Position numbers and translations under genes: made by a program. From Marinobacterium sediminicola (GTDB lineage: Bacteria; Pseudomonadota; Gammaproteobacteria; Pseudomonadales; Balneatricaceae): DNA of 64,000 nt. The stretch covers positions 1,984,001 to 2,048,000 of the forward strand of contig NZ_CP092123.1 in the NCBI RefSeq assembly GCF_022343685.1. Reading direction: 5' to 3'. Under the pieces are notes generated by a model that was not told the DNA's origin, ran no database searches, and worked only from the letters and a program-made list of their open reading frames with translations. Below are positions 1 through 64,000 of the stretch, one piece after another. Numbering within the stretch: position 1 is the first letter of the stretch; the number at the start of each line of letters is the position of its first letter.

Positions 1-1599
1 AAATGCCAATCCACCGTGCGGCGGCGCACCGAATTTCAGTGCATTCAGCAGGAAGCCGAACTTCTCTTCAGCTTCTTCATCATTGATACCCAGCACCTTG
101 AATACTGCTCGCTGCATTTCCTGATCGTGGATACGAACAGAACCACCACCCAGCTCGGTACCGTTCAGCACCATGTCATAGGCACGGGACAGTTTACCCT
201 CAGGCTGCTCCAGCAATTCAGCAGGTGTGCAGCTCGGTGCAGTAAACGGGTGATGCAGCGCGGTCAAACCACCATCAGAAGTCTCTTCAAACATCGGGAA
301 GTCAACAACCCACAGCGGCGCCCATTCACGCTCAATCAGGTTCATGTCTTCACCGACCTTGATACGCAGCGCACCCAACGCCTCATTGACGATGGTTGCC
401 TTGTCAGCACCGAAGAAGACGATATCGCCGTTCTTGGCTTCCAGGCGCTCCATGACTTTCATGGCCACATCGTCACCGAGGAACTTGACGATTGGAGACT
501 GCAGGCCTTCAGCACCTTTCTCCAGTTCATTGACCTTGATCCAAGCCAACCCCTTGGCACCGTAGATACCAACGAACTTGGTGTATTCATCGATAATCTT
601 GCGGGTCAACTCAGCACCACCCGGCACCTTCAGGGCAGCTACGCGGCCCTTCGGATCCTTGGCTGGGCCAGCGAACACCTTGAATTCGATATCCTGCAGC
701 AGGTCAGCAACATCCACCAGCTCCAGAGGAATGCGCAGATCCGGCTTGTCGGAACCGTAACGCTGCATTGCTTCTGAGTAAGGCATGCGCGGGAATTCAC
801 CCAGATCCACATCGAGCAGCTCGATAAAGAGCTTGCGGATCATCCCTTCGGTCAGACCCATGATGCCTTCCTCGTCCATGAACGAGGTTTCAAGGTCGAT
901 CTGGGTAAATTCGGGCTGACGATCGGCACGCAGGTCTTCGTCACGGAAGCACTTGGCGATCTGGTAGTAACGGTCGAAGCCGGACACCATCAAAAGCTGC
1001 TTGAACAGCTGCGGCGACTGCGGCAGCGCAAAGAAACTGCCTTCATGGGTGCGGCTCGGCACCAGGTAGTCACGCGCGCCTTCCGGAGTTGCACGGGTCA
1101 GAATCGGCGTTTCGATATCGAGAAAGCCGTTCTCTTCCAGATAGTTACGGATGTTGTGGGTGATCTTGGAGCGGAAACGCAGCTTGCGCTGGATTTCAGG
1201 GCGACGCAGATCGATGAAACGGTTGCGCAGACGAACATCTTCGCCTACCTGCTGGTGTTCATCCAGCTGGAACGGAGGGGTTTCGGCCTTGTTCAGAATA
1301 ACGAGCTCTTTGCCCAGTACTTCGATCTCGCCGGTACCCATCTCCTTGTTGGCAGTACCTTCAGGACGCGCACGGACAGTACCACGGACTTCAACCACGT
1401 ACTCATTACGCACGCTGTCAGCCAGATTGAAGCTCTCTTCACGGTCCGGGTCGAATACAACCTGGGCAATGCCTTCACGGTCACGAAGGTCAAGGAAGAT
1501 GACACCACCGTGATCTCGACGGCGGTGAACCCAGCCAGTCAGGGTGATGTCTTCTCCAATATGATCTGCTCTGAGGTCGCCGCAATAATGGCTGCGCAT
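1..1599 (-). CDS. aspS: Aspartate--tRNA ligase, C-terminus cut by window edge
   Basis: Class II aminoacyl-tRNA synthetase that charges tRNA-Asp in the cytoplasm. The minus-strand reading begins [17 protein letters not shown], followed by the OB-fold anticodon-binding segment ([20 protein letters not shown]) typical of bacterial AspRS. The frame stays open from the ATG at 1597-1599 to the left edge, giving 533 residues. The family is about 590 residues long, so roughly 55-60 C-terminal residues lie outside the window. The next gene (HIT) is transcribed towards it, 106 bp upstream. Identification is firm; only the 3' end is missing. Confidence 0.95.
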
Positions 1600-1705
1600 A
1601 GTGTCCTGTTCCTGTATCCGAATGCAACATGGAAATCAAAGGCGGGAATTATAACCGATTTGGCCGGGCCTGACAGGCCCGGCAGCAGGGTTTGATAGAC
1701 CGGGG

Positions 1706-2152
1706 TCAGTCGTGAGGTTCAAATGCCAACTCGCCGTCGAGCAGCCGCTCCAATTTCCCTCTCACCCGCGCCAGTTCTTCATCCGTATAGGGTACGGCTG
1801 GATGCCTGCCCCAAACAGGCCCAGGCCATGCCGGGTCAGACTCTTTTCGTACGATGACATGCACATGCAGCTGAGGCACCATATTACCAAGGGCACCAAC
1901 ATTCATTTTGCGCGCCAAAAAGAGGTCAGCCAACGTCTCCGACAACTCACTGACTTCATGGATCAGTTGCTGTTGCTCACTGGCGGGGAGATGATAAAGC
2001 TCTGTGACTCCGGCACGGCGAGGCACCAGAATCAACCAAGGGTACTGACTGTCATTCATCAACAGCAGGCGGCATAACGGGAAGTCTCCAAGTGCTATGG
2101 TGTCCGTCACCAGCCTGGGGTCAAGTTCAAATTCCAGCTCCAGTTCGTCCAT
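1706..2152 (-). CDS. HIT-family nucleotide-binding hydrolase
   Basis: Histidine-triad family protein of 148 residues, probably a small nucleotide phosphoramidate or dinucleoside polyphosphate hydrolase. The triad region reads NMVPQLHVHVIVR, so the first histidine of the usual H-x-H-x-H is Gln while the later two are kept. WLILVPRR near residue 40 fits the substrate-pocket strand of the fold. The ATG at 2152 is preceded by AAGGAG with good spacing; an upstream in-frame extension to 2317 runs into the divergent neighbour's 5' end and lacks such a site. It diverges from the acyltransferase gene with a 61-bp gap. The substrate is unknown. Confidence 0.85.
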   Translation of the reverse strand: MDELELEFELDPRLVTDTIALGDFPLCRLLLMNDSQYPWLILVPRRAGVTELYHLPASEQQQLIHEVSELSETLADLFLARKMNVGALGNMVPQLHVHVIVRKESDPAWPGPVWGRHPAVPYTDEELARVRGKLERLLDGELAFEPHD

Positions 2153-2213
2153 CGCCCTGCTCCTTAAAATATGCTTGTTAATCCGAGTGTTACCAGAATT
2201 AGTATAGGTCAGC

Positions 2214-3347
2214 ATGTATAAAGTCAATCTACACACCAGTATCGATGGCATACCGGCAGACCGCTGGGACACACTATGCGATCCCGAATACCCTTTCCTT
2301 CGCCATGCCTTCCTCAAGGCACTGGAAACTTCGGGTTCCGTTGGTGCCGATACCGGCTGGCAACCACTTCACATTGAGGTGACAGATCAGGACAACTCTA
2401 TTTTGGTCATGCCTCTGTACATCAAATCCCACTCCTGGGGGGAATATGTGTTTGACTGGGCGTGGGCAGATGCCTACGAACGCAATGGCATGAATTACTA
2501 TCCCAAACTGGTCAATGCCGTCCCGTTTACACCCGCAAGCGGTCCCAGGTTTGGCAGCTCACTGCCCGCAGATGAAGCCTGGGCTCTGCTCCCACAACTG
2601 CTGAATCAGGTGATGACTCAGATAAAGGCATCCTCATGGCACTGCCTCTTCCCGGACCCGAACGAAATTCAGCAGGCACCAGACTCCTGCCTCACTCGAC
2701 TCGGCTGCCAGTACCACTGGTTCAATCATGAATATCGTGATTTCGATGACTTTATAAGCAGGTTCAATTCACGCAAACGCAAGTCGGTTAAACGCGAGCG
2801 GCGCAAGATTCAGGAACAGGGGATCACTATTGAACGCCTGTCCGGCAGGCAGATTAAAAACCGGGATATGCAAACCTTTTATCATTTCTACCAGTCGACC
2901 TATCTCAAACGAGGCCGCAGAGGATACCTGTCAGCTGAGTTTTTCGACCAGTTACTCAAGGTCATGCCGGAACGGCTTTTGCTGGTCCAGGCCTGCCGGG
3001 ATAATACCGCCATTGCGGCCGCCCTGTATTTTATCGGCAAGAACACCTTATTCGGTCGTTACTGGGGCTGCCACTCAGAACATGACAGCCTGCATTTTGA
3101 GGCCTGCTACTATCAGGGCATCGAATATTGCATCGAGAAGGGTATTCAACGCTTTGATCCCGGCGCTCAGGGTGAACACAAAATCCAGCGCGGGTTCGAG
3201 CCCGTGCGGACCTTTTCCCTTCACCACATGGCAGACCCAAGGTTTGAACGGGCCGTAGAAGTATTCCTGGAGGAGGAGCGCGATCTGATGGAACAACAGA
3301 TCACGCAGTTAACAACCTGGCTGCCGTTCAAACAGCCAGATCAATAG
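2214..3347 (+). CDS. GNAT-like N-acyltransferase (COG3146/DUF482 family)
   Basis: A 377-residue protein of the COG3146 family, annotated elsewhere as a predicted N-acyltransferase related to FemAB-like peptidoglycan enzymes. Visible features are PLYIKSHSWGEYVFDWAW near residue 75, a basic stretch RKRKSVKRERRKI near 188, and a C-terminal acyltransferase-like half containing YWGCHSEHDSLHFEACYYQGIEYC and FDPGAQGEHKIQRGF. No signal peptide or membrane segment is evident. It starts 61 bp from the divergent HIT gene and ends 7 bp before the convergent transporter gene. The acceptor substrate has not been established for the family; the function is inferred from fold membership only. Confidence 0.85.
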   Translation: MYKVNLHTSIDGIPADRWDTLCDPEYPFLRHAFLKALETSGSVGADTGWQPLHIEVTDQDNSILVMPLYIKSHSWGEYVFDWAWADAYERNGMNYYPKLVNAVPFTPASGPRFGSSLPADEAWALLPQLLNQVMTQIKASSWHCLFPDPNEIQQAPDSCLTRLGCQYHWFNHEYRDFDDFISRFNSRKRKSVKRERRKIQEQGITIERLSGRQIKNRDMQTFYHFYQSTYLKRGRRGYLSAEFFDQLLKVMPERLLLVQACRDNTAIAAALYFIGKNTLFGRYWGCHSEHDSLHFEACYYQGIEYCIEKGIQRFDPGAQGEHKIQRGFEPVRTFSLHHMADPRFERAVEVFLEEERDLMEQQITQLTTWLPFKQPDQ

Positions 3348-3354
3348 AGACCTA

Positions 3355-4671
3355 TCAAAGGATCATCGCAGCCACCCAACCGGCCACCAGCAGCGGCAGG
3401 TTGTAGTGCAAGAAAGTCGGCACCACCGTATCCCAGATATGGTGATGCTGGCCATCCACGTTCAGGCCAGCGGTTGGACCCAGTGTTGAGTCGGAAGCCG
3501 GCGAACCGGCATCCCCCAACGCACCGGCGGTACCCACCAAAGCCACGATCGCCAAAGGACTGAACCCCAGCGACAAAGCCAAGGGCACGTAAATTGCCGC
3601 GATGATGGGGATGGTAGAAAACGAAGAGCCGATACCCAGGGTGACCAGCAGCCCCACCATCAGCATCAACAGCGCCGCCAGCCCTTTGTTGTCACCAATC
3701 AAGTCAGCTGTGCTGTTGACCAGAGTTGAAATCTCACCCGTTTGACGCATAACTTCAGCGAAACCGGCTGCTGTAATCATGATAAACCCGATCATGGCCA
3801 TCATCTTCATGCCATCAATCAGCACACCATCAGCCTGTTTCCAGCGGATAATCCCGGTCAGGGTGCAGATCATATAGCCGGACAGCGCACCCAAAACCAT
3901 GGATCCGGTCCACAACTGCACACCAAAGGCAGCCAGCATAGCGACAACCACGGCCACCAGACGGGCCGTACTGTAGTTGACTTCAACCCGCTCTGCTGCC
4001 TGCAGGCGCTCCATGTCGTAGCGACGCGGTTTGCGGTAATTGAACAGCGCCAGCAACAGACCGACCAACATGCCTGCGGCAGGAATCCACATGGCGGCCA
4101 TCACGTTGACACCTTCAGTGACCAAACCATTATCAGCGACATTCTTCAGCAGAATATTATTCAGGAAAATGCCACCAAAACCGACGGGCAGAAACATGTA
4201 AGGCGTTACCAGGCCAAAAGTCAGAACGCATGCGATCAGACGCCTGTCCAGCTGCATCTTGCCCATCACCATCAGCAAGGGCGGCACCAGCAATGGAATA
4301 AAAGCGATATGAATCGGAATCAGGTTCTGTGAAGAGATCGCAACAGCCACCAACACCAGGATCAGGGAGTATTTGACCATTTTGCTGGCCTGCCCTTCTC
4401 CACTGCCCAGCTTACGCTGCACCAGATCAGCCATTGCATGGGGTAAACCGGACTGCGCGATCGCCACGGCGAAACCGCCCAGCATGGCATAACTGAGCGC
4501 CACTTCGGCACCGCCACCGATACCGCCAGTAAACGCATCCATGGTTTGTTCAAGTCCCATTCCCGCCAGCAAGCCGGCAGTCAGCGCACCCAATACCAGT
4601 GCGACCACAACCGGTGTACGCAACAGGCTTAGCGCCAGCATCACGACCACCGCTGCGAGTACAGCATTCAT
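3355..4671 (-). CDS. Na+/H+ antiporter-family (NhaC/YuiF-like) transporter
   Basis: Inner-membrane carrier of 438 residues with about 11-12 hydrophobic segments. It resembles the Na+/H+ antiporter family that includes YuiF-type putative histidine transporters. Characteristic stretches are [37 protein letters not shown] and [23 protein letters not shown], the last a polar re-entrant-type loop common in these carriers. The ATG at 4671 has GGAG eight bases upstream; a longer form starting at 4701 lacks this. It lies 82 bp downstream of the flavin reductase gene on the same strand and may be co-transcribed. The substrate (Na+ or an amino acid) cannot be read from the sequence. Confidence 0.85.
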
Positions 4672-4753
4672 CAATTTTTCTCCAAGGATTTGAGGGGGCA
4701 AATGGTAAAAAAGCGCGAACTCTGCAGCAGTACTGCCGTGTTGTCAAACCAAC

Positions 4754-5371
4754 TTAGCGCCGCTCAATCCGAAACACTTCACCAAGGCGGGCGTATTCCG
4801 AGCCACCCAAACGTGCCAAGGGTCTCAACTTATCGGCATCCACACGGCTTCGCCCCTTACTGTCGACATAACACACAGCATCATCGATCCAGAACTGCTC
4901 CACCTCGACCAACAACAGATGCTGTGGCTTGTTGCCTACTTCAATGTGCTGATACAACCGGCATGCCAGCGCAATCGGCACATCCTGTAAACGGTGCATA
5001 TCGGTACCTTCAAATGGAACCAGCCCATTGCCGATCATTTCAAGCTCCGACTCACCAAATGCCAGCTCCCGTGACGTATCCGAAATGGCTTGTGCCTGAT
5101 CGTCCGATCCAATATGGATGACACAGCGCTTGCGCTCGAGCAGGTTGCGGCAGCTGTCCTTCATGGTACCGTCCGATTTGACACCTATCGACAGCATCAG
5201 CACAGGCGGATCACTGCACACGACATTGAAAAACGAAAAGGGTGCCAGGTTATGACTGCTTCCGGTTTCATCGTTAGGGCTTAAAACCCAGGCAACCGGT
5301 CGCGGAATTATGATCTGGGTCAATGTGTGATAGATATCGGTTGAGGCCATTGTGTGTGCTGAAAATATCAT
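4754..5371 (-). CDS. Flavin reductase-like FMN-binding protein
   Basis: Flavin reductase-like split-barrel protein of 205 residues. The N-terminal motif ITQIIIPRPVAWVLS-type segment (residues about 18-31) followed by NLAPFSFFNVVCSDPP is the FMN-binding signature of the family, and GTMKDSCRNLLE follows at the dimer face. Members reduce or bind FMN with NAD(P)H or act as small flavin oxidoreductases; the specific partner is unknown. The ATG at 5371 has GGAG five bases upstream. It is upstream of the transporter gene on the same strand. Confidence 0.85.
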   Translation of the reverse strand: MIFSAHTMASTDIYHTLTQIIIPRPVAWVLSPNDETGSSHNLAPFSFFNVVCSDPPVLMLSIGVKSDGTMKDSCRNLLERKRCVIHIGSDDQAQAISDTSRELAFGESELEMIGNGLVPFEGTDMHRLQDVPIALACRLYQHIEVGNKPQHLLLVEVEQFWIDDAVCYVDSKGRSRVDADKLRPLARLGGSEYARLGEVFRIERR

Positions 5372-5604
5372 TGCTGCTCCGCACTTTTCTCAGTTAGCCG
5401 CAAATCATAACACCCCTGCCCCGGGCCATACTCAGATTATGTGCAACCGCAACATGAGCCTGAATGATTGTGTTTAAGAACCATGATGAAAAAAACGCAC
5501 CCTCCTCTCCTCGTTTTCCATTCAAAGCCGCCTACACTGAGAGTCCCTGCACAACTTGCTCTTTTACTTCATGCCTGGCAGAGGAACCGAGGAGGATTAG
5601 CGGT

Positions 5605-5883
5605 ATGTTGACCTATGAAGAGTGTCTGGAGATGAGCGACCTGACGTCTGACGATATCTCCGCCATCGCCGAACATGAACACATGGACCCAATGATTGCA
5701 GTCGCTCTTGGGCATTACCTGATCACCCACGATGGTGAACAAAGGATTCAGCGCTTCATTCTTGATGATATCGAGCGAGCAAAGCGCTGCGGTGATCGTA
5801 ATAAGCAGGCGCTTCTGTATGGAGCCCTGCGCCATTTCGTCGCCAACCACCCCCAGCATGCAAGCAGTACCCGCCTGCAATAA
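5605..5883 (+). CDS. Conserved hypothetical protein, 92 aa
   Basis: Small acidic soluble protein starting MLTYEECLEMSDLTSDDI, with AIAEHEHMDPMIAVALGHYL in the middle and a basic C-terminal helix (IERAKRCGDRNKQALLYGALRHF). It is probably all-helical. The ATG at 5605 is preceded by GGAGG about nine bases away, which is why it is preferred over the longer frame opening at 5464. It has no membrane segment. It resembles short hypothetical proteins seen in other gammaproteobacteria, but I assign no function. Terminator hairpins follow the stop codon. Confidence 0.65.
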   Translation: MLTYEECLEMSDLTSDDISAIAEHEHMDPMIAVALGHYLITHDGEQRIQRFILDDIERAKRCGDRNKQALLYGALRHFVANHPQHASSTRLQ

Positions 5884-5905
5884 ACGACTCGTCCCTGAAA
5901 ACAAA

Positions 5906-5935
5906 AAGACCGCGCCAGCCATGCTTCGCGGTCTT
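5906..5935 (-). terminator. Intrinsic terminator, mainly for etfBA
   Basis: Nine-bp stem (AAGACCGCG / CGCGGTCTT) with a 12-nt loop. Read on the minus strand it is followed by a T-rich run, as expected after etfA. Confidence 0.8.
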
Positions 5936-5943
5936 GTTATGCA

Positions 5944-5964
5944 AGCCACAGCAAAGCTGTGGCT
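5944..5964 (+). terminator. Intrinsic terminator for the 92-aa gene
   Basis: Nine-bp stem (AGCCACAGC / GCTGTGGCT) with an AAA loop, followed on the plus strand by GTTTT. Together with the hairpin at 5906-5935 it forms a back-to-back pair between convergent genes. Confidence 0.65.
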
Positions 5965-5972
5965 GTTTTCAA

Positions 5973-6902
5973 TCAGAGTGCGCTATCCAACTCAGGCAAC
6001 GCCGCAAACAGATCTGCTACCAGTCCATAATCAGCGACCTGGAAGATCGGAGCCTCCTCGTCCTTGTTGATTGCCACTATCACCTTGGAATCTTTCATGC
6101 CCGCAAGGTGCTGGATGGCACCTGAAATGCCAACGGCGATATACAGCTCAGGCGCCACGATCTTGCCCGTCTGACCGACCTGCATATCGTTCGGCGCAAA
6201 GCCGGCATCAACGGCAGCACGAGAGGCACCGACCGCAGCACCCAACTTGTCCGCCACTTTCTCAAGCAGATGAAAATGCTCACTGTCAGCCATGCCGCGA
6301 CCACCGGAAATGACTACCCGGGCTGCCGTCAGTTCCGGACGATCAGACTTTGCCATTTCTTCACTGACAAAACAGCTCAGGCCGGTATCTTCAACCTGCT
6401 CCAAGGATTCGATGGAAGCACTGCCACCTTCAGCACTCACCGCATCAAACGCGGTGCCACGTACGGTGATCACTTTAACTGCATCAAGGGACTGGACCGT
6501 TGCAATAGCATTGCCCGCGTAAATCGGACGCGCAAAGGTATCTGCCGACTCGACCTTAATGATGTCTGAGATCTGCCCCACATCCAGCAGAGCCGCCACA
6601 CGCGGCATGAAGTTTTTGCCGTTGGCCGTCGCCGGCGCCAGAATATGGCTGTAACCATCAGCGATAGCAACGATCAAGGCTGACATGTTTTCAGCGATCT
6701 CGTGGTCATACGCGGCGTTGTCGGCCAGCAGCACCTTGGCTACGCCTTCCGCTTTGGATGCGGCCTCAGCAGCTGCACTGCAGCCATTACCCGCCACCAG
6801 CAGAGTCACATCACCGCCGATTTGCGCTGCTGCGGCCAGAGTGCTCAGGGTAGACGGCTTCAGCGTCTGATTATCATGTTCAGCAATTACCAGAATACTC
6901 AT
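5973..6902 (-). CDS. etfA: Electron transfer flavoprotein, alpha subunit
   Basis: FAD-carrying alpha subunit (309 residues) of the soluble ETF heterodimer, which takes electrons from acyl-CoA and other dehydrogenases and passes them to ETF:quinone oxidoreductase. The C-terminal FAD-binding domain is clear: [17 protein letters not shown] near residue 197, [22 protein letters not shown], and [17 protein letters not shown]. The ATG overlaps the etfB stop by one base (TGATG), indicating translational coupling. Its quinone-reductase partner, etfD, starts 270 bp upstream of etfB in the opposite direction, so the entire electron path is encoded here. Confidence 0.97.
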
Positions 6903-7651
6903 CAGATCACCTTCGCCTCGTTTTTCAGTTTGTCGACCAGCTCAGCCACATCAGCCACTTTAATGCCCGCAGAGCGCTCAGCAGGTGGCTCAACTTTCAG
7001 TAGCTTGGTATGCGCCTTGATTTCGATGCCCAAATCTGACGGAGTCAACGTCTCAAGCGGTTTGCGCTTGGCTTTCATGATATTCGGCAGAGAGGCATAT
7101 CGCGGCTCGTTCAAGCGCAAATCTGTAGTAACGACTGCCGGCTTGTTCAACGCAACGGTTTGTAAACCACCGTCCACTTCTCGAGTCACCAGAATCTGAT
7201 CACCGTCGATTTTCACTTCGGACGCAAAGGTTCCCTGCCCCATGCCGGTCAATGCCGCCAGCATCTGGCCGGTCTGGTTGTTATCGGAATCGATCGCCTG
7301 CTTGCCCATCAACACCAGATCAGGCTGCTCCTTTTCGACAATCTTGGCCAGCAGCTTGGCCACGGACAAAGATTCCAGATTGTCTTCGCTCTGAACCAGA
7401 ATCGCTCGGTCGGCGCCCAGTGCGAGCGCTGTACGAAGCTGCTCCTGAGCCGCCTGGGGCCCCAGAGAAACCACTACCACTTCACTGGCCTGGCCGGACT
7501 CTTTCAGACGAACAGCCTCCTCGACTGCAATTTCGCAGAAGGGGTTGATCGCCATTTTGACATTATTCAGATCAACGTCGGTATTATCGGATTTGACCCG
7601 CACCTTGACGTTGTAATCGATTACTCGCTTTACCGTTACCAGGACCTTCAT
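6902..7651 (-). CDS. etfB: Electron transfer flavoprotein, beta subunit
   Basis: AMP-binding beta subunit of ETF. It begins [19 protein letters not shown] and carries the family signature region around residues 118-140 ([19 protein letters not shown]). At 249 residues it has the normal length. Of the two in-frame ATGs, the one at 7651 has AAGGG seven bases upstream, while the one at 7657 is too close to it. First gene of the etfBA pair; the 269-bp region up to etfD must hold divergent promoters, but I could not pick a convincing -35/-10 pair. Confidence 0.97.
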
Positions 7652-7920
7652 CGTCATACCCTTTGATTGTGTTATGAGCCGCGCTCGGCAGCCTCACCTC
7701 TTATGGGTGTTGTTCTGCATCATAACCACAGAACGAAAATAAGCAATATCCCTTATACAAAAGCAGCACAGGCTAATGGCGAGTTCAAAACTGTCAATTA
7801 CCGCGCCTCAAACTTTACAAATAAGGGTTTTTACTTATTATGTCTGCATACATTAATAGCATACGCTGTGGCACTCAATAATTAGAAGAATCAACCATCC
7901 ACACCGATGGAGGAACAACC

Positions 7921-9570
7921 GTGAATCGTGAATCGATGGAATTTGATGTAGTAATCGTCGGCGCAGGCCCGGCAGGACTGTCTGCTGCATGTCGCTTGAT
8001 GCAAGAGGCTCAGGCTGCCGAGCAGGAACTGACCGTCTGTGTGGTGGAAAAAGGCTCTGAAGTCGGAGCACATATACTCTCCGGAGCCGTGATGGAAACC
8101 CGCGCACTGGATGAACTCTTTCCGGACTGGAAAGAGCGTGGCGCACCGCTGAAAACAGCGGTAACCGAGGACCAGGTCTTCATGCTGAAGAACGCAACCA
8201 GCGCCGCCAAGCTGCCCAATGCGTTCGTGCCCAAGACCATGCACAACGACGGCAACTATATCGTGAGCCTGGGCAATGTAACTCGCTGGCTTGCCGAGCA
8301 GGCAGAGCAACTGGGCGTTGAAGTTTTCCCCGGTTTCGCCGCTGCAGAAGTACTCTTTAATGAAGATGGCAGCGTCAAAGGTATTGCCACCGGTGACATG
8401 GGCGTCACAGCCAACGGCGAGCAGGGTCCCAACTACATGCCCGGCATGGAACTCCACGCCAAATACACCATTTTCACTGAAGGCTGTCGCGGCCACCTTG
8501 GCAAACAGCTGATCGAAAAATTCGCTCTGGACAAGGATGCCGATCCGCAGCACTACGGCATTGGTATCAAGGAACTCTGGGATATCGATCCTGCCAAGCA
8601 CAAACCCGGCCTGGTTGTACATGGTTCAGGCTGGCCTTTGACTGACGGCGCCAGCGGCGGCTTCTTCCTCTATCACGCCGAAGATAATCAGGTAGTCGTG
8701 GGTCTGATCATTGATCTGAACTACTCAAACCCTTACCTGAGTCCGTTTGATGAGTTCCAGCGCATGAAGCATCACCCCGAGATCAAACAGTATCTTGAGG
8801 GTGGTAAACGGGTCGCTTACGGTGCCCGTGCAATCACCAAGGGCGGTTTCAACACTCTACCCAAAATGACCATGCCCGGCGCACTGCTCGTCGGCTGCGA
8901 TGCCGGCACCCTGAACTTCTCCAAGATCAAGGGCATCCATACGGCCATGAAGTCCGGCATGCTGGCAGCTGAGTCCATCGTCGAAGCCCTTAAAAACGGC
9001 GACGAAGGCGGCAAGGACCTGAGCAACTTCACTACAGCCTATCAGTCCTCCTGGCTGTATGACGAACTATATCGCGCCCGCAACTTCGGACCGGCTATGC
9101 ACAAGTTTGGTCCCTACCTGGGTGGCGCATTCAACTATATCGATCAGAACTGGTTTGGCGGCAAGATACCGGTCACCTTGCATGACACCCACAAGGATCA
9201 CGAGCAGCTCAAACCTGCCAGCGAGTGTGAGGAAATTCAGTATCCTAAACCCGATGGGGTGATCTCATTCGACAAGCTGTCGTCAGTTTTCCTCTCCAAT
9301 ACCAACCACGAAGAGGACCAACCCTGTCATCTGCAGCTGAAGGATGCGAGCATCCCGATCAGCCAGAATCTGCCGAAGTTTGCTGAGCCGGCACAACGTT
9401 ACTGCCCGGCTGGCGTGTACGAAGTCGTAGAAGGTGACAATGGCCCCCAGTTCCAGATCAACTCCCAGAACTGCGTCCATTGCAAGACCTGTGACATCAA
9501 GGACCCAGCCCAAAACATCACTTGGGTTGTTCCTGAAGGTGCAGGCGGCCCGAACTATCCCAATATGTAA
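7921..9570 (+). CDS. etfD: Electron transfer flavoprotein-ubiquinone oxidoreductase
   Basis: Membrane-associated flavo-iron-sulfur enzyme (549 residues) that oxidises ETF and reduces ubiquinone. Visible features are the N-terminal FAD dinucleotide fold VIVGAGPAGLSAACRL, the central segment GCDAGTLNFSKIKGIHTAMKSG typical of ETF-QO, and a C-terminal 4Fe-4S module with CPAG followed by NCVHCKTCDIKDP. The start is GTG at 7921, supported by GGAGG seven bases upstream; an ATG at 7936 is less well placed. It is divergent from etfBA and followed by a strong terminator. Confidence 0.97.
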   Translation: MNRESMEFDVVIVGAGPAGLSAACRLMQEAQAAEQELTVCVVEKGSEVGAHILSGAVMETRALDELFPDWKERGAPLKTAVTEDQVFMLKNATSAAKLPNAFVPKTMHNDGNYIVSLGNVTRWLAEQAEQLGVEVFPGFAAAEVLFNEDGSVKGIATGDMGVTANGEQGPNYMPGMELHAKYTIFTEGCRGHLGKQLIEKFALDKDADPQHYGIGIKELWDIDPAKHKPGLVVHGSGWPLTDGASGGFFLYHAEDNQVVVGLIIDLNYSNPYLSPFDEFQRMKHHPEIKQYLEGGKRVAYGARAITKGGFNTLPKMTMPGALLVGCDAGTLNFSKIKGIHTAMKSGMLAAESIVEALKNGDEGGKDLSNFTTAYQSSWLYDELYRARNFGPAMHKFGPYLGGAFNYIDQNWFGGKIPVTLHDTHKDHEQLKPASECEEIQYPKPDGVISFDKLSSVFLSNTNHEEDQPCHLQLKDASIPISQNLPKFAEPAQRYCPAGVYEVVEGDNGPQFQINSQNCVHCKTCDIKDPAQNITWVVPEGAGGPNYPNM

Positions 9571-9588
9571 ATGCTACTGTGACACCAC

Positions 9589-9615
9589 AAGCCGGCTTTA
9601 CAGCCGGCTTTTTTT
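9589..9615 (+). terminator. Intrinsic terminator after etfD
   Basis: Nine-bp GC-rich stem (AAGCCGGCT / AGCCGGCTT) with a four-base loop followed by a run of T. Confidence 0.9.
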
Positions 9616-9747
9616 GTTGCCAATTCATCCCGCTGCCCCTCAGTTTTACTCAACATGGTATCATTACGCCATTAATCAATGATCTCGCGCCCAACGTGAC
9701 AATACATTGCTCCGCAGAGGCCGCGACAACATGTACACAGGCGATTG

Positions 9748-10791
9748 ATGAGCTCAAACCATCCCGCAGCAGCACCAGCCCCCTTGCACCAGAAACCCGA
9801 AGTCACCCAAGACACTGTCTGTCGACGCTTCTCAGTTGCACCGATGATGGACTGGACCACCAGTGACTGCCGTGTCTTTCATCGACTGATGTCAAGGCAT
9901 ACTCTGCTCTATACCGAGATGGTCACTACAGGCGCTCTTATTCATGGCGATGCCGCACGGCACCTGCAATATCATGACAGTGAACACCCTGTTGCGCTGC
10001 AGCTGGGCGGCAGCGATCCGAAGGAGCTTGCGCGCTGTACCCGTATGGCAGAGGAATGGGGTTACGATGAGGTGAACCTGAACGTGGGCTGTCCCAGCGA
10101 CCGCGTGCAGAACAACATGATCGGCGCCTGTCTGATGGCACATCCGCAGCGTGTTGCCGATTGCCTGGCCGAGATGCAGGCCGGGGTCAGGATTCCGGTT
10201 ACTGTCAAACACCGCCTTGGCATTGACGATCTTGACAGCTTCGAGCACCTGCACCAATTCATCGAAATCGTACGCACAAGCGGCTGCCGTAGCTTCACTA
10301 TTCATGCGCGCAAGGCCATTCTTGATGGCCTGAGCCCTAAAGAGAATCGTGACATCCCCCCCCTGATGTACGACCGTGTTTACCGCATCAAGGAGCTATT
10401 CCCGGATCTGGAAGTCATCATCAATGGGGGCATCAAAACGCTCGAAGAGTGTGACACACATCTGCAACATGTCGATGGTGTGATGATCGGACGCGAGGCA
10501 TACCAGAATCCCTGGCCCCTGCTGAGCCAGGTGGACTCTCGATACTTTGGTGACAGCCACGCAATACCGAGCCGGATGGAAGTCGCTCTGGCTTTCATCC
10601 CTTATCTCGAGAAACGCCTTGCTGAAGGCGCACCACTCTATGCAATTACCAAACACCTGCTGGGTCTTTTCCACGGCCAGCGGGGCGGCAAGCAATTTCG
10701 ACGCTACCTCAGCGAGAACGGCCACAAACGTGGCGCCGCGGAAGATACCTTTAGAGCCGCACTGGCATGCGTTTCCCAACAGGATCATTAA
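9748..10791 (+). CDS. dusA: tRNA-dihydrouridine(20/20a) synthase
   Basis: FMN enzyme (347 residues) that reduces U20/U20a of the tRNA D-loop. It shows the Dus barrel start [33 protein letters not shown], and [14 protein letters not shown], which contains the catalytic-acid cysteine. The sequence after it ([11 protein letters not shown]) and the long C-terminal domain match DusA rather than DusB or DusC. The ATG at 9748 is preferred over the adjacent TTG at 9745; the Shine-Dalgarno is weak. It lies just before tal, an order shared with Pseudomonas. Confidence 0.95.
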
Positions 10792-10823
10792 GAATTTCAG
10801 GAATGGGCACAGGACACCAAACG

Positions 10824-11771
10824 ATGGACCAGTTACAACAGCTAAAGCAGATGACCACGGTCGTTGCAGACACCGGCGACATCGACGCCATTCGTCAGTT
10901 TCAGCCAGTGGATGCCACTACCAACCCCTCTTTGCTGCTAAAAGCCGCTCAGGATGCCAAATACGCTCACCTGCTGACCGAAGCACGCGAGTGGGCCCGC
11001 CAGCACACAGATACGTCACATAGCCGCCTTGCACTCATGACGGATCGTTTTGGTGTATTAATCGGCCGGGAAATTTCAGGCCTTATACCAGGCCGCATCT
11101 CCACCGAAGTGGATGCCCGCCTGTCGTTTGACACTCAGGCCACCATTGCCAAGGCACATCAGTTGATTGAGCAGTATGAAGCTCTGGGTATTAGCCGCGA
11201 CCGCGTGCTGATCAAGATCGCGTCGACCTGGGAAGGGATTGAGGCCGGCCGTCAGCTTGAACGCGAAGGCATCAACTGCAACCTGACTCTGCTCTTCAGC
11301 TTCGCTCAGGCGCAGGCTTGCGCTGATGCCGGCATTTTCCTGATTTCGCCTTTTGTTGGACGCATTCTGGACTGGTACAAGCAGCGCCAGCCTGAGGCTG
11401 ATTTCAGTTTTGAAAAGGACCCCGGCGTACAGTCAGTCAGCCGCATCTACCGTTATTACAAGGCACACAACTATGACACCGTTGTCATGGGTGCGAGCTT
11501 CCGAAACACAGGTGAAATCCAGGCCTTGGCCGGCTGTGACCGGCTGACCATCAGCCCGGCACTGATGCAGGAGCTTGCAGACAATGACGGTGCGCTGATA
11601 CAACGCCTGCGACCCGACATGGAAAGCAATGACAGCAAAGATGTTCTGGACGAGAGCGGTTTTCGCTGGGCAATGAATGAAGATGTAATGGCACAGGAGA
11701 AACTGGCAGAAGGTATCCGCAACTTCGCCAGTGATCAAATCAAACTGGAGAGCCTGCTGGGTCAATCCTGA
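10824..11771 (+). CDS. tal: Transaldolase
   Basis: Pentose-phosphate enzyme (315 residues) that transfers the dihydroxyacetone unit between sedoheptulose-7-phosphate and glyceraldehyde-3-phosphate. The start region [19 protein letters not shown] and [12 protein letters not shown] (signature) are typical of TalB. The Schiff-base lysine lies in [12 protein letters not shown]. The C-terminus has [14 protein letters not shown], also conserved. The ATG at 10824 has AGGA nine bases upstream; a longer frame opening at 10767 overlaps the end of dusA and is unlikely to be used. Confidence 0.96.
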
Positions 11772-11791
11772 TTAGAGCGACCTTGCCGGCA

Positions 11792-11833
11792 CGCCACCCT
11801 GAACGCCCTCAGCGGCAGTTTTCCAGGGTGGCG
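11792..11833. terminator. Inverted repeat between convergent tal and STAS genes
   Basis: Perfect 10-bp inverted repeat (CGCCACCCTG / CAGGGTGGCG) separated by 22 nt and overlapping the last codons of the STAS gene. Its position between two convergent stops suggests a bidirectional terminator, but neither side has a long T run. Confidence 0.45.
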
Positions 11834-12294
11834 ACCAGATCCTTGAACGCCTCACGGTTCTTCTCATTGAGACCAATGAGAACCCTGTGGGCATCCAGAA
11901 TACGCAACCTTACCTCTTCTTCGGACTCTTGAACAAAAGGCACGTGTTTCAGGTCACAACAACTGGTCGGCAATTGCTGAAGCAACACAAATACCCGGTC
12001 GAAGCCCATGCTTAACAGGATGCGGGTAATATCCTCATTAGTGGACACCAACGTCGGTTGAGGCATCCCTTTCTCGGTCGCCTTGATTGCCAGCTTTGCA
12101 ATCAAACCCAGTGAAGTGCTATCGATATTTTCGGTTTCGGTCAAATCAACCAGCGTATCAGTGACATCTTCACGCTGTAATACCGCCTCGAGATGCCGCT
12201 CAATCGTTGAGCACAAAGTCAAACGCACATCACCGACAAATTTCAGGACATAGTGCCCGTCACAGCACGCGTAATAAATCGCGCCATCGCTCAT
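11809..12294 (-). CDS. rssC: STAS-domain anti-sigma factor antagonist
   Basis: STAS protein (161 residues), probably the phosphorylatable partner of the phosphatase encoded just upstream. The segment LVDLTETENIDSTSLGLIAKLA matches the STAS phosphorylation loop; Ser59 follows Asp58 in the position of the SpoIIAA phosphoserine. About 50 residues at the C-terminus (LRILDAHRVLIGLNEKNREAFKDLVATL) form an added helical tail. The start overlaps the upstream stop by four bases (ATGA), a coupled pair. In Pseudomonas the equivalent neighbours sit between tal and mlaA and are linked to RpoS control; the gene name follows that synteny. Its sigma or anti-sigma partner is not in the window. Confidence 0.8.
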   Translation of the reverse strand: MSDGAIYYACCDGHYVLKFVGDVRLTLCSTIERHLEAVLQREDVTDTLVDLTETENIDSTSLGLIAKLAIKATEKGMPQPTLVSTNEDITRILLSMGFDRVFVLLQQLPTSCCDLKHVPFVQESEEEVRLRILDAHRVLIGLNEKNREAFKDLVATLENCR

Positions 12295-13460
12295 AAAGAT
12301 TCTCTGCGTACAGTCATGATCGCCACATCATCGGGATGAACCCTCTCCGCAGGCATCATACTCTGCAAAAACGCCGCTGGCGACCCCATATTGTCTCGAC
12401 AAAGCTGCAATAATTGATGCTCTTTATCCAACAGGGAATCCCCGGCCAAAACCTCAAGAATGCCATCGGAAAACAGCGTCAGGGTAAAGTCATTCTCAAG
12501 ACCCAGTTCACACTCATCGAATGCCGGAGCCTCAAACAAACCCAGCGGCATTCCCCTGCCTTCAAGATAGCGCAACTCTCCACCTTGTTGCAGGATCGGC
12601 ATCGGATGATGACCGCCTACCGCATAACGCAGCGTATTTTTTGTGTGATCAATAAGCCCCACAAACATGGTCAGATGCTTGCCCAGCGAAGTTAAAAGGA
12701 GCTCTTTATTGATGCGATGGAGTGTATCCGAGGGTGAAAGGATATCGAAACTGGAATTACGGCGGTAATTACGCAGCAAACGGTGCGTCATATTTTTCAA
12801 CAGCACCGTCACCAGCGCGGATGAAGTCCCATGACCGGAAACATCAGCCAGATAAAAAAGACTCAACTCTTCATTGATGGCCAGCGCATCCACAAAGTCG
12901 CCACTTAAAAGCAGCGAAGGCTTGAGGCAATAGTCGAAATCAATACCATTGATGCGCTGGTGCTCAGGCGGCAACAGGTTCTGCTGCACCTGCTGGGCGG
13001 CATGCTGATCTTCACGCAGCTCATCCAGACTCCGCTCCAGGCTATCTCTGAGGCTGTGCACCTCTTCGATATAGCGTGCGCGCCTCAGCTGGCGATCAAC
13101 GGATCGAACAAAAAGCTCAGGATGAAGATCAAGCTCACCCGCCACATACACATCGTCCGCACCACTGCGCAAGGCCGCAACCAATTGTTCTGCGGTACCT
13201 TCGCGAATAAGAGCCAACAATGGCTTTGGACTTATTCTTTGAGCCAGCCGATCCATCAACAGACTGCTGCCAATGGTGGCCAAGTCGAAGATTATCAGGG
13301 ATGTATCGAAATGCTCGAGCTGCTGATCAATTTCATCAGCATCCGAACACACGACCAGACGAAGTTGCTGATGATCGCACTGCTCGCATAGCTCAAAAAC
13401 TCGATCGATCGTGTGGGTGCAAGCCGATAATAGCAGCACCCTTTGCGTGATAGGACCCAT
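12291..13460 (-). CDS. rssB: Response regulator fused to PP2C-type (SpoIIE) phosphatase
   Basis: A 389-residue protein with an N-terminal receiver-like domain (about 1-125), a coiled linker (130-165) and a SpoIIE/RsbU-type PP2C phosphatase (165-385). The phosphatase has LLSGDFVDAL, LADVSGHGTSSALVTVLL, GGHHPMPIL and LTLFSDGILEVL, including metal-binding Asp positions. The receiver is degenerate: it keeps Asp59 (LIIFDL) but lacks the usual acidic pair (LLLSACTH) and the conserved Lys (VAGE instead of KP). It probably dephosphorylates the STAS protein it overlaps. Synteny with tal and mlaA matches Pseudomonas. Confidence 0.85.
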   Translation of the reverse strand: MGPITQRVLLLSACTHTIDRVFELCEQCDHQQLRLVVCSDADEIDQQLEHFDTSLIIFDLATIGSSLLMDRLAQRISPKPLLALIREGTAEQLVAALRSGADDVYVAGELDLHPELFVRSVDRQLRRARYIEEVHSLRDSLERSLDELREDQHAAQQVQQNLLPPEHQRINGIDFDYCLKPSLLLSGDFVDALAINEELSLFYLADVSGHGTSSALVTVLLKNMTHRLLRNYRRNSSFDILSPSDTLHRINKELLLTSLGKHLTMFVGLIDHTKNTLRYAVGGHHPMPILQQGGELRYLEGRGMPLGLFEAPAFDECELGLENDFTLTLFSDGILEVLAGDSLLDKEHQLLQLCRDNMGSPAAFLQSMMPAERVHPDDVAIMTVRRESL

Positions 13461-13532
13461 TGATCAGCCGTTCATGTGATACTGCTGCAGGAACCTCAAC
13501 AGTATCCCCAAGCCACTGACGTTGCAAGTCGA

Positions 13533-14237
13533 TTAGAAGTCGCTGTCGTATTTGACCTTAACTGCCCCATCATTGATCTGGTATTCACGACGTTGCAGAT
13601 AGGCATCACGGATGAAGGCATACTTGTCACCGCTGATAATCTGCTCCGCTTTCAGCAAACGGCTGCGCGTATCAACCAGTCGCAGGCCATACAGAGTATT
13701 TCGCGTGGGCACATGGTCTACATCACCAACAGGGTCAACCATCCAGTCAACCGGCTTGGCCAACCCGTCACGCACGGTGCTCGGGCCCAGCAACGGCAGC
13801 ATGAGATACGGACCTGAACCTACCCCCCAGTACCCCAGAGTCTGGCCGAAGTCTTCTTCATGCGCTTCAATACCCATCGGCGTGGCAACATCAATCAAAC
13901 CGGCAAGACCAAAAGTACTGTTAAACGTCAGGCGAGCAAAGGTTTTACCCGCTGCCTCGAACTTAAACTGCAACAGGTTATTAAACAGGTTACCGACATC
14001 GGCGATATTATCGAAAAAGTTGCTGACACCTTTCTCGGCAACATCAGGCGTTACATAACGATAACCCTGCGCCAGCGGCTTCAGCGCATAGCGATCAACA
14101 GTTTCATTAAAGCTGTAGATTGAGCGATTAAACCCCTCCCAGGGATCCTGCTCGGTTTCCGCCATTACAGGCGCAGCCACCAGCACCACACCCAAGCTCG
14201 CCGCCGTAATACCGCTACGCAGAGAAGAAGTCAGCAT
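13533..14237 (-). CDS. mlaA: MlaA/VacJ family outer-membrane lipid transport protein
   Basis: Component of the Mla pathway that removes mislocalised phospholipids from the outer leaflet of the outer membrane. It has a signal peptide (hydrophobic to about residue 24, AAPVMA), then DPWEGFNRSIYSFNETVDRYALKPLAQGY, the family hallmark, and GYWGVGSGPYLMLPLLGPSTVRDG. At 234 residues it has typical length. No cysteine follows the signal peptide, so the classical lipidation site is absent in this reading. The other Mla genes are not in the window. Confidence 0.92.
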   Translation of the reverse strand: MLTSSLRSGITAASLGVVLVAAPVMAETEQDPWEGFNRSIYSFNETVDRYALKPLAQGYRYVTPDVAEKGVSNFFDNIADVGNLFNNLLQFKFEAAGKTFARLTFNSTFGLAGLIDVATPMGIEAHEEDFGQTLGYWGVGSGPYLMLPLLGPSTVRDGLAKPVDWMVDPVGDVDHVPTRNTLYGLRLVDTRSRLLKAEQIISGDKYAFIRDAYLQRREYQINDGAVKVKYDSDF

Positions 14238-14350
14238 AATTTATCCTTGATAAGCCGATTCACATGTCAGGCTATTTTAGCGAGGCATGCAACGGGATGA
14301 AAGCATTGTAAGAAGCCTTTACCCCAACAATGACATTTACCCACAACGCA

Positions 14351-14374
14351 AAAAGGCTCCCGAAGGAGCCTTTT
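14351..14374 (-). terminator. Intrinsic terminator after the porin gene
   Basis: Ten-bp stem AAAAGGCTCC / GGAGCCTTTT with a CGAA loop. It lies 27 bp beyond the porin stop codon and has T-rich flanks on both strands. Confidence 0.85.
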
Positions 14375-14401
14375 CGTAGACAAGACTAATATCAAGGGAT
14401 A

Positions 14402-15427
14402 TTAGAAGTCCAGACGGTAGCCGATGGACAGAGTATCACCGAAACCACCGGTGTTAGCAAAACCACGTGCTTCATTTGTGAAGTCTTCACCGATTTCGAC
14501 GAGTTCGTCGTCTACATCAGCATATTCAACCCACACACGAGCACGCTTGCCAAGATTCTGCTGTACACCTACCATCCACTGATCACCATCAGTTCCTGCC
14601 GCAGTGCTATCGATGTTAGTCCAACGAGCCTGCAGAATGGTGTCGCCGATAGTGTAAGAGCCACCAACCTGAGTGGTTTCGATATCATCACCAACCGTAC
14701 CCAGAACACTTTCTTCGTCCTGGTAGCGCGCGTAGACTTTGAACGCATCTACGGTATAGGAAGCCGCAACACCCAGGATATCGTAGTCGGAGCCGCCAAT
14801 GTAATCGCTATCAACAGACATGTAAGACAGACCTACAAACGCACCGGCCGCAGAAAACTTAGCTGCAACGTTGTAAGCATCCATATCATTGTCATTTTCA
14901 TCACCACCGGCAGCATCACCAGCGACCCCCCCCATGATTGCCGCACCAGCAATCTGGAAGCCGCTCATGTCCGGAGAGATGTACGCAACAGTGTTCGGCT
15001 GACGCAGACCCACTTCACGGATTACACCTGCGTTAGCGTGGTTCCAACCAGCGTCAGCTACTGAAGAAGTCCACAGCCAGTGCGGAGTGTACATACGACC
15101 GGCCTGTGCAGCACCCCATGCACCCTTAGCACCTACCAGTGCCAAACGAGCGTTCTTCTCGCCCACACCAGCAAATTCACCATTATCAGCACGCAGACGC
15201 GTTTCAAACTGGAAATAACCGGTAGTGCCTTCCAGACCCAGGTCAACATCACCTTTGATACCGATGCGAGAGGTTTCATCAGTAACCTGCCAGTCGCCAT
15301 CGTTATCAGAAGTATCAGCATTCGCCAGACCTACACGGATAGAACCGTACAGAGTAGCGTCAGCCTGAGCGACGATCGGAGCAGTCATTGCGCCAGCAAC
15401 AGCCAGAGCGATCAGTGACTTTTTCAT
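14402..15427 (-). CDS. General porin, outer-membrane beta barrel
   Basis: Gram-negative porin of 341 residues with a typical signal peptide (MKKSLIALAVAGAMTAPIVAQA). The mature protein begins DATLYGSIRVGLA, shows alternating hydrophobic strands, acidic loops, and ends in GYRLDF with the C-terminal aromatic residue needed for barrel assembly. It is probably a trimeric 16-strand porin. The ATG at 15427 has AAGGGG eight bases upstream; upstream ATGs at 15433 and 15451 fit less well. A plausible sigma-70 promoter lies about 80 bp upstream and a strong terminator follows. Pore selectivity cannot be predicted. Confidence 0.93.
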   Translation of the reverse strand: MKKSLIALAVAGAMTAPIVAQADATLYGSIRVGLANADTSDNDGDWQVTDETSRIGIKGDVDLGLEGTTGYFQFETRLRADNGEFAGVGEKNARLALVGAKGAWGAAQAGRMYTPHWLWTSSVADAGWNHANAGVIREVGLRQPNTVAYISPDMSGFQIAGAAIMGGVAGDAAGGDENDNDMDAYNVAAKFSAAGAFVGLSYMSVDSDYIGGSDYDILGVAASYTVDAFKVYARYQDEESVLGTVGDDIETTQVGGSYTIGDTILQARWTNIDSTAAGTDGDQWMVGVQQNLGKRARVWVEYADVDDELVEIGEDFTNEARGFANTGGFGDTLSIGYRLDF

Positions 15428-15762
15428 CAACATTTCCCCTTCATTCAACATACTAGTAGTGAATTCTAGTTTTTCTTAAGCACATGGAGTGCTCCCAGAA
15501 AAATACTATAAATCCAGATTATTGCAAACCAATGACGACAAAAAGATTTTATATTTTGTGTCATTTTGCCTGCGATTCTAGCGGGTAACTGCTTTCCATA
15601 GCGACGAACTCGGCTCGCTGCGGCTGAGCAACTACCTAAATTGCCGGCATTACACCATACACCCACCAGAGGCGCAAGCTCTGAATCCCTTTAATGGCCG
15701 GTGCTAGACCATTGTTTGATACCCATCAACAAGAAAACTTAAACAACCTGCATTCTTTAGGT
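15428..15762. other. Intergenic region upstream of the porin gene
   Basis: 335 bp, AT-rich near the porin start. Apart from the candidate promoter at 15505-15532, I see no convincing gene, and no clear terminator for hrpA. Confidence 0.6.
15505..15532 (-). promoter_or_regulatory. Candidate sigma-70 promoter for the porin gene
   Basis: On the minus strand TTGGTT and TATAGT are separated by 16 bp in an AT-rich region about 80 bp before the porin start codon. The -35 match is only partial. Confidence 0.4.
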
Positions 15763-18700
15763 TCAAAATGACTCTAATGCTTGCTTAAGGCGCTTTTCAG
15801 ATACACTTTCCCGGGTGCCCAGTTGCTGGGCAAACAGCGAGACTCGGTATTCTTCCAGCAACCAGCGGAAGCGTACCAGCCCCTCCGGCCGCTCATTACG
15901 CGCCACATGCTCCTGCAGCTTTTTCAAATACTGCTGTCGAAACTGCGCCAACTGCTCCGACCAGAGACATTGCTGACGCAAGTCTCGCTGATATTTATCA
16001 AGCCGAATTTCAATCCCCTGCAGGTAGCGCGGAAACTCTTGCAGCCAAGCCTGATCACTTTCAACCAGATAATGCTTGTGCATCAACTCGGCCAACTGTT
16101 GTTTGATATCATTCAAAACCGGCACGGCCTGCAAGTTAATACGACCATTAAGCTGCTTATTGATTCTATGAACTGACTGATGACAGGCATATATAAAGCG
16201 GCCCAACTTTTCGAGCTCATCCGCTATATTCGCTCTCATCAGTTCGCGCTGCTGTTCAAACGCTTCTTTATTACGTGGCAAGTTATCGACTGACAATGAC
16301 GCAGCCCTCTGGGCTGCCAGCACCAAGGCATCATCTTCAAGGGCTTTTCGCTCAAAAAGCTTTCCTGCAAGAATCAGGCTCTCATTAAGCCTGGGAATAT
16401 CACGACGCAGGTATTTGACCTGTTGCGCAGGCAATGACAACAACAACAGGCGAGCCACCCCGCGCAGAGTTTCATGGTGTGCCATTTCACTGGACGGCAG
16501 CACTTTCAGCTCCACGCTGTCCTTGCGATCAATCAGCGCCGGCCATGCCTCGACCTCAATCCCTCCTGCCTGACGCAGATGAATCGATTCTGGCAGCTCT
16601 CCAAAGCTCCAATCAGTCAAATTGGCTTGCCCCCACTGCTCTGACGGGCCCGACTGCAATGCTTCCTCAGCCTGGACGCCAAAACGTCGGTTCAGCAATT
16701 CCCAATCACGCCCACTGCCGATGACCTGGTTTCGATCATCTCTCAGGCGCAGGTTGAACAGGTGATGCTCTTCCAGAACTACCGCACGCAGGGCCTCCAC
16801 GGTCACTTTTGTGCCCGTCATGCGCAACAGTTGAAGTGATAGAGCCTCATAGAGATCACCTTCGGCAAACACCACCGCATTGCAGAATGCCTCGGCATAA
16901 TTGGGTACAGGTACAAAATGCTTGCGCAACTGTTTAGGCAACCCCTTGAGAATGGCAACCACCTTTTCCTCTAGCATTCCCGGCACCAGCCACTCCAAAC
17001 GCTGCAAGGGAGCTATGCGCAGCAACGCCAGCGGCAGCTCAAGCGTGACGCCGTCATCCTTGGCACCAGGCTCGAAGTGATAACTCAACGGCAGGTCTAC
17101 CCCGTCAATCGACAGCACATCGGGATAAAGTGAACCACTGACATGCTCGGTCCCCCGCTGCAGGATATCTTCCTGACGCATGAACAGCGCCTCAGCATCA
17201 TCTTGCTCAACCTGCTTGCGCCAATGCTCGAACCCCTTGCCATTGACCACATGGGAGCCATTCAGCTTATCGAGGCGCTCAGCATAGAACCGGTAAAGCT
17301 GCTCTTCGTCGACCAGAAGATCACGCCGACGGGATTTATCTTCCAGCGCAGCAACACTTTCGAGCAACTGTCGGTTATGAGCAAAAAATGGCGCCTGAGT
17401 CTGGTATTCACCTTCGACCAGTGCGCTGCGAATAAAGATTTCGTGTGATACCACTGGATCGATGCCACCGTAGTTAACTCGGCGACGTGGCACAATGATC
17501 ACTCCGAACAGGCTAACCTGCTCAGTCGCAACCACTTGAGCCCTTTTCTTTTCCCAGTGCGGCTCCATCCAGCTGCGCTTGACCAGATGCTTGGCTAGCG
17601 GCTCGATCCATTCCGGTTCAATACGCGCCACTTGATGTGCAAACAACTGACTGGTTTCCAGCAATTCAGCCGCCATCACCCACTTGGGCGCTTTCTTGAA
17701 CACGCCCGAGGCCGGGAATATCTTGAAGCGACGATTGCGAGCACCGAGGTACTCCCCCTTTTCCTGCTTGAAACCGATATGACTAAGCAAACCGGCCAAC
17801 AGTGACTTATGCACCACCGGATATTCGGCCGGCTCGGTATTCTCTTTCAGGCCCAGGTCTCGAACGCTCAGCAGCAACTGTCGATGCACATCTCGCCACT
17901 CTCGCAGCCGCATGAACGACAGGAACTGTTTCTGACACCAACGACGCAACTGACTCTGGCTCAGTTCTTCCCGCTGTTCGTGCCACAACTGCCAGAGATT
18001 AAGCAAGGTCATGAAGTCAGACTCTTCGTCTGCATATTCCTTATGCTTTTGATCTGCCGCCTGACGCTTATCATGCGGCCTCTCCCTTGGGTCCTGCACG
18101 CTGAGCGCACTGGCGATGACCAGCACTTCCCGCAACGCGCCCTGCTTCGAAGCCTCAATCACCATCCGTGCAATTCTGGGATCGACCGGCAAACGCGCCA
18201 ACTGTCGCCCGATTTGCGTAATACCTCGCCGATCATCGACCGCACCCAACTCTTCCAGCAACTTGTAACCATCGTTAATAAGGCGCGTATCGGGTGGATC
18301 AACAAAGGGAAACTCGCGGATATCCCCAAGTTTCAATTGCAGCATCTGCAGAATAACGGCGGCCAGATTCGTCCGTCGTATTTCGGCATCCGTGAACTCA
18401 GGCCTGGCCAGAAAGTCTTCTTCCGAATAAAGGCGAATACAAACACCCGGAGCCACACGACCACACCGCCCTGCCCGCTGGTTCGCACTGGCTTGCGAGA
18501 TCGCCTCGACAGGCAACCGCTGAACCTTTGAGCGGTAACTGTATCGCGAGATACGCGCCACACCGGGATCAATGACATAGCGAATACCCGGCACCGTTAA
18601 CGAGGTTTCGGCCACATTGGTCGACAATACGATACGCCGACCCGCCTTGCGGTTTTCATGGAATACGCGATTCTGCTCCGCGAGCGACAAACGGGCATAG

Positions 18701-19716
18701 AGTGGGATAATCTCGGTATCACGCAGCTGCGCCTTGCGCAGGGAGTCCGCTGTTTCGCGGATCTCTCGCTCACCGGGCAGGAACACGAGAATATCCCCCG
18801 GCCCGCCACTCTGTTTCGCACGATCGATTTCGATCAATTCATCAACCGCTGCCAGAATGCCCTGCTGCAGATCGACGGCTTTTTCGTCCTCTGCTTCCAT
18901 TTCATGCAATGGACGATAAAGGGTTTCGACCGGATAGGTTCGCCCAGACACTTCAATGACCGGCGCATTATCGAAGTGCTGCGAAAAACGCTCCAGATCG
19001 ATGGTTGCCGAGGTAATAATCACCTTGAGGTCAGGGCGTCGTGGCAGAATGCGTTTGATATAGCCCAGCAGGAAATCGATATTGAGGCTGCGTTCATGCG
19101 CCTCATCGATGATCAGGACTTCGTACTGTTCCAGAAAACGATCATGCTGGGTTTCGGCCAACAGAATACCGTCCGTCATCAACTTGACCTGGGTATTGTC
19201 GGACACCTGGTCATGAAAACGGACCTGATAGCCTACACGCTCGCCCAAAGGCGTTTTCAATTCCTCGGCAATACGCGAGGCAACTGTTCGAGCGGCAAGC
19301 CGTCTGGGCTGGGTATGACCGATCACACCGTAGCAACCAAGCCCCAATTCAAGACACAGCTTGGGAATCTGTGTCGTCTTGCCCGAACCGGTCTCGCCCG
19401 CAATAACAACCACCTGATTGTCAGCGATCACCTTGAGCAACTCTTGTCGACGTTCCGAAACCGGCAGGTCCGGATATTCCGGCTGAGCCGACAAGGCTTT
19501 AAGCCGTTCGACCCGCTGACGGGACGCCTCCAGACGCTCGGCCAGTCTCGCCAGCTTCTCGTTATCCGGGGGAGACTGGCGCTTTAATCTGTCGATTTCT
19601 CGGCGTAAAGAAAATCGATCGGCAATGCGGCAGTGAATCAGTTGCTGCTGGAGTGTCTTGATGGAGATGGACAAACTGCTACGACCCTGTGGCGGATGAA
19701 TGGAACGACCGCACAT
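15763..19716 (-). CDS. hrpA: ATP-dependent RNA helicase HrpA (DEAH-box)
   Basis: Large DEAH/RHA helicase (1317 residues), in E. coli implicated in mRNA processing and ribosome-related RNA remodelling. It carries Walker A GETGSGKTTQIPK near residue 110, IIDEAHERSLN (DEAH box), ITSATID, and QRAGRCGRVAPG (motif VI), then the helicase-associated winged-helix/ratchet region, an OB-fold and the long C-terminal DUF3418 extension specific to HrpA. It is the last gene of a leftward run, 24 bp after the acyl-CoA ligase. The true start is uncertain: the ATG at 19716 is used, but the first 20 residues look non-conserved and a TTG at about 19677 is possible. Confidence 0.95.
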   Translation of the reverse strand: MCGRSIHPPQGRSSLSISIKTLQQQLIHCRIADRFSLRREIDRLKRQSPPDNEKLARLAERLEASRQRVERLKALSAQPEYPDLPVSERRQELLKVIADNQVVVIAGETGSGKTTQIPKLCLELGLGCYGVIGHTQPRRLAARTVASRIAEELKTPLGERVGYQVRFHDQVSDNTQVKLMTDGILLAETQHDRFLEQYEVLIIDEAHERSLNIDFLLGYIKRILPRRPDLKVIITSATIDLERFSQHFDNAPVIEVSGRTYPVETLYRPLHEMEAEDEKAVDLQQGILAAVDELIEIDRAKQSGGPGDILVFLPGEREIRETADSLRKAQLRDTEIIPLYARLSLAEQNRVFHENRKAGRRIVLSTNVAETSLTVPGIRYVIDPGVARISRYSYRSKVQRLPVEAISQASANQRAGRCGRVAPGVCIRLYSEEDFLARPEFTDAEIRRTNLAAVILQMLQLKLGDIREFPFVDPPDTRLINDGYKLLEELGAVDDRRGITQIGRQLARLPVDPRIARMVIEASKQGALREVLVIASALSVQDPRERPHDKRQAADQKHKEYADEESDFMTLLNLWQLWHEQREELSQSQLRRWCQKQFLSFMRLREWRDVHRQLLLSVRDLGLKENTEPAEYPVVHKSLLAGLLSHIGFKQEKGEYLGARNRRFKIFPASGVFKKAPKWVMAAELLETSQLFAHQVARIEPEWIEPLAKHLVKRSWMEPHWEKKRAQVVATEQVSLFGVIIVPRRRVNYGGIDPVVSHEIFIRSALVEGEYQTQAPFFAHNRQLLESVAALEDKSRRRDLLVDEEQLYRFYAERLDKLNGSHVVNGKGFEHWRKQVEQDDAEALFMRQEDILQRGTEHVSGSLYPDVLSIDGVDLPLSYHFEPGAKDDGVTLELPLALLRIAPLQRLEWLVPGMLEEKVVAILKGLPKQLRKHFVPVPNYAEAFCNAVVFAEGDLYEALSLQLLRMTGTKVTVEALRAVVLEEHHLFNLRLRDDRNQVIGSGRDWELLNRRFGVQAEEALQSGPSEQWGQANLTDWSFGELPESIHLRQAGGIEVEAWPALIDRKDSVELKVLPSSEMAHHETLRGVARLLLLSLPAQQVKYLRRDIPRLNESLILAGKLFERKALEDDALVLAAQRAASLSVDNLPRNKEAFEQQRELMRANIADELEKLGRFIYACHQSVHRINKQLNGRINLQAVPVLNDIKQQLAELMHKHYLVESDQAWLQEFPRYLQGIEIRLDKYQRDLRQQCLWSEQLAQFRQQYLKKLQEHVARNERPEGLVRFRWLLEEYRVSLFAQQLGTRESVSEKRLKQALESF

Positions 19717-19740
19717 TATCCATCATGGAACATCCAATTA

Positions 19741-21393
19741 CTAATGTGGTCGACGCCCTTGCAGCGCCATCTCGCGCAGATCCCTCCGGGACACTTTCCC
19801 CACGGGGGTTCGGGGTAGCCAGCGACAAAACTCTACCGATCGGGGCACCTTATAGGCCGTGAGCCGCTCTCGACAATAGTCGCGCACCTGCCGTATGGAG
19901 AGCTGCTGATTGGCAGGAACCACATAAAGCTTGATCTGCTCACCACCACAGTGCTCTGGCAAACCCACCACGGCACATTCCAGAATATCCGGATGACAGG
20001 CGATGATATCCTCCAGCTCACTGGGATAGACTTTAAAGCCGGACACATTGATCACTTCCTTACGACGGTCGATGATTCTGAGAAACCCTTCACCATCAAT
20101 CAGGCCAATATCACCCGTATCCAGCCAGCCAGCCGGCATGGCGCTTTCGGTTGCTTCACGCTGATGCCAATAGCCTGACATCAATTGCGGACCTCGTACC
20201 CAAATGTCACCGACTTCACCATGAGGTAATGGTTTGCGCTCCTCATCGAGGATTTGTATTTCGGTTCCACTCAAAGGTTTGCCAACCGTGCCCAAACGAA
20301 TGGCATCAGGGCGATTGACGCTGACGACCGGAGAGCATTCCGTCAGGCCATACCCCTCACAGATCTCACCTCCTGTAACCTCCTTCCACCGTGAGGCAAC
20401 GGATCTCGTCAGTGCCATCCCTCCCGAAACGGTCAGTTTCAGCGCTGAAAAATCCAGTCGCTGAAATTCGGGCTGCTGGCACAAATGGATAAACAGAGGA
20501 TTGATGCCAGCCAAAATGGTCGGATTGAGCCTATCCCAGCAACGCACCAGAGACCGGGTGCGCCGCGGGTCCGGAACCAGCTCAATGTAACTACCAATAC
20601 TCAACATCAGCAGAGTGAGAGTGAAAGAATAAATATGGTAAAACGGTAGCGGCTGCAGCAGGCGCTCGCGCCCGGGGAGGACGAAAGGCTGCATCCGGTC
20701 CTGAAGCTGCGCCAGATTACTCAGCAACGCTCGCTCACTGAGCATGGCCCCCTTGGCTGGCCCCGTAGTCCCGCCTGTGTACTGCAGCAACGCCAGCTCT
20801 GGGTATCGCTCAGGAGGCAACCAAACCAAACCAGCCCCCTTTTGCATGATCGAACTCAAAGACACCTGTTCGATTGCTGGGCCAATTCGCCCATTGGACC
20901 TCGCTCTGCCAACACCTCCACTTTTGAACCTTGACAACAGGTTCAGCAGCACACGGCCCGCAACAGGATGCAGATCACCGGGTTCTGTCGTAATCAGATA
21001 CTCGACTGGAGAGTTGACCAGTGCCTGCAGGCTCTCGACCGGCAGCGGCGCCAGCCTGACCAGCGCACGCGCGCCCGAATCACGCAGCAACAGGGTAGCT
21101 TCTTCGACACCAAGAAGGGGGTTGGCGTTCACGACCACCAGCCCCGCACGACGAGCACCAAACAGCAGTATCGGATACTGCATCAGGTTGGGCAACTGAA
21201 GTACGATCCTGTCACCCGGCTGAAGGTCGGTTTCATGCTGCACCCAGGCCGCAAAACGTCGGGAGAAACGGTCAAGATCAGCAAAGCTGATACGTGCCCC
21301 CAGATGACCAAAGGCAGGCCGTTCGTCAAAGCGCCGCGCCAACTGAATCAGCAAATCAGATAAACTGGCAACGTCCGGGCTGACAGCCTGCAT
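19741..21393 (-). CDS. AMP-binding acyl-CoA synthetase (FadD-like)
   Basis: Adenylate-forming acyl-CoA ligase (550 residues). Motifs are the ATP loop YTGGTTGPAKGAM, EGYGLTECSPVV, GWLDTGDIG, IDRRKEVINVSGFKVYPSELE and the terminal catalytic lysine in TPVGKVSRR. Closest in layout to long-chain fatty-acid CoA ligases, but substrate length is not predictable and it may serve medium-chain or unusual acids. AAGGAG precedes the ATG at 21393. It follows the glutamine amidotransferase gene by four bases and precedes hrpA by 24, so all three are probably co-transcribed. Confidence 0.9.
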   Translation of the reverse strand: MQAVSPDVASLSDLLIQLARRFDERPAFGHLGARISFADLDRFSRRFAAWVQHETDLQPGDRIVLQLPNLMQYPILLFGARRAGLVVVNANPLLGVEEATLLLRDSGARALVRLAPLPVESLQALVNSPVEYLITTEPGDLHPVAGRVLLNLLSRFKSGGVGRARSNGRIGPAIEQVSLSSIMQKGAGLVWLPPERYPELALLQYTGGTTGPAKGAMLSERALLSNLAQLQDRMQPFVLPGRERLLQPLPFYHIYSFTLTLLMLSIGSYIELVPDPRRTRSLVRCWDRLNPTILAGINPLFIHLCQQPEFQRLDFSALKLTVSGGMALTRSVASRWKEVTGGEICEGYGLTECSPVVSVNRPDAIRLGTVGKPLSGTEIQILDEERKPLPHGEVGDIWVRGPQLMSGYWHQREATESAMPAGWLDTGDIGLIDGEGFLRIIDRRKEVINVSGFKVYPSELEDIIACHPDILECAVVGLPEHCGGEQIKLYVVPANQQLSIRQVRDYCRERLTAYKVPRSVEFCRWLPRTPVGKVSRRDLREMALQGRRPH

Positions 21394-21397
21394 CAGG

Positions 21398-22180
21398 CTA
21401 CTCCTTCAACTGAGACACAACCTCACCATCAACAAACACAACCAGCTCGCCGGTCTCGAGCTTCTGCCAACGCTCATTATCGGTCAAGGGCTCCGTTGCG
21501 ATGACTGTCACTATATCATTGGGTGTTGTCTCGGCACCGAAATCAACACTGACTTCACAATCCTTAAGCCTGGCTTCACCAAAGGGTGAACGTCGCGTAA
21601 TCCATGCCAGCTTGGTCGTACAATAGCAGAACAGATGGGTCGACTCGCTGAGCAACATATTGAAGACCCCAAGTGTCCTCAATTGCTCACAGCATTCGTG
21701 GATGAAACGCTGTAACTCGGCAAAGTCTTCAGGCCGCTCTGGAAAACGACTGCGCAGCTGACCTAGCAGCCAGCAAAATGCATACTCACTATCAGTGGTC
21801 CCGACGGGCTGATAGAAGTCCAAGGGCCAATCAAAAAGCGTTTTGTCCAACTGTCCGTTGTGGGCATAGGTCCAGGTATAGCCCCAAAGCTCTCGACTGA
21901 AAGGATGCGTGTTCTCCAGGCATACCGAACCCACATTGGCTTGCCGGATATGACTGATCACAACACGGCTTTTGATCGAATATTCAGCCACCAAACCGGC
22001 TATACGCGAATCGGCACTGGGCTCGGGATCATGAAAGCAGCGCAAACCCTTGCCCTCATAGAAAGCGATCCCCCAGCCATCACGGTGCGGCCCTGTGCGG
22101 CCACCACGCTGCATCAGCCCGGTGAAACTGAAACAGATATCTGTCGGCACATTGGCGCTCATCCCGAGCAATTCGCACAT
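21398..22180 (-). CDS. Class II glutamine amidotransferase (YafJ-like), copy 1
   Basis: Ntn-hydrolase-fold amidotransferase domain protein (260 residues). Cys2 at the processed N-terminus ([10 protein letters not shown]) is the expected nucleophile; [21 protein letters not shown] and YAHNGQL are the glutaminase motifs. There is no fused synthetase domain, as in YafJ. The acceptor of the released ammonia is unknown. GGGGAGGG lies seven bases before the ATG. It begins three bases after the bactofilin stop. A second, diverged copy is encoded at 45521-46360. Confidence 0.9.
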
Positions 22181-22183
22181 TTA

Positions 22184-22660
22184 TCAGCCCTCCCCTCGGC
22201 TCAGGGTAATTCGATCTGGCAAGGTATCGATCAACGCATAATCGAGCACTTCACCCGTAGCCTCTTTTTCAGCAGTCAGATCAGGGTGATATTCCAGGCG
22301 TGGTGTCGCTTTCTGCAAATGCCGCTCGCCGAGAAAGCACCCTTGAGGATCAATGGTCAATTTTTCGCTGCACACTCTGGCCCGGACCTTGCCGCCTCGC
22401 TCTATGTGCAGGGAATCACAGAAAACATCACCTTCTATCAGACCGCTGACATTGACATGCTGAGCGGTCAGAAAACCACGCACCACACCATGACGCCCGA
22501 TGGTCACATCATCTGTCACCTCAAGCCGTCCCTCGACAACACCATCGACATGCACCTTGCCACTGACACGCATATCACCCGACAGATGGTTCCCCCGAGC
22601 GATGATGGTTACTGCGTTCCGGCCTGATTTAGCGGATACATCGCGCTTAAGGATTCCCAA
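22184..22660 (-). CDS. Bactofilin family cytoskeletal protein
   Basis: Bactofilin (158 residues), a beta-helical polymer-forming protein often linked to cell shape and local peptidoglycan remodelling. The core (about 20-115) is a series of short hydrophobic-glycine repeats: GDMRVSGKVHVDGVVEGRLEV, GLIEGDVFCDSLHIERGGKV, with CSEKLTIDPQG. Tails are polar. The start is TTG at 22660, supported by GAGGAGG just upstream. The gene overlaps the 3' end of the M23 peptidase gene by 52 bases, indicating coupled expression; M23-bactofilin pairing is known in other proteobacteria. Confidence 0.9.
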   Translation of the reverse strand: MGILKRDVSAKSGRNAVTIIARGNHLSGDMRVSGKVHVDGVVEGRLEVTDDVTIGRHGVVRGFLTAQHVNVSGLIEGDVFCDSLHIERGGKVRARVCSEKLTIDPQGCFLGERHLQKATPRLEYHPDLTAEKEATGEVLDYALIDTLPDRITLSRGEG

Positions 22661-23541
22661 GGTACCTCCTCAACTTCTGTAAACAGGGCATTAAAACTGT
22701 CCAGCCCCCACTGCAGGAACGGCTCAGGATTCAAGGGACGATACATGAATCGCACTTCGTAGTGCAGATGTGCACCGGTAGAACGGCCACTATTCCCACT
22801 CAGCGCGATCTGCTGCCCCTTGTGTACAAAGGTGCCACTTTTGACCAACACCTTCTGCAAATGCGCGTAATAGGTTTTAAAGCCGAAATTATGCTGTAAA
22901 ACCACGAGGTTGCCAAAACCACTCCCCTTGCGATAGCCGGCGTACTCAACCACTCCGTCTGCAGTGGCATATACAGGGGTGCCGATATCCGCCTTGAAAT
23001 CCATGCCGTTGTGCATCTTTCGTGTCTTGAGAACCGGGTGCAAACGCATCCCATAGCTGTCATTCACTCTCTCTGCTGAAATAGGCACTCCGTTAGGGAT
23101 ACTGTGCAGAAGGAACAGCCTTTGCCGTGCGGCCATACGTGTCAACTGTAACCGCTCCTCCACACTCATTCCCTTGGGCTCCTGCAATAGCCCCAATCGA
23201 TTCTCCAGCGTACTGAGTGTCGCACCAATCTCCTGATTTTCCTCCAATAACCGCTCACGCTCAGCGCTGAGTTCAGACAGTGAGCTGCCCAATTCGTCCA
23301 GCTCAGAGATGTATAGCTGCTGCGTCCCGAGCAACAACTGATATTGCTCATTGAGATCCTGATGGTCTCGTGTCAGGTCTGACAGGTCATCATGGGTTTT
23401 GACCAGTAACCAGTTGGAAACGAAAAAACTGAGGCTTGAGAGCAGAACAAAGGTCAACAGCAGATAAGCCAAAAGCTGGTGCAGAAAAATTTGCCGCGAC
23501 CCATGGCGAGTCGTCATTGTCAGGACAAGTTTGCGTCGCAA
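22609..23541 (-). CDS. M23-family peptidoglycan endopeptidase, membrane anchored
   Basis: Periplasmic metallopeptidase, about 310 residues: a cytoplasmic basic stretch, one transmembrane helix (FLHQLLAYLLLTFVLLSSLSFF region), a periplasmic coiled coil (about 50-125, rich in Leu/Glu), then the M23/LytM domain with zinc ligands in HNGMDFKAD (H..D) and AHLHYEVRF (HxH). All catalytic positions appear intact, so this is likely an active DD- or LD-endopeptidase. The start is uncertain: TTG at 23541 has AGGG seven bases upstream; an ATG at 23517 and a TTG at 23571 are alternatives. It overlaps the bactofilin gene. Confidence 0.9.
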   Translation of the reverse strand: MRRKLVLTMTTRHGSRQIFLHQLLAYLLLTFVLLSSLSFFVSNWLLVKTHDDLSDLTRDHQDLNEQYQLLLGTQQLYISELDELGSSLSELSAERERLLEENQEIGATLSTLENRLGLLQEPKGMSVEERLQLTRMAARQRLFLLHSIPNGVPISAERVNDSYGMRLHPVLKTRKMHNGMDFKADIGTPVYATADGVVEYAGYRKGSGFGNLVVLQHNFGFKTYYAHLQKVLVKSGTFVHKGQQIALSGNSGRSTGAHLHYEVRFMYRPLNPEPFLQWGLDSFNALFTEVEEVPWESLSAMYPLNQAGTQ

Positions 23542-23706
23542 AAGAGATACCCTGTAAATCAAAATGAGCAACTATAAGCGATTACCGACACCAGCTCTAC
23601 GTACAAATCTGGCAGGACAACACCTTCATGCGCTGAACTCCCACAGCAGAGCCAGGTTTTACGTTAGACTTGGGCTCAGATTTCAGCAACGTTGCGGAGT
23701 AGAGGG

Positions 23707-26067
23707 ATGTTACCGCTCAGCATATTTTTCTCGGACGAATATAGACTGCTGTCTCGCCAACAGCTGGCAAAGGGCATCGGCCAATACTTTGTCCTGCCGG
23801 ATCAGACTCTGATGCTGGAATGGAAGACATTAAAAGACGCACTGCCCTCTTTGTCTGCCGGCGATATCATGGAAGCTGGGACACACCATATAGATGCCCC
23901 TCACTCAGAGCCCCCCTTAAATGCCGTAGAAGCCAACCAGCGGTTCAACGAATATCTGAAGCGACTGGAACAGGTGACTTCTTGCGTTCTGGTGATCAAC
24001 CCGGCCGACCTTCATCCACGATATGAAGCCCTGAATCGAAACCGAATTCGGGAAGGTATCTGTAACCGCCTGCACGTTCTGGCCCTGCAGGCCAGAGAGA
24101 ACATGCACCAGCTTGTGCTAAGAGCGCCCAATGAGGCTACAGTCGAACTTACGCTGGAGATTCTGGCGTGCACACTGACCTTGCCGGGCCTTGAACACTG
24201 GGGTCATTTGGGCATCTGTCTGCAGACATGCAGCAAGCGCGCACTTCCCACTCTGGGCTGGCTGGAACATCTGGGGCGCTCACTGAATACCAATATTCCC
24301 GTCAAGCTGATCAGCGGCATGCCGACCAGGGAAGAGATTCGTGAAGCCCAACACGCAGGCCATGTGTGTTACCCGGTTTTGACCAATCCTGACCATTGCC
24401 GAAGCAACTTTGAATGCTGTCACCAGTTTCTGCTTAGCAGCAACAATTCACGCCTGCGCGCAAGTCGCTTGCTGCACCGCCCGATACCTAAACACTATCA
24501 GGCTCCCCCGCCGCCATCCGATATCTTTTTGCCCATTCGCAGCAATGCAACGATGGCACCTGCGGGTCAAACCCTTGCCGATATCGCGTTAGCAAGAACC
24601 CTCCAAGCATATGGCGAAAAGCCGCTCAACGCCTATCCCGTGTTGAACGGCGAAAGTCTGGGCTCCCAAACGCATCTGGAACGCTCAAGCCCCATTGACG
24701 TCAGACGGACAATCGGTGAATTTCATCCCGCCAGCGAAGATCAGATCAGGCGCGCTTTTTCACTGGCTTCCGACGCTCAACCGCAGTGGAATCGACTGCT
24801 CATTGAGCACCGAATCGCGATCATTCAGCGCTGGACCGAGCGCCTGCAACAATCTCAGCACGAACTGCTCGCCTGCTGCATCCATGAGACAGGTTTAAGC
24901 ATTCGTGATGCCGCGTCAGATCTGCGCACTGCGATTAACCTCTGCCATTACTACTGTAATCAGGCACTCACCAAGCTTTCCTCTCGCCCCTTGCACGGTC
25001 ATCAGCAGGAAGCCAACCGACTCGAGCTGCATGGCAGAGGCATATACGTTGCCGTAACCGATCATAATGAACCCTTCGCTACTGCCATAGGCCAACTCTC
25101 GGCGCTATTGGTCTGTGGCAATGCGGTACTGTTGAATCCTGATCCTTGCTGTACAGCCAGCCTGAATCTCGTCATTGATCACCTTTTGAAATCGGGATTG
25201 CCATCAGGGCTGGTGTCCCTGCTCCCTGGCGACGAGCAGGTCTACCAGTGGATGCTGGAAGATTACCGCGTCGCTGGCGCCATCTGCTTTACGGACCCGG
25301 GACAAACCATTGCGATGAATGCTGTGCTCAGCAATCGCAAGGGCGCCCCGGTGGTGCCTTTGTTATCACACAGCAGCATCCCGGGCACCCAGATCATCAC
25401 GCGTCGCCTGACCACACTGGAAATACGTGAAACTCTCCAAAGCGCCTTCAGCCATTCAGGCCAAAAACGCACCAACCTTGGCATTCTATATATCGAAAGC
25501 ACCGTTGCAGACGAAATAGAGCAGCAATTAGCTGACAGTCTGCAGCTGCTGCAGATGGGAGACCCGCTGCAACTTGAGACGGATATCGGCCCGATGAGCC
25601 ATCGAAACCTGATGACACAATGCCATGAGCACATTGAGCGCTTCCGACTGCGTCAGAGAATCATTACCCAACTGGAACCGGGGGAAGAGCATGATCACGG
25701 GTACTATGTTTCCCCTACCTTGCTGCGTCTATACAGCCTTGATGAGCTGCCAACACCAACCCCCGGCCCGCTGCTGCATTTGATTCGTTTTGATCAAGAA
25801 GGTTTGGGCAGGGTCATTACGGAGATAAATCGCTATTGTCCGGGTCAGGCATGCAGCATTTACTCAAACGATGATGCCCTGATTGACCGGGCAGTGGATG
25901 GACTTCAGGCCAGTCGTCTGCTTGTTAACCGCCCGTTGTCCGACACCTGTGCCAGCATCCACCCGGCTGGCAGCTCCGGCTTCTCGGGGACGGGCCCTCT
26001 TTATGGAGGGCCCAACTACCTGATGGCATTCGTCCGCGAACGTGCCATCACTTGCCGACGGGAATAG
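23707..26067 (+). CDS. PutA-like protein with both active sites degenerate (pseudoenzyme)
   Basis: A 786-residue protein colinear with the proline dehydrogenase-P5C dehydrogenase part of PutA. The N-terminal half keeps PutA landmarks (LHPRYEAL near 103, GICLQTCSKRALPTLGWLEHLGR near 171, IPVKLISG), then a linker (SPIDVRRTIGEFHPAS) and an aldehyde-dehydrogenase-like half (IYVAVTDHNEPFATAIGQL, GLPSGLVSLLPGD). Catalytic residues are lost: the ALDH cysteine position reads HSGQKRTN (Arg about 588), the Glu position reads PLLSHSS (His about 555), the KPAEQTP NAD motif reads NPDPCCT, and the PRODH FAD segment lacks its Lys and the RR motif because the barrel is shortened. The frame is intact, so this is not an obvious dead gene. 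GGAG lies seven bases before the ATG. Function unknown. Confidence 0.8.
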   Translation: MLPLSIFFSDEYRLLSRQQLAKGIGQYFVLPDQTLMLEWKTLKDALPSLSAGDIMEAGTHHIDAPHSEPPLNAVEANQRFNEYLKRLEQVTSCVLVINPADLHPRYEALNRNRIREGICNRLHVLALQARENMHQLVLRAPNEATVELTLEILACTLTLPGLEHWGHLGICLQTCSKRALPTLGWLEHLGRSLNTNIPVKLISGMPTREEIREAQHAGHVCYPVLTNPDHCRSNFECCHQFLLSSNNSRLRASRLLHRPIPKHYQAPPPPSDIFLPIRSNATMAPAGQTLADIALARTLQAYGEKPLNAYPVLNGESLGSQTHLERSSPIDVRRTIGEFHPASEDQIRRAFSLASDAQPQWNRLLIEHRIAIIQRWTERLQQSQHELLACCIHETGLSIRDAASDLRTAINLCHYYCNQALTKLSSRPLHGHQQEANRLELHGRGIYVAVTDHNEPFATAIGQLSALLVCGNAVLLNPDPCCTASLNLVIDHLLKSGLPSGLVSLLPGDEQVYQWMLEDYRVAGAICFTDPGQTIAMNAVLSNRKGAPVVPLLSHSSIPGTQIITRRLTTLEIRETLQSAFSHSGQKRTNLGILYIESTVADEIEQQLADSLQLLQMGDPLQLETDIGPMSHRNLMTQCHEHIERFRLRQRIITQLEPGEEHDHGYYVSPTLLRLYSLDELPTPTPGPLLHLIRFDQEGLGRVITEINRYCPGQACSIYSNDDALIDRAVDGLQASRLLVNRPLSDTCASIHPAGSSGFSGTGPLYGGPNYLMAFVRERAITCRRE

Positions 26068-26068
26068 G

Positions 26069-27454
26069 CTAGGAAGTTCTGCTTGCTTTCGCCAGACGGA
26101 AGCAAGGCTCATACTCTTCGTGATTTATTTTCATGCGACGCTGATCGACAAAGGCCTGCAACAACCTGTCCAGCGCTTCGATCACGTCCGGCTCTCCATG
26201 CAGCTCAAAAGGCCCGTGCTCTTCAATGGCTCGAATGCCCGGCTCCTTGACGTTACCGGCCACTATCCCGGACAACGCACAACGCAGCTGTGCCGCCAGT
26301 TCATGATCGGGCTGACGGCGTGACAGGCACAACTCACGCATGGCGTCATGCGTCGGCTCGAACGTCTGCTGCAACACCAGCGGTATATGCAGTTGCCAGT
26401 TGTAGTGATAGGCCTCACCGGTTGCCTTGCGGTGGGTGGTGACTTCAGCAAGACCATCTCGCATGCGCGTCGCCACTTCGTGCGCATCATCAATGATGAT
26501 CTGGTAGCACTGCGCTGCCCGCTCACCCAACGTCGCGCGAATGAAACGATCCACTGTTTCAAAGTATTCTTCACTGCCCGCAGGGCCGGTAAAGATCAAT
26601 GGAAACGGATGAGCACTGTTTCGCTCCTGCAGCAGGATGCCAAGAATGTAGAGAATCTCTTCTGCTGTTCCCACCCCCCCCGGGAATACGACAATGCCGT
26701 GCCCCAGGCGAACAAACGCCTCAAGCCTGCGCTCGATATCAGGCATAATGATCAATTCATTGACAATCGGATTGGGAGACTCGGCCGCAATGATGCCCGG
26801 CTCGGAGATACCGACGTAACGGCCATCCAGGAGACGTTGCTTGGCATGCGCAATGGTTGCCCCTTTCATCGGCCCCTTCATTGCGCCGGGCCCGCAGCCA
26901 GTACAGATGTCCATTCCCCGTAGCCCCAGTTCATACCCCACGTGCTTGGTGTACTCGTATTCTGCATGGCCAATCGAGTGACCACCCCAGCACACCACCA
27001 TATTGGGTTTCACATGAGGCCTGAAAGCGTCTGCATGCCTGAGCAGATTGAATACCTGGTTGGTGATCATGGCCGATGGATCCAGCCCTTCACAGCAGTA
27101 TTCGACCTTATCGGCGACATACAACAGGTCTCTGAGCACTGAGAACAGGTGCTCGTTGATACCCTGTATCAACTCACCATCGACAAAAGCGGTTGCCGGG
27201 GCATTGATCAGATCCAGCTGTACTCCACGATGCTTCTGACTGATCTGAATATCGAAGTCGCGAAAACGGTCAAGCACCTTGCGAGTGCTGTCCAGTTCAC
27301 TGCCGCAGTTGAGCACCGCCAGGGCACACTGGCGGAAAAGGTTGTAGAGCCCACCCTGGCTTTTATCCTGCAGTCTGGCCACTTCGTAGGGAGAAAGAAC
27401 ATCGAGATTGTCCAGCGGCGTCACGCTGGACGTAATGTAGTGCTCGGTCATCAT
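26069..27454 (-). CDS. ppnN: Pyrimidine/purine nucleotide 5'-monophosphate nucleosidase
   Basis: LOG-family nucleosidase (461 residues; E. coli PpnN/YgdH is 454) that cleaves NMPs to base and ribose-5-phosphate and is activated by ppGpp. The central LOG domain shows CWGGHSIGHAEYEYTKHVG, GCGPGAMKGPMKGA and the active-site motif FPGGVGTAEE. The extra N- and C-terminal regions match the long PpnN type. AGGAGG precedes two adjacent ATGs (27454 and 27451). It converges on the PutA-like gene with one base between stops and diverges from the PIN-PhoH gene. Confidence 0.94.
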   Translation of the reverse strand: MMTEHYITSSVTPLDNLDVLSPYEVARLQDKSQGGLYNLFRQCALAVLNCGSELDSTRKVLDRFRDFDIQISQKHRGVQLDLINAPATAFVDGELIQGINEHLFSVLRDLLYVADKVEYCCEGLDPSAMITNQVFNLLRHADAFRPHVKPNMVVCWGGHSIGHAEYEYTKHVGYELGLRGMDICTGCGPGAMKGPMKGATIAHAKQRLLDGRYVGISEPGIIAAESPNPIVNELIIMPDIERRLEAFVRLGHGIVVFPGGVGTAEEILYILGILLQERNSAHPFPLIFTGPAGSEEYFETVDRFIRATLGERAAQCYQIIIDDAHEVATRMRDGLAEVTTHRKATGEAYHYNWQLHIPLVLQQTFEPTHDAMRELCLSRRQPDHELAAQLRCALSGIVAGNVKEPGIRAIEEHGPFELHGEPDVIEALDRLLQAFVDQRRMKINHEEYEPCFRLAKASRTS

Positions 27455-27670
27455 GCTGACCTCCTTGTTCCGTGCGGATACTGCTAAACACATGAAAGTA
27501 CGTGTCTATTTAACTATGAACTCACTCGATGAGATTTACTACCATCTCGTGACAAGCCGATGACAGCCACCAGGCTCAAGCCGCTGCCAGAAACCCGCTG
27601 ATGGCAATTGTAATTGCGCCCACCTTGAATTAGCTTGAATACAACAACCGCTGTACAAGGAAGCCCTTCG

Positions 27671-29059
27671 ATGTCTGCATCAAAACTGTATATCCTCGAC
27701 ACCAACGTGCTGTTGCACGATCCCAAGTGTCTGTTTCAGTTCAAGGAACAGGACATCACGATCCCTATGACAGTGCTGGAGGAGCTTGACTCGATCAAGG
27801 ATCGCAAACAGAGCGTGGCCGCCGAGGCCCGCCATGCCATTCGCGTCATCGACAATATCCTGTCCTCTGCCAGCAGCGCCAGCCAGATTACCAAGGGCGT
27901 TCGGATTCTTATCGAAGGCAAGGAACGTGAACAAAAGCTGGGCAAGCTCTCGATTTTCCCGGACCATGAACTGACCAGCCGACAGGGTTTCTTGCCGGAC
28001 GAAAGCAACAAGGACAACCGCATCATTAACTGCGCCTTGCACCTGCAGGCCACCTTCCCGCACCGCCAGATCATCCTCGTCACCAAGGACATCAATATGC
28101 GCCTCAAGGCGCTGGGTGCCGGATTACAGCGCGTAGAAGACTACCGTACCGACCAGCTGGTATCGGATATCGAGATGCTGCCTGCGGGTCACCAACACTT
28201 GGCAACGCCTTTCTGGGAAGGCGTCGATAAGGTCGACAGTTTTCAGCAGGAGGGCAGAACCTACCACAAGGTGGATCGAAGCCTGCTGCCTGAAACCTAC
28301 CCCAATGAATTCATCTACGATGACAGCAAGGACTTTGCCGCTCGCACTGTCTCCATGGACGAAACCAGCGTTACTCTGCTCGATCTGGGTTATGAGCGAC
28401 TGATGAATCAGATTTGCTGGGGCATTCAGCCTATCAACGTACAGCAGGCATTTGCCATGCAATCATTGATGGATCCAGAGATTGACCTCAGTATTCTTTT
28501 GGGTGCAGCGGGATCGGGCAAGACTCTTATTGCACTGGCCTGTGCCTTGGAGATGGTGATCGAGGAGCAGCGCTTCAACAAGATCATCGTCACTCGTTCC
28601 ACACCGCCAGTGGCTGAAGATATTGGCTTCCTGCCCGGCACCGAAGAAGAGAAAATGACACCGTGGATGAGTTCAATCAACGATAACCTGGAAGCCATGC
28701 ACGCACAGGATGAGCGCCCTCAAAGCAGCGTGAAGTACGCGCTGGAAAAAGCCAATATCCAGTTCAAATCACTCAATTTCATCCGCGGCCGAAGCATTCA
28801 GAACGCCATTGTGCTGATCGATGAAGCTCAGAACCTGACGCCACAGCAGCTCAAGACCATCATCACCCGCTGCGGCAAAGGCACCAAAATGGTCTGCCTG
28901 GGCAACCTGGCTCAGATCGATTCCAACTACCTGACTCCGCTCACATCAGGTCTTACCTATATCGTTGAGCGTTTCCGTGACTTCGAAGGCTCTGCCAGCG
29001 TTCATTTCGAGGGAATCTTCCGCTCTCGCCTGGCCGAGTACGCCGAAGAACATCTCTGA
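27671..29059 (+). CDS. PIN-PhoH fusion protein (PhoH2 type)
   Basis: A 462-residue protein joining an N-terminal PIN ribonuclease domain (LYILDTNVLLHDP, with acidic metal-binding residues; LEELDSIK; DNRIINCAL; LVTKDINMRLKA) to a C-terminal PhoH ATPase (Walker A GAAGSGKTLIALA, RGRSIQNAIVLIDEAQNLTPQQLKTI). PhoH2 proteins are described as sequence-specific RNA helicase/ribonucleases. AAGGA lies nine bases before the ATG at 27671. No antitoxin-like small gene (PhoAT) precedes it. It is divergent from ppnN across about 216 bp. A 9-bp hairpin follows the stop. Confidence 0.93.
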   Translation: MSASKLYILDTNVLLHDPKCLFQFKEQDITIPMTVLEELDSIKDRKQSVAAEARHAIRVIDNILSSASSASQITKGVRILIEGKEREQKLGKLSIFPDHELTSRQGFLPDESNKDNRIINCALHLQATFPHRQIILVTKDINMRLKALGAGLQRVEDYRTDQLVSDIEMLPAGHQHLATPFWEGVDKVDSFQQEGRTYHKVDRSLLPETYPNEFIYDDSKDFAARTVSMDETSVTLLDLGYERLMNQICWGIQPINVQQAFAMQSLMDPEIDLSILLGAAGSGKTLIALACALEMVIEEQRFNKIIVTRSTPPVAEDIGFLPGTEEEKMTPWMSSINDNLEAMHAQDERPQSSVKYALEKANIQFKSLNFIRGRSIQNAIVLIDEAQNLTPQQLKTIITRCGKGTKMVCLGNLAQIDSNYLTPLTSGLTYIVERFRDFEGSASVHFEGIFRSRLAEYAEEHL

Positions 29060-29069
29060 ACCCCCTCCT

Positions 29070-29090
29070 GCAGTGGGCGCTGCCCACTGC
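29070..29090 (+). terminator. Hairpin after the PIN-PhoH gene
   Basis: Nine-bp stem (GCAGTGGGC / GCCCACTGC) starting 11 bases after the stop; the T run is delayed and weak, so termination efficiency is uncertain. Confidence 0.55.
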
Positions 29091-29227
29091 AACACAGCTT
29101 TTCCTTTCGCCAGACCAAAGTCTAAAAATCGGACTAAATCCTTACACCATGCGGGTTACAGCCTTGTGACCAGCCTCTGTGCTTCATCTTTGCCGACACT
29201 TCGAGTTTTATTCTGTAGACAGTTGAA

Positions 29228-29233
29228 TATAAT
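29228..29233 (+). promoter_or_regulatory. Candidate -10 box for mqo
   Basis: Perfect TATAAT about 190 bp before the mqo start. No good -35 is present at 16-18 bp (GTTTTA at 17), so an activator or a long untranslated leader may be involved. Confidence 0.4.
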
Positions 29234-29421
29234 GCACCGCACCTAAGTACTAAGCGTAAATAATCTAGCAATCTGCCACGCACATCACCCAATCGGATGA
29301 TGCAAGCGGCAGTGAGACCCGGAAGTCCTGAGGGCCAGGCATAGAATGCGGGCCGGGGCGTGCCAAAAGCCACCTTCCGTTGTCTCCAACTCCATTGTTT
29401 ACGATCAAATGGCGAACTCAT

Positions 29422-30912
29422 ATGACCACTAAAACTGTAGATGTGCTGCTAGTCGGTGCCGGCGCGATGAGTACCACTCTCGGGATGATACTCAAGCAAC
29501 TGGATCCGAGCCTGAAGATTTGTATGGTCGAACGTCTTGACCATGTTGCCCGTGAAAGTACCGATGGCTGGAACAACGCCGGTACCGGCCACGCTGCCTA
29601 CTGTGAGTTGAACTACACTCCGGAGCAGCCTGATGGGAGTATCAACACAACCAAGGCCTTTGCGATCAACACCTCCTTTGAGGTCAGCCTGCAGTTCTGG
29701 TCATACCTGGTCGAGCAGGGCAACCTGCCCGCTCCCAAGGAATTCATCAACCCGACCCCTCACTCCAGTTTCGTCTGGGGTGAAAAGAATGTTGAATTCC
29801 TGCGCAAGCGCTATCAGGCGCTGAGCCAGCATCACTGTTTCAAGGACATGGAGTACAGCGAGGACCACGAGACGCTGCGTGAGTGGATGCCATTGGTCAT
29901 GAAAGACCGAGACCCGTCTGATAAAGTGGCTGGCACTCGTGTGCGTTACGGCTCAGATGTCAACTTCGGCGCTCTAGCGCGTTCTATGGTGCTGAATCTG
30001 GAGCAACAGGACAACTTCGATCTGCTGCTTGGCCGAATCGTTGATGATCTGACCCAGCAGGCCGATGGCACCTGGAACGTCAAGCTCAAAAATACCGAGA
30101 AGGGTGGCAGTGAAGTCATCAACACCCGTTTTGTGTTTCTGGGTGCCGGCGGTGGCGCTCTCCCGCTGTTGCAGAAGTCAGGAATTCCTGAAGGCAAGGG
30201 CTACGGCGGCTTCCCGGTCAGTGGCATGTGGCTGGTGTGTAAACGCCCCGAGATCATCGAGCAGCACCAGGCGAAGGTTTACGGCATGGCCCCTATCGGT
30301 GCGCCTCCCATGTCAGTGCCGCACCTGGACACGCGCATTATTGATGGCAAGAAGTCGCTGCTGTTTGGTCCGTTCGCCGGCTTCACAACCAAGTTCCTCA
30401 AGCAGGGCTCTTTCATGGACCTGCCCTGCAGCATCAGCATGAGCAACCTCAAGCCGATGCTGTCAGTCGCCAAGAACAACATGGACCTGACACGTTACCT
30501 GATCAGCGAAGTGATGCAGTCGCACTCATCTCGTGTTGATTCCCTGCGTAACTTCTTCCCGGAAGCCAAGGATGATGACTGGGAGCTGTCCTACGCCGGC
30601 CAGCGTGTTCAGATCATCAAGCCGGGCACCGAAACTGCCGGCAAACTGGAATTCGGCACCGAAGTCATCACGGCCCAGGACGGCAGCCTCGCAGCCCTGC
30701 TGGGAGCTTCCCCGGGTGCTTCTACCGCCGTCAGCGCGATGCTGAGCATCGTTGAGCGCTGCTTCGCCGACCGCATGAATGAAGACAGCTGGAAACAGAA
30801 AATCCGTGAACTGGTTCCTTCCTACGGCCAGAATCTGACTGAAGATGCTGAGCTGATGCAACAAGTCCGCGCCCGGACCCTGTCCGTTCTTGAACTGGAT
30901 CGACAGTCCTGA
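29422..30912 (+). CDS. mqo: Malate:quinone oxidoreductase
   Basis: Peripheral membrane flavoprotein (496 residues) that oxidises malate to oxaloacetate and reduces quinone, replacing or supplementing malate dehydrogenase. FAD fold DVLLVGAGAMSTTLGMIL at the N-terminus, then STDGWNNAGTGHAAYCELNYTP, GVRYGSDVNFG-like segment, FLGAGGGALPLLQKSGIPEGKGYGGFPVSG and C-terminal LLGASPGASTAVSAML are diagnostic. The ATG at 29422 is chosen because similarity begins there; the ribosome site is weak. A strong terminator follows. Confidence 0.97.
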   Translation: MTTKTVDVLLVGAGAMSTTLGMILKQLDPSLKICMVERLDHVARESTDGWNNAGTGHAAYCELNYTPEQPDGSINTTKAFAINTSFEVSLQFWSYLVEQGNLPAPKEFINPTPHSSFVWGEKNVEFLRKRYQALSQHHCFKDMEYSEDHETLREWMPLVMKDRDPSDKVAGTRVRYGSDVNFGALARSMVLNLEQQDNFDLLLGRIVDDLTQQADGTWNVKLKNTEKGGSEVINTRFVFLGAGGGALPLLQKSGIPEGKGYGGFPVSGMWLVCKRPEIIEQHQAKVYGMAPIGAPPMSVPHLDTRIIDGKKSLLFGPFAGFTTKFLKQGSFMDLPCSISMSNLKPMLSVAKNNMDLTRYLISEVMQSHSSRVDSLRNFFPEAKDDDWELSYAGQRVQIIKPGTETAGKLEFGTEVITAQDGSLAALLGASPGASTAVSAMLSIVERCFADRMNEDSWKQKIRELVPSYGQNLTEDAELMQQVRARTLSVLELDRQS

Positions 30913-30918
30913 TCTACC

Positions 30919-30942
30919 ACCGGGAGCCCAAGGGCTCCCGGT
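30919..30942 (+). terminator. Intrinsic terminator after mqo
   Basis: Perfect GC-rich inverted repeat (ACCGGGAGCCC / GGGCTCCCGGT) followed by TTCGTTTC. Confidence 0.85.
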
Positions 30943-31014
30943 TTCGTTTCACAGCTGGTCTCTTCACGTGCCAGCGGCTATCATCTGCAACAGACGTTTT
31001 AGGGATGCCTGCAT

Positions 31015-31296
31015 ATGATCAACCGCCTGGTCACTGACTTTCTGATTTTGCTGGTAAGGCTGTACCAGGTCGCCATCAGTCCCTTCCTTGGCAACAACTG
31101 TCGGTTTTATCCCAGCTGCTCCAGCTACATGATCGAGGCGATCCAGTTGCATGGCGTACTCAAAGGTGTGTACCTGGGCACTCGCCGCCTTCTGCGTTGC
31201 CACCCCTACTCTGACGGCGGACTCGATCCTGTTCCGCCACGCTGCCAACATTCTGGCCAGCGAAATGATTCCACCGCTACCGACTACACTGAATAA
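31015..31296 (+). CDS. yidD: Membrane protein insertion efficiency factor YidD
   Basis: Small amphipathic inner-membrane-associated protein (93 residues) assisting YidC-dependent insertion. [30 protein letters not shown] and [21 protein letters not shown] are the YidD signature with its three conserved cysteines. It usually sits between rnpA and yidC; here it lies alone between mqo and an SLC5-STAC gene, with none of the rpmH-rnpA-yidC-mnmE genes nearby. The C-terminal 18 residues are polar and unconserved. It precedes the next gene by 32 bp and may be co-transcribed with it. Confidence 0.93.
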
Positions 31297-31328
31297 ATAA
31301 GCAATATCCGCCAGTTAGAGGTGTACTG

Positions 31329-33536
31329 ATGTTTTCCCCCTTGAGTGTCCTGCTGGTTATTACTGTTTATACCGGAGTCTTGTTTGGCCTGGCGCAGTGG
31401 GGCGAACACCGCACCCGACGCGGGCGCCCCATCAATTCAGCCACCATTTACGCGCTGTCGCTGTGTGTTTATTTCACCACATGGACCTTCTACGGCAGTG
31501 TTGGCTTCGCCTCTCAGTCAGGCCTGCTTTATCTTGCGATCTATGTTGGTTCCTTACTATCTCTGTTTTTCTGGCGTTTCACCATCAGGCGGATGATTGC
31601 CGTTAAAGAGACCTTTCACATTACCAGCATTGCCGACCTGATTTCGACACGCTATCGCCGCTCCCAGCGTATTGCCGCGCTGGTTACCCTGATTGCACTG
31701 TTTGGTCTGCTGCCCTATATAAGCCTCCAGCTCGAAGCGGTCATTCGGTCTCTACGCCTGATAACACACGAAGGCGCAGGACATATTCACTGGAGTTCCT
31801 CCGGCATCCTGATCACTCTGTTGATGACGGTTTTCACCATCATTTTCGGCGTGCGACGCCTAGATCCGACCGAACGCCATCAGGGCATGATTCTGGCGCT
31901 GGTGGCCGAGTGTATCGTCAAACTGCTGGCCTATCTGATCATCGGCTTCTTCATCAGCTATCAGTTCTTTGATGGCCCAATCGATATTTACCACAAAATT
32001 GAAGAGCACAACCTGCAGCACCTGATCAGCCTGGGTGGAGAGGATAGCGGAATACAATGGCTCACCCTGATCGTTCTGAGCTTCGTGGGCGTGCAACTGC
32101 TGCCACGTCAGTTCCACGTCAGTGTTGTTGAGAATGTATCGCCCAACCACTTGGGACGTGCTCTTTGGGTGCTCCCGGTATACACCGTTCTGATTGTCAT
32201 GTTTGTGGTTCCGGTAGCTGCAGCTGGCAGCATCCTGGGCCTGCCTGAGAAGTCAGCAGATTTCTTCATGCTGCTGGTTCCTCAGGCTCTCGATCAGCCT
32301 TATCTGGCCTTGCTTTCGTTTCTGGGCGGTTTCGCTGCTGCCAGCGGTATGGTGATCATTACCACCATGACATTGGCCACCATGGTTTCGAACCACCTCC
32401 TGCTGCCAGTGTGCGAGAAGTTCCAGCAGCTTGCCTGGATGAGAACCTGGCTGCTGCAGGTCCGATGGATTTTGGTTGCCTGCATTCTGTTTGGCAGCCT
32501 GCTGCTGGCTCGTCTACTGACCGATACCTACATGCTGGTTGCCGTAGGTATGATCTCCTTTGTTGCTGCACTTCAGTTTGCTCCAGCAACCTTCATCGGA
32601 CTTTTTTGGAATCGAGGCAACAGCATGGGGGCCATGCTTGGCCTGCTGGCCGGATTCGGCATCTGGACATGGACGCTGATTGTCCCCGCGTGGGTTGAAG
32701 AAGGTTGGCTACCCATTGAGCTGCTGCAGGAGGGACCTTTCGGCATCCATTGGCTATCGCCATTGGCACTTTTTGGTCTTGAGCTGCCCAAGATTCCACA
32801 TGCCGTTTTCTGGTCACTGACTTTAAATGTACTGGCCTACATGCTGGGCTCCTGGTTCTATAATCCACAGAAGCATGAACGCACACTGACCACCGAGTTT
32901 CTTTATACCACTCGTGCACTTCGCACTCAGGAGAAAGCACGCCCGACCGGGCTCAATGCCTACATAGAGCTGGCTCCCAAGCTTATTGAAGCTGAACAAC
33001 TGCTGCGCCGTTACCTCGGTGATGAGAAGGCACAACAAAGCGTAAATCGTATCGCTGAAGACCTCCAGGTTTACGACAAGAGCCATATCTCTGTCGTTGA
33101 ACTGATGGAGTTTCACCGCATGCTGGAGCAAATTCTGGCCGGAGCCATTGGCGCGGCCAGTGCGCACACAGCCATTGAGGAAAACATTCGCTACACCGAT
33201 CGCGAGCGCTCGGACCTGACTGCGCTGTACAGTCATATCGTCAACGAGCTACAAGGCTCCTATCGTTTCCACCCTGACAAGGCCAACGAGCCGCAAAGCC
33301 GTGGATTTGAAATGCTGGACGACCTGCAGGATCAGCTTGAGCACATGCAGCTCAAGATAGACCAGCAAGGCAGCGAACTTGAACAACTGGAAGCCAAACT
33401 GGAGCGGCAGTATCAGGAGATCTTTGACTATCGGGTAGAAGCGCAGCGCCTGCGGCATGAGAACGAGGCGCTGCGACAGCAGTTGTTGACCGAGGGTCAG
33501 GTCGACACCTCGGTACTGCCACGGTCGCAGACTTAG
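31329..33536 (+). CDS. SLC5-STAC protein without histidine kinase (CbrA-like sensor part)
   Basis: A 735-residue membrane protein. Residues 1-500 form a sodium:solute symporter (SLC5) module with about 13 helices (YFTTWTFYGSVGFASQSG, TSIADLISTRYRRSQRIAAL, ASGMVIITTMTLATMVSN). Residues about 520-640 resemble the STAC and adjoining segment of CbrA-type sensor kinases (LLRRYLGDEKAQQS, EQILAGAIGAASAH). Where CbrA continues into PAS and kinase domains, this protein has only a coiled coil (about 660-725, LEHMQLKIDQQGSELEQLEAKLERQYQEI-type heptads) and stops. No H-box or ATP-binding motifs occur. Its stop overlaps the convergent mscS stop by four bases. It may sense or transport a solute and signal through the coiled coil; the ligand is unknown. 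Confidence 0.8.
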   Translation: MFSPLSVLLVITVYTGVLFGLAQWGEHRTRRGRPINSATIYALSLCVYFTTWTFYGSVGFASQSGLLYLAIYVGSLLSLFFWRFTIRRMIAVKETFHITSIADLISTRYRRSQRIAALVTLIALFGLLPYISLQLEAVIRSLRLITHEGAGHIHWSSSGILITLLMTVFTIIFGVRRLDPTERHQGMILALVAECIVKLLAYLIIGFFISYQFFDGPIDIYHKIEEHNLQHLISLGGEDSGIQWLTLIVLSFVGVQLLPRQFHVSVVENVSPNHLGRALWVLPVYTVLIVMFVVPVAAAGSILGLPEKSADFFMLLVPQALDQPYLALLSFLGGFAAASGMVIITTMTLATMVSNHLLLPVCEKFQQLAWMRTWLLQVRWILVACILFGSLLLARLLTDTYMLVAVGMISFVAALQFAPATFIGLFWNRGNSMGAMLGLLAGFGIWTWTLIVPAWVEEGWLPIELLQEGPFGIHWLSPLALFGLELPKIPHAVFWSLTLNVLAYMLGSWFYNPQKHERTLTTEFLYTTRALRTQEKARPTGLNAYIELAPKLIEAEQLLRRYLGDEKAQQSVNRIAEDLQVYDKSHISVVELMEFHRMLEQILAGAIGAASAHTAIEENIRYTDRERSDLTALYSHIVNELQGSYRFHPDKANEPQSRGFEMLDDLQDQLEHMQLKIDQQGSELEQLEAKLERQYQEIFDYRVEAQRLRHENEALRQQLLTEGQVDTSVLPRSQT

Positions 33537-34345
33537 TCTTCGACCGTTTTCTCGGTATGCAGGTGCACATCCATCTGCGGGAAAGGAATGCTGATACCCT
33601 GGCGATCGAATTCCAGCTTGACCTTCTCGGTGGTATCCCAAAGCACGGCCCAGTAGTCAGACGTTTTCACCCAGGGACGGACATTGAAGTTGACACTGCT
33701 GTCACCAAGTGCCGCCACACTCACCACCGGGGCCGGATCCTTGAGCACTCGCTCGTCCTGCTCCAGAATTTCCATCAGAACGCGCTTGGCCTTCAGCAGA
33801 TCATCGCCATAACCAATACCGAACACCATATCAACTCGACGCGTGTCGCGCTTGGAGTAGTTGATGATACAGTCGCTGTAGATCTTGCCATTCGGCAAAA
33901 TGATCTCGCGGTTATCACCGGTGCGGAACACCGAATTGAAAATAGTAATATGTTCAACAATCCCGCTGACACCGCCAGCCTCAACGAAGTCACCCTCACG
34001 GAAAGGTCGAAACACAATCAACATCACACCGGCCGCAAAGTTCTTCAGTGAATCCTGCAGCGATAGACCGATTGCCAAACCGGCGGCACCAATCAGGGCA
34101 ATCAGCGAGGTCGTGTCGACACCCAGCTGACCCAATGCCGCAACCACAACAAACAGCAGCAACAGAGCATGCGCAATGGAGCTGACAAAGTTGATCAGCA
34201 TGTTGTCCATTTTGGTTTTGCGCAGCATTCGTCCGAGCAGGTTAATCAACAACTTGACGACCCAGCGACCGACCATAAAAATGGCAATGGCCAGGGCAAT
34301 ATTGATCACCCAAGGCAAAATATAGTCTTGAGAGAAGGACTCCAT
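33533..34345 (-). CDS. mscS: Small-conductance mechanosensitive channel MscS
   Basis: Heptameric tension-gated channel (270 residues) of the inner membrane that releases solutes on osmotic downshift. It has three N-terminal hydrophobic segments, the pore helix region LIALIGAAGLAIGLSLQDSLKNFAAGVMLIVFRPF, then the cytoplasmic beta domain (GDFVEAGGVSGIVEHITIFNSVFRTGDNREIILPNGKIYSDCIINYS). Length matches E. coli MscS (286). AGGGGAA precedes the ATG at 34345. A second, shorter MscS-type protein is encoded at 45000. Confidence 0.94.
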   Translation of the reverse strand: MESFSQDYILPWVINIALAIAIFMVGRWVVKLLINLLGRMLRKTKMDNMLINFVSSIAHALLLLFVVVAALGQLGVDTTSLIALIGAAGLAIGLSLQDSLKNFAAGVMLIVFRPFREGDFVEAGGVSGIVEHITIFNSVFRTGDNREIILPNGKIYSDCIINYSKRDTRRVDMVFGIGYGDDLLKAKRVLMEILEQDERVLKDPAPVVSVAALGDSSVNFNVRPWVKTSDYWAVLWDTTEKVKLEFDRQGISIPFPQMDVHLHTEKTVED

Positions 34346-34475
34346 GTAAATTCCCCTTTGAATGCAAATTAGGAAGCATCAATCAGGCTGCCGTTAAGAT
34401 TCGGGACAGCTCCTAAACGATAAAGTGTTTGTAGTGTAAAATCATGTATTTGTCGCTTCAGTTGTTGGAATCAGT

Positions 34476-35048
34476 ATGAAAAAAGTTCTGTTCATTGGCG
34501 CTCTACTCTGCGCCTCCATGCCGGCCTGGGCCGCGAAAGGTCATATTGCAGATGATGCCTATGTGTTTTTTCATAGCGGACCAAGCAATCAGTACCGAAT
34601 CATTGGACGCGTTAACAGCGGCGAATCCGTGGACATTCTGGATCGCAACAGTCAGACGGAGTATGTACAGATTCGGACGTCCAACGGTAAAACAGGCTGG
34701 CTGCCCGACGCTCTGGTTGGCCAAGGCGAGAGCAAACTGATCGAGCTGCCCAAACTTGAAGCCGCCCTGGCACAAAGCCGCAGCACTATCAGTGAACAAG
34801 CCGACACCATTGAGCAGCTCAACAGCAGTCTGGAACAGCTGCAAAATGAAAGCAGCACCTACACTGACCAGATACGCTCTTTGAAAACAGAAATTCGTGA
34901 TCTGCAGTCTCAAATTGCCAATATGGATCAAAGCAATCTGATGCGTTGGCTGACGTATGGCGGCTTGATCGCTTTCGGGGGTGTCGTTCTGGGCCTGATC
35001 GTTCCCCATTTGCCGCGCAGACGTAAACGCAGCGACGACTGGTTCTAG
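34476..35048 (+). CDS. SH3-domain periplasmic/membrane protein (TIGR04211, YgiM-like)
   Basis: A 190-residue envelope protein with signal peptide MKKVLFIGALLCASMPAWA, a bacterial SH3 domain (about 22-85: DDAYVFFHSGPSNQYRIIGRVNSGE, VQIRTSNGKTGWLPDALV), a coiled coil (95-150) and a C-terminal transmembrane helix (WLTYGGLIAFGGVVLGLIV) ending in a basic tail. This layout is that of YgiM/TIGR04211 proteins. The function of the family is unknown; SH3b domains often bind cell-wall peptides. It has a promoter-sized 130-bp gap from mscS. Confidence 0.9.
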   Translation: MKKVLFIGALLCASMPAWAAKGHIADDAYVFFHSGPSNQYRIIGRVNSGESVDILDRNSQTEYVQIRTSNGKTGWLPDALVGQGESKLIELPKLEAALAQSRSTISEQADTIEQLNSSLEQLQNESSTYTDQIRSLKTEIRDLQSQIANMDQSNLMRWLTYGGLIAFGGVVLGLIVPHLPRRRKRSDDWF

Positions 35049-35109
35049 TGATCCCGAGGCATGCATCCTGCGTAAAGAATTGGAGTTTCGGCAAGACCGG
35101 CAAAATAAG

Positions 35110-35312
35110 TTGCACAACCTGCGGTTTGGCGTAACTTTACATTGATATCAGAGTAATGCGGGGCTGCTGACCGCAGCCTCACGGAGCTTTGATAACCTAG
35201 TCGAGATAGCTTTGCTTTGTTGTGACCGAACCGCTTAAATGGTTCGCATAGGCTTACGGCAAGGTAGTGACAAGTCAGGCGACAGCCAGAAAGGGAAACC
35301 CGGCTGAGTTTT
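35110..35312 (+). ncRNA. Candidate structured RNA or leader upstream of the 50-aa gene
   Basis: A 299-bp gap (35049-35347) with three successive hairpins: GGCTGC/GCAGCC (35162-35178), CGAACC/GGTTCG (35227-35246) and a nested CAGCC..GGG/CCC..GGCTG (35283-35306) followed by AGTTTT. A TTGCAC - 16 bp - TAACTT pair at 35110-35137 could be its promoter. I do not match it to a known RNA family or riboswitch. The last hairpin looks like a terminator or attenuator 35 bp before the next ribosome-binding site. Speculative. Confidence 0.35.
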
Positions 35313-35347
35313 GATGGTCATAGCCTTAGACAACAGGAGATGACACC

Positions 35348-35500
35348 ATGCTGAGTACACTATTAACCACATCACTGGTACTGGCGATTGCCGTTGGGGC
35401 TGGCATATTGCTTGCCCGAGAAGTCAAAGTGCTAGGCTCCTCGATGCGCCCCCAGCGCATCCGGGTTGAACACCCGCCTGTTCGCCGACGTCGGCGCTAA
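35348..35500 (+). CDS. Small single-pass membrane protein, 50 aa
   Basis: Too short for most ORF cut-offs but well supported: AGGAG lies eight bases before the ATG, one hydrophobic segment (about residues 5-23, LLTTSLVLAIAVGAGILLA) is followed by a polar, strongly basic tail ending in VRRRRR. By the positive-inside rule the tail should face the cytoplasm. No family recognised. It is preceded by a hairpin-rich leader. The 28-bp gap to the convergent 67-aa gene leaves little room for a terminator. Confidence 0.6.
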   Translation: MLSTLLTTSLVLAIAVGAGILLAREVKVLGSSMRPQRIRVEHPPVRRRRR

Positions 35501-35528
35501 AGAGCGCGACGGTTTCAGCCTTCAACAC

Positions 35529-35732
35529 TCAACCGCTGTGAGTCGCCTCAGGCTTCAGCGGTTCGAGTTCTCCGTAGCCCTCTCCATCGGCCCAGTACTT
35601 GCGTCCCTGCTCGACCCTTACCACACCTTTGAAGCGTTGCTGAAGATAGCCAACCGCCTCCTCCAGGGTTTCGATATCGCAAAGAATAACACCGCCACGG
35701 TCATTATCAGTGGCAAAGATATAGCTCTTCAA
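35529..35732 (-). CDS. Conserved-looking hypothetical protein, 67 aa
   Basis: Small protein starting (TTG at 35732) MKSYIFATDNDRGGVILCD, then IETLEEAVGYLQQRFKG and a C-terminal aromatic/acidic region (KYWADGEGYGELEPL). The TTG has GGAG six bases upstream. It follows the CBS-GGDEF-EAL gene by 32 bp on the same strand, so it is likely expressed with it. No signal peptide or membrane helix. Function unknown. Confidence 0.55.
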   Translation of the reverse strand: MKSYIFATDNDRGGVILCDIETLEEAVGYLQQRFKGVVRVEQGRKYWADGEGYGELEPLKPEATHSG

Positions 35733-35764
35733 TCCGTACTCCGTTCATACATGGATCAGATGCC

Positions 35765-38287
35765 TCAGCCGCTCGCCTGACCAGGCTCATAACTCATGGC
35801 CCAGCCCTCCAGGTCGCTTGCTGTCATGGGACGCGCAATATGGTATCCCTGTGCCATGTCACAGCCAAGCTGTTTAAGCACCGCAAGATCTTGCGCAGAC
35901 TCCACTCCTTCAGCAACAACCTCCAGCTCCATGGCATGACTCATGTCTATCATGGCTTGTACCAGCCGCCCACCTGAATTCTCAGCATTAATCTGACTGA
36001 TGAAACTGCGGTCAATCTTGATCATGTCCAGCGACATATTGCGGATATAACTCAGACTCGAAAAGCCGGTACCAAAATCATCAATGGCAATGCGCACGCC
36101 GTGCTCACGAAGCCGAACCAGCTCGCACTCGGTTGCCTCGGCACTATGCACGAAGCAGGTTTCGGTCAACTCAACGACAAACAGCTCCGCTGGCAACTGA
36201 TACTTGTTCAGCAAAGCCAGCAATCGACTGGCCACTTCCCCACGCTGAAACTGCCTTGCAGAGAAGTTCACTGAAATTTTCAGTTCAAGACCCTTCTCAA
36301 GCCACTTCATCGTTTCAGCGATAGACTGTTCCAGCGCCCAGTAGCCAACGGCCTCGATCAGACCGGCATCTTCCGCAACCGGAATAAAGACTTCCGGTGA
36401 CACCTGCCCAAGCTGAGGGCTATACCAGCGTATCAAGGCTTCCACACCGATCAGCTTTCCGGAGTCGACCTCGATCTGAGGCTGATACACCATGTGGAAC
36501 TCATCATTATCAAGCGCTTGCTGCAATAGCCCGGCTATACGATAGCGGCTTAGGGTCGCTTCATGCTGGGCCGGTGAGAAGAAGCAAATACTGTTTCGCC
36601 CCTGCTCCTTGGAATGCTGTAACGCAATTTCAGCACAGCGAATAAGCGCTTCACCGGAACCCGCATCACCTGGAGCAACGGCCACACCGATACTGACCAT
36701 CACACGAACTTCATCGCGTTCAAGCCAGAAAGGCATCGACAATACACGGGTCAACTCATCCAGAAAGGCCGTTAATTCGCTCGTATCCGCCACTTCTGTC
36801 AGGATGATATTGAACTCATCCCCCGCAGGACGTGCTGCGGTTCCACGATCGCCAAGGGTCGCCCCAATTCGCTCGGCAACCTGCTGCAACAACAAGTCGC
36901 CGCCTTTATGACCAAAGCGGTCATTTATTTGTTTGAACAGGTCAATATCAAGCGCAAGCAATGCCATCATTTGCCCTTGTTCTCGACTGTAGTTGTATGC
37001 CAACTGCAAGCGGTCTTCGAACAAGCGCCGGTTGGCGAGCCCCGTCACCGCGTCAAACCAGGACAGCTGTTGCATTCTGGCCTGAGACCGCTTTAATTCG
37101 GTCAGGTCGTGGAAAATCGCGGCATACTGGCAGACCAGACCCTGATCATTTTCAATCGCGGTGATGCTGAGCCACTCAGGATATACACTGCCGTCTTTTC
37201 GCCGGTTCCAGATCTCGCCTTGCCAGCTACCGTCTTCCACCAGTGTCTGCCAAAGTTCGCTGTAAAATTGCTTATCATGACGCCCCGAACTGAGCATGCT
37301 CGGATTATTGCCCAGAGCTTCCCAGGCTTCATAACCGGTGATCAGCGTAAACGCAGGGTTCACACTCTGTATGCAGCCATCGGCATCGGTGATGACGACT
37401 CCTTCTCGGGAGGCATTGATCACTTTCTCAATGAGCCTCAGGTCATGCTGTGACTGTTTCAGAGCACGACTGTGATCATTCAACAACTCGCGTAAGCGGT
37501 ACACGTAGTCCATTTCAACACTGCGCAAAATGTCGGCGTAGGAAGCCAACCCCACCACTTTCCCGGAGGCATCCCGGACACCGATATGGCGAAATTCATG
37601 ACGTTTGAAATAGCTGCGCACATTGAAGAGACTCATGTCACTGTCGACACAAATCAGGCGTGGCAGTTCGAGATCTTCCAAAGCCGAGTCCGGGTCCACA
37701 CCTGCTCTCAGGAAACGAACAACATCCGTTTCCGTCATGATTTGCCACCCGCTCTCTTCTTCGCCAACCAGAACTGCGGAGTAGTTGACTCCGTGCATCC
37801 GCTCCATTGCCTTGCGGAAACTGCAGTGCTTGCTCAAACGCAGCACTTCGTAATGTGTAACTTCCTGCAGAGGCTTCAAGAAAAGGTCATGCTCCAGCCC
37901 TTGGTGATTGACGATATCACTCTGGCTGACAATACCCAGCCGCTCCCCCGCGGCTGAATACACCATCGCATGGTTGACGTTCTTGCTGATCAGCTCAAGT
38001 CCCAACTCACCAAGCTCCAGATCGGCATTGACCTTCGGGATTGGCTGCAACGCCTCTCGGGTTATCGCCACATCGCCTTGGTCAGATAGCGCCATCCCTA
38101 TCGCCTGCCGCCGAGTGAGAACCCCCTGAGCCAGACCCAACTCTTCAACCACAACGGAGCCAACATGGTACGCAACCATGAGCTCCAGCGCTCGAGCCAG
38201 CGACTCACCCAGCTCGATGCTGATGATGTCAGGCTGACAGATAGAGGCCACTTTCAGTGGAGTTGTATGTCGGGAGTTATCGTTCAT
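35765..38287 (-). CDS. CBS-PAS-GGDEF-EAL cyclic-di-GMP signalling protein
   Basis: An 840-residue cytoplasmic protein. Residues 10-260 hold four CBS-like repeats (two pairs), 285-400 a PAS domain (VVITDADGCIQSVNPAFTLITGYE), 405-570 a GGDEF domain and 580-830 an EAL domain. The GGDEF motif reads AGDEF (488-492), a changed first residue; the second acidic residues are kept. The EAL domain is intact (EALIRW at 616, DDFGTGFSSLSYI, KIDRSFI), so phosphodiesterase activity is expected and the GGDEF domain may be regulatory or weakly active. No membrane helices: CBS and PAS inputs imply sensing of nucleotides and a small ligand or redox. A 67-aa gene follows. Confidence 0.92.
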   Translation of the reverse strand: MNDNSRHTTPLKVASICQPDIISIELGESLARALELMVAYHVGSVVVEELGLAQGVLTRRQAIGMALSDQGDVAITREALQPIPKVNADLELGELGLELISKNVNHAMVYSAAGERLGIVSQSDIVNHQGLEHDLFLKPLQEVTHYEVLRLSKHCSFRKAMERMHGVNYSAVLVGEEESGWQIMTETDVVRFLRAGVDPDSALEDLELPRLICVDSDMSLFNVRSYFKRHEFRHIGVRDASGKVVGLASYADILRSVEMDYVYRLRELLNDHSRALKQSQHDLRLIEKVINASREGVVITDADGCIQSVNPAFTLITGYEAWEALGNNPSMLSSGRHDKQFYSELWQTLVEDGSWQGEIWNRRKDGSVYPEWLSITAIENDQGLVCQYAAIFHDLTELKRSQARMQQLSWFDAVTGLANRRLFEDRLQLAYNYSREQGQMMALLALDIDLFKQINDRFGHKGGDLLLQQVAERIGATLGDRGTAARPAGDEFNIILTEVADTSELTAFLDELTRVLSMPFWLERDEVRVMVSIGVAVAPGDAGSGEALIRCAEIALQHSKEQGRNSICFFSPAQHEATLSRYRIAGLLQQALDNDEFHMVYQPQIEVDSGKLIGVEALIRWYSPQLGQVSPEVFIPVAEDAGLIEAVGYWALEQSIAETMKWLEKGLELKISVNFSARQFQRGEVASRLLALLNKYQLPAELFVVELTETCFVHSAEATECELVRLREHGVRIAIDDFGTGFSSLSYIRNMSLDMIKIDRSFISQINAENSGGRLVQAMIDMSHAMELEVVAEGVESAQDLAVLKQLGCDMAQGYHIARPMTASDLEGWAMSYEPGQASG

Positions 38288-38428
38288 TGACGCAGAATAT
38301 CACAGCTGTTTCAATTTGAGGGCAGATAAGGATCAGCTCCCAATCATTTACTTTCTTAGAAGGATTGCCCTGATTCGCCCACTGTGCCAGCATCAAGCAC
38401 CTACCCCGCAAGACTCGGAATTACGGTG

Positions 38429-40732
38429 ATGCAGCAACCCTCTCTCAGTGCCTTGACCTCCATCGTTGAACAGATTGCCCGCACCGGAGATCCCAGAACG
38501 GTGATGAGCAATATTGTCCAGCGCCTGCGGGATATCATGCACGTTGAGGTCTGCAGCCTGTACTTGTGCACACCTGACTTTCAGCATCTCATTCTTGCCG
38601 CTACCGAAGGACTGTCTCCACAGTCTGTTGGCAAGGCGAAACTGGGGCTGGACGAAGGTCTGGTAGGTCACATTGCCGCATCCCTTAGCACCCTGAACCT
38701 TGGCGACGCCCCTGCAGATGATCGCTTTGTCTTCATTCCCGAAACCCATGAAATGCCTTACCACCGTTTCCTGGGTGTCCCGCTGCTACACCTGCGGAAA
38801 TTGATCGGCGTTTTGGTGATTCAGGGACGAGAGCGTGAGCCCTTCCCTCAGGAAGCCGAAGCCTTCCTGATTACCGTTGCTTCTCAGCTGGCCGGCACCT
38901 TGTCACAGCTGCAAAGCAAAGGCGGCTGGTATGAAAAAAAGAGCACACGGGGGGGATACCGGCGGTTTCATGGTCTCAAGGGTGCACCGGGACTGGGACT
39001 GGGCAAGCTCTGGCTTGTGCGGCCACATCTTTCGCTTGACCAGGTACGCGCCGCCTGCACCGCTGAGCCGGAAAAGGATAAGACTGCCATTACCGAGGCG
39101 ATCGCGGCGGTCAGCGAGGAGCTGGAATCCGGCTCCGGCCATCTGGGCCAACACCTCCCGGGCGACCTGCATGCCCTCTTCAATGTCTATCAGATGATGC
39201 TGCAGAGTCCTGAATTGAGCCAGCAGATCACCGCACGTATTGATGCAGGTGACAATGCTCCCTGGGCGCTCAAGCAAACCATCACGGCCATGGCCGAGCA
39301 GTTCAGACAAGCCGATGATCCCTATCTTAAAGCCCGTGCCGAGGACATCTGCAATATTGGCCAGCGTATTCTGAATCAGTTGATTTCACGTGAGCGGCCA
39401 TCCATGGAGACCCCTGATGAAGCGCTCATACTGGCAGGCGAGCTGATCAGTATTGCCGATCTCGCTGATTTTCCGCTACACCAGATTCACGGCATCATCT
39501 GCACTCAGGGGTCAACACTTTCTCATACTGCCATTCTGGCCAATGCGCTGGGCATACCCGCCGTTATGGGCGTCGAGCAGTTTGAGCCGGAGCAACATAA
39601 AGGCGCCATGCTGATCGCTGACGGTCACCGAGCCGAATGCGTGCTGAATCCTCCAGCGGCACTTTTGACCGAATATCGTCGCATGATCGACGAAGAACAA
39701 CGCTTCATGCAGGGACTTGAGCGTCTTCGTGACCAGCCGGCAGTGACAACGGACGGTTTCACAGTCAGCCTGCTGACCAATACAGGCCTCTTGGCCGACG
39801 CGACTCCTGGCTTGCAGCGGGGTGCAGAAGGCGTTGGGCTGTACCGATCCGAAATCCCGTTCATGATTCATGACAGCTTCCCGACCGAGCATGAGCAATT
39901 CATGCTCTATCACAAGGTTCTGGAAGCCTATGCACCGCGGCCAGTCAGCATGCGCACCCTGGATATCGGTGGTGACAAACAGCTCCCTTACTTCGATATC
40001 ACAGAGACCAATCCCTATTTGGGCTGGCGCGGCATCCGCTTCAGTCTGGATAACGCCCAGCTGTTGATTGCCCAGATCCGCGCCATGCTGCGTGCTGATG
40101 TAGATAACAACAACCTGCGCTTGCTGGTCCCCATGGTCAGCCGCGTTGACGAGATGCAGAGCTTTCGCCGTTACGTGGAAAAGTCGGTTGATGCACTGAC
40201 CCGAGAAGGCTTTGCCGTTCGCATGCCGGAAATCGGCATGATGATCGAAGTGCCATCTGCCATGCTGCTGCTGCCGAGACTGGCACCTTATATCGACTTT
40301 GTATCGATCGGCTCCAATGACTTGACCCAATACCTGCTGGCCGTCGACCGTAATAACCCGCGGGTTTCCAACCTGTTTGACCACTTGCACCCGGCTGTGC
40401 TGGTTGCGCTGGAACAAATCCAGCAGCAGTGTGAAGCGCTCTCGCTTCCGGTTTCACTCTGCGGAGAAATGGCCTCAGACCCTGCAGCCGTGCTTCTGCT
40501 GGTGGCCATGGGGTATCGCTGCCTGAGTCTGAGCGCCTATAACATCCCACGAGTAAAGTTGTTGATCCGCTCGATCAGTCGCGAATCGCTTTCGGATCTG
40601 CTGGAGCAAAGTCGTCAGTGCAGCAGTGAAGCCGAAGTGCGCGCATTGGTTGCGCCGGTACTGGAGCAGGTCGGGTGGAGGCAGGACAAACGCCCCAACC
40701 TGCCGGACGAGGAAACAGAAGGCGCTCAATGA
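38429..40732 (+). CDS. ptsP: Phosphoenolpyruvate-protein phosphotransferase PtsP (EI-Ntr)
   Basis: First enzyme of the nitrogen-related phosphotransferase system; it autophosphorylates from PEP and passes phosphate to NPr. Domains: N-terminal GAF (about 5-150, VCSLYLCTPDFQHLIL, FLGVPLLHLRKLIGVLVIQ), EI N-terminal and mobile phosphohistidine domain (GSTLSHTAILANALGIPAVMG), and the PEP-binding barrel (GAEGVGLYRSEIPFM, IGSNDLTQYLLAVDRNNP, SLCGEMASDP). The ATG at 38429 gives 767 residues; a GTG at 38384 would add 15. No rppH precedes it, unlike in enterics and many Pseudomonas. The stop codon lies inside a perfect hairpin. Confidence 0.95.
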   Translation: MQQPSLSALTSIVEQIARTGDPRTVMSNIVQRLRDIMHVEVCSLYLCTPDFQHLILAATEGLSPQSVGKAKLGLDEGLVGHIAASLSTLNLGDAPADDRFVFIPETHEMPYHRFLGVPLLHLRKLIGVLVIQGREREPFPQEAEAFLITVASQLAGTLSQLQSKGGWYEKKSTRGGYRRFHGLKGAPGLGLGKLWLVRPHLSLDQVRAACTAEPEKDKTAITEAIAAVSEELESGSGHLGQHLPGDLHALFNVYQMMLQSPELSQQITARIDAGDNAPWALKQTITAMAEQFRQADDPYLKARAEDICNIGQRILNQLISRERPSMETPDEALILAGELISIADLADFPLHQIHGIICTQGSTLSHTAILANALGIPAVMGVEQFEPEQHKGAMLIADGHRAECVLNPPAALLTEYRRMIDEEQRFMQGLERLRDQPAVTTDGFTVSLLTNTGLLADATPGLQRGAEGVGLYRSEIPFMIHDSFPTEHEQFMLYHKVLEAYAPRPVSMRTLDIGGDKQLPYFDITETNPYLGWRGIRFSLDNAQLLIAQIRAMLRADVDNNNLRLLVPMVSRVDEMQSFRRYVEKSVDALTREGFAVRMPEIGMMIEVPSAMLLLPRLAPYIDFVSIGSNDLTQYLLAVDRNNPRVSNLFDHLHPAVLVALEQIQQQCEALSLPVSLCGEMASDPAAVLLLVAMGYRCLSLSAYNIPRVKLLIRSISRESLSDLLEQSRQCSSEAEVRALVAPVLEQVGWRQDKRPNLPDEETEGAQ

Positions 40733-40740
40733 GCGCCTTC
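40718..40740. terminator. Hairpin spanning the ptsP stop codon
   Basis: Perfect 10-bp stem (GAAGGCGCTC / GAGCGCCTTC) with a 3-nt loop that includes the ptsP TGA. It lies between convergent genes and probably ends both transcripts, though T tracts are short. Confidence 0.6.
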
Positions 40741-40743
40741 AAC

Positions 40744-41652
40744 TTACTGGAAGTGCCCCAACCGGATTCTGAGGAAGTTGTAGATTTCGTTGACAACGTC
40801 CACTTCACAGCAGCTTTCGACACCCTCGAACCCAGGTGAAGAGTTGGCTTCACAAACCTTGTAGTGATCACCGGCAAACAGCAGGTCTACTCCGGCGATC
40901 TCCAACCCGAGCACTCTGGCTGTCTCGATCGCCAGCCATTCCACTTCAGGCGTCATTGGAAATTCTCGAACCGATGCGCCCCTTGAGAAGTTGGCCTTGA
41001 AGCTGCCTTCTTCCGCTATTCGCTCCATACAGGCCACGGCACGACCGCCGATCACGATGACGCGCAGATCCCGCCCACGACTGTCGGCAATGAACTCCTG
41101 CAGAATGATGTTCGCCTTGGGGTTGGTCACTTCTACCAACTGCATCAGGTCCTCGAAGTGGCTCAGCGTCTCACACAGGAAAACGCCACTGCCCTGAGAG
41201 CCCGACAGGGTTTTAACCACGACGGGAAAGCCAATCTGTTTCTTGACCAGTTCCGGATTAACCGGGAACTTGACCAGCATCGTTTTCGGCACCGGCAAGC
41301 CATTCTGCGCCAGAATCTGATGACTGTAGAGTTTGTCCTTGACCGTATCGATACTCTCGGCCGAATTGAAGCTGTGCACCCCCAGGCGCTCAAGGTGCCG
41401 AATGACGGCCAGTGCAAAATAGTTGGTCCCGGCCCCCATACGCGGCAGAAAGAAATCCGGCAGCGGTGTTGGCTCACCATCAATCATGACACTGTTACGG
41501 TCATCACGGGTGACTGTGAGGTCGAAAGCCTCTGGGGTATAGACCTTGATATCAATGCCGTGCGCACTGGCTTGAGCGACCAGTCGCTCTATTTCGTAAG
41601 TTTCCTGTTTGACCAGAGTATGATCGGACTTGTACAGAATCCAGCCCAGCAT
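40744..41652 (-). CDS. RimK-like ATP-grasp ligase
   Basis: A 302-residue ATP-grasp amide ligase close in layout to RimK, which adds glutamate to the C-terminus of ribosomal protein S6. Visible are LPDFFLPRMGAGTNYFALAVIRHLERLG, NSAESIDTVKDKLYSHQILAQNGLPVPKT, VVKTLSGSQGSGVFL (ATP lid), NIILQEFIADSRGRDLRVIVIGG and the metal-binding end VCEANSSPGFEGVE. It diverges from a second ATP-grasp gene over 320 bp and belongs to the same locus as a DUF1704 peptidase. It may ligate amino acids to a protein or peptide; the substrate is unknown and S6 is only one possibility. Confidence 0.88.
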   Translation of the reverse strand: MLGWILYKSDHTLVKQETYEIERLVAQASAHGIDIKVYTPEAFDLTVTRDDRNSVMIDGEPTPLPDFFLPRMGAGTNYFALAVIRHLERLGVHSFNSAESIDTVKDKLYSHQILAQNGLPVPKTMLVKFPVNPELVKKQIGFPVVVKTLSGSQGSGVFLCETLSHFEDLMQLVEVTNPKANIILQEFIADSRGRDLRVIVIGGRAVACMERIAEEGSFKANFSRGASVREFPMTPEVEWLAIETARVLGLEIAGVDLLFAGDHYKVCEANSSPGFEGVESCCEVDVVNEIYNFLRIRLGHFQ

Positions 41653-41972
41653 CGGTTATGCAACTCCTGAAAAAAGATGGCGCGATATTAAGCTCCACAG
41701 GGCTTTGGCACCAGCGCATTTTTATCACTTTATGGCATCTGCGCCATCATTGTGAAATCAGGCACTATACTGCCAACGATAGATGAAAAAAAATAACGTA
41801 TTGCGGGCACAAAAGTGCTTGCCCAACACGGGGTTATGGCGTCCAATGCGCGCACTTGCCACAGGTCGCTCAGCCCTGAGCCCTGGCACATTTCCTATTT
41901 GATTACCCAACGCCGACAGCCATTGCCAAGGGCACGCCATGTCGCCCGCTACACTCATCTGTCTGCAGGAGA
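41653..41972. other. Divergent intergenic region between the two ATP-grasp genes
   Basis: About 320 bp likely holding two promoters. I see AT-rich stretches around 41720-41800 but no convincing -35/-10 pair and no gene with a ribosome-binding site. Confidence 0.5.
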
Positions 41973-41978
41973 ATGATG

Positions 41979-43013
41979 ATGAAAATCTGCTTTCTGATGT
42001 ACCCCTGGGAACAGGTTAAACCGGATACCGACACTACCCTGCGCATGGTCCATGAGGCCGCCTTACGGGGTCACACTGTTGCCATCACGTCTCCGGCGAA
42101 CCTGACCATCCGTGACAACATCAGCAGCGCTTTCTGCAACGTATTGCGCAAGGGCAAGGTATCGGAAAATATTCCGTCATTCTACCGTCATGCCGAATTC
42201 CGCCGCAGCCGACTTCCGCTGGCCGGTTTTGATGCCATCATCGTTCGCCTGAACCCGCCATTGGACACGATTGTGCTCAACTTCCTTGATTCGATTCATG
42301 GTGATGTTTTCATCATGAATGGGTTGGACGGGTTACGTATCGGTAACAACAAACTTTATACCGCTGCCTTCAATGGTCCCGCATCCAAGTACATGCCTGT
42401 CACCCACGTGTCCAAGAACAAGGAATACCTGGAAAAAGCCCTCGAGGAGTCACCAGGCGAGCGCATGATCCTCAAACCCCTGAACGGTTTTGGCGGCAAG
42501 GGCGTGATCGTGATCGAGAAAAGCGCACGCCAGAGCTTCCGCTCCCTGCTGGATTTCTACATTGGTAGCGGCAGCAACAGCAACTACGTTATTCTTCAGG
42601 AATATGTCGATGGCGCAGAAAACGGTGACGTTCGCATCCTGATGCTGAATGGTGAGCCGATTGGCGCAATGCGCCGCATTCCTGCAGATAATGACGTCCG
42701 CTCCAATGTTCACGCCGGTGGCCGTGTGGTGAAACATACTCTGAGCAAAGAAGAGCTGGAACTATGTCGCAGCATCGGTCCCAAACTGGTTCGCGACGGC
42801 CTTTACTTCACCGGTCTGGATGTAATCAATGGCAAACTGATTGAGGTCAACGTCATGGCACCGGGCGGCATCGTACGCATCAATAAGCTCAATCGTGTTC
42901 GCCTGCAGCGCCAGGTAATCGACTTTGTCGAGAATGTGATCGAGGCTCGTAACATGGTTGAACAACGCAAGAGTGCCTTCCGCAAGGTGATCGAAGATGC
43001 AGACGCTGTCTGA
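41979..43013 (+). CDS. Glutathione synthase-like ATP-grasp ligase
   Basis: A 344-residue ATP-grasp protein related to glutathione synthase (GshB). It has the N-terminal substrate domain (MKICFLMYPWEQVKPDTDTTLRMVHEAALRGH, FDAIIVRLNPPLDTIVLNFLD), the ATP-grasp core (MILKPLNGFGGKGVIVIEK, VILQEYVDGAENGDVRILMLNGEPIGAMRRIP) and the metal site (LIEVNVMAPGGIVRIN). Three ATGs in a row start the frame; the third (41979) is seven bases from AGGAG. It overlaps the next gene by 17 bases, so ligase and peptidase are translationally coupled. True GshB activity is possible, but the neighbour suggests a dedicated peptide or metabolite ligase. Confidence 0.85.
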   Translation: MKICFLMYPWEQVKPDTDTTLRMVHEAALRGHTVAITSPANLTIRDNISSAFCNVLRKGKVSENIPSFYRHAEFRRSRLPLAGFDAIIVRLNPPLDTIVLNFLDSIHGDVFIMNGLDGLRIGNNKLYTAAFNGPASKYMPVTHVSKNKEYLEKALEESPGERMILKPLNGFGGKGVIVIEKSARQSFRSLLDFYIGSGSNSNYVILQEYVDGAENGDVRILMLNGEPIGAMRRIPADNDVRSNVHAGGRVVKHTLSKEELELCRSIGPKLVRDGLYFTGLDVINGKLIEVNVMAPGGIVRINKLNRVRLQRQVIDFVENVIEARNMVEQRKSAFRKVIEDADAV

Positions 43014-44979
43014 AGCCGCCATTCTAGCCCGCATCCAGAATCGAGAACCGGTTCATGCACGGCTTCGTAATGGCGGCCTGGTAATCAGAATCGATGAATA
43101 CGTTCCGCTGGTTTGTACCGTTTTGCACTCTGGCACCCAGCTCAAGGCTGATGTAGAGAAACGACTGCTGATCAGTAGTGAACAGCGGCGTCTTTTCGAG
43201 TCTACAGGGACGGCAGAACTGGCTGACTTGCTGCCGATCACATTGATCGCTGAAGAATCACGTCTGGCCTGTGATTTGAACTTCTCATTGACTCAATGCA
43301 TGCGGAAACGGCTGGACGGTCGAAGCCTTTGGCGGCGACCGCCAACCAAGGCGATGCAGCAGTACGCCCACCGACGCCATCAGCGCTTCTATCATCTGCT
43401 GGATTCTCTTCTGGATGCACTGGAGGAAGATCATGGCCAGTGTCTGTTGGTTGACCTCAACAGCCAGCCTCGTAGCTTCGACAGCGACAGCGGCGTCTTC
43501 CATATCATCGATAGCCAGGTACGGATGCCGGAGGGCGAGACGGTCATCAACTGCCTGCGCGATCAACTGCAGGCCATTGAGCTACCTCATCAGGAAGTCA
43601 GCACATCCAGTGGCGAGTCTGCTTATCAGGGCGACTACCTCAGCGCCCACGTCAACACACGACACGAACAAACGCTGACAGTCCCTTTACAGATTGATCC
43701 TATCTTCAGGGATAGCAGTGGCAACCTGTACCCGCTGGTTGTCGACGCATTGCGTAATGGCCTGCACAGCAGTCTGTATGAAGCGGCCGCAACTTTGGCC
43801 CGCCAGGGGTCCAACCGCCCATTGAGTGGGCACGACCTGATGCCCAGTGAGCTGCCCAAAGAGGTTCTCAGGGTTGACCGCGCGCTGAAGAAACTGGCGA
43901 AAGGACTGGAAACTCTGCTCTACATCAACCCGATCAATATTGCTCGGGAAGAACGCCAATTTATGCGCAGCAAGGGGCGCTACCAGCCGCAGTTTCGCTA
44001 TCGTCAATTGCGCATTGACCCCTATGTACACCGGGAGCAACTCTATCGCCTTCCCGTTGACCGCATCCGCGATCCGGCCTTGCGCCAGCTCTATCGCGAG
44101 GTGATCGATGCGCTTGCCGAGCGTATCGACCTATTGGTCAGCATCGGCAGTGATCGCTTCCTCTACAATTCGCTGCGTTACTATGGTGAGCCGACACCGG
44201 AAGACCTGGCCAATGCGCGTTTTCTGCTGCATGCCATGGACAGGCCAGAGGAAAGCAACGGACGGCGCTATAGCGCCGACGAAATGATCCCGTTTTTTGA
44301 GCAGAAAGCTCAGGAGTGGGGGCTCGAATGTCGAGTGGAACTGTCGGATCGGCTGCTGGCTCAAGCAATGGTCAACAATGGCCGAAAAGCCCTCCTGGTT
44401 CGCCGCAGCACCAGTGCCAGTGAGTCTGAACTGCATGCTCTGGCCCACCACGAACTGGGTGTGCACATGGTAACGTCGCTCAATGCCGCAGCACAGCCCC
44501 TGAAAGTGTTTACCCTTGGTCTGCCGGGCAACACCCATGCTCAAGAAGGGCTGGCAATCCTGAGCGAGTACCTCTGCGGCCATATGACACTGAAGCGACT
44601 GAAAACGCTTGCTCTTAGAGTGATTGCGGTTGACCAGATGCTGCGTTACAACGACTTCTGTCGGACCTGGCGCACGCTGGTCGAGGATTACCACTGCCAG
44701 GAGGAGGAGGCGTTCAAGATTACGGCTCGCGTTCACCGTGGCGGAGGATTTACCAAGGACCACCTGTATCTGAGCGGCTTCAGCCAGGCACTGAAGCTAT
44801 GGCGCGAAGGAGATATCACTGGTCTGTACGTGGGTAAGACCGGGTTCACTTACCTTCCATTGATCAATGAACTGCTGGCACGTGGACTCGTTGAATCACC
44901 TGCCTACCTGCCGCACAGTCTGTTAAACCCTCAAAGCTGCAGTCCGGAGATTACGTATCTGGTGAACTGCATTCGCTGA
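42997..44979 (+). CDS. N-formylglutamate amidohydrolase-like domain fused to DUF1704 (QEGLA) peptidase
   Basis: A 660-residue two-domain protein. Residues 20-265 resemble N-formylglutamate amidohydrolase (VCTVLHSGTQL with His44, QRFYHLLDSLLDAL, AYQGDYLSAHVN), but its DxHS metal motif reads VDLNSQ (about 152-156), so activity is doubtful. Residues 290-660 are the DUF1704/TIGR02421 domain, with HExxxH (HELGVH, 485-490) and the QEGLA motif (516-520). This domain is shared with the eukaryotic tubulin tyrosine carboxypeptidase MATCAP; bacterial members are named flavohemoglobin expression-modulating proteins. It is coupled to the ATP-grasp gene upstream and 20 bp before a short mscS gene. A removable peptide tag is an inference. 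Confidence 0.85.
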   Translation: MQTLSEAAILARIQNREPVHARLRNGGLVIRIDEYVPLVCTVLHSGTQLKADVEKRLLISSEQRRLFESTGTAELADLLPITLIAEESRLACDLNFSLTQCMRKRLDGRSLWRRPPTKAMQQYAHRRHQRFYHLLDSLLDALEEDHGQCLLVDLNSQPRSFDSDSGVFHIIDSQVRMPEGETVINCLRDQLQAIELPHQEVSTSSGESAYQGDYLSAHVNTRHEQTLTVPLQIDPIFRDSSGNLYPLVVDALRNGLHSSLYEAAATLARQGSNRPLSGHDLMPSELPKEVLRVDRALKKLAKGLETLLYINPINIAREERQFMRSKGRYQPQFRYRQLRIDPYVHREQLYRLPVDRIRDPALRQLYREVIDALAERIDLLVSIGSDRFLYNSLRYYGEPTPEDLANARFLLHAMDRPEESNGRRYSADEMIPFFEQKAQEWGLECRVELSDRLLAQAMVNNGRKALLVRRSTSASESELHALAHHELGVHMVTSLNAAAQPLKVFTLGLPGNTHAQEGLAILSEYLCGHMTLKRLKTLALRVIAVDQMLRYNDFCRTWRTLVEDYHCQEEEAFKITARVHRGGGFTKDHLYLSGFSQALKLWREGDITGLYVGKTGFTYLPLINELLARGLVESPAYLPHSLLNPQSCSPEITYLVNCIR

Positions 44980-44999
44980 ATCAGGACAGGAGTCTGAAC

Positions 45000-45524
45000 A
45001 TGTGGGAGACACAGCTCACCTTGACGGCGGTTGCGATTGGCGCGCTCTTTGCCGCACGCTGGATCAGCAGCCGGATTCTGGACCGTATCGGTCTTCAGAA
45101 GCAGGTTGCCAACCGCCGCCTGCTGATGGTCAAACGCTTTTTCGGCCTGCTGCAACTGATTATCACGGTGATGCTGATCTGTATTATCTGGGGCGTGGAT
45201 TATGCCGAACTGATGATTCTGTTCTCGTCGGCCTTCGCCGTCATCGGTGTGGCGCTCTTTGCCCAATGGTCAATCCTGAGCAACATTACCGGCAGCATCA
45301 TCATTTTCTTTGCTTTTCCCTACCGTATCGGTGATCGCATCAAGATCCTGGACAAGGATGATGATATTACCGGTGTGATCACCGAGATAAGCCTCTTTCA
45401 CCTGCACATTCAATGTGACAATGGGGAAACCATTCACTACCCGAACAACCTTGTTCTGCAGAAGGCTGTACGCCGCCTGTCGGCCAACGACCCGGCCGCC
45501 ATTACCAGTGAGGAAGCCCCCTAG
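45000..45524 (+). CDS. Short MscS-family channel protein
   Basis: A 174-residue MscS-fold protein with two or three hydrophobic segments, the pore-like segment FSSAFAVIGVALFAQWSILSNITGSIIIFFAFPYRIGD and the first part of the beta domain (IKILDKDDDITGVITEISLFHLHIQCDNGETIHYPNN). It lacks the large C-terminal alpha/beta vestibule of MscS. AGGAG lies seven bases before the ATG, 20 bp after the DUF1704 gene, so it is likely the third gene of that operon. It could be an ion or metabolite leak channel tied to the ligase system. The stop overlaps a convergent gene by four bases. Confidence 0.85.
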   Translation: MWETQLTLTAVAIGALFAARWISSRILDRIGLQKQVANRRLLMVKRFFGLLQLIITVMLICIIWGVDYAELMILFSSAFAVIGVALFAQWSILSNITGSIIIFFAFPYRIGDRIKILDKDDDITGVITEISLFHLHIQCDNGETIHYPNNLVLQKAVRRLSANDPAAITSEEAP

Positions 45525-46360
45525 TCGGTCATTGCTTCCAGGGTTTCGTGCCAGAGAGTCAGCCGCGGGCAAGTTTCCAGTAGCACACCATCTCTGAACA
45601 TCAACACCTCACCTTCGGGCAAGGGCTCCCAGGGACGGTCATCCAGCGGGACGCTTGCCAGCATGACCGTTGACACGCCTTCACGCTGCTCGAGCTGAAG
45701 GCCATCAATATCGCGACTGCCACTGGCTTCGCACTGAAGCAAGTGCAGCCCGGGGGCCGAGATCTCACCACTGGCCTGGCGCCGGCGATCGCTGTGCGCG
45801 AACAGTAATTCACCGTCTGAATAGAGGAAGTTTGCGGGCCCCAGCTGGCGCAGGCGGGCTGCAAAGTCTGCCACCACTGCCAGCCGCACATCCGACTCAG
45901 GACGCCCCTCCTGCCAAACCGCGGCCATACGTGCCATCAACACGCAAAAAGCCCGTTCAGAATCCGTTTCTCCTACAGGCCGAAAATGACCGCTCGGAAA
46001 GCGCTTGGGATTATGAATAAACCTGTTCAGATCACCATTATGCGCAAAAAGATGTGTCGCCCCACCCGTCTCTCGCTGGAACGGCTGAGTATTTCGCAGC
46101 GCAATTTCTCCCTGGGTCGCATGGCGAATATGACCAAGAAACAACTGAGATGGGCGGTGACGCTCGGTCAACCAACGAGCTGTTTCGCTATGTGCACAAG
46201 CTCCGGCCTCTCGAATCAGCTGAACGTCGCCCTGTTCGTACCAGGCGAAGCCCCAGCCGTCACCATGAAGCCCATCCCGGCCTCCATGCCGAGCAAAACG
46301 GGCCAGTGACAAAGACAGCTCAACGGGCTCTGAAGTGGTGATCGCCAGGAGTTCACACAT
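45521..46360 (-). CDS. Class II glutamine amidotransferase, copy 2
   Basis: A 279-residue YafJ-like glutaminase with Cys2 nucleophile (MCELLAITTS), GDGWGFAWYEQGD, LFLGHIRHATQG and LFAHNGDLNRF. It is a distant paralogue of the protein at 21398-22180. It follows the MFS gene by three bases in the same direction and probably forms an operon with it. Its ammonia acceptor is unknown; a link to the convergent ATP-grasp operon is possible but only positional. Confidence 0.9.
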   Translation of the reverse strand: MCELLAITTSEPVELSLSLARFARHGGRDGLHGDGWGFAWYEQGDVQLIREAGACAHSETARWLTERHRPSQLFLGHIRHATQGEIALRNTQPFQRETGGATHLFAHNGDLNRFIHNPKRFPSGHFRPVGETDSERAFCVLMARMAAVWQEGRPESDVRLAVVADFAARLRQLGPANFLYSDGELLFAHSDRRRQASGEISAPGLHLLQCEASGSRDIDGLQLEQREGVSTVMLASVPLDDRPWEPLPEGEVLMFRDGVLLETCPRLTLWHETLEAMTD

Positions 46361-46363
46361 GGT

Positions 46364-47554
46364 TCAACTTACCTTCAATGGCTGCACAACGGCTTCAGCG
46401 TCGCGCCTTACCGATTCCAGCATAAACAATGCCACCAGCGTAATGGCCACCACAGGGATCATCAACACGTTCATGGTCGCCCAGCCGACACTGGCTTCCA
46501 GCCAACCGGCCGCCAGAGCCGAACAGGTCACCATGCCAAACACCAGAAATTCGTTGGCAGCCTGTGCCTTGGCCTTTTCTGCCGGCTCATAGGCCTTCGT
46601 CAGGAAGGATGTTGCACAGATGAACATCCAATTCCAGCCTACGCCCAGAAGGAGCAAGGCGGTCCAGAAGTGCCACTCAGTCTGTCCATGCAAGTTGATG
46701 GCGATACAGATCAGCATGATCACGGCACCGGTTTTCATCAACAGTACTTCACCATAACGGCGGATCAAGTGACCGGTAAAAAATGATGGTAAATACATGC
46801 CCAGCACATGCCATTCAATGACATTGGCAGCACTGGAAAAACTATAGCCGCACCGTCCCATCGCCAAAGGTGTTGCGGTCATCAGCAGATTCATGACTGC
46901 AAAACTGACCATGCCAGCCAGCACGGCCATCAGGAAACGAGGCTGCAACATGATTATTTTGAGTGGTCGCGTGCTGCCCTGGATGTCGCGTGGCATGGGT
47001 GGAATACGAATCCACATCAGCAGCATGAGCGCCAGCAAATAGACCCCAGCCAAAACGGCAAAAGCCCCACTGAAATCGACCTCCCACAACACTGATCGGC
47101 TGTAAACGGCCAGGTTGGGTCCCAGTACTGCAGCGATGATGCCACCCAGCATCACCATTGAGATCGCACGGCTCTCATAGCCCTTTTCGCAGACCTCCAC
47201 CGCCGCAAAGCGGTAGAGCATGCCAAACCCTATGCCAACGCCCAAGAGCGATGTCCCGAGACAGAAAAGCGAAAATGAAGCAACCTGCAACGCCAGCAAA
47301 CAGGTGATTGCACCCGCAAGTCCTATGCAATTACCCAGCAGGAAGCCATTGCGCCGACCGATACGTTGCATGATCAGTGATGCCGGAATCGTTGCCAACA
47401 TCAAGCCGACAAACTGAAAAGCAACAGGCAAGGTAATCAGCGCTTCCGATGGGGCTAGCTGCTGCCCGATCAGAGCATTGACTGACACCAGCAACACATT
47501 GCCGGTATTGAGCAACGCCTGACAAAGCGCCAACAGCCAAACATCTCTATTCAT
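46364..47554 (-). CDS. Major facilitator superfamily transporter
   Basis: A 396-residue carrier with about 12 transmembrane helices. The cytoplasmic loop after TM2 reads LIMQRIGRRNGFLLGN, matching the MFS A-like motif, and GIGFGMLYRFAAVEVCEKGYESRAISMVMLGG follows. The start is near AATATG-rich sequence with a weak ribosome site. It is upstream of the glutamine amidotransferase gene with three bases between. The substrate cannot be inferred. Confidence 0.88.
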   Translation of the reverse strand: MNRDVWLLALCQALLNTGNVLLVSVNALIGQQLAPSEALITLPVAFQFVGLMLATIPASLIMQRIGRRNGFLLGNCIGLAGAITCLLALQVASFSLFCLGTSLLGVGIGFGMLYRFAAVEVCEKGYESRAISMVMLGGIIAAVLGPNLAVYSRSVLWEVDFSGAFAVLAGVYLLALMLLMWIRIPPMPRDIQGSTRPLKIIMLQPRFLMAVLAGMVSFAVMNLLMTATPLAMGRCGYSFSSAANVIEWHVLGMYLPSFFTGHLIRRYGEVLLMKTGAVIMLICIAINLHGQTEWHFWTALLLLGVGWNWMFICATSFLTKAYEPAEKAKAQAANEFLVFGMVTCSALAAGWLEASVGWATMNVLMIPVVAITLVALFMLESVRRDAEAVVQPLKVS

Positions 47555-47773
47555 ATAACAATCTCATATAAAACGATCGCTCATTTAAGGCGTTCCTGCG
47601 TCCCTATGCAAGCCAGCGGCTCCATTGAACCGCTCAGAACCAAGAACGCGTAAACCTGAAGAGGAAGATTTAGCGTGCATAATTTGAGACACTGAGGCTC
47701 AGTTTTTGTATATTGCACAATACAGGGTTTACCACCTGTATTGATCTGCCGCCTTAACTGGATGAAACAGAAT

Positions 47774-48577
47774 ATGACTCTCGATGAACTGCTGGTACTG
47801 GTGATTGAGCCTTCCAAGCTGCAACGCACGATCATCATTGACTATCTGCGTGAGATCGGCCTCAAAGAGATAGAGGCTTTTGAGGAGGCGGCGCCTGCAC
47901 TTGAACGTATGCAGCAGGTGGTGCCTGATATTGTCGTTTCGTCCATGCACCTTCCGGACATGACCGGCACCGATCTGGTTACCCAGATGCGAAAGAGTCC
48001 GGATCTGATGGATGTTACCTTCCTGCTGATCTCTTCGGAGACGCACTACCGCTACCTGGAACCGATTCGTCAGGCCGGTGCCATCGCCATATTGCCCAAG
48101 CCGTTCCGCAAGGAAGAGCTGGCAACCGCTTTGCGCAACACCATGCATTACATTCGTGATCTCTATGAGCTTGAGAATGAAGAGCACTCAGACCTGGAGT
48201 TCATGCAGATTCTGATCGTTGACGACAGCTCCATGTCACGCAAGTACATCCGCAAGGGCCTGAACGCCATCGGCATCGAGCATATTCTGGAAGCCAAGGA
48301 TGGAGCTGAAGCCTTGCAGATCATGAAGCAGCGTCGCTTCGATTTGGTAATTTCAGACTACAACATGCCGAACATTGACGGCCTTGAACTGGTCGAACAC
48401 ATTCGACACTACAGCGACCAGCCGACAGTTCCGGTCATGATGGTTACTTCCGAACAGAATGAGAGCCGTTTGGCCGCCATTCAGAGCGCCGAGGTCTCTG
48501 CCATCTGCAATAAACCGCTTAACTATGACACTCTGAAACAGATGGTTCGTCAGTTCACCACGGGCACCGATCAGTAG
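47774..48577 (+). CDS. Tandem receiver protein (pseudo-REC plus REC)
   Basis: A 267-residue protein with two CheY-like receivers and no output domain. The first (about 5-125) has LVIEPSKLQRT and DIVVSSMHLPDMTG: the phospho-Asp position is Ser (about residue 57), though the KPF lysine is kept. The second (about 142-265) is complete: ILIVDDSSMSRK, DLVISDYNMPNIDG, MVTSEQ, NKPL. It may act as a phosphate sink or adaptor for chemotaxis-like signalling, since a chemoreceptor gene converges on it. ATG at 47774 chosen by alignment; the ribosome site is weak. A perfect hairpin covers the stop codon. Confidence 0.85.
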   Translation: MTLDELLVLVIEPSKLQRTIIIDYLREIGLKEIEAFEEAAPALERMQQVVPDIVVSSMHLPDMTGTDLVTQMRKSPDLMDVTFLLISSETHYRYLEPIRQAGAIAILPKPFRKEELATALRNTMHYIRDLYELENEEHSDLEFMQILIVDDSSMSRKYIRKGLNAIGIEHILEAKDGAEALQIMKQRRFDLVISDYNMPNIDGLELVEHIRHYSDQPTVPVMMVTSEQNESRLAAIQSAEVSAICNKPLNYDTLKQMVRQFTTGTDQ

Positions 48578-48586
48578 ATCGGTGCC
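48563..48586. terminator. Hairpin spanning the stop codon of the tandem receiver gene
   Basis: Perfect 10-bp stem (GGCACCGATC / GATCGGTGCC), loop AGTA, containing the TAG. It lies between convergent genes; the following T run is short. Confidence 0.6.
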
Positions 48587-48601
48587 ACAGTTACCTTTCG
48601 A

Positions 48602-50401
48602 TCAGTTTACATCCTTGAGCAGCTGTTCAGGATTGAAGCCCATGATCAAAGCCCCCCAGTGCTTGCCGTCGATGTAAAGCGGAATCGACAGGTCATTCAA
48701 AACCTCGCCCGTATCACGAATAAAGGTCTGCAGCAGGAACGGTGAAGTATGTGAAGCACGACGCTTCTCAGCACGGTTGCCCGCAAAGATACGGCGATGA
48801 CGGCTCTGAAGATTGTCGACCTTGGGATCGCCAGTCATCGGTTTGGAAACCTTGGCATGATGCGCAGGTGCATAGCCGTTGCGATCAACTGCAATCGCAT
48901 AGATAAATTCCGGACGCTCGGAAATGAAGCGATCGAACATCGGTTGCAGCACCCTTTCAAAACGATCCGTGTAACTGCAGTCAAACTTCTCGGGGGTCTG
49001 ACCCTCATTGGTACGGCGATAGTTGTGATCGAACAGATTAACCCCTTCCGCCTGCAGCTGTTCCATGGCTGCGACCGTTTGCTGGCTCCATTGCTTGCCG
49101 GTCTGAATCATGCGTTCAAAGCCACCATAACCGATTACAAAGCGTGACAGCAGCTCCTGGGTTTCCTCGGTGGAAATCTCCAGTCGTTCAGAGTAACTGC
49201 GGGATTCTGCCATTTCGTCACGAATCTCGGTCGACAGCTCTGTGATCGACTGCACATGTCCATGAGACTCTCGGTTGGTATGAGACAGTTCATCAATTGC
49301 GGCACTGATTCCGGTCAACTGGGCATTGACCTCCTCGAAATCAGAAACCATGCGCGCAAACTGCTCGTTGGTAGAAGTAATAAAGCGATCGGTATTTTCG
49401 ACGTATTCCAGAATGTTATGCGCACTGGAGCGGGTATCGTCCACCAGTGAAGACATCTCACTGATGTTCTTATCAATCTCCTGAGTCGCAATACTGACTT
49501 TCTGTGACAGCGTTCTCACCTCGTCTGCCACTACGGCAAAGCCCCGTCCAGCTTCTCCAGCACGCGCGGCCTCAATGGAAGCATTCAACGCAAGCAGGTT
49601 AGTCTGATCCGAAAAGTCCTTAACCATTGACAGAATATTGGTGATATTACCGGAATTTTCACTGAGCTTGTCCACCGTCTGCTGGAAACCGGCAGCCAGT
49701 TCACATACAGCACTGACCTGCTCATGTACACGACGCAGTTCATCTCGTGAGGCATGAACCTCTTGCATGTTGCTGTTATTCTGCTCGCTGATTGTCAGAG
49801 TGCTGCCGGCGATCTCATCAATCGCCTGAGTGGATTCCTGGCTGGACTGAAACACCAGCTGTGCCTGCTGCTCCTGGTTTTCGGCAGAGGCATGCGCCTG
49901 CATGACGACTTTCTGCAGACGAGTTGCGGACAGCGCCACGCTGACTGAACGACGCTGGCTCTCAGCAATCATCTTCTTGAGGCTGTCGGCAAACTCGTTA
50001 TATGCCGCTGCCATCTCGGATATCTCGTCGTGGGTATACTCTGGCAAGGTGCCTGAGATATCGCCATCCTTGTCCTTGATCGCTCTTAAGACATTGGTGA
50101 TTTCTCGGATCGGACGCAAAAACAGATGACGCATGAAAAAGATGGTTCCGATACCTGCTACCAACGCCACACTGATAGTGATACCCGTCGTCCACAGCAA
50201 TGCGGACAGGCTGCCTTCTATCGCCTGCTGCTGGTCTGGGCTAAGCGCCAGATTAGCCACCACCTGACGGATATCGGCCGCAAAATAGCTGCCAAGGACA
50301 ATAAGGATTAAATGTGGCAATAGCAGGAAAAGCACGTTACCTACTATTTTCTTTGTCAGTGTATTGAATGCCGCTTTTTCTATTGCAGTGTAAAGGCTCA
50401 T
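48602..50401 (-). CDS. Methyl-accepting chemotaxis protein with C-terminal sensor domain
   Basis: A 599-residue chemoreceptor: two transmembrane helices (about 20-45 and 70-95) with a very short periplasmic loop of some 35 residues, a HAMP segment ([18 protein letters not shown]), the signalling hairpin with the conserved tip ([32 protein letters not shown]) and a C-terminal globular domain (about 440-595: [44 protein letters not shown]) resembling cytoplasmic Cache-type ligand domains. The main sensing site is therefore probably cytoplasmic. GGG precedes the ATG at 50401. No che genes are nearby; it converges with the tandem receiver gene. Confidence 0.9.
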
Positions 50402-50516
50402 GGTCATCCCGTTAATTATCGTTATCACGGATTTGCGCCAATCCAATGGCCCCACGTAACAGGTGTGTTATTTTTGCCACAGCCTTCAATCAATCACCAT
50501 CCTCCGAAGGTATCGT

Positions 50517-51203
50517 TCACCACCTCAGCCAGGACGTATAACGTTGCATTTTTCGATACAGGTTTCTGTGCTCCTTGCAATGCTGCAACATTAAGGCATG
50601 AAATGAGGGGCCATGATTGAGATACCGCAGGTGGCAAAGTTCATGCAGGATCACATAGTCCTGCAGTTCTGCTGGCAGATGCAACAGCCGCCAGTTCAGC
50701 TTCACCTCACCACGACTTGAGCATTGCCCCCAGCGCCCTCGCCAGTTGCCAATGCCTATTTCAGTGGGGACCAGACCCGTCCGGGCAGATATCTCGTGAG
50801 TTCGTGCAATCAACAGTTCCTCCGCCTGTGAGGAGAACCAACGCCTCAACTGTTCTGCCACTGCATCTGTTTCGTTGCGACGTACCCGGTGTGACAGAGT
50901 CACATGAATGCTCCCAACTCCCCGCTCGACTCCGCTGGCAGACCCACGTTTCCAGTTCAGGGCAAGCATCTCGCCGTTCCAGGGCACAGCGCCTCCCTGG
51001 TGAAGGCATATGCGCAAGGCTTCGATTTCATTCTGCTGTCGCTGCTGATGTCGGTGGATCCATTCCCGGCGACTTTGCACAAAGGCCTCCACCACCGCCT
51101 GACTGGCTCGCTCAGGCGCGCGCACGATCACCTGACCATCGCGTACCTGAATGGACAGAGTCTTGCGCCTGGCGCTGAGCAGCAACTGGTATTCAGGATT
51201 CAT
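50517..51203 (-). CDS. YgjP-like metallopeptidase-domain protein (DUF45)
   Basis: A 228-residue protein with the zinc motif VILHELCHLRYLNHGPSFHALM near residue 183 (HExxH plus third ligand), preceded by WRGRWGQCSSRGEVKLNWRLLHLP, the usual DUF45/YgjP signature. The role is unknown; it is related to the SprT/M48-like clan. Its start overlaps the end of the transglutaminase gene by 11 bases and it is the last gene of the MoxR run. Confidence 0.9.
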   Translation of the reverse strand: MNPEYQLLLSARRKTLSIQVRDGQVIVRAPERASQAVVEAFVQSRREWIHRHQQRQQNEIEALRICLHQGGAVPWNGEMLALNWKRGSASGVERGVGSIHVTLSHRVRRNETDAVAEQLRRWFSSQAEELLIARTHEISARTGLVPTEIGIGNWRGRWGQCSSRGEVKLNWRLLHLPAELQDYVILHELCHLRYLNHGPSFHALMLQHCKEHRNLYRKMQRYTSWLRW

Positions 51204-53181
51204 GCCTTTTCCCGCGAGGTAGCTCTCTCAATAATTGTCGACTCAAATGGATCATTTCACCGCGTTGCTCAGGGTCTGCCTGTTCCGCATAACGCAGTCG
51301 ATCATCCAGCAGCGCCAGCTTCAGAAGCATACCCTTCTGCCGCGGCCAGTCATCAGCGGATCGCCGCAGCCACATTGACAGCGACTCAGCCGGCAAGCGC
51401 TCATTACCCAATACAGACAAGCGCTGCTGCAAACGTTGCAACACACGCTCCAGAGGATCCCGGGGTGATGCCCGACGGGGTCTCATCAGATACCAGGCGA
51501 GGCCACCAAAAACCATAGCACTCGGCACTATCCATGCCAGCACTTGCCGCCATTGCTCACCACCACCCAGCCAATCACGGAGCAGGTCTGCCTGCTGCCC
51601 TTCATAATTCAGCACCCATCGATGCCAGGCATAATTGAAGGCATCATAACGTTGCGCCAGATCGCGCAGCCAACCAGCCCCCAATCTCGAGACAGCCCCG
51701 GCGAAACGGTTTTCATAGGCACGAAAATACTCCTGCGCCGAGGACCGAATGCGTTCCGGTGCAACCGCTGCGGTCGGATCGAGTCGCTGCCAACCTGAAC
51801 CGGGAGTCCAGTATTCAACCCAGGCATGGGCATCATACTGACGTACCTGAAGATACCCTTCATAGGGGTTCCACTCACCTCCTTGATACCCGGTTACTAC
51901 ACGGGCCGGTATGCCGGCACTGCGCAAGACGAATACAGTCGCGCTGGCAAAATGCTCACAGTATCCCTGCTTGGCTTCGAATAAGAACTGATCCACACTG
52001 TCTCGCCCAAGCCGGCCGGGCTCCAGCGTATAAATGAATTCCCGATTGAAAAGCTCCATCAACTGTCGAATCACCCGGCTCGTATCACCGCCACTGTCTG
52101 CCACCAGTTGACGTGCCAACTCCCGGCTGTCCGAGTTACCCCTTGCCGGCAACTGCAGATAACGCTGTTCCTCTTGAGCTGTCAGCAAAGGCTGAAGCCG
52201 GTAAAGAGGCACCGACTGGAGCCGGTATTGAAGACGACGATCAACTGCCTGACTCGCACGCAACGTCCTGACAGGTGTCATGAAAAATCCAGCCTCGGCC
52301 TTCATGGGCTGATCCAATGCAGGCAACCAGGGTCGACCACTGGCTTCCATAATCACTTCATAATTTTGCCCTTCAACCAGTGGATACAGTTTTTCGGTCC
52401 TCAACTGACGGCGCACTTGAAGTGCCGGTCGAGTCCAGCGACGTCCATCGAACTCACTCAAAACCAGCATGCGCCAATAACGCTGCTCGGGAGGCGGCAC
52501 AGGCCCGGAGAATGAGGCACGGAAGGCAAGCGCACTTGACTGTGCCAGCTTACTGACATCACCCGGTGACAGCTCGTCAGACAAACCGGTTTGGGCTTGC
52601 CCCGTATCGAGCGTTACAGACCAAAAGGGCTCCAGGCGGGGGAACAGAAAAAACAGTACCAGCATAAAGGGAATCGCCGGAAACAAAAGTCGTACCGCAT
52701 TCCTGAGATGGTCTGCATACAGGTTATTATGATCGGATTGCTGAATACTGTTCATCGCGGCCAGTACCAGCGTCACGACCAGAAAAACATAAGCGGCCAT
52801 CCAAACCGTTTCATTGAACAGAAACGTGGTCGCCGTCACGAACAGAGTGACAAAGAGCACCACAAGGGCATCTCTTCGATGATAAATCTCCAACAGTTTC
52901 AACGCTTGGCCGACAACCAGCAGCGCCACCATGGTTTCAGGTCCTGCCGTTTGATTGAAACTGAGAATCAGGCCCATACAGGCAGCAATGACCAATGCGG
53001 TCTTGACTGACCAGTGAGGGAAAGACCAGCGCCCGCTGTGAATCATCAACCTTGCGCCAGCGGTGCTGACCACCAGCGCAGGCACCCATAATGGCAGCCA
53101 CTCCATATGGGGTAACACCGATAACAGCACCACAAGCAACTGCCAACCGACCGCCGTACGGCTTATGAGCCCACCTTTCAT
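51193..53181 (-). CDS. tgpA: Membrane transglutaminase-like protein TgpA
   Basis: A 662-residue inner-membrane protein (DUF3488 plus transglutaminase core). Six or so N-terminal helices (to about 190) precede a periplasmic transglutaminase domain with the catalytic triad in KQGYCEHFASATVFVLRSAGIPARVVTGYQGG (Cys), YDAHAWVEYW (His) and RLDPTAAV (Asp). A last helix (about 550) and a cytoplasmic DUF4129-like tail follow. TgpA was described as important for viability in Pseudomonas aeruginosa. It overlaps the DUF58 gene by four bases and the ygjP-like gene by 11. Confidence 0.92.
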   Translation of the reverse strand: MKGGLISRTAVGWQLLVVLLSVLPHMEWLPLWVPALVVSTAGARLMIHSGRWSFPHWSVKTALVIAACMGLILSFNQTAGPETMVALLVVGQALKLLEIYHRRDALVVLFVTLFVTATTFLFNETVWMAAYVFLVVTLVLAAMNSIQQSDHNNLYADHLRNAVRLLFPAIPFMLVLFFLFPRLEPFWSVTLDTGQAQTGLSDELSPGDVSKLAQSSALAFRASFSGPVPPPEQRYWRMLVLSEFDGRRWTRPALQVRRQLRTEKLYPLVEGQNYEVIMEASGRPWLPALDQPMKAEAGFFMTPVRTLRASQAVDRRLQYRLQSVPLYRLQPLLTAQEEQRYLQLPARGNSDSRELARQLVADSGGDTSRVIRQLMELFNREFIYTLEPGRLGRDSVDQFLFEAKQGYCEHFASATVFVLRSAGIPARVVTGYQGGEWNPYEGYLQVRQYDAHAWVEYWTPGSGWQRLDPTAAVAPERIRSSAQEYFRAYENRFAGAVSRLGAGWLRDLAQRYDAFNYAWHRWVLNYEGQQADLLRDWLGGGEQWRQVLAWIVPSAMVFGGLAWYLMRPRRASPRDPLERVLQRLQQRLSVLGNERLPAESLSMWLRRSADDWPRQKGMLLKLALLDDRLRYAEQADPEQRGEMIHLSRQLLRELPRGKRHES

Positions 53182-54161
53182 TCACGATCCTCCAGACCGT
53201 AAAGTGCCAAGGCGGCAAGCGAGCGGCTTCTATGTGACTCCCCCATGGCCGGTGCCAGGCTAAAGCTACCCAAACGAAGTCCGAACCTCACTTCGCGTAC
53301 AGACAAGGCCTCAACCCAGGCCGCGAGCCGCGACAGCCTCCGTTCCAGCGCTTCGCCCCCCATTGCATCAAGATCGAGCCATAGATCCGGGTCCTGGTGT
53401 CCTGCGAAGTGTTTGGCGTGCAGCCCCCTGCCCCGCGCATAGCTCTTCCAGTCGACCTGACGGGGAGACATGCCCGCTTGAAAACGTTCGAGGCCGGCAA
53501 AGTCATCGTCACCACTTCGGGTACTCATGCGATCACATCCTTTGGCTGACGGCTCCTGTAACGAGCTTGGCAAAGGCGTGACCAACAACTCGGGATAGAC
53601 GAGTGTCTTAATCTCAAGATTCAGCCATGACCAGGCACGAAATAGCCCCAACGGATAACAGGTTTCCAGCTTAACCCCTCCAGGGCTCAGCCAGCCTCGC
53701 CTTGGTGCCGGGCAATACAGCCGCACTCTTTGACGGTCATTCAGCAGATCAACGACCTGAGTCTCCTCAGATGACTCAAGCCTGAGGTGAAGCTGTTCAA
53801 AACAGCGGGTCGAGTGACGCTGCAGCTCCAGTTCAAACTCGGCCTGTCGTCCGGCAAAACAGGGTCGGGAGGGCAGCGCCTTTACTTCAATACCAGCCAG
53901 ATTCGCATAGGTGTGGAAAATGGCCGTCAGGAAAACGCCCAACAGCAGGAACGTCACCGCATAGATCAGGTTGTTTTCGTAGTTGATCGCCATAACCAGC
54001 AGCATGAGCAGCAACAGCAACCAGGCACAACCGGCTTTCGTGGGCAGGATAAAGATACGATTCTGAGTCAGGGTATGTGACGGCGCACGCCGCTGACGCG
54101 CAAGTGTCCACTGCCTGATTTTTGTCTGCAGGTATCGACGCAACTCAGTGGCCAATGACAT
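53178..54161 (-). CDS. DUF58 domain-containing membrane protein
   Basis: A 327-residue protein with two hydrophobic helices (ILPTKAGCAWLLLLLMLLVMAINYENNLIYAVTFLLLGVFLTAIF region, about 45-85), then a cytoplasmic DUF58 domain (LSPGGVKLETCYPLGLFRAWSWLNLE; SGDDDFAGLERFQAGMSPRQVDWKSYARGRGLHAKHFAG). DUF58 proteins pair with MoxR ATPases and have a von Willebrand-like fold. The ATG at 54161 overlaps the MoxR stop region by 17 bases with a close GAGG; longer starts at 54203 and 54233 are possible. Part of the MoxR-DUF58-TgpA operon. Confidence 0.88.
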   Translation of the reverse strand: MSLATELRRYLQTKIRQWTLARQRRAPSHTLTQNRIFILPTKAGCAWLLLLLMLLVMAINYENNLIYAVTFLLLGVFLTAIFHTYANLAGIEVKALPSRPCFAGRQAEFELELQRHSTRCFEQLHLRLESSEETQVVDLLNDRQRVRLYCPAPRRGWLSPGGVKLETCYPLGLFRAWSWLNLEIKTLVYPELLVTPLPSSLQEPSAKGCDRMSTRSGDDDFAGLERFQAGMSPRQVDWKSYARGRGLHAKHFAGHQDPDLWLDLDAMGGEALERRLSRLAAWVEALSVREVRFGLRLGSFSLAPAMGESHRSRSLAALALYGLEDRE

Positions 54162-55080
54162 CAACCTCAGCCAGCAGCCTTGCAACCAAACGTTCACCTT
54201 CATGCCCAGACAGGTCACTTGCCGAGCGAACACGATGCGCTACCACGGCCCCCAGCACAGCCTGTACATCTTCGGGAACCACATGGTCACGCCCTGCCAG
54301 CCAGGCCCAGCAGCGTGCGCAACGCAGCAAAGCCAAGCCGCCCCGGGGCGACACACCATAGCTGAACTCTTCGGACTCACGGGTGTATTGCAGCAATCGT
54401 TGAACATAGTCGATCAGACTTGCCGAGGCGTGCACCTGACGACAGCCCTCCTGCACCTGTTTCAGCTGCGGGGGCGTCAAACACTGTTCCAGCTGCTGTG
54501 CGCGCTCACGTGTACCACCGCCCGCCAAAAGCTCACGCTCCACTTCGGGCGCCGGATAACCCAGGGTGACACGCATCAAGAAACGATCCAGTTGGGATTC
54601 CGGTAGCGGAAATGTCCCGAACTGGCTGGAAGGGTTCTGAGTGGCGATCACGAAAAAAGGCCTGGGCAGGGTGTAAGACTCTCCCTCCACGCTGACCTGC
54701 CCTTCCTCCATTGCTTCCAGTAGGGCAGACTGCGTCTTCGGTGTTGCACGATTGATTTCGTCGGCCAGCAGCAGCTGGGTGAACACCGGACCCGGGTGGA
54801 AGCGGAATTGACTCTCTCGAGGTTCGAAAATGGATACACCGATGATGTCGGCCGGCAGCATATCACTGGTGAACTGAATACGTTTGTCATCCAGGCCCAG
54901 CACTCGGGCCAGCGCGTGAGCAAGCGTCGTCTTCCCCATGCCGGGCAAATCCTCGATCAGCAGATGCCCCTCGGCCAACAGGCAGGTCAGCGCCAGCCTT
55001 ACCTGCCGCTCCTTGCCCAGAAGCACTGATGACAGCGATTTCAGTGCTTGATCAATATGTGTCCTTAGTGTTTCAACCAC
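54145..55080 (-). CDS. MoxR-family AAA+ ATPase
   Basis: A 311-residue AAA+ protein thought to act as a chaperone for metal or cofactor insertion or for complex assembly. Walker A LIEDLPGMGKTTLAHALAR, Walker B LLLADEINRATPKTQSALLEAMEEGQV, sensor FFVIATQNP and PLPESQLDRFLMRV are present. The GTG at 55080 is eight bases from AGGAGG; a GTG at 55086 is too close. It overlaps the DUF58 gene and precedes tgpA, a common bacterial arrangement. Confidence 0.93.
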   Translation of the reverse strand: MVETLRTHIDQALKSLSSVLLGKERQVRLALTCLLAEGHLLIEDLPGMGKTTLAHALARVLGLDDKRIQFTSDMLPADIIGVSIFEPRESQFRFHPGPVFTQLLLADEINRATPKTQSALLEAMEEGQVSVEGESYTLPRPFFVIATQNPSSQFGTFPLPESQLDRFLMRVTLGYPAPEVERELLAGGGTRERAQQLEQCLTPPQLKQVQEGCRQVHASASLIDYVQRLLQYTRESEEFSYGVSPRGGLALLRCARCWAWLAGRDHVVPEDVQAVLGAVVAHRVRSASDLSGHEGERLVARLLAEVDVIGH

Positions 55081-55119
55081 AACCACGCCCTCCTAATGTG
55101 GTCGCAAGTCTAACAGCGC

Positions 55120-56085
55120 TCAGTCATTCGTCTCCAGTGCCCGGATCAAGAGATTAGCGCTCTCTACCGCTGCCAGAATCCCCTGACCACACACCCAGTC
55201 ACCACATACCGCCAGACTGCCGCAAGAAGAAACCGGCCTTATTTTCTGGCTCGACTCAACGTTGGAATAGAGCCACCTATGCACACGCAGAGCGTCTGGC
55301 TTCACGGATTCTCCCAGCAGTGCCGAAAGCGCCCCGATCAACTGCTGGCCCACCCAACCAGGGTCGGCATCCACATATTGCTCCGACCATCGAGTATTGG
55401 CCTGCAGCTGCCAAATTTCACCTGAGCGACCGGGCTTGCTACTGTCACGACAGATACGCGCCAGTATCGGATGGTCACCTTCAAGCACATCCACTTCAGC
55501 CAGCTTGACTGGCCTTTCAGGCAGTTCCAGCAGCGACACCCAGGATGGCGTCATGCGTGCACTCGAGGCTGCTCGCTGCAACGGGTCAGAAGCCGCCAGT
55601 AATGGCACCGCCTGAGGAGCCGGCACGGCGAGTACAACACGCGTATAGGGTCCTTTTGTCTCACCCGCCTCTGTATGTAGCCACCAGCCACCCTGATTAT
55701 GTTCTTCTAGAGCAACGATGCGCGTTTCAGTGTATAGCGGCACACCTTCCAACAAAGCACGCGTCAACGAACTGGCACGCGGCATTGGCACCCAGCCTTC
55801 CTCTTCTGCACAGGTCATCAATTTCATATCTGATCGTTTGTGAGGCCATTGCTCCAACGGCAGCTGTGCCCTCGCATCGAGCAGGTGCATGGCTGCCTTG
55901 GAATCGATCAGGGCAGCACCCAGATCTGCCGACGCACCACCCAAACGTGCTGCAGCAAGCCGGCCACCGGTTCCGCGGCTTTTTTCGAAGACCTCTGGCA
56001 TCCCCCCCCGGTCAGCCAACTGACGCGCTACCAGACACCCGGCAAGCCCGGCACCGATCACTGCAATTCGTTCGTCCGCGAACAT
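55120..56085 (-). CDS. FAD/NAD(P)-dependent oxidoreductase (renalase-like)
   Basis: A 321-residue flavoprotein starting MFADERIAVIGAGLAGCLVARQLADRG (GxGxxG), then FEKSRGTGGRLAAARLGG and a C-terminal FAD segment (VCGDWVCGQGILAAVESANLL). This layout fits bacterial renalase-like and amine-oxidase-like proteins of the NAD(P)/FAD family. The ATG at 56085 has GGGAG six bases upstream. It lies 39 bp before the MoxR gene start in opposite positions on the same strand; the substrate is unknown. Confidence 0.85.
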   Translation of the reverse strand: MFADERIAVIGAGLAGCLVARQLADRGGMPEVFEKSRGTGGRLAAARLGGASADLGAALIDSKAAMHLLDARAQLPLEQWPHKRSDMKLMTCAEEEGWVPMPRASSLTRALLEGVPLYTETRIVALEEHNQGGWWLHTEAGETKGPYTRVVLAVPAPQAVPLLAASDPLQRAASSARMTPSWVSLLELPERPVKLAEVDVLEGDHPILARICRDSSKPGRSGEIWQLQANTRWSEQYVDADPGWVGQQLIGALSALLGESVKPDALRVHRWLYSNVESSQKIRPVSSCGSLAVCGDWVCGQGILAAVESANLLIRALETND

Positions 56086-56320
56086 CGTGTTCTCCCGTCC
56101 AAATTTCGCAATTACGCATTTTTTACAAGGTGGGATCACTCACGGGCAGGTTTCAGGTTGCACCCTTGGGACACGACCGTTAGCATGTCTCTCAAACCAA
56201 CCGGGAGCCCTGCCAAGCTGCCCTGTTACCGGCTCATTGAGCCCTGTGTCATCACTGGCAGGGGCCATGTCACTGGTAGCCTGAGCATCGAAGCATCTCC
56301 TTGCAACCAGGAGACACCTG

Positions 56321-56803
56321 ATGCAGATCGCCGAAAAAACCGTCGTATCGATTCACTACACACTGACCAATGCCGAAGGCAACGTACTGGACAGCTCCAA
56401 TGGTCAGGAGCCTCTGGCTTACCTGCAGGGTGCCAGCAACATCATTCCTGGTCTGGAAAATGCGCTGGTCGGAAAATCCGTTGGTGACAGCCTGAAAGTG
56501 ACCGTTGAGCCTGAAGAAGGTTACGGCCCGGTGCGTGAAGAACTGGTTCAGGACGTTGACCGCAGCGCCTTCACCGGTATCGATGACATCCAGATCGGCA
56601 TGCAGTTCATGGCGCAGACTCCCTGGGGCGAGCAGCCGGTTACTGTAGTAAAGGTCGAAGGAGACAGTATCACTTTGGACGGCAACCACCCGTTGGCCGG
56701 TCAGACCCTGACCTTCGACGTTGAAGTTGTTGAAGTACGTGATGCTACCGAGGAAGAACTCGAGCACGGTCATGCTCACGGTGCGGGTGGCCATCACCAC
56801 TAA
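56321..56803 (+). CDS. slyD: FKBP-type peptidyl-prolyl isomerase SlyD
   Basis: A 160-residue proline isomerase, chaperone and metal-binding protein. FKBP halves (MQIAEKTVVSIHYTLTNAEGNVLDSS, LQGASNIIPGLENALVGKSVGD) flank the insert-in-flap domain (VEPEEGYGPVREELVQDVDRSAF). The C-terminus is His-rich (EHGHAHGAGGHHH), consistent with nickel binding, though shorter than in E. coli. AGGAG precedes the ATG. A strong terminator follows. Confidence 0.94.
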   Translation: MQIAEKTVVSIHYTLTNAEGNVLDSSNGQEPLAYLQGASNIIPGLENALVGKSVGDSLKVTVEPEEGYGPVREELVQDVDRSAFTGIDDIQIGMQFMAQTPWGEQPVTVVKVEGDSITLDGNHPLAGQTLTFDVEVVEVRDATEEELEHGHAHGAGGHHH

Positions 56804-56849
56804 GCCGTAACCTCGGCGGCAGAATGTCGCTGCGGCTGTGACGCATCAA

Positions 56850-56884
56850 AAAAATCCGGCCCTGTATCAGGAGCCGGATTTTTT
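56850..56884. terminator. Bidirectional intrinsic terminator between slyD and amtB
   Basis: Long stem (AAAAATCCGGC..CCTG / CAGG..GCCGGATTTTT) with an A bulge, flanked by A and T runs so it can work on both strands. Confidence 0.88.
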
Positions 56885-56897
56885 GTTTGACCACTGA

Positions 56898-56921
56898 GCC
56901 TCCTGCCTGCGGACAGGAGGC
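56898..56921 (-). terminator. Second hairpin downstream of amtB
   Basis: Eight-bp stem GCCTCCTG / CAGGAGGC next to the amtB stop; no T run of its own. Confidence 0.5.
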
Positions 56922-56930
56922 ACTTCGCAT

Positions 56931-58142
56931 TCAGCGATCGTCGGAAGTCGCTTCAATACGGTGAATGCTCAAATCCGCACCGTTGTACTCGTCTTCCGCG
57001 TCCAGTCTCAGCCCAACGAGCTTCTTGATCAGGCCATACACGATCACACCACCGACAAGGGCAATGATCACCCCCAGTGCAGTACCCAACAACTGTGACA
57101 TGAAGCTGACACCACCCAGGCCTCCCAGCGCTTCACTGCCGAAAATACCGGCAGCAATACCGCCCCAAACGCCACAGAGCCCGTGCAGCGGCCACACACC
57201 CAGCACATCATCGATTTTCCAGCGGTTCTGTACCAGGGTGAACGTCCAGACAAACAGGACACCAGCCACAGCACCTACCAGCAGGGAACCAAAGGGGTGC
57301 ATAACGTCGGAACCGGCACACACTGCCACCAGACCGGCCAGCGGGCCGTTGTGAATAAAGCCCGGGTCATTTCGACCGGCAATCAGCGCACTGATGATAC
57401 CTCCCACCATGGCCATCAGACTGTTCACGGCTACCAGCCCCGAGATGCCATCAAGTGTCTGTGCGGACATCACGTTGAAACCGAACCAGCCAATGCAGAG
57501 AATCCAGGCGCCCAGGGCGAGGAAGGGAATGTTGGACGGCGGGAAAGCCACCAGCTTACCGCCTTTATAGCGACCATTACGGATACCCAGGAAGACAACG
57601 GCAACCAGTGCCAGCCATCCACCCACGCCATGCACCACAACGGAGCCGGCAAAGTCATGGAAAGGTGCACCAAACTGGTTCTCCAACCAGCTCTGAACCC
57701 CATAGTTGCCGTTCCAGGCAATACCTTCAAACAGCGGGTAGACCAGTCCAACGACCAAAGCAGAGGCTGTCAGAAACGGCCAGAAACGCCCTCGTTCCGC
57801 AATGCCGCCAGAGATGATCGCCGGGATGGCTGCAGCGAACGTCATCAGGAAGAAGAACTTGACCAGCTCGTATCCATTGCCTTCTGACAGCACCTCGGCA
57901 CTGTCATAGAAGGTGATGCCATACGCCAGCCAATAGCCGACGATCATGTAGGCCAACGCCGAAAAGCCGAAGTCACTCATGATCTTGGCCAAGGCGTTCA
58001 CCTGGTTCTTGCGGCGGACAGTACCGACCTCAAGAAAGGCAAATCCTGCATGCATGGCAAACACCATGATCGCCCCCAGCAGGATAAACATTGTATTCGC
58101 GCTCTGCGAGATTTCACTGATCGCACTGCTGATCGATTCCAC
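56931..58142 (-). CDS. amtB: Ammonium transporter
   Basis: Trimeric ammonium channel (403 residues, 11 helices). Conserved segments include MFAMHAGFAFLEVGTVRRKNQVN-like residues, DFAGSVVVHGVGGWLALVA (with the pore His of the twin-His pair), GWFGFN and VWPLHGLCGVWGGIAAGIFG. Start is GTG at 58142 with GGAGG seven bases upstream. The C-terminal tail is longer than in E. coli (EDEYNGADLSIHRIEATSDDR). No glnK or glnB gene lies next to it, unlike the usual glnK-amtB pair. Its upstream region has repeated GGCTGCACCA-like elements. Confidence 0.95.
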   Translation of the reverse strand: MESISSAISEISQSANTMFILLGAIMVFAMHAGFAFLEVGTVRRKNQVNALAKIMSDFGFSALAYMIVGYWLAYGITFYDSAEVLSEGNGYELVKFFFLMTFAAAIPAIISGGIAERGRFWPFLTASALVVGLVYPLFEGIAWNGNYGVQSWLENQFGAPFHDFAGSVVVHGVGGWLALVAVVFLGIRNGRYKGGKLVAFPPSNIPFLALGAWILCIGWFGFNVMSAQTLDGISGLVAVNSLMAMVGGIISALIAGRNDPGFIHNGPLAGLVAVCAGSDVMHPFGSLLVGAVAGVLFVWTFTLVQNRWKIDDVLGVWPLHGLCGVWGGIAAGIFGSEALGGLGGVSFMSQLLGTALGVIIALVGGVIVYGLIKKLVGLRLDAEDEYNGADLSIHRIEATSDDR

Positions 58143-58184
58143 GCTTTTCCCTCCGTAAAGGTTTCAGGTGCTCCAAAAAAGTGC

Positions 58185-58275
58185 GGCTGCACCAAAATAC
58201 AGCACTTTCACCATAGCACCTGCTGCTCAAAATGACGGAGCCCGCTTTGGTGCAGCCGTATTACGGGCCGCACCA
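58185..58275. repeat. Three GGCTGCACCA-like elements upstream of amtB
   Basis: GGCTGCACCA at 58185-58194, its complement TGGTGCAGCC at 58248-58257, and GGCCGCACCA at 58266-58275; the last two form an imperfect 28-bp palindrome. Resemble NtrC half-sites (TGCACCA/TGGTGCA), which would fit amtB, but spacing is atypical and I see no GG-N10-GC sigma-54 promoter. Confidence 0.4.
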
Positions 58276-58360
58276 GAATTGGGCATCACTTGGGCTGTAT
58301 CTTAAGCAGGATTCGTGCCAAATACGGAACAGACTGATGCGCAATCAGTAACAATCCGCT

Positions 58361-60502
58361 TTAACTGCCGTGTCGAATCTCGAAACAGCAGTGAATCTTG
58401 GCGTTGCGCTTGAAATCAGGATCAAGAGTTTGCGGGGTAATATCCTTGATATCGAAAGCCGACAAGGCCTCACGATCGATGACAAAACGCCGATAGTTGT
58501 TTGAAAAGATCAGCAGGCCATCCTTCCTCAACAGCTGCATGGCACCTTCGATCAGGCGCACATGATCACGCTGAACATCCAGTACATCCTGCATGCGCTT
58601 GGAATTGGAGAATGTCGGTGGATCCATGAAGATCAGGTCATAGCGCTCAGCATGCGGCTGTTCCAACCACTTGAAGCAATCAGATTGCACCAGCTTATGC
58701 CGCGCCTTGGGTAAGCCGTTCAATTCCATATTACGACGCGCCCATTCAAGGTAGGTTGCCGACATATCGACGCTGGTCGTGGTTGCTGCACCGCCCACGC
58801 CTGCATGCACACTGGCAGTGGCGGTATAACAGAAAAGATTGAGCACATCCTTGCCCTGGGCCAGCTGCTGCAAACGATGACGTACCGGACGATGATCCAG
58901 AAACAGGCCGGTGTCCAGGTAGTCATGCAGATTCACCTGCAGGCGGCAGCCATGCTCGATGATCTCCATAAAATGCCCAGTCTGGTCCTGACGTTCATAC
59001 TGCTGCTGCCCTTGCTGGCGCTTACGCTGCTTGAGAACGACACGCTCAGCCGGCAGCTCCAATACAACCGGTACCGCCTGCATCACATCCTGCAGTCGTG
59101 AGAAGGCTTTTACAGGATCAACCTTGGCCGGCGGCGCATACTCCTGCACGACTGCATGACCGGGATACACATCGATCGCCACGGCATATTCAGGCATGTC
59201 GGCATCATACACACGGTAACAGCTGATTTGTTCCCGTTTAACCCAGCGTGCCAGCTGCTTCAGATTTTTCTTCAAACGGTTAGCAAACATCTGCGCCTGC
59301 TCACTCAGCCCCGTTGCGGCCTCGGTCTCGGGAGCCTTCTGCTCGCTTTCGTCACGCTCATGCACCTTGAACAGCAACAACTTGCTATCAAGCGCGCCGT
59401 TAAACATGCGGTACTGCTTGTCAGCTCGCAGCTTCATCACCTTGCACAACTCCGGGTTGGCGGTGAAAACAGCCGCCTCCCAACCCGTGAAACCGACTCT
59501 CAGCCTGTCTCCCAACGTGCGATACAGGAACATCAGAGATGACGCTTCCCCCAGACGTTCCCCGTAGGGCGGATTGGTCACCAACAAACCGGGCACATCA
59601 TTGCCCGGTGACACCAACTGCTCCAGAGGGCGCCGTACAAACCGGATGTAATCGGCTACACCCGCACGCCTGGCATTCTCACGAGCACGCTCCAGTACCG
59701 TCTCATCGGCATCAAAGCCGAAATAGACCGCCAACAGATCCGCCAATCCCTGCTCTCTGCGCTCTCGGGCCTCTTCCAGCAAGGCAGTCCACACTCGTCC
59801 GTCGTGACCCAGCCAGCGGCTGAAGCCGAAACGCTGGCGGAACAGACCCGGTGCAATATCCGCGGCCATAAGCGCAGCTTCAATCAGCAAAGTACCCGAA
59901 CCACACATGGGATCGACCAAGGGGGCTTCGCTGCTGGCGAAAGGCCAGCCTGATCTGGCCAAAACAGCCGCTGCCAGGTTTTCCTTCATCGGAGCCGCAC
60001 CGGCTTTAAGACGATAGCCACGTCGATGCAAACTTTCGCCGGACAGGTCAAGTGCAACCACGGCCTTACCTCGATGCAGGTGCACATTGATCCGAAGATC
60101 AGGCTGATTCCGTTCAACCGTAGGGCGCTGTCCCGTCGCAGTGCGAATCTGGTCCACGATCGCATCCTTGACCTTGAGCGCGCCAAAATGGGTGTTGTTG
60201 ATGGCTCGGGAACGGCCGTTAAAGTCAACAGTCAAAGTGCCTGAAGGCCGCAGGTGTGCCAACCAGTCCACCTGCTGCACCAGCGCATAAAGTGCATCGG
60301 CTTCCTCAACATCACCCTCTGCTACCGGCATCAGCACACGGTTTCCCAATCGAGACCAGAGACAGATACGGTAGGCAAGCTCCAGCTCACCCTCGGTGTA
60401 GACACCGGCTACCGTCTGACGGGTATTTTGCCCGCCAAGGCGCTCGATCTCATCCTGAAGGAGATTCTCCAGACCTTTGGGGCAGGTAATAAACAATTTC
60501 AT
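58361..60502 (-). CDS. rlmL: 23S rRNA methyltransferase RlmKL (G2445/G2069)
   Basis: Bifunctional 713-residue enzyme: N-terminal THUMP domain (about 45-155) with an N2-G2445 methyltransferase core (VDPMCGSGTLLIEAALMA, LLVTNPPYGERLG) and a C-terminal m7G2069 methyltransferase (DVLNLFCYTATASVHAGVGGAATTTSVDMS, DLIFMDPPTFSNSKRM). Length agrees with E. coli RlmKL (702). The ATG at 60502 begins MKLFITCPKGLENLL, the family start; GGAG is about 12 bases away. It diverges from rmf. Confidence 0.95.
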   Translation of the reverse strand: MKLFITCPKGLENLLQDEIERLGGQNTRQTVAGVYTEGELELAYRICLWSRLGNRVLMPVAEGDVEEADALYALVQQVDWLAHLRPSGTLTVDFNGRSRAINNTHFGALKVKDAIVDQIRTATGQRPTVERNQPDLRINVHLHRGKAVVALDLSGESLHRRGYRLKAGAAPMKENLAAAVLARSGWPFASSEAPLVDPMCGSGTLLIEAALMAADIAPGLFRQRFGFSRWLGHDGRVWTALLEEARERREQGLADLLAVYFGFDADETVLERARENARRAGVADYIRFVRRPLEQLVSPGNDVPGLLVTNPPYGERLGEASSLMFLYRTLGDRLRVGFTGWEAAVFTANPELCKVMKLRADKQYRMFNGALDSKLLLFKVHERDESEQKAPETEAATGLSEQAQMFANRLKKNLKQLARWVKREQISCYRVYDADMPEYAVAIDVYPGHAVVQEYAPPAKVDPVKAFSRLQDVMQAVPVVLELPAERVVLKQRKRQQGQQQYERQDQTGHFMEIIEHGCRLQVNLHDYLDTGLFLDHRPVRHRLQQLAQGKDVLNLFCYTATASVHAGVGGAATTTSVDMSATYLEWARRNMELNGLPKARHKLVQSDCFKWLEQPHAERYDLIFMDPPTFSNSKRMQDVLDVQRDHVRLIEGAMQLLRKDGLLIFSNNYRRFVIDREALSAFDIKDITPQTLDPDFKRNAKIHCCFEIRHGS

Positions 60503-60816
60503 GAGGCAGGAAGACTCCGATACTGGAACACCTGGCAATACAGTGCCATGACTGGATTGCAAGGTGAAAAAAATTCAACGCCATCGCACACAAGGCGATC
60601 GACCAATAAGCCATTGTTTCACAATGAAATGCTGCAGATGCGCTCGGACAAACTTTATGACACTTGTGTAACAGTATAGTTTTTTTAAATCGCCACAGCC
60701 TGCGTTTTCAGTTATCAATGAGGGGTGACGTCACAGAGAAACGATAGAACAGCGCATCCCCATCGACAGCAGTTCAACCGACGGGGAGAGTATAATCAGA
60801 ATATGTGAGGCGCAAT
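60503..60816. other. Divergent region between rlmL and rmf
   Basis: 314 bp with several AT-rich blocks (TATAGTTTTTTTAAAT near 60675), a TGACGTCA palindrome near 60726 and a TATAAT box just before rmf. No gene seen. Confidence 0.55.
60791..60796 (+). promoter_or_regulatory. Candidate -10 box for rmf
   Basis: Perfect TATAAT 20 bp before the rmf start codon, which would give a very short leader. The -35 region is poor, as is common for stationary-phase promoters. Confidence 0.35.
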
Positions 60817-61023
60817 ATGAAGAAACAGAAACGGGATCGTACATCTACTCTGTTTAATCGTGGATTCATGGCTGGCATCAACGGGCGATCCCGTGAAGAA
60901 TGCCCAGTCCAGACAGTTGAACTGCGCAGTCACTGGATGAGTGGCTGGCGCGAAGGACGTGAAGCGCATTGGGGTGGAATGTCCGGTGTTTCTGCAATTC
61001 AGGCCAACCCTTCATTACATTGA
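60817..61023 (+). CDS. rmf: Ribosome modulation factor
   Basis: Small basic protein (68 residues) that binds 70S ribosomes in stationary phase and promotes inactive 100S dimers. MKKQKRDRTSTLFNRGFMAGINGRS and CPVQTVELRSHWMSGWREGREAHW are diagnostic. The ATG at 60817 has GAGG six bases upstream and is preferred over one at 60805. A terminator follows. Regulation by growth phase is expected from the family. Confidence 0.95.
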   Translation: MKKQKRDRTSTLFNRGFMAGINGRSREECPVQTVELRSHWMSGWREGREAHWGGMSGVSAIQANPSLH

Positions 61024-61046
61024 TAACACATCCCTTTTACTGATCG

Positions 61047-61069
61047 ACAGGCTCCCAAAAGGAGCCTGT
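61047..61069 (+). terminator. Intrinsic terminator after rmf
   Basis: Nine-bp stem ACAGGCTCC / GGAGCCTGT with a short A-rich loop and a following CTTCGTTT; may also end pyrD transcripts. Confidence 0.75.
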
Positions 61070-61082
61070 CTTCGTTTCTGCG

Positions 61083-62114
61083 TCAGGATTGCTGCTTCAG
61101 TTCAGCGATCGCCGCAACAGCATCACGGACCAAAGACGGCCCCCGGTAGATGAAACCGGTGTAGATCTGCACCAGGCTAGCGCCCGCCTCGATCTTCTCG
61201 GCTGCATCAAATCCTTCGGTAATACCTCCGACACCGATGATTGGCAGCGCACCATCCAGATGCTCTGCCAAAGAGCGGATGGTTGCTGTCGAGCGATTAC
61301 GTACCGGCGCACCACTGAGCCCACCCGCTTCTTCCGATACGGGACTGTCCTCGACTCCCTCGCGCGAGAGCGTGGTGTTGGTTGCGATTACCCCGTCAAT
61401 TTCGTAGGTCTTAAGCGACCCTGCCACCAGTCCGAGCTCTTCATCCGTCATATCGGGTGCGATTTTGACTGCAATCGGAACATAGCGCCCATGCAGGCTT
61501 GCCAGCTTGGCCTGTTCGGTTTTCAGGGCATCAAGCAGACTGTTCAGCGATTCACCGAACTGGAGCGTCCGCAGTCCCGGCGTATTCGGCGATGAAACAT
61601 TAACCGTAATATAACTGGCACGAGCATAAACCTTGCGCAGGCAAAGCAGGTAATCAAGGTGTGCCTGCTCGTTGGGGGTATCCTTGTTCTTGCCGATGTT
61701 AATTCCGAGAACACCCTGATAGCTGCTGCGATCAAGGTTCTTCAGCAACTGATCCACACCCGCATTATTGAACCCCATACGATTGATGATCGCCTGATGT
61801 TCCGGAATACGGAACAGCCGTGGCTTAGGGTTGCCGGACTGCGGGCGAGGCGTAACCGTACCAACCTCCACGAAGCCGAACCCCATGGCCGCCAGACCAT
61901 CAACGGCGGTGCCATTTTTGTCCAAGCCGGCAGCAAGGCCGACAGGGTTGGGAAAACGAATACCCATCACCTTGGTCGGCAGCGAGGGTGTACCCGCTCC
62001 CAAAAGCTTGTGCAGCCCCACATTGGCGGCAAAGTTCATGCTGCCCAGTGCCAGCTCATGCGAGGTTTCGGCATCCAGCCTGAACATTAGTGCGCGTGCA
62101 AGATCGTATAGCAT
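61083..62114 (-). CDS. pyrD: Dihydroorotate dehydrogenase (quinone)
   Basis: Class 2 membrane-associated FMN enzyme (343 residues) of pyrimidine synthesis that reduces quinone. The N-terminal amphipathic helices ([23 protein letters not shown]) anchor it; motifs include [55 protein letters not shown] (catalytic Ser) and [27 protein letters not shown]. The ATG at 62114 is preferred over a GTG at 62123. Upstream lies the DUF2835 gene, 67 bp away on the same strand. Confidence 0.96.
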
Positions 62115-62181
62115 GATGTTCACTGATGGTTAATTTTCGGATGCGCGCATTATAGGCGAGCCAGCCTATTATGAACACAGC

Positions 62182-62403
62182 TCAACTCAAACGCTGAATA
62201 TCCTGAAATTTGCCATCGGCAGTGAAACGGATGCGAAAACAGCCCCTGATGCCATCATGCAACACCCAGGGACGCAGAATATTGGCAGGAAAATGTACCC
62301 GGCGCCCGTCACGGGCGCGGGTTGAAACCATGCAAGAATGCCCTCGATAAAGCTTCAGGTATTCATCGCTGCTGATCCTGAGATCAACGATTATTTCGTT
62401 CAT
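62182..62403 (-). CDS. DUF2835 family protein
   Basis: A 73-residue conserved gammaproteobacterial protein of unknown function. IVDLRISSDEYLKLYRG, ARDGRRVHFPANILRPWV and GIRGCFRIRF are the family's conserved core, probably a small beta barrel. It starts 9 bp after the NAD-GDH stop and is likely co-transcribed with gdhB. Confidence 0.88.
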   Translation of the reverse strand: MNEIIVDLRISSDEYLKLYRGHSCMVSTRARDGRRVHFPANILRPWVLHDGIRGCFRIRFTADGKFQDIQRLS

Positions 62404-62412
62404 ACAACATTG

Positions 62413-64000
62413 TTATTCCATTTGCGCACTGCAACGTGCCATATCGGCCAGCTCTCGAACCGCGACAGTATACATCGCATAGTCTTGAGTGGTGGCGTTT
62501 CTCAGCTCTGCCAGCACATTCAACCAGCGTTCAATGTGGGGCTGATTCTGTTCCAGCCAACTGGCCAACTGCTCCGGCACCGGCTTGTTGTCATGCTGTG
62601 CCGCCCGCAACACTGAGGCGGTGAGTGCACGCTGCTGCGCATCCAGATCATCCCTGAAGGTATCGCGCGCCAGGGCCTGCCAATAACTGCTGATGCTCAA
62701 TTCGTTCAACTGGGAACTGAACCACTGCAGCTCCAGGCGTTCACCGAGACCAAAGAAGGCCTGTGCAGCCGCCTCAACCGTGACCTCCAGCTTGCTGGCA
62801 ACCTCAATGATACTCAATGAAGAATACAGTGACCTGGACCCGGCAACGACTTGGGCAAGGCGTGCAGGTACCCCTGCGTCCGTATAGCGACTATAGGCAG
62901 AATGCCAGATTTCAAAGGGCTCGCCACACAACAGTTCGCCAAGATTACGTGTAATGGCTTCAAGGTGCGGTGCAAAGTGATCCCGCTCACTCTGGCAGTC
63001 AAGTGACGAGGGGCGGTTACGCACAAACCAGCGCGTCGCTCTTCTGATCAGGTGCTGCAGATCATGCATCATATCCAGCTGGACCCCTGCATCCACCCGG
63101 TAATCCAGCGCCTCGACCCCTTCCCAGATCGGCTGCAGCGAAAACACATCCCTGGCCAATACATACGCACGTACGACATGTTCAATTTCGGCACCGGTCG
63201 ATGTCAGCAAACGCTCGGCAAAATTAATGCCCATGAGATTGACCATCTGGTTGGCAATCTGAGTCGCTATAATTTCACGCCGCAGACGATGTTGTTCCAG
63301 CTCGCCGCTGTGAGACTTCTGCAGCCGCGCGGGGAAGGCTGTCATCAATTCCTTCGCCAAATAGGGTTCATCGGCAACCGACGACGTCTGCAGCTGCTCC
63401 TTCAAATCGGCCTTGCTGTAGGAAACCAGCACCGACAGCTCCGGCCGGTTGAACCCTTCACGCGCGTTCTGACGTTCAGCCAATTGGTCATCACCTGGCA
63501 GAAACTCCAATGCCCGGTTCAGTTTGCCCTGAGCCTCGAGTGCATTTATAAAGCGTCGATATTCTGCCATCGAGACCGCTGAGCGCACTTCAGCCAACGA
63601 AATCGCCTGTACCTGACGATAGTTGTTCTGTAGCACCAACTCTGCCACATCGTCAGTCATGTCACTGAGCAGTCGATTTCGCTGCTTCGCGGTCATGTCT
63701 CCGTTATTGACCGCAGTGTTCAGCAAAATCTTGATATTCACTTCATGGTCTGAGCAATCCACGCCACCCGCGTTATCAATGAAGTCGGTATTCAGACGAC
63801 AGCCTTTGGCAGCCAATTCCATGCGACCACGCTGAGTCACACCAAGATTCCCCCCTTCGCCAATCACCTTGGCGCGAACATCTCCTGCGTTGACCCTCAG
63901 GCTATCATTGGACTTGTCTCCCACCTCGGCATGGCTCTCGTCACTGGCCTTGATGTAGGTGCCGATGCCGCCGTTCCAGATCAGGTCAACCTTGGCACAC
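62413..64000 (-). CDS. gdhB: NAD-specific glutamate dehydrogenase, N-terminal part outside window
   Basis: C-terminal 528 residues of the very large (about 1,600 residues) NAD-dependent glutamate dehydrogenase that deaminates glutamate to 2-oxoglutarate. The edge sequence KVDLIWNGGIGTYIKA, then VIGEGGNLGVTQRGRME, DFIDNAGGVDCSDHEVNIKILLN, and a long helical C-terminal domain with ALDYRVDAGVQLDMMHDLQHLIRRATRW match this family. The frame is open to the right edge. DUF2835 follows the stop by nine bases. Confidence 0.95.
   Translation of the reverse strand, partial: CAKVDLIWNGGIGTYIKASDESHAEVGDKSNDSLRVNAGDVRAKVIGEGGNLGVTQRGRMELAAKGCRLNTDFIDNAGGVDCSDHEVNIKILLNTAVNNGDMTAKQRNRLLSDMTDDVAELVLQNNYRQVQAISLAEVRSAVSMAEYRRFINALEAQGKLNRALEFLPGDDQLAERQNAREGFNRPELSVLVSYSKADLKEQLQTSSVADEPYLAKELMTAFPARLQKSHSGELEQHRLRREIIATQIANQMVNLMGINFAERLLTSTGAEIEHVVRAYVLARDVFSLQPIWEGVEALDYRVDAGVQLDMMHDLQHLIRRATRWFVRNRPSSLDCQSERDHFAPHLEAITRNLGELLCGEPFEIWHSAYSRYTDAGVPARLAQVVAGSRSLYSSLSIIEVASKLEVTVEAAAQAFFGLGERLELQWFSSQLNELSISSYWQALARDTFRDDLDAQQRALTASVLRAAQHDNKPVPEQLASWLEQNQPHIERWLNVLAELRNATTQDYAMYTVAVRELADMARCSAQME

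Follow-up and report, generated by a model that had tools for sequence, protein, structure and literature searches.

A shortened PutA-like gene lies between M23 peptidase and ppnN genes

The window, a 64-kb stretch of DNA, comes from a genome made up of one contig of 3.55 Mb. On its plus strand, an open reading frame at 23707-26067 encodes a PutA-like protein of 786 residues plus a stop codon, an identity drawn from Pfam, the closest structure and the orthologues. As originally predicted, the frame is unbroken, with no stop or shift. The likely start is the ATG at 23707, supported by a GGAG Shine-Dalgarno sequence (23696-23699, plus strand), which lies 7 nt 5' of the ATG and is kept in all five carriers of the window's genus, and by a conserved TAGACT 5' of the gene. 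This TAGACT (23664-23669, plus strand) resembles a -10 element and may belong to a promoter. When upstream sequences were compared by eye, TAGACT or TAAACT was found in most homologues inspected, in the window's genus and in much of a second genus that carries the gene; a consensus scan of the upstream sequences did not report the element. A TTG at 23692, given by the mechanical ORF list, was rejected as the start in favour of the ATG. The divergent neighbour encodes an M23 peptidase (22609-23571, minus strand) and the convergent neighbour the nucleosidase ppnN (26069-27493, minus strand). The M23 frame overlaps that of a bactofilin (22184-22660) by about 50 bases, an arrangement common to other genera examined.

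The protein had been described as resembling PutA over both the PRODH and P5C-dehydrogenase parts, and Pfam profiles for both modules do match within the one chain. The Aldedh match spans residues 322-779 (184 bits), and the Pro_dh match spans residues 72-246 (57 bits) but is partial, covering only profile positions 26-191 of 278. The best match among solved structures is B. japonicum PutA. The protein scores far under all PutA equivalog cut-offs of NCBIfam, reaching 403.8 bits for NF008869, where the cut-off is 747. No PADLOC defence-system model matched. The description of the protein as full-length was wrong: it has 786 residues versus about 1045, deletions having removed the larger part of the arm/alpha region and the C-terminal portion of PRODH.

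The catalytic residues of both modules are missing

Our alignment contained 13 short homologues, including the window protein, eight canonical PutAs encoded in those genomes and 11 PutAs that related genera carry at the equivalent locus; further rows were aligned as well. In SmPutA, Cys844 is the ALDH nucleophile and Glu810 drives hydrolysis of the acyl-enzyme (PMC12398946). Alignment with intact PutAs, including the copy from the same genome, places Arg588 (25468-25470, plus strand) at the position of the Cys and His555 (25369-25371, plus strand) at that of the Glu, exactly the replacements first proposed. The NAD-binding Lys and Glu motifs are also absent, as had been claimed. Relative to intact PutAs, PWNFP has become DHNEP, KPAEQT has become NPDPCC, FTGST has become FTDPG and EQFGP has become TPTPGP, which deprives the module of its KPA Lys, GST loop and EQFGP Glu.

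In the PRODH module, proline is bound by the Lys of SIKLSAL and by Arg residues of the RR helix (PMC12398946, PMC5786444). Here SIKLSAL reads VINPADL, with Asn98 in place of the Lys, and RLVKGAYW reads KLISGMPT. The segments FASHNAHT and YLVRRLLENG are missing altogether. The original prediction was right that the FAD and RR motifs are lacking, but because the C-terminal part of PRODH is deleted, the RR helix and the FAD-binding end of the barrel have been removed rather than mutated.

These losses are not peculiar to one genome. The ALDH Cys and Glu are replaced in 13 of 13 short forms; in the 12 others the Cys has become Arg, Pro or His and the Glu has become His, Asn or Asp. All 12 have likewise lost the PRODH Lys and RR helix. 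Since no short-form orthologue has intact catalytic residues, the possibility that a normal putA was misread or misassembled is excluded for practical purposes: the same kind of protein occurs at the same place in twelve independent genomes, and an intact putA lies elsewhere on the same contig. The pocket residues, including the oxyanion Asn, differ among three groups of short forms. Two of the three groups retain the Gly-rich SGTGPxxGG segment, and two of the three retain the Lys of KPA.

The chain is predicted to retain the PutA fold

AlphaFold2 modelled the 786-residue protein with a pLDDT of 87.9 and a pTM of 0.87, with confidence in the helices of the arm, in a PRODH remnant of five strands and in the whole ALDH module. 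In the alignment and the model, an N-terminal helical arm with a conserved MLPLSxxxSxExxxL motif (residues 1-45; 23707-23841, plus strand) appears as a remnant of the PutA arm, and the arm/alpha region beyond it is deleted. The PRODH remnant (residues 73-256; 23923-24474, plus strand) has five predicted strands versus the eight of the barrel and lacks the RR helix and HNAHT segment. The ALDH (GSAL dehydrogenase) module (residues 301-786; 24607-26064, plus strand) is predicted to have an intact fold with a lost active site. Searches with Foldseek and VIA-align matched the model to structures of PutA and GSAL dehydrogenase (TM about 0.8, Z 44-48), and about 700-745 of the 786 residues aligned with PutA chains.

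Because the alignment behind this model contained intact PutAs, the prediction was repeated for a distant short form with pseudoenzymes only. The pLDDT was 80.2 and the order of elements was unchanged, so the overall PutA fold is predicted in both cases. The model leaves no place for the N-terminal ribbon-helix-helix domain of trifunctional PutA regulators; the helical arm starts at residue 4, and neither of the two Pfam domains is DNA-binding. A homologous fold from which conserved catalytic motifs have been lost agrees with the definition of a pseudoenzyme (PMC10211241), and on sequence grounds we regard this protein as a conserved PutA pseudoenzyme that presumably lacks enzymatic activity.

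Homology to the bifunctional PutAs of B. japonicum and S. meliloti extends over the arm, PRODH and ALDH, and some 740 of the 786 residues in the model can be superposed on PutA structures (Z about 45). What sets the protein apart from these PutAs is its shorter chain, of 786 residues rather than about 1000 or more, and the loss of part of the arm, of the barrel's FAD-binding end, of the NAD motifs and of every catalytic residue that was checked.

The gene occupies a fixed position in a few genera

The 13 short, doubly dead homologues fall in three genera, so that the pseudoenzyme was found in few genera, all of marine Marinobacterium-like bacteria. Within the window's genus, whose members include Marinobacterium weihaiense, M. 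iners and M. marinum, five of eight genomes carry the gene, all with open frames, and the other four copies are 52-64% identical to that of the window. The second genus has six carriers (M. mangrovicola, lutimaris, zhoushanense, lacunae, litorale and one MAG) and the third has two MAGs; their short forms are 30-35% identical to the window protein. Elsewhere in the order, none was seen among matches with E <= 1e-70 in 244 sampled genomes, a threshold that distant forms could escape.

Gene order is the same in 13 of 13 short-form genomes, although one short MAG contig (L057) stops before the outer flanking genes. One flank consists of the M23, bactofilin, glutamine amidotransferase and AMP-ligase genes, the other of ppnN and then phoH and mqo; M23 and ppnN are fixed neighbours of the locus. 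In the three remaining genomes of the window's genus (L066, L067 and L068, from G001, G002 and G006), M23 directly adjoins ppnN. The gene has thus been cleanly lost from three of eight genomes and, given these members, is dispensable.

The pseudoenzyme most probably evolved in place

A search for a canonical putA elsewhere in the genome, as the original prediction had suggested, found an intact copy on the same contig at about 345-348 kb, with all motifs present. Full-length canonical Pro_dh matches occur elsewhere in 12 of 13 carriers, the exception being an incomplete MAG. The type of canonical PutA varies among carriers, at about 1050, 1146 or 1212 residues. Several species of the second Marinobacterium genus (G011, G062, G072) have two canonical PutAs, of about 1050 and at least 1212 residues, and close species in that genus differ in which one is present.

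In other genera of the family, including Pontibacterium and Amphritea, ppnN adjoins the gene for an intact PutA of 1037-1048 residues, and M23 is found within a few genes. These locus PutAs are generally 30-35% identical to the pseudoenzyme, versus 28% for the canonical copy of the window's genome. In a tree of the ALDH module, the short forms made up one clade (support 100/100), and a 100/99 branch separated the short forms and most locus PutAs from the canonical second PutAs and outgroups. Since an intact PutA holds the same M23-ppnN place in related genera, we conclude that the pseudoenzyme arose there; very likely it descends from a bifunctional, active PutA at that site and was retained without catalysis.

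The ancestor would have had one PutA at the M23-ppnN position and another elsewhere, and catalysis could be lost, likely because this second PutA made the M23-ppnN copy redundant. The latter would then have lost both active sites, the FAD-binding end of the PRODH barrel, most of the arm and the C-terminal NTTAxGGNxxLL on the lineage that gave rise to Marinobacterium and two relatives, yet its reading frame stayed intact and it retained the PutA fold and start signals of its own.

Loci with an intact PutA (L073:3072-6135, L071:8136-9320) have a thiolase between PutA and M23, and several intact-locus genera also have a Mem_trans transporter and an AIM24-family gene there. None of these genes is found beside the pseudoenzyme.

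Active sites were lost separately in Amphritea

The Amphritea locus lost active sites independently of the short forms. In Amphritea atlantica and a relative (L092:5470-8478, L089:5482-8481), the PutA at this locus has about 1000 residues, with the catalytic Cys replaced by Gly and the RR motif absent. A MAG (L091:5284-8295) has lost RR and the Glu and retained the Cys, L103:5446-8589 has lost both active sites, and the locus PutA of Amphritea balenae (L094) is intact. The Amphritea-type locus PutAs thus represent successive stages of active-site loss in chains that are still about 1000 residues long. Nearly every intact PutA of the M23-ppnN locus carries a C-terminal NTTAxGGNxxLL motif, which neither dead lineage has kept. 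With intact, half-dead and fully dead copies at a single position, the locus provides an unusually clean series in which to study the passage from enzyme to non-enzyme.

A tree constrained to unite the three dead Amphritea-type rows with the short forms, as under a single loss, was rejected (p-AU 0.003). When the intact Amphritea rows and L103 were held together with these, the grouping was not rejected (p-AU 0.15). In a codon model, omega for the dead Amphritea copies was 0.255, suggesting that they are under weaker constraint.

The gene is maintained by purifying selection

With the same codon model, omega was 0.114 in the window's genus (lnL -10023 versus -10479 at omega = 1, 456 log units worse) and 0.064 in the second genus (-13997 versus -14794, 796 log units worse). 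Canonical PutAs gave 0.045-0.061, the flanking bactofilin 0.145 and a fadD-like gene 0.084. Because most pairwise dS values within the genus were saturated, we quote, besides the codon-model values, only close species pairs. One had 6 nonsynonymous and 32 synonymous changes (dN/dS 0.065) and another had 167 and 326 (0.104). Simulated neutral drift at 0.2 substitutions per site produced about 11 stops and left no copy open. The dN/dS values and the simulation reject neutral decay and contradict random, unconstrained change. These data indicate that the pseudoenzyme is maintained by purifying selection, as originally claimed, and is not a pseudogene.

A redundant PutA that is still unbroken but slowly decaying would agree with the clean losses in three genus members, with the raised omega of the dead Amphritea copies (about 0.26) and with the rate of divergence, which is faster than that of canonical PutA (52-64% identity, versus 75-94% for most flanking genes). 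However, the short-form omega of 0.06-0.11 lies within the range of the flanking bactofilin and fadD-like genes, the 13 homologues contain no stops where drift would give many, and the start signals are conserved. Slow decay is therefore very improbable. Taken together, the orthologues, dN/dS, gene order, canonical putA elsewhere and confident PutA-fold model bear out the proposal of a PutA-derived pseudoenzyme.

Possible roles of the pseudoenzyme

The pseudoenzyme very probably serves some purpose other than catalysis. Purifying selection without catalysis suggests that it works by binding, and we infer from this that it is expressed and has a partner. A putative role as a regulator, scaffold or binding partner fits these data, and the best explanation is a non-catalytic binding protein kept after a second PutA took over catalysis. 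If so, the PutA scaffold has a selected role apart from proline oxidation.

A repurposed enzyme that catalyses a different reaction through other residues would account for the strong selection and for clade-specific conserved residues such as P99, E143, E597 and Y676. Yet few polar residues are both clade-specific and invariant, we found no new conserved cluster that looks catalytic, and cofactor motifs have gone from both modules, which makes such a change of reaction a slim prospect. Alternatively, the protein could be a metabolite sensor whose dead cavities have kept an affinity for proline, GSAL/glutamate or NAD(H), with binding altering its interactions. Proline is a known ligand of the GSAL site in BjPutA (PMC5786444), and the fold, the SGTGPxxGG segment and the KPA Lys are retained, the latter two in two of three groups. 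The substitutions at the Cys, the Glu and the oxyanion Asn nevertheless vary among the groups, and because no one pocket is conserved across all three, ligand sensing seems unlikely.

For a binding protein, the predicted flap and C-terminal strand of the ALDH core make a mixed oligomer our first choice. Through the ALDH core and these two elements, the flap being a beta-hairpin, the pseudoenzyme could combine with catalytic PutA, or with other chains of PutA fold, into mixed oligomers and would thereby tune the assembly, localisation or activity of the partner chains. Flap and strand are the elements through which dimers of type-A PutA form; the dimer is domain-swapped (PMC5786444). Against such pairing, both elements are altered in the Marinobacterium mangrovicola group (second genus), and canonical PutA differs in type among carriers. 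The mixed oligomer is therefore a leading but tentative guess. Catalytically dead paralogues are known to tune active enzymes, as with trypanosomatid deoxyhypusine synthase, whose dead paralogue forms a heterotetramer with the active copy (PMC3663545). Here, too, an inactive copy exists beside an active one, though their pairing is hypothetical.

A second, non-enzymatic role of PutA, as transcriptional regulator, is described for trifunctional PutA and for R. solanacearum PutA (PMC5293562, PMC9132996). Unlike trifunctional PutA, the pseudoenzyme begins at the helical arm, with no space for a ribbon-helix-helix DNA-binding domain. It is possible, if far from assured, that the protein is a dedicated non-catalytic regulator or scaffold that inherited a moonlighting role of the ancestral PutA, with catalysis lost at least twice at the locus (in the Marinobacterium lineage and in Amphritea) and intermediates still extant. 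Next in likelihood after the mixed oligomer, though neither is probable, come ligand sensing and a binding function of another kind that the ancestral PutA had from the start.

Pseudoenzymes and dead ALDHs are already known; a doubly dead PutA, or any PutA pseudoenzyme, was not found in the literature searched, 5.4 million papers that include a minority of the subscription literature. Human ALDH16A1 is a pseudoenzyme of the ALDH superfamily thought to act through protein interactions (PMC10650815). Both proteins have an ALDH fold without catalytic residues, but ALDH16A1 belongs to a different ALDH family, is eukaryotic and carries no PRODH remnant.

Follow-up and report, generated by a model that had tools for sequence, protein, structure and literature searches.

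Two adjacent genes of Marinobacterium sediminicola form a conserved unit: one encodes a GshB-like ATP-grasp ligase (GshB2), the other a fusion of an N-formylglutamate amidohydrolase (FGase)-fold domain with a MATCAP (DUF1704) domain (FG-MATCAP). This unit is smaller than the earlier four-gene view, which also took in a RimK-like ligase (RimK2) and a short MscS-like channel protein. Conservation of the pair, together with its strong induction at low salt in one relative, suggests an uncharacterised make-and-remove peptide cycle.

Organization of the locus

The window analysed is a 64,000 bp stretch of contig NZ_CP092123.1, to which all feature positions refer. The ORF map places four ORFs where a sequence-only reading of the window had put them. 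RimK2 (40744..41652, minus strand, 302 aa) diverges from the gshB2/FG-MATCAP pair. The 320 bp between them (41653..41972) should contain the promoters from which the two units are transcribed; this region contains no Rfam family, and an Rfam scan of 36000-48600 returned zero matches. On the plus strand, GshB2 (41973..43013, 346 aa; assigned from profiles and a structure model) is followed by the fusion gene (42997..44979, 660 aa) with an overlap of 17 bp (42997..43013), and the MscS-like gene (45000..45524, plus strand, 174 aa) starts 20 bp 3' of the fusion, both spacings being as first described. Most relatives likewise show an overlap between gshB2 and the fusion gene, of -14 to -23 bp.

The fusion protein

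That an amidohydrolase-like domain and DUF1704 are joined in one gene is borne out by the PF05013 and PF08014 profiles. The MATCAP domain (43957..44967, plus strand, aa 321-657) passes the PF08014 gathering cut-off (340.2 vs 27 bits) and also passes TIGR02421 (403.5 vs 338.65 bits). Its active-site motifs are intact and lie at the residues originally reported: HExxxH, which binds metal, at aa 485-490 (44449..44466) and QEGLA, which aligns with the EGLA of human MATCAP and supplies the third metal ligand, E517, at aa 516-520 (44542..44556). The four residues of this metal site (H485, E486, H490 and the downstream E517) are invariant in 41 relatives. The AlphaFold model of the fusion has a pLDDT of 90.9, and Foldseek matches it to human MATCAP (7z5g, E 4.5e-10) and to an N-formylglutamate amidohydrolase (2q7s, E 1.1e-8).

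The FGase-fold domain (43105..43671, plus strand, aa 37-225) passes PF05013 at 48.7 vs 28.9 bits, so the fold proposed for it stands, but not all conserved active-site residues of N-formylglutamate amidohydrolase are present in this copy. Phenylalanine replaces R96, asparagine H155 and glutamine E232 (R96F, H155N, E232Q), positions at which nearly all relatives keep R, H and E. Judged from these residues the domain looks catalytically dead here, and since it is degenerate, this lineage must be able to do without its activity. Searches of the literature for DUF1704, COG3930 and QEGLA found no functional study, and they found no biochemistry for bacterial MATCAP/DUF1704 members, which are named for a motif only.

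The ligase is paired with the fusion across genomes

Of 79 named relatives that were informative, 76 have GshB2 directly upstream of the fusion. Among 369 genomes sampled from the class, 17 have a long MATCAP (long and short forms being set by score and frame length), and all but one of these, 16, carry an adjacent GshB2 on the same contig; of the 352 genomes without a long MATCAP, 2 carry GshB2 (Fisher p about 6e-25, with phylogeny ignored). All six genomes above the GshB2 cut-off in a sample of the order carry the fusion, and no genome has a GshB2 scoring above 400 bits without MATCAP; GshB-like proteins at about 350-395 bits that occur without MATCAP (L216-L219, L240-L244) were excluded from the pair. 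Most short TIGR02421 members have no GshB2 nearby. The pair is found across Gammaproteobacteria and in MAGs of other phyla, and it occurs in the culturable marine genera Photobacterium, Shewanella, Pseudoalteromonas and Marinobacterium. Both possible gene orders occur, gshB2 before MATCAP and MATCAP before gshB2, which argues against passive synteny. The pairing of a GshB-like ligase with MATCAP therefore holds beyond this genome, and chance adjacency of the two genes is refuted. The earlier proposal of conserved ATP-grasp partners is upheld for the GshB-like ligase; the presence of RimK and MscS here is a feature of the genus.

The dependence is asymmetric. MATCAP is present without GshB2 at three loci (L093, L115, L134) and in three genomes (G256, G546, G584). 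G546 is nested among ligase carriers with a bootstrap of 100; it lacks RimK2, its GshB2 is cut to an in-frame relic of 79 aa, and the two losses arose by separate deletions; FG-MATCAP and MscS remain intact. Since some genomes keep FG-MATCAP without GshB2, it must have one or more further substrates or roles.

Both ligases are additional paralogues

GshB2 scores 448.1 bits against NF009110 (cut-off 408), a subfamily that carries the NCBI name glutathione synthetase. It falls below the glutathione-synthase equivalog TIGR01380 (228.2 vs 299.05 bits) and below the equivalog NF003573 (268.7 vs 272 bits). Its model has the fold and domain order of bacterial GshB (nearest structure 1gsa, TM 0.86 on target), with RimK structures next, among them the RimK-RpsF complex 5zk6. 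RimK2 passes the TIGR00768 subfamily (226.9 bits, cut-off 143.4) and falls below the S6-ligase equivalog NF007764 (168.9 vs 331 bits); no RimB (PF05618) lies beside it at this locus. A canonical gshB (427 bits; G000:C1:165659) and a gshA (C1:124686) are located elsewhere in the genome, as is the ordinary RimB-RimK pair (L246), so both ligases of the window are extra paralogues. The sequence-only reading would have been undone had GshB2 been the only ordinary glutathione synthetase of the cell; it is not.

RimK2 was rejected as a conserved partner at this position: at E<=1e-60, 4 of the 7 genus members sampled have it and the 73 other sampled genomes from the family do not. Operons elsewhere, joint loss and co-induction nevertheless support a link between RimK-type ligases and the pair. 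One operon reads MgtE-RimB-RimK-AstE-FG-MATCAP (L093) and another GshB2-CorA-MscS-RimK-AstE (L216, with a lower-scoring GshB-like protein and without MATCAP), and RimK lies within 3 kb of a short MATCAP at 4 of 33 loci vs 0.14 expected; the associations with RimK, MscS and cation transporters involve few loci each.

Low-salt induction and a proposed peptide cycle

In Photobacterium damselae grown at 1% vs 3% NaCl, RimK is up 52x, 'GshB' (RS17020) 38x and the QEGLA protein (RS17025) 27.5x (PMC10308900), a result from one transcriptome of one relative. This species has a single PF08014 gene, which adjoins GshB2, and also a separate gshB; the 'GshB' of the transcriptome must be GshB2, and the published reading of the pair's ligase as a glutathione synthetase would be corrected. 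The pair's genes go unmentioned in a proteomic study of salinity in Shewanella, Aliivibrio and Vibrio.

We infer from these data a direction for the chemistry, an antagonism between ligase and peptidase, and an osmotic role. GshB2 and FG-MATCAP would constitute a translationally coupled writer-eraser module, in which GshB2 would spend ATP to link an amino acid onto a free carboxylate and FG-MATCAP, as a metallocarboxypeptidase, would strip C-terminal amino acids again. Members of this genus may have added a RimK-family glutamate ligase to the writer side and the MscS channel to the unit as a whole. The cycle would run at low external salt, and its product would most likely be a small peptide or oligopeptide, probably containing glutamate, and not a modified protein; no transporter or target protein conserved alongside the pair points to the product. 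We hold this low-osmolarity amino-acid cycle, probably on a small peptide, to be plausible yet tentative. The sequence-only reading had allowed for either a reversible C-terminal modification or a peptide-like metabolite cycle; a small peptide has no less probability as the substrate than a protein C-terminus.

Published chemistry offers a closer parallel than the tyrosination first invoked. MATCAP-family enzymes of human and Tetrahymena strip polyglutamate chains, and TMCPs take off both Tyr and Glu (PMC10499314), so that polyglutamylation and deglutamylation make a better comparison than tyrosination alone. These carboxypeptidase and deglutamylase activities have been demonstrated in eukaryotic members only, and the survey in that paper was confined to eukaryotes (PMC10499314). 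Polyglutamate removal is the reverse of RimK chemistry, and RimB is known to undo the RimK modification (PMC11957791). A bacterial polyglutamylation and deglutamylation system, with GshB2 and RimK-type ligases writing amino-acid chains onto a protein or a carrier peptide and MATCAP erasing them in a dedicated response to low osmolarity, is conceivable, and we consider it improbable; if true, it would place the writer-eraser logic of MATCAP/TMCP in bacteria.

Alternative explanations

The pair could instead act on a protein C-terminus, for example of a ribosomal protein or a channel, tagged by GshB2 or RimK2 and untagged by FG-MATCAP, in the manner of TTLL/TMCP with tubulin and of RimK/RimB with RpsF. 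For both enzyme types, the closest relatives of known function target protein C-termini (PMC10499314; PMC11957791), a fold search with GshB2 returns the RimK-RpsF complex as one of its matches, and RimK-type ligases recur near MATCAP or GshB2. Yet both the fold and the sequence of GshB2 are nearest to those of glutathione synthetase, an enzyme that uses a small dipeptide; GshB2 is conserved at 59-76% identity across phyla where most fusions reach 36-49%, as suits a substrate that is small and invariant; and a co-conserved target protein is lacking. We regard protein tagging as rather unlikely. A one-way synthesis, with the peptidase first trimming or deacylating a precursor and GshB2 then ligating it to yield a peptide metabolite or osmolyte, would suit the pathway-like order-B operons, with a separate FGase, MATCAP and one or two GshB2 genes. 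Retention of FG-MATCAP despite loss of both ligases is unexpected for precursor trimming, and we doubt this route.

Ordinary glutathione metabolism, in which GshB2 would be a backup glutathione synthetase and glutathione would be degraded by the peptidase, would agree with the NCBI subfamily name and the 1gsa-like fold; given the canonical gshB and gshA here, the separate gshB of P. damselae and scores under both glutathione-synthase equivalog cut-offs, it is very unlikely. Most relatives lack RimK2 and MscS at this position, as neighbours with unrelated functions would, but pairing of GshB2 with FG-MATCAP in two orders and several phyla, far above chance, leaves that explanation scarcely credible.

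Relation to known systems

Like the proposed cycle, the RimK/RimB system of RpsF polyglutamylation and poly-alpha-glutamate (PMC11957791) combines an ATP-grasp ligase with a reversing peptidase, and the window has a RimK-family ligase of its own; the RimB peptidase, however, is a retropepsin, whereas here a MATCAP metallocarboxypeptidase accompanies a GshB-like ligase. The TTL/TTLL and MATCAP/TMCP1-2 systems (PMC10499314) share the peptidase family, the metal motif and an opposing ATP-grasp ligase; the present pair differs in being bacterial, in its FGase-fold fusion and GshB-branch ligase, and in having no tubulin. The rloABC genes of Pseudomonas aeruginosa (PMC12239564) likewise join an ATP-grasp protein to a peptidase and are needed at low osmolarity, where loss of the Rlo peptidases is lethal and deletion of RloC, the ATP-grasp writer, rescues the eraser mutant; their secreted retropepsin and membrane transglutaminase-like partner belong to protein families different from those here. 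What sets GshB2 apart from bacterial GshB are its sub-equivalog scores and the presence of a canonical gshB in the same genome. TIGR02421, 'flavohemoglobin expression-modulating QEGLA motif protein', names a stand-alone, biochemically uncharacterised family, whereas here its domain is fused and has GshB2 as partner. The ligase partner turns this motif-named family into a testable enzyme pair with low salt as a known inducer, and could reveal a role of tubulin-tail carboxypeptidases outside eukaryotes.

The MscS-like neighbour

The MscS-like protein matches the PF00924 beta-domain (44 bits). As a conserved neighbour beyond the genus it is unsupported, MscS-like genes within 10 kb being near chance frequency across 80 loci. 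Its place beside the pair is stable only inside the genus (G000, G546 and G584), in which the gene is ancestral and, by tblastn, has been lost in three sampled members.

Organization of the locus

The four genes lie where the sequence-only reading had placed them, and profile searches agree with the identities that it proposed. A RimK-family gene on the minus strand (40744-41652) diverges from gshB2 (41973-43013, plus strand), which encodes a GshB-like ATP-grasp ligase. This gene overlaps by 17 bp the gene for FG-MATCAP (42997-44979, plus strand, 660 aa), and 20 bp further on lies an MscS-like gene (45000-45524, plus strand, 174 aa). By profile, FG-MATCAP fuses an N-formylglutamate-amidohydrolase (FGase) fold (aa 37-225) to a MATCAP peptidase domain (PF08014; aa 321-657), and its AlphaFold model (pLDDT 90.9, pTM 0.84) matches human MATCAP (7z5g) and N-formylglutamate amidohydrolase (2q7s), each as a separate domain. 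The MATCAP metal site (H485, E486, H490 and E517) shows no variation across 41 relatives. Three residues kept by almost all relatives have been lost from the amidohydrolase domain of the window protein (R96F, H155N and E232Q). A GATase_4 class II glutamine amidotransferase gene (45521-46360) is conserved in the genus and shares its last 4 bp, tail to tail, with the MscS gene.

Conservation of the ligase-peptidase pair

The suggested pairing of MATCAP with ATP-grasp genes extends well outside M. sediminicola. The fusion occurs at well over 80 loci in named genomes; the 80 compared are mostly of marine Gammaproteobacteria, with some from MAGs labelled Nitrospirota, Desulfobacula, Bacteroidales and Microscillaceae. 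The gene immediately upstream encodes GshB2 in 76 of 79 informative loci (exceptions L093, L115 and L134), usually with an overlap of 14-23 bp. In a sample of 146 genomes from the order, all six above the cut-off of NF009110, a GshB-like subfamily profile, carry the fusion; a seventh fusion starts at a contig edge. In a class-level sample of 369 genomes, with long and short MATCAP genes assigned by score and frame length, 17 have a long gene, and in 16 of these the same contig encodes a GshB2 scoring 350 bits or more; G360 and G342 reach this GshB2 threshold and have no long MATCAP gene (Fisher p ~6e-25, phylogeny ignored). GshB2 is generally not found near short stand-alone MATCAP genes. Comparative genomics thus establishes a conserved pairing of the putative ligase and peptidase.

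Two gene orders occur: gshB2 followed by FG-MATCAP (order A), and an FGase gene followed first by MATCAP with a fused, degenerate FGase-like N-terminus and next by gshB2 (order B). Some contigs carry two gshB2 copies. At order-B loci (L203:6498-9174 and similar) the FGase-like N-terminus lacks the metal motif and the FGase gene that precedes it is separate; FGase-domain residues appear to have been lost independently in this lineage and that of the window. A shared synteny marks many loci (L059, L060, L099-L127 and others; at about 8.4-8.9 kb of each locus): immediately upstream of gshB2 lie a small DUF413 (MaoP-like) gene and a divergently oriented, HdfR-like regulator of the LysR type.

Relationship to housekeeping paralogues

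The 3.55 Mb genome, a single contig, encodes a canonical gshB at 165659 (427 bits, versus 228 for the window gene), gshA, and, near 556 kb, a distinct RimB-RimK pair (L246). Because canonical gshB and RimB-RimK are present, the window RimK and GshB2 are second paralogues, distinct from the housekeeping enzymes. GshB2 is therefore not the cell's only ordinary glutathione synthetase; had it been, this would have told against the sequence-only reading. It matches NF009110 and neither of the glutathione-synthase equivalogs; the structure nearest to its model is E. coli glutathione synthetase (1gsa), with RimK structures next.

Within the genus, the window RimK is present in 4 of 7 sampled genomes (0 of 73 others in the family), and intact gshB2 in the same four only. 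Two further genomes, G546 and G584, have intact FG-MATCAP and MscS genes, no RimK, and a gshB2 relic. In a tree built from five neighbouring genes, G546 falls within the ligase-bearing clade (bootstrap 100); G584 is more basal and may never have had RimK. What G546 keeps is the intergenic region plus codons 1-57 of gshB2, fused in frame to the last codons of the gene; since these remain, RimK and gshB2 were lost by separate deletions. The relic (L265:9050-9289, 79 aa, with an in-frame internal deletion) continues to overlap the beginning of the intact fusion gene, as if to keep translation coupled. GshB2 above 400 bits was found in no genome without MATCAP, and MATCAP without GshB2 in six, an asymmetry that fits a writer, the ligase adding an amino acid, dependent on its eraser.

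Osmotic response and probable function

RNA-seq of Photobacterium damselae RM-71 at 1% versus 3% NaCl, one condition in one species, places RimK (52-fold), 'glutathione synthase GshB' RS17020 (38-fold) and the adjoining 'QEGLA motif protein' RS17025 (27.5-fold) among the genes most induced at low salt, with MgtE up 5-fold (PMC10308900). In P. damselae ATCC 33539, the strain whose genome we compared, the only PF08014 gene is immediately preceded by GshB2 (L110), and gshB is present as a distinct gene. The induced 'GshB' is therefore the GshB2 paralogue beside the MATCAP gene, not canonical gshB, and the authors' glutathione synthetase reading should be revised.

Outside the genus GshB2 is 59-76% identical to the window protein, and the peptidase mostly 36-49%. 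Since GshB2 is far better conserved, resembles an enzyme that uses a dipeptide and has no co-conserved protein target that we could find, sequence and model favour a small peptide as its probable product.

TTLL ligases belong to the ATP-grasp enzymes. Relatives of the peptidase in humans and Tetrahymena cleave off C-terminal residues, Tyr and Glu in the human case, and trim back the polyglutamate chains that TTLL ligases build (PMC10499314). The glutamate that RimK attaches is taken off by RimB (PMC11957791). Loss of the Rlo peptidases abolishes growth of P. aeruginosa at low osmolarity, and deleting the ATP-grasp gene rloC restores it (PMC12239564). By analogy, these precedents lend support, short of proof, to a cycle of ligase and peptidase acting at low osmolarity. 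The interpretation first drawn from the sequence is thus supported in part: the conserved pair stands and an osmotic role for it is likely; we infer its substrate and the direction in which ligase and peptidase would antagonize each other.

Associations with RimK and transporters

In Thiomicrorhabdus arctica (L093) MgtE, RimB, RimK and AstE genes precede the fusion, and G360, a genome without MATCAP, has a tight operon of GshB2-like, CorA, MscS, RimK and AstE/AspA genes (L216:8020-12991). RimK lies within 3 kb of a short MATCAP gene in 4 of 33 loci versus 0.14 expected, two of the four being from one family; three also have RimB and one CorA. These associations are few and point in the same direction. 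MscS proximity, taken loosely by itself, is close to chance. Genes for the Mg2+ transporters MgtE and CorA lie repeatedly close to those for MATCAP or RimK (L064:12457-16624, L108, L093 and L232).
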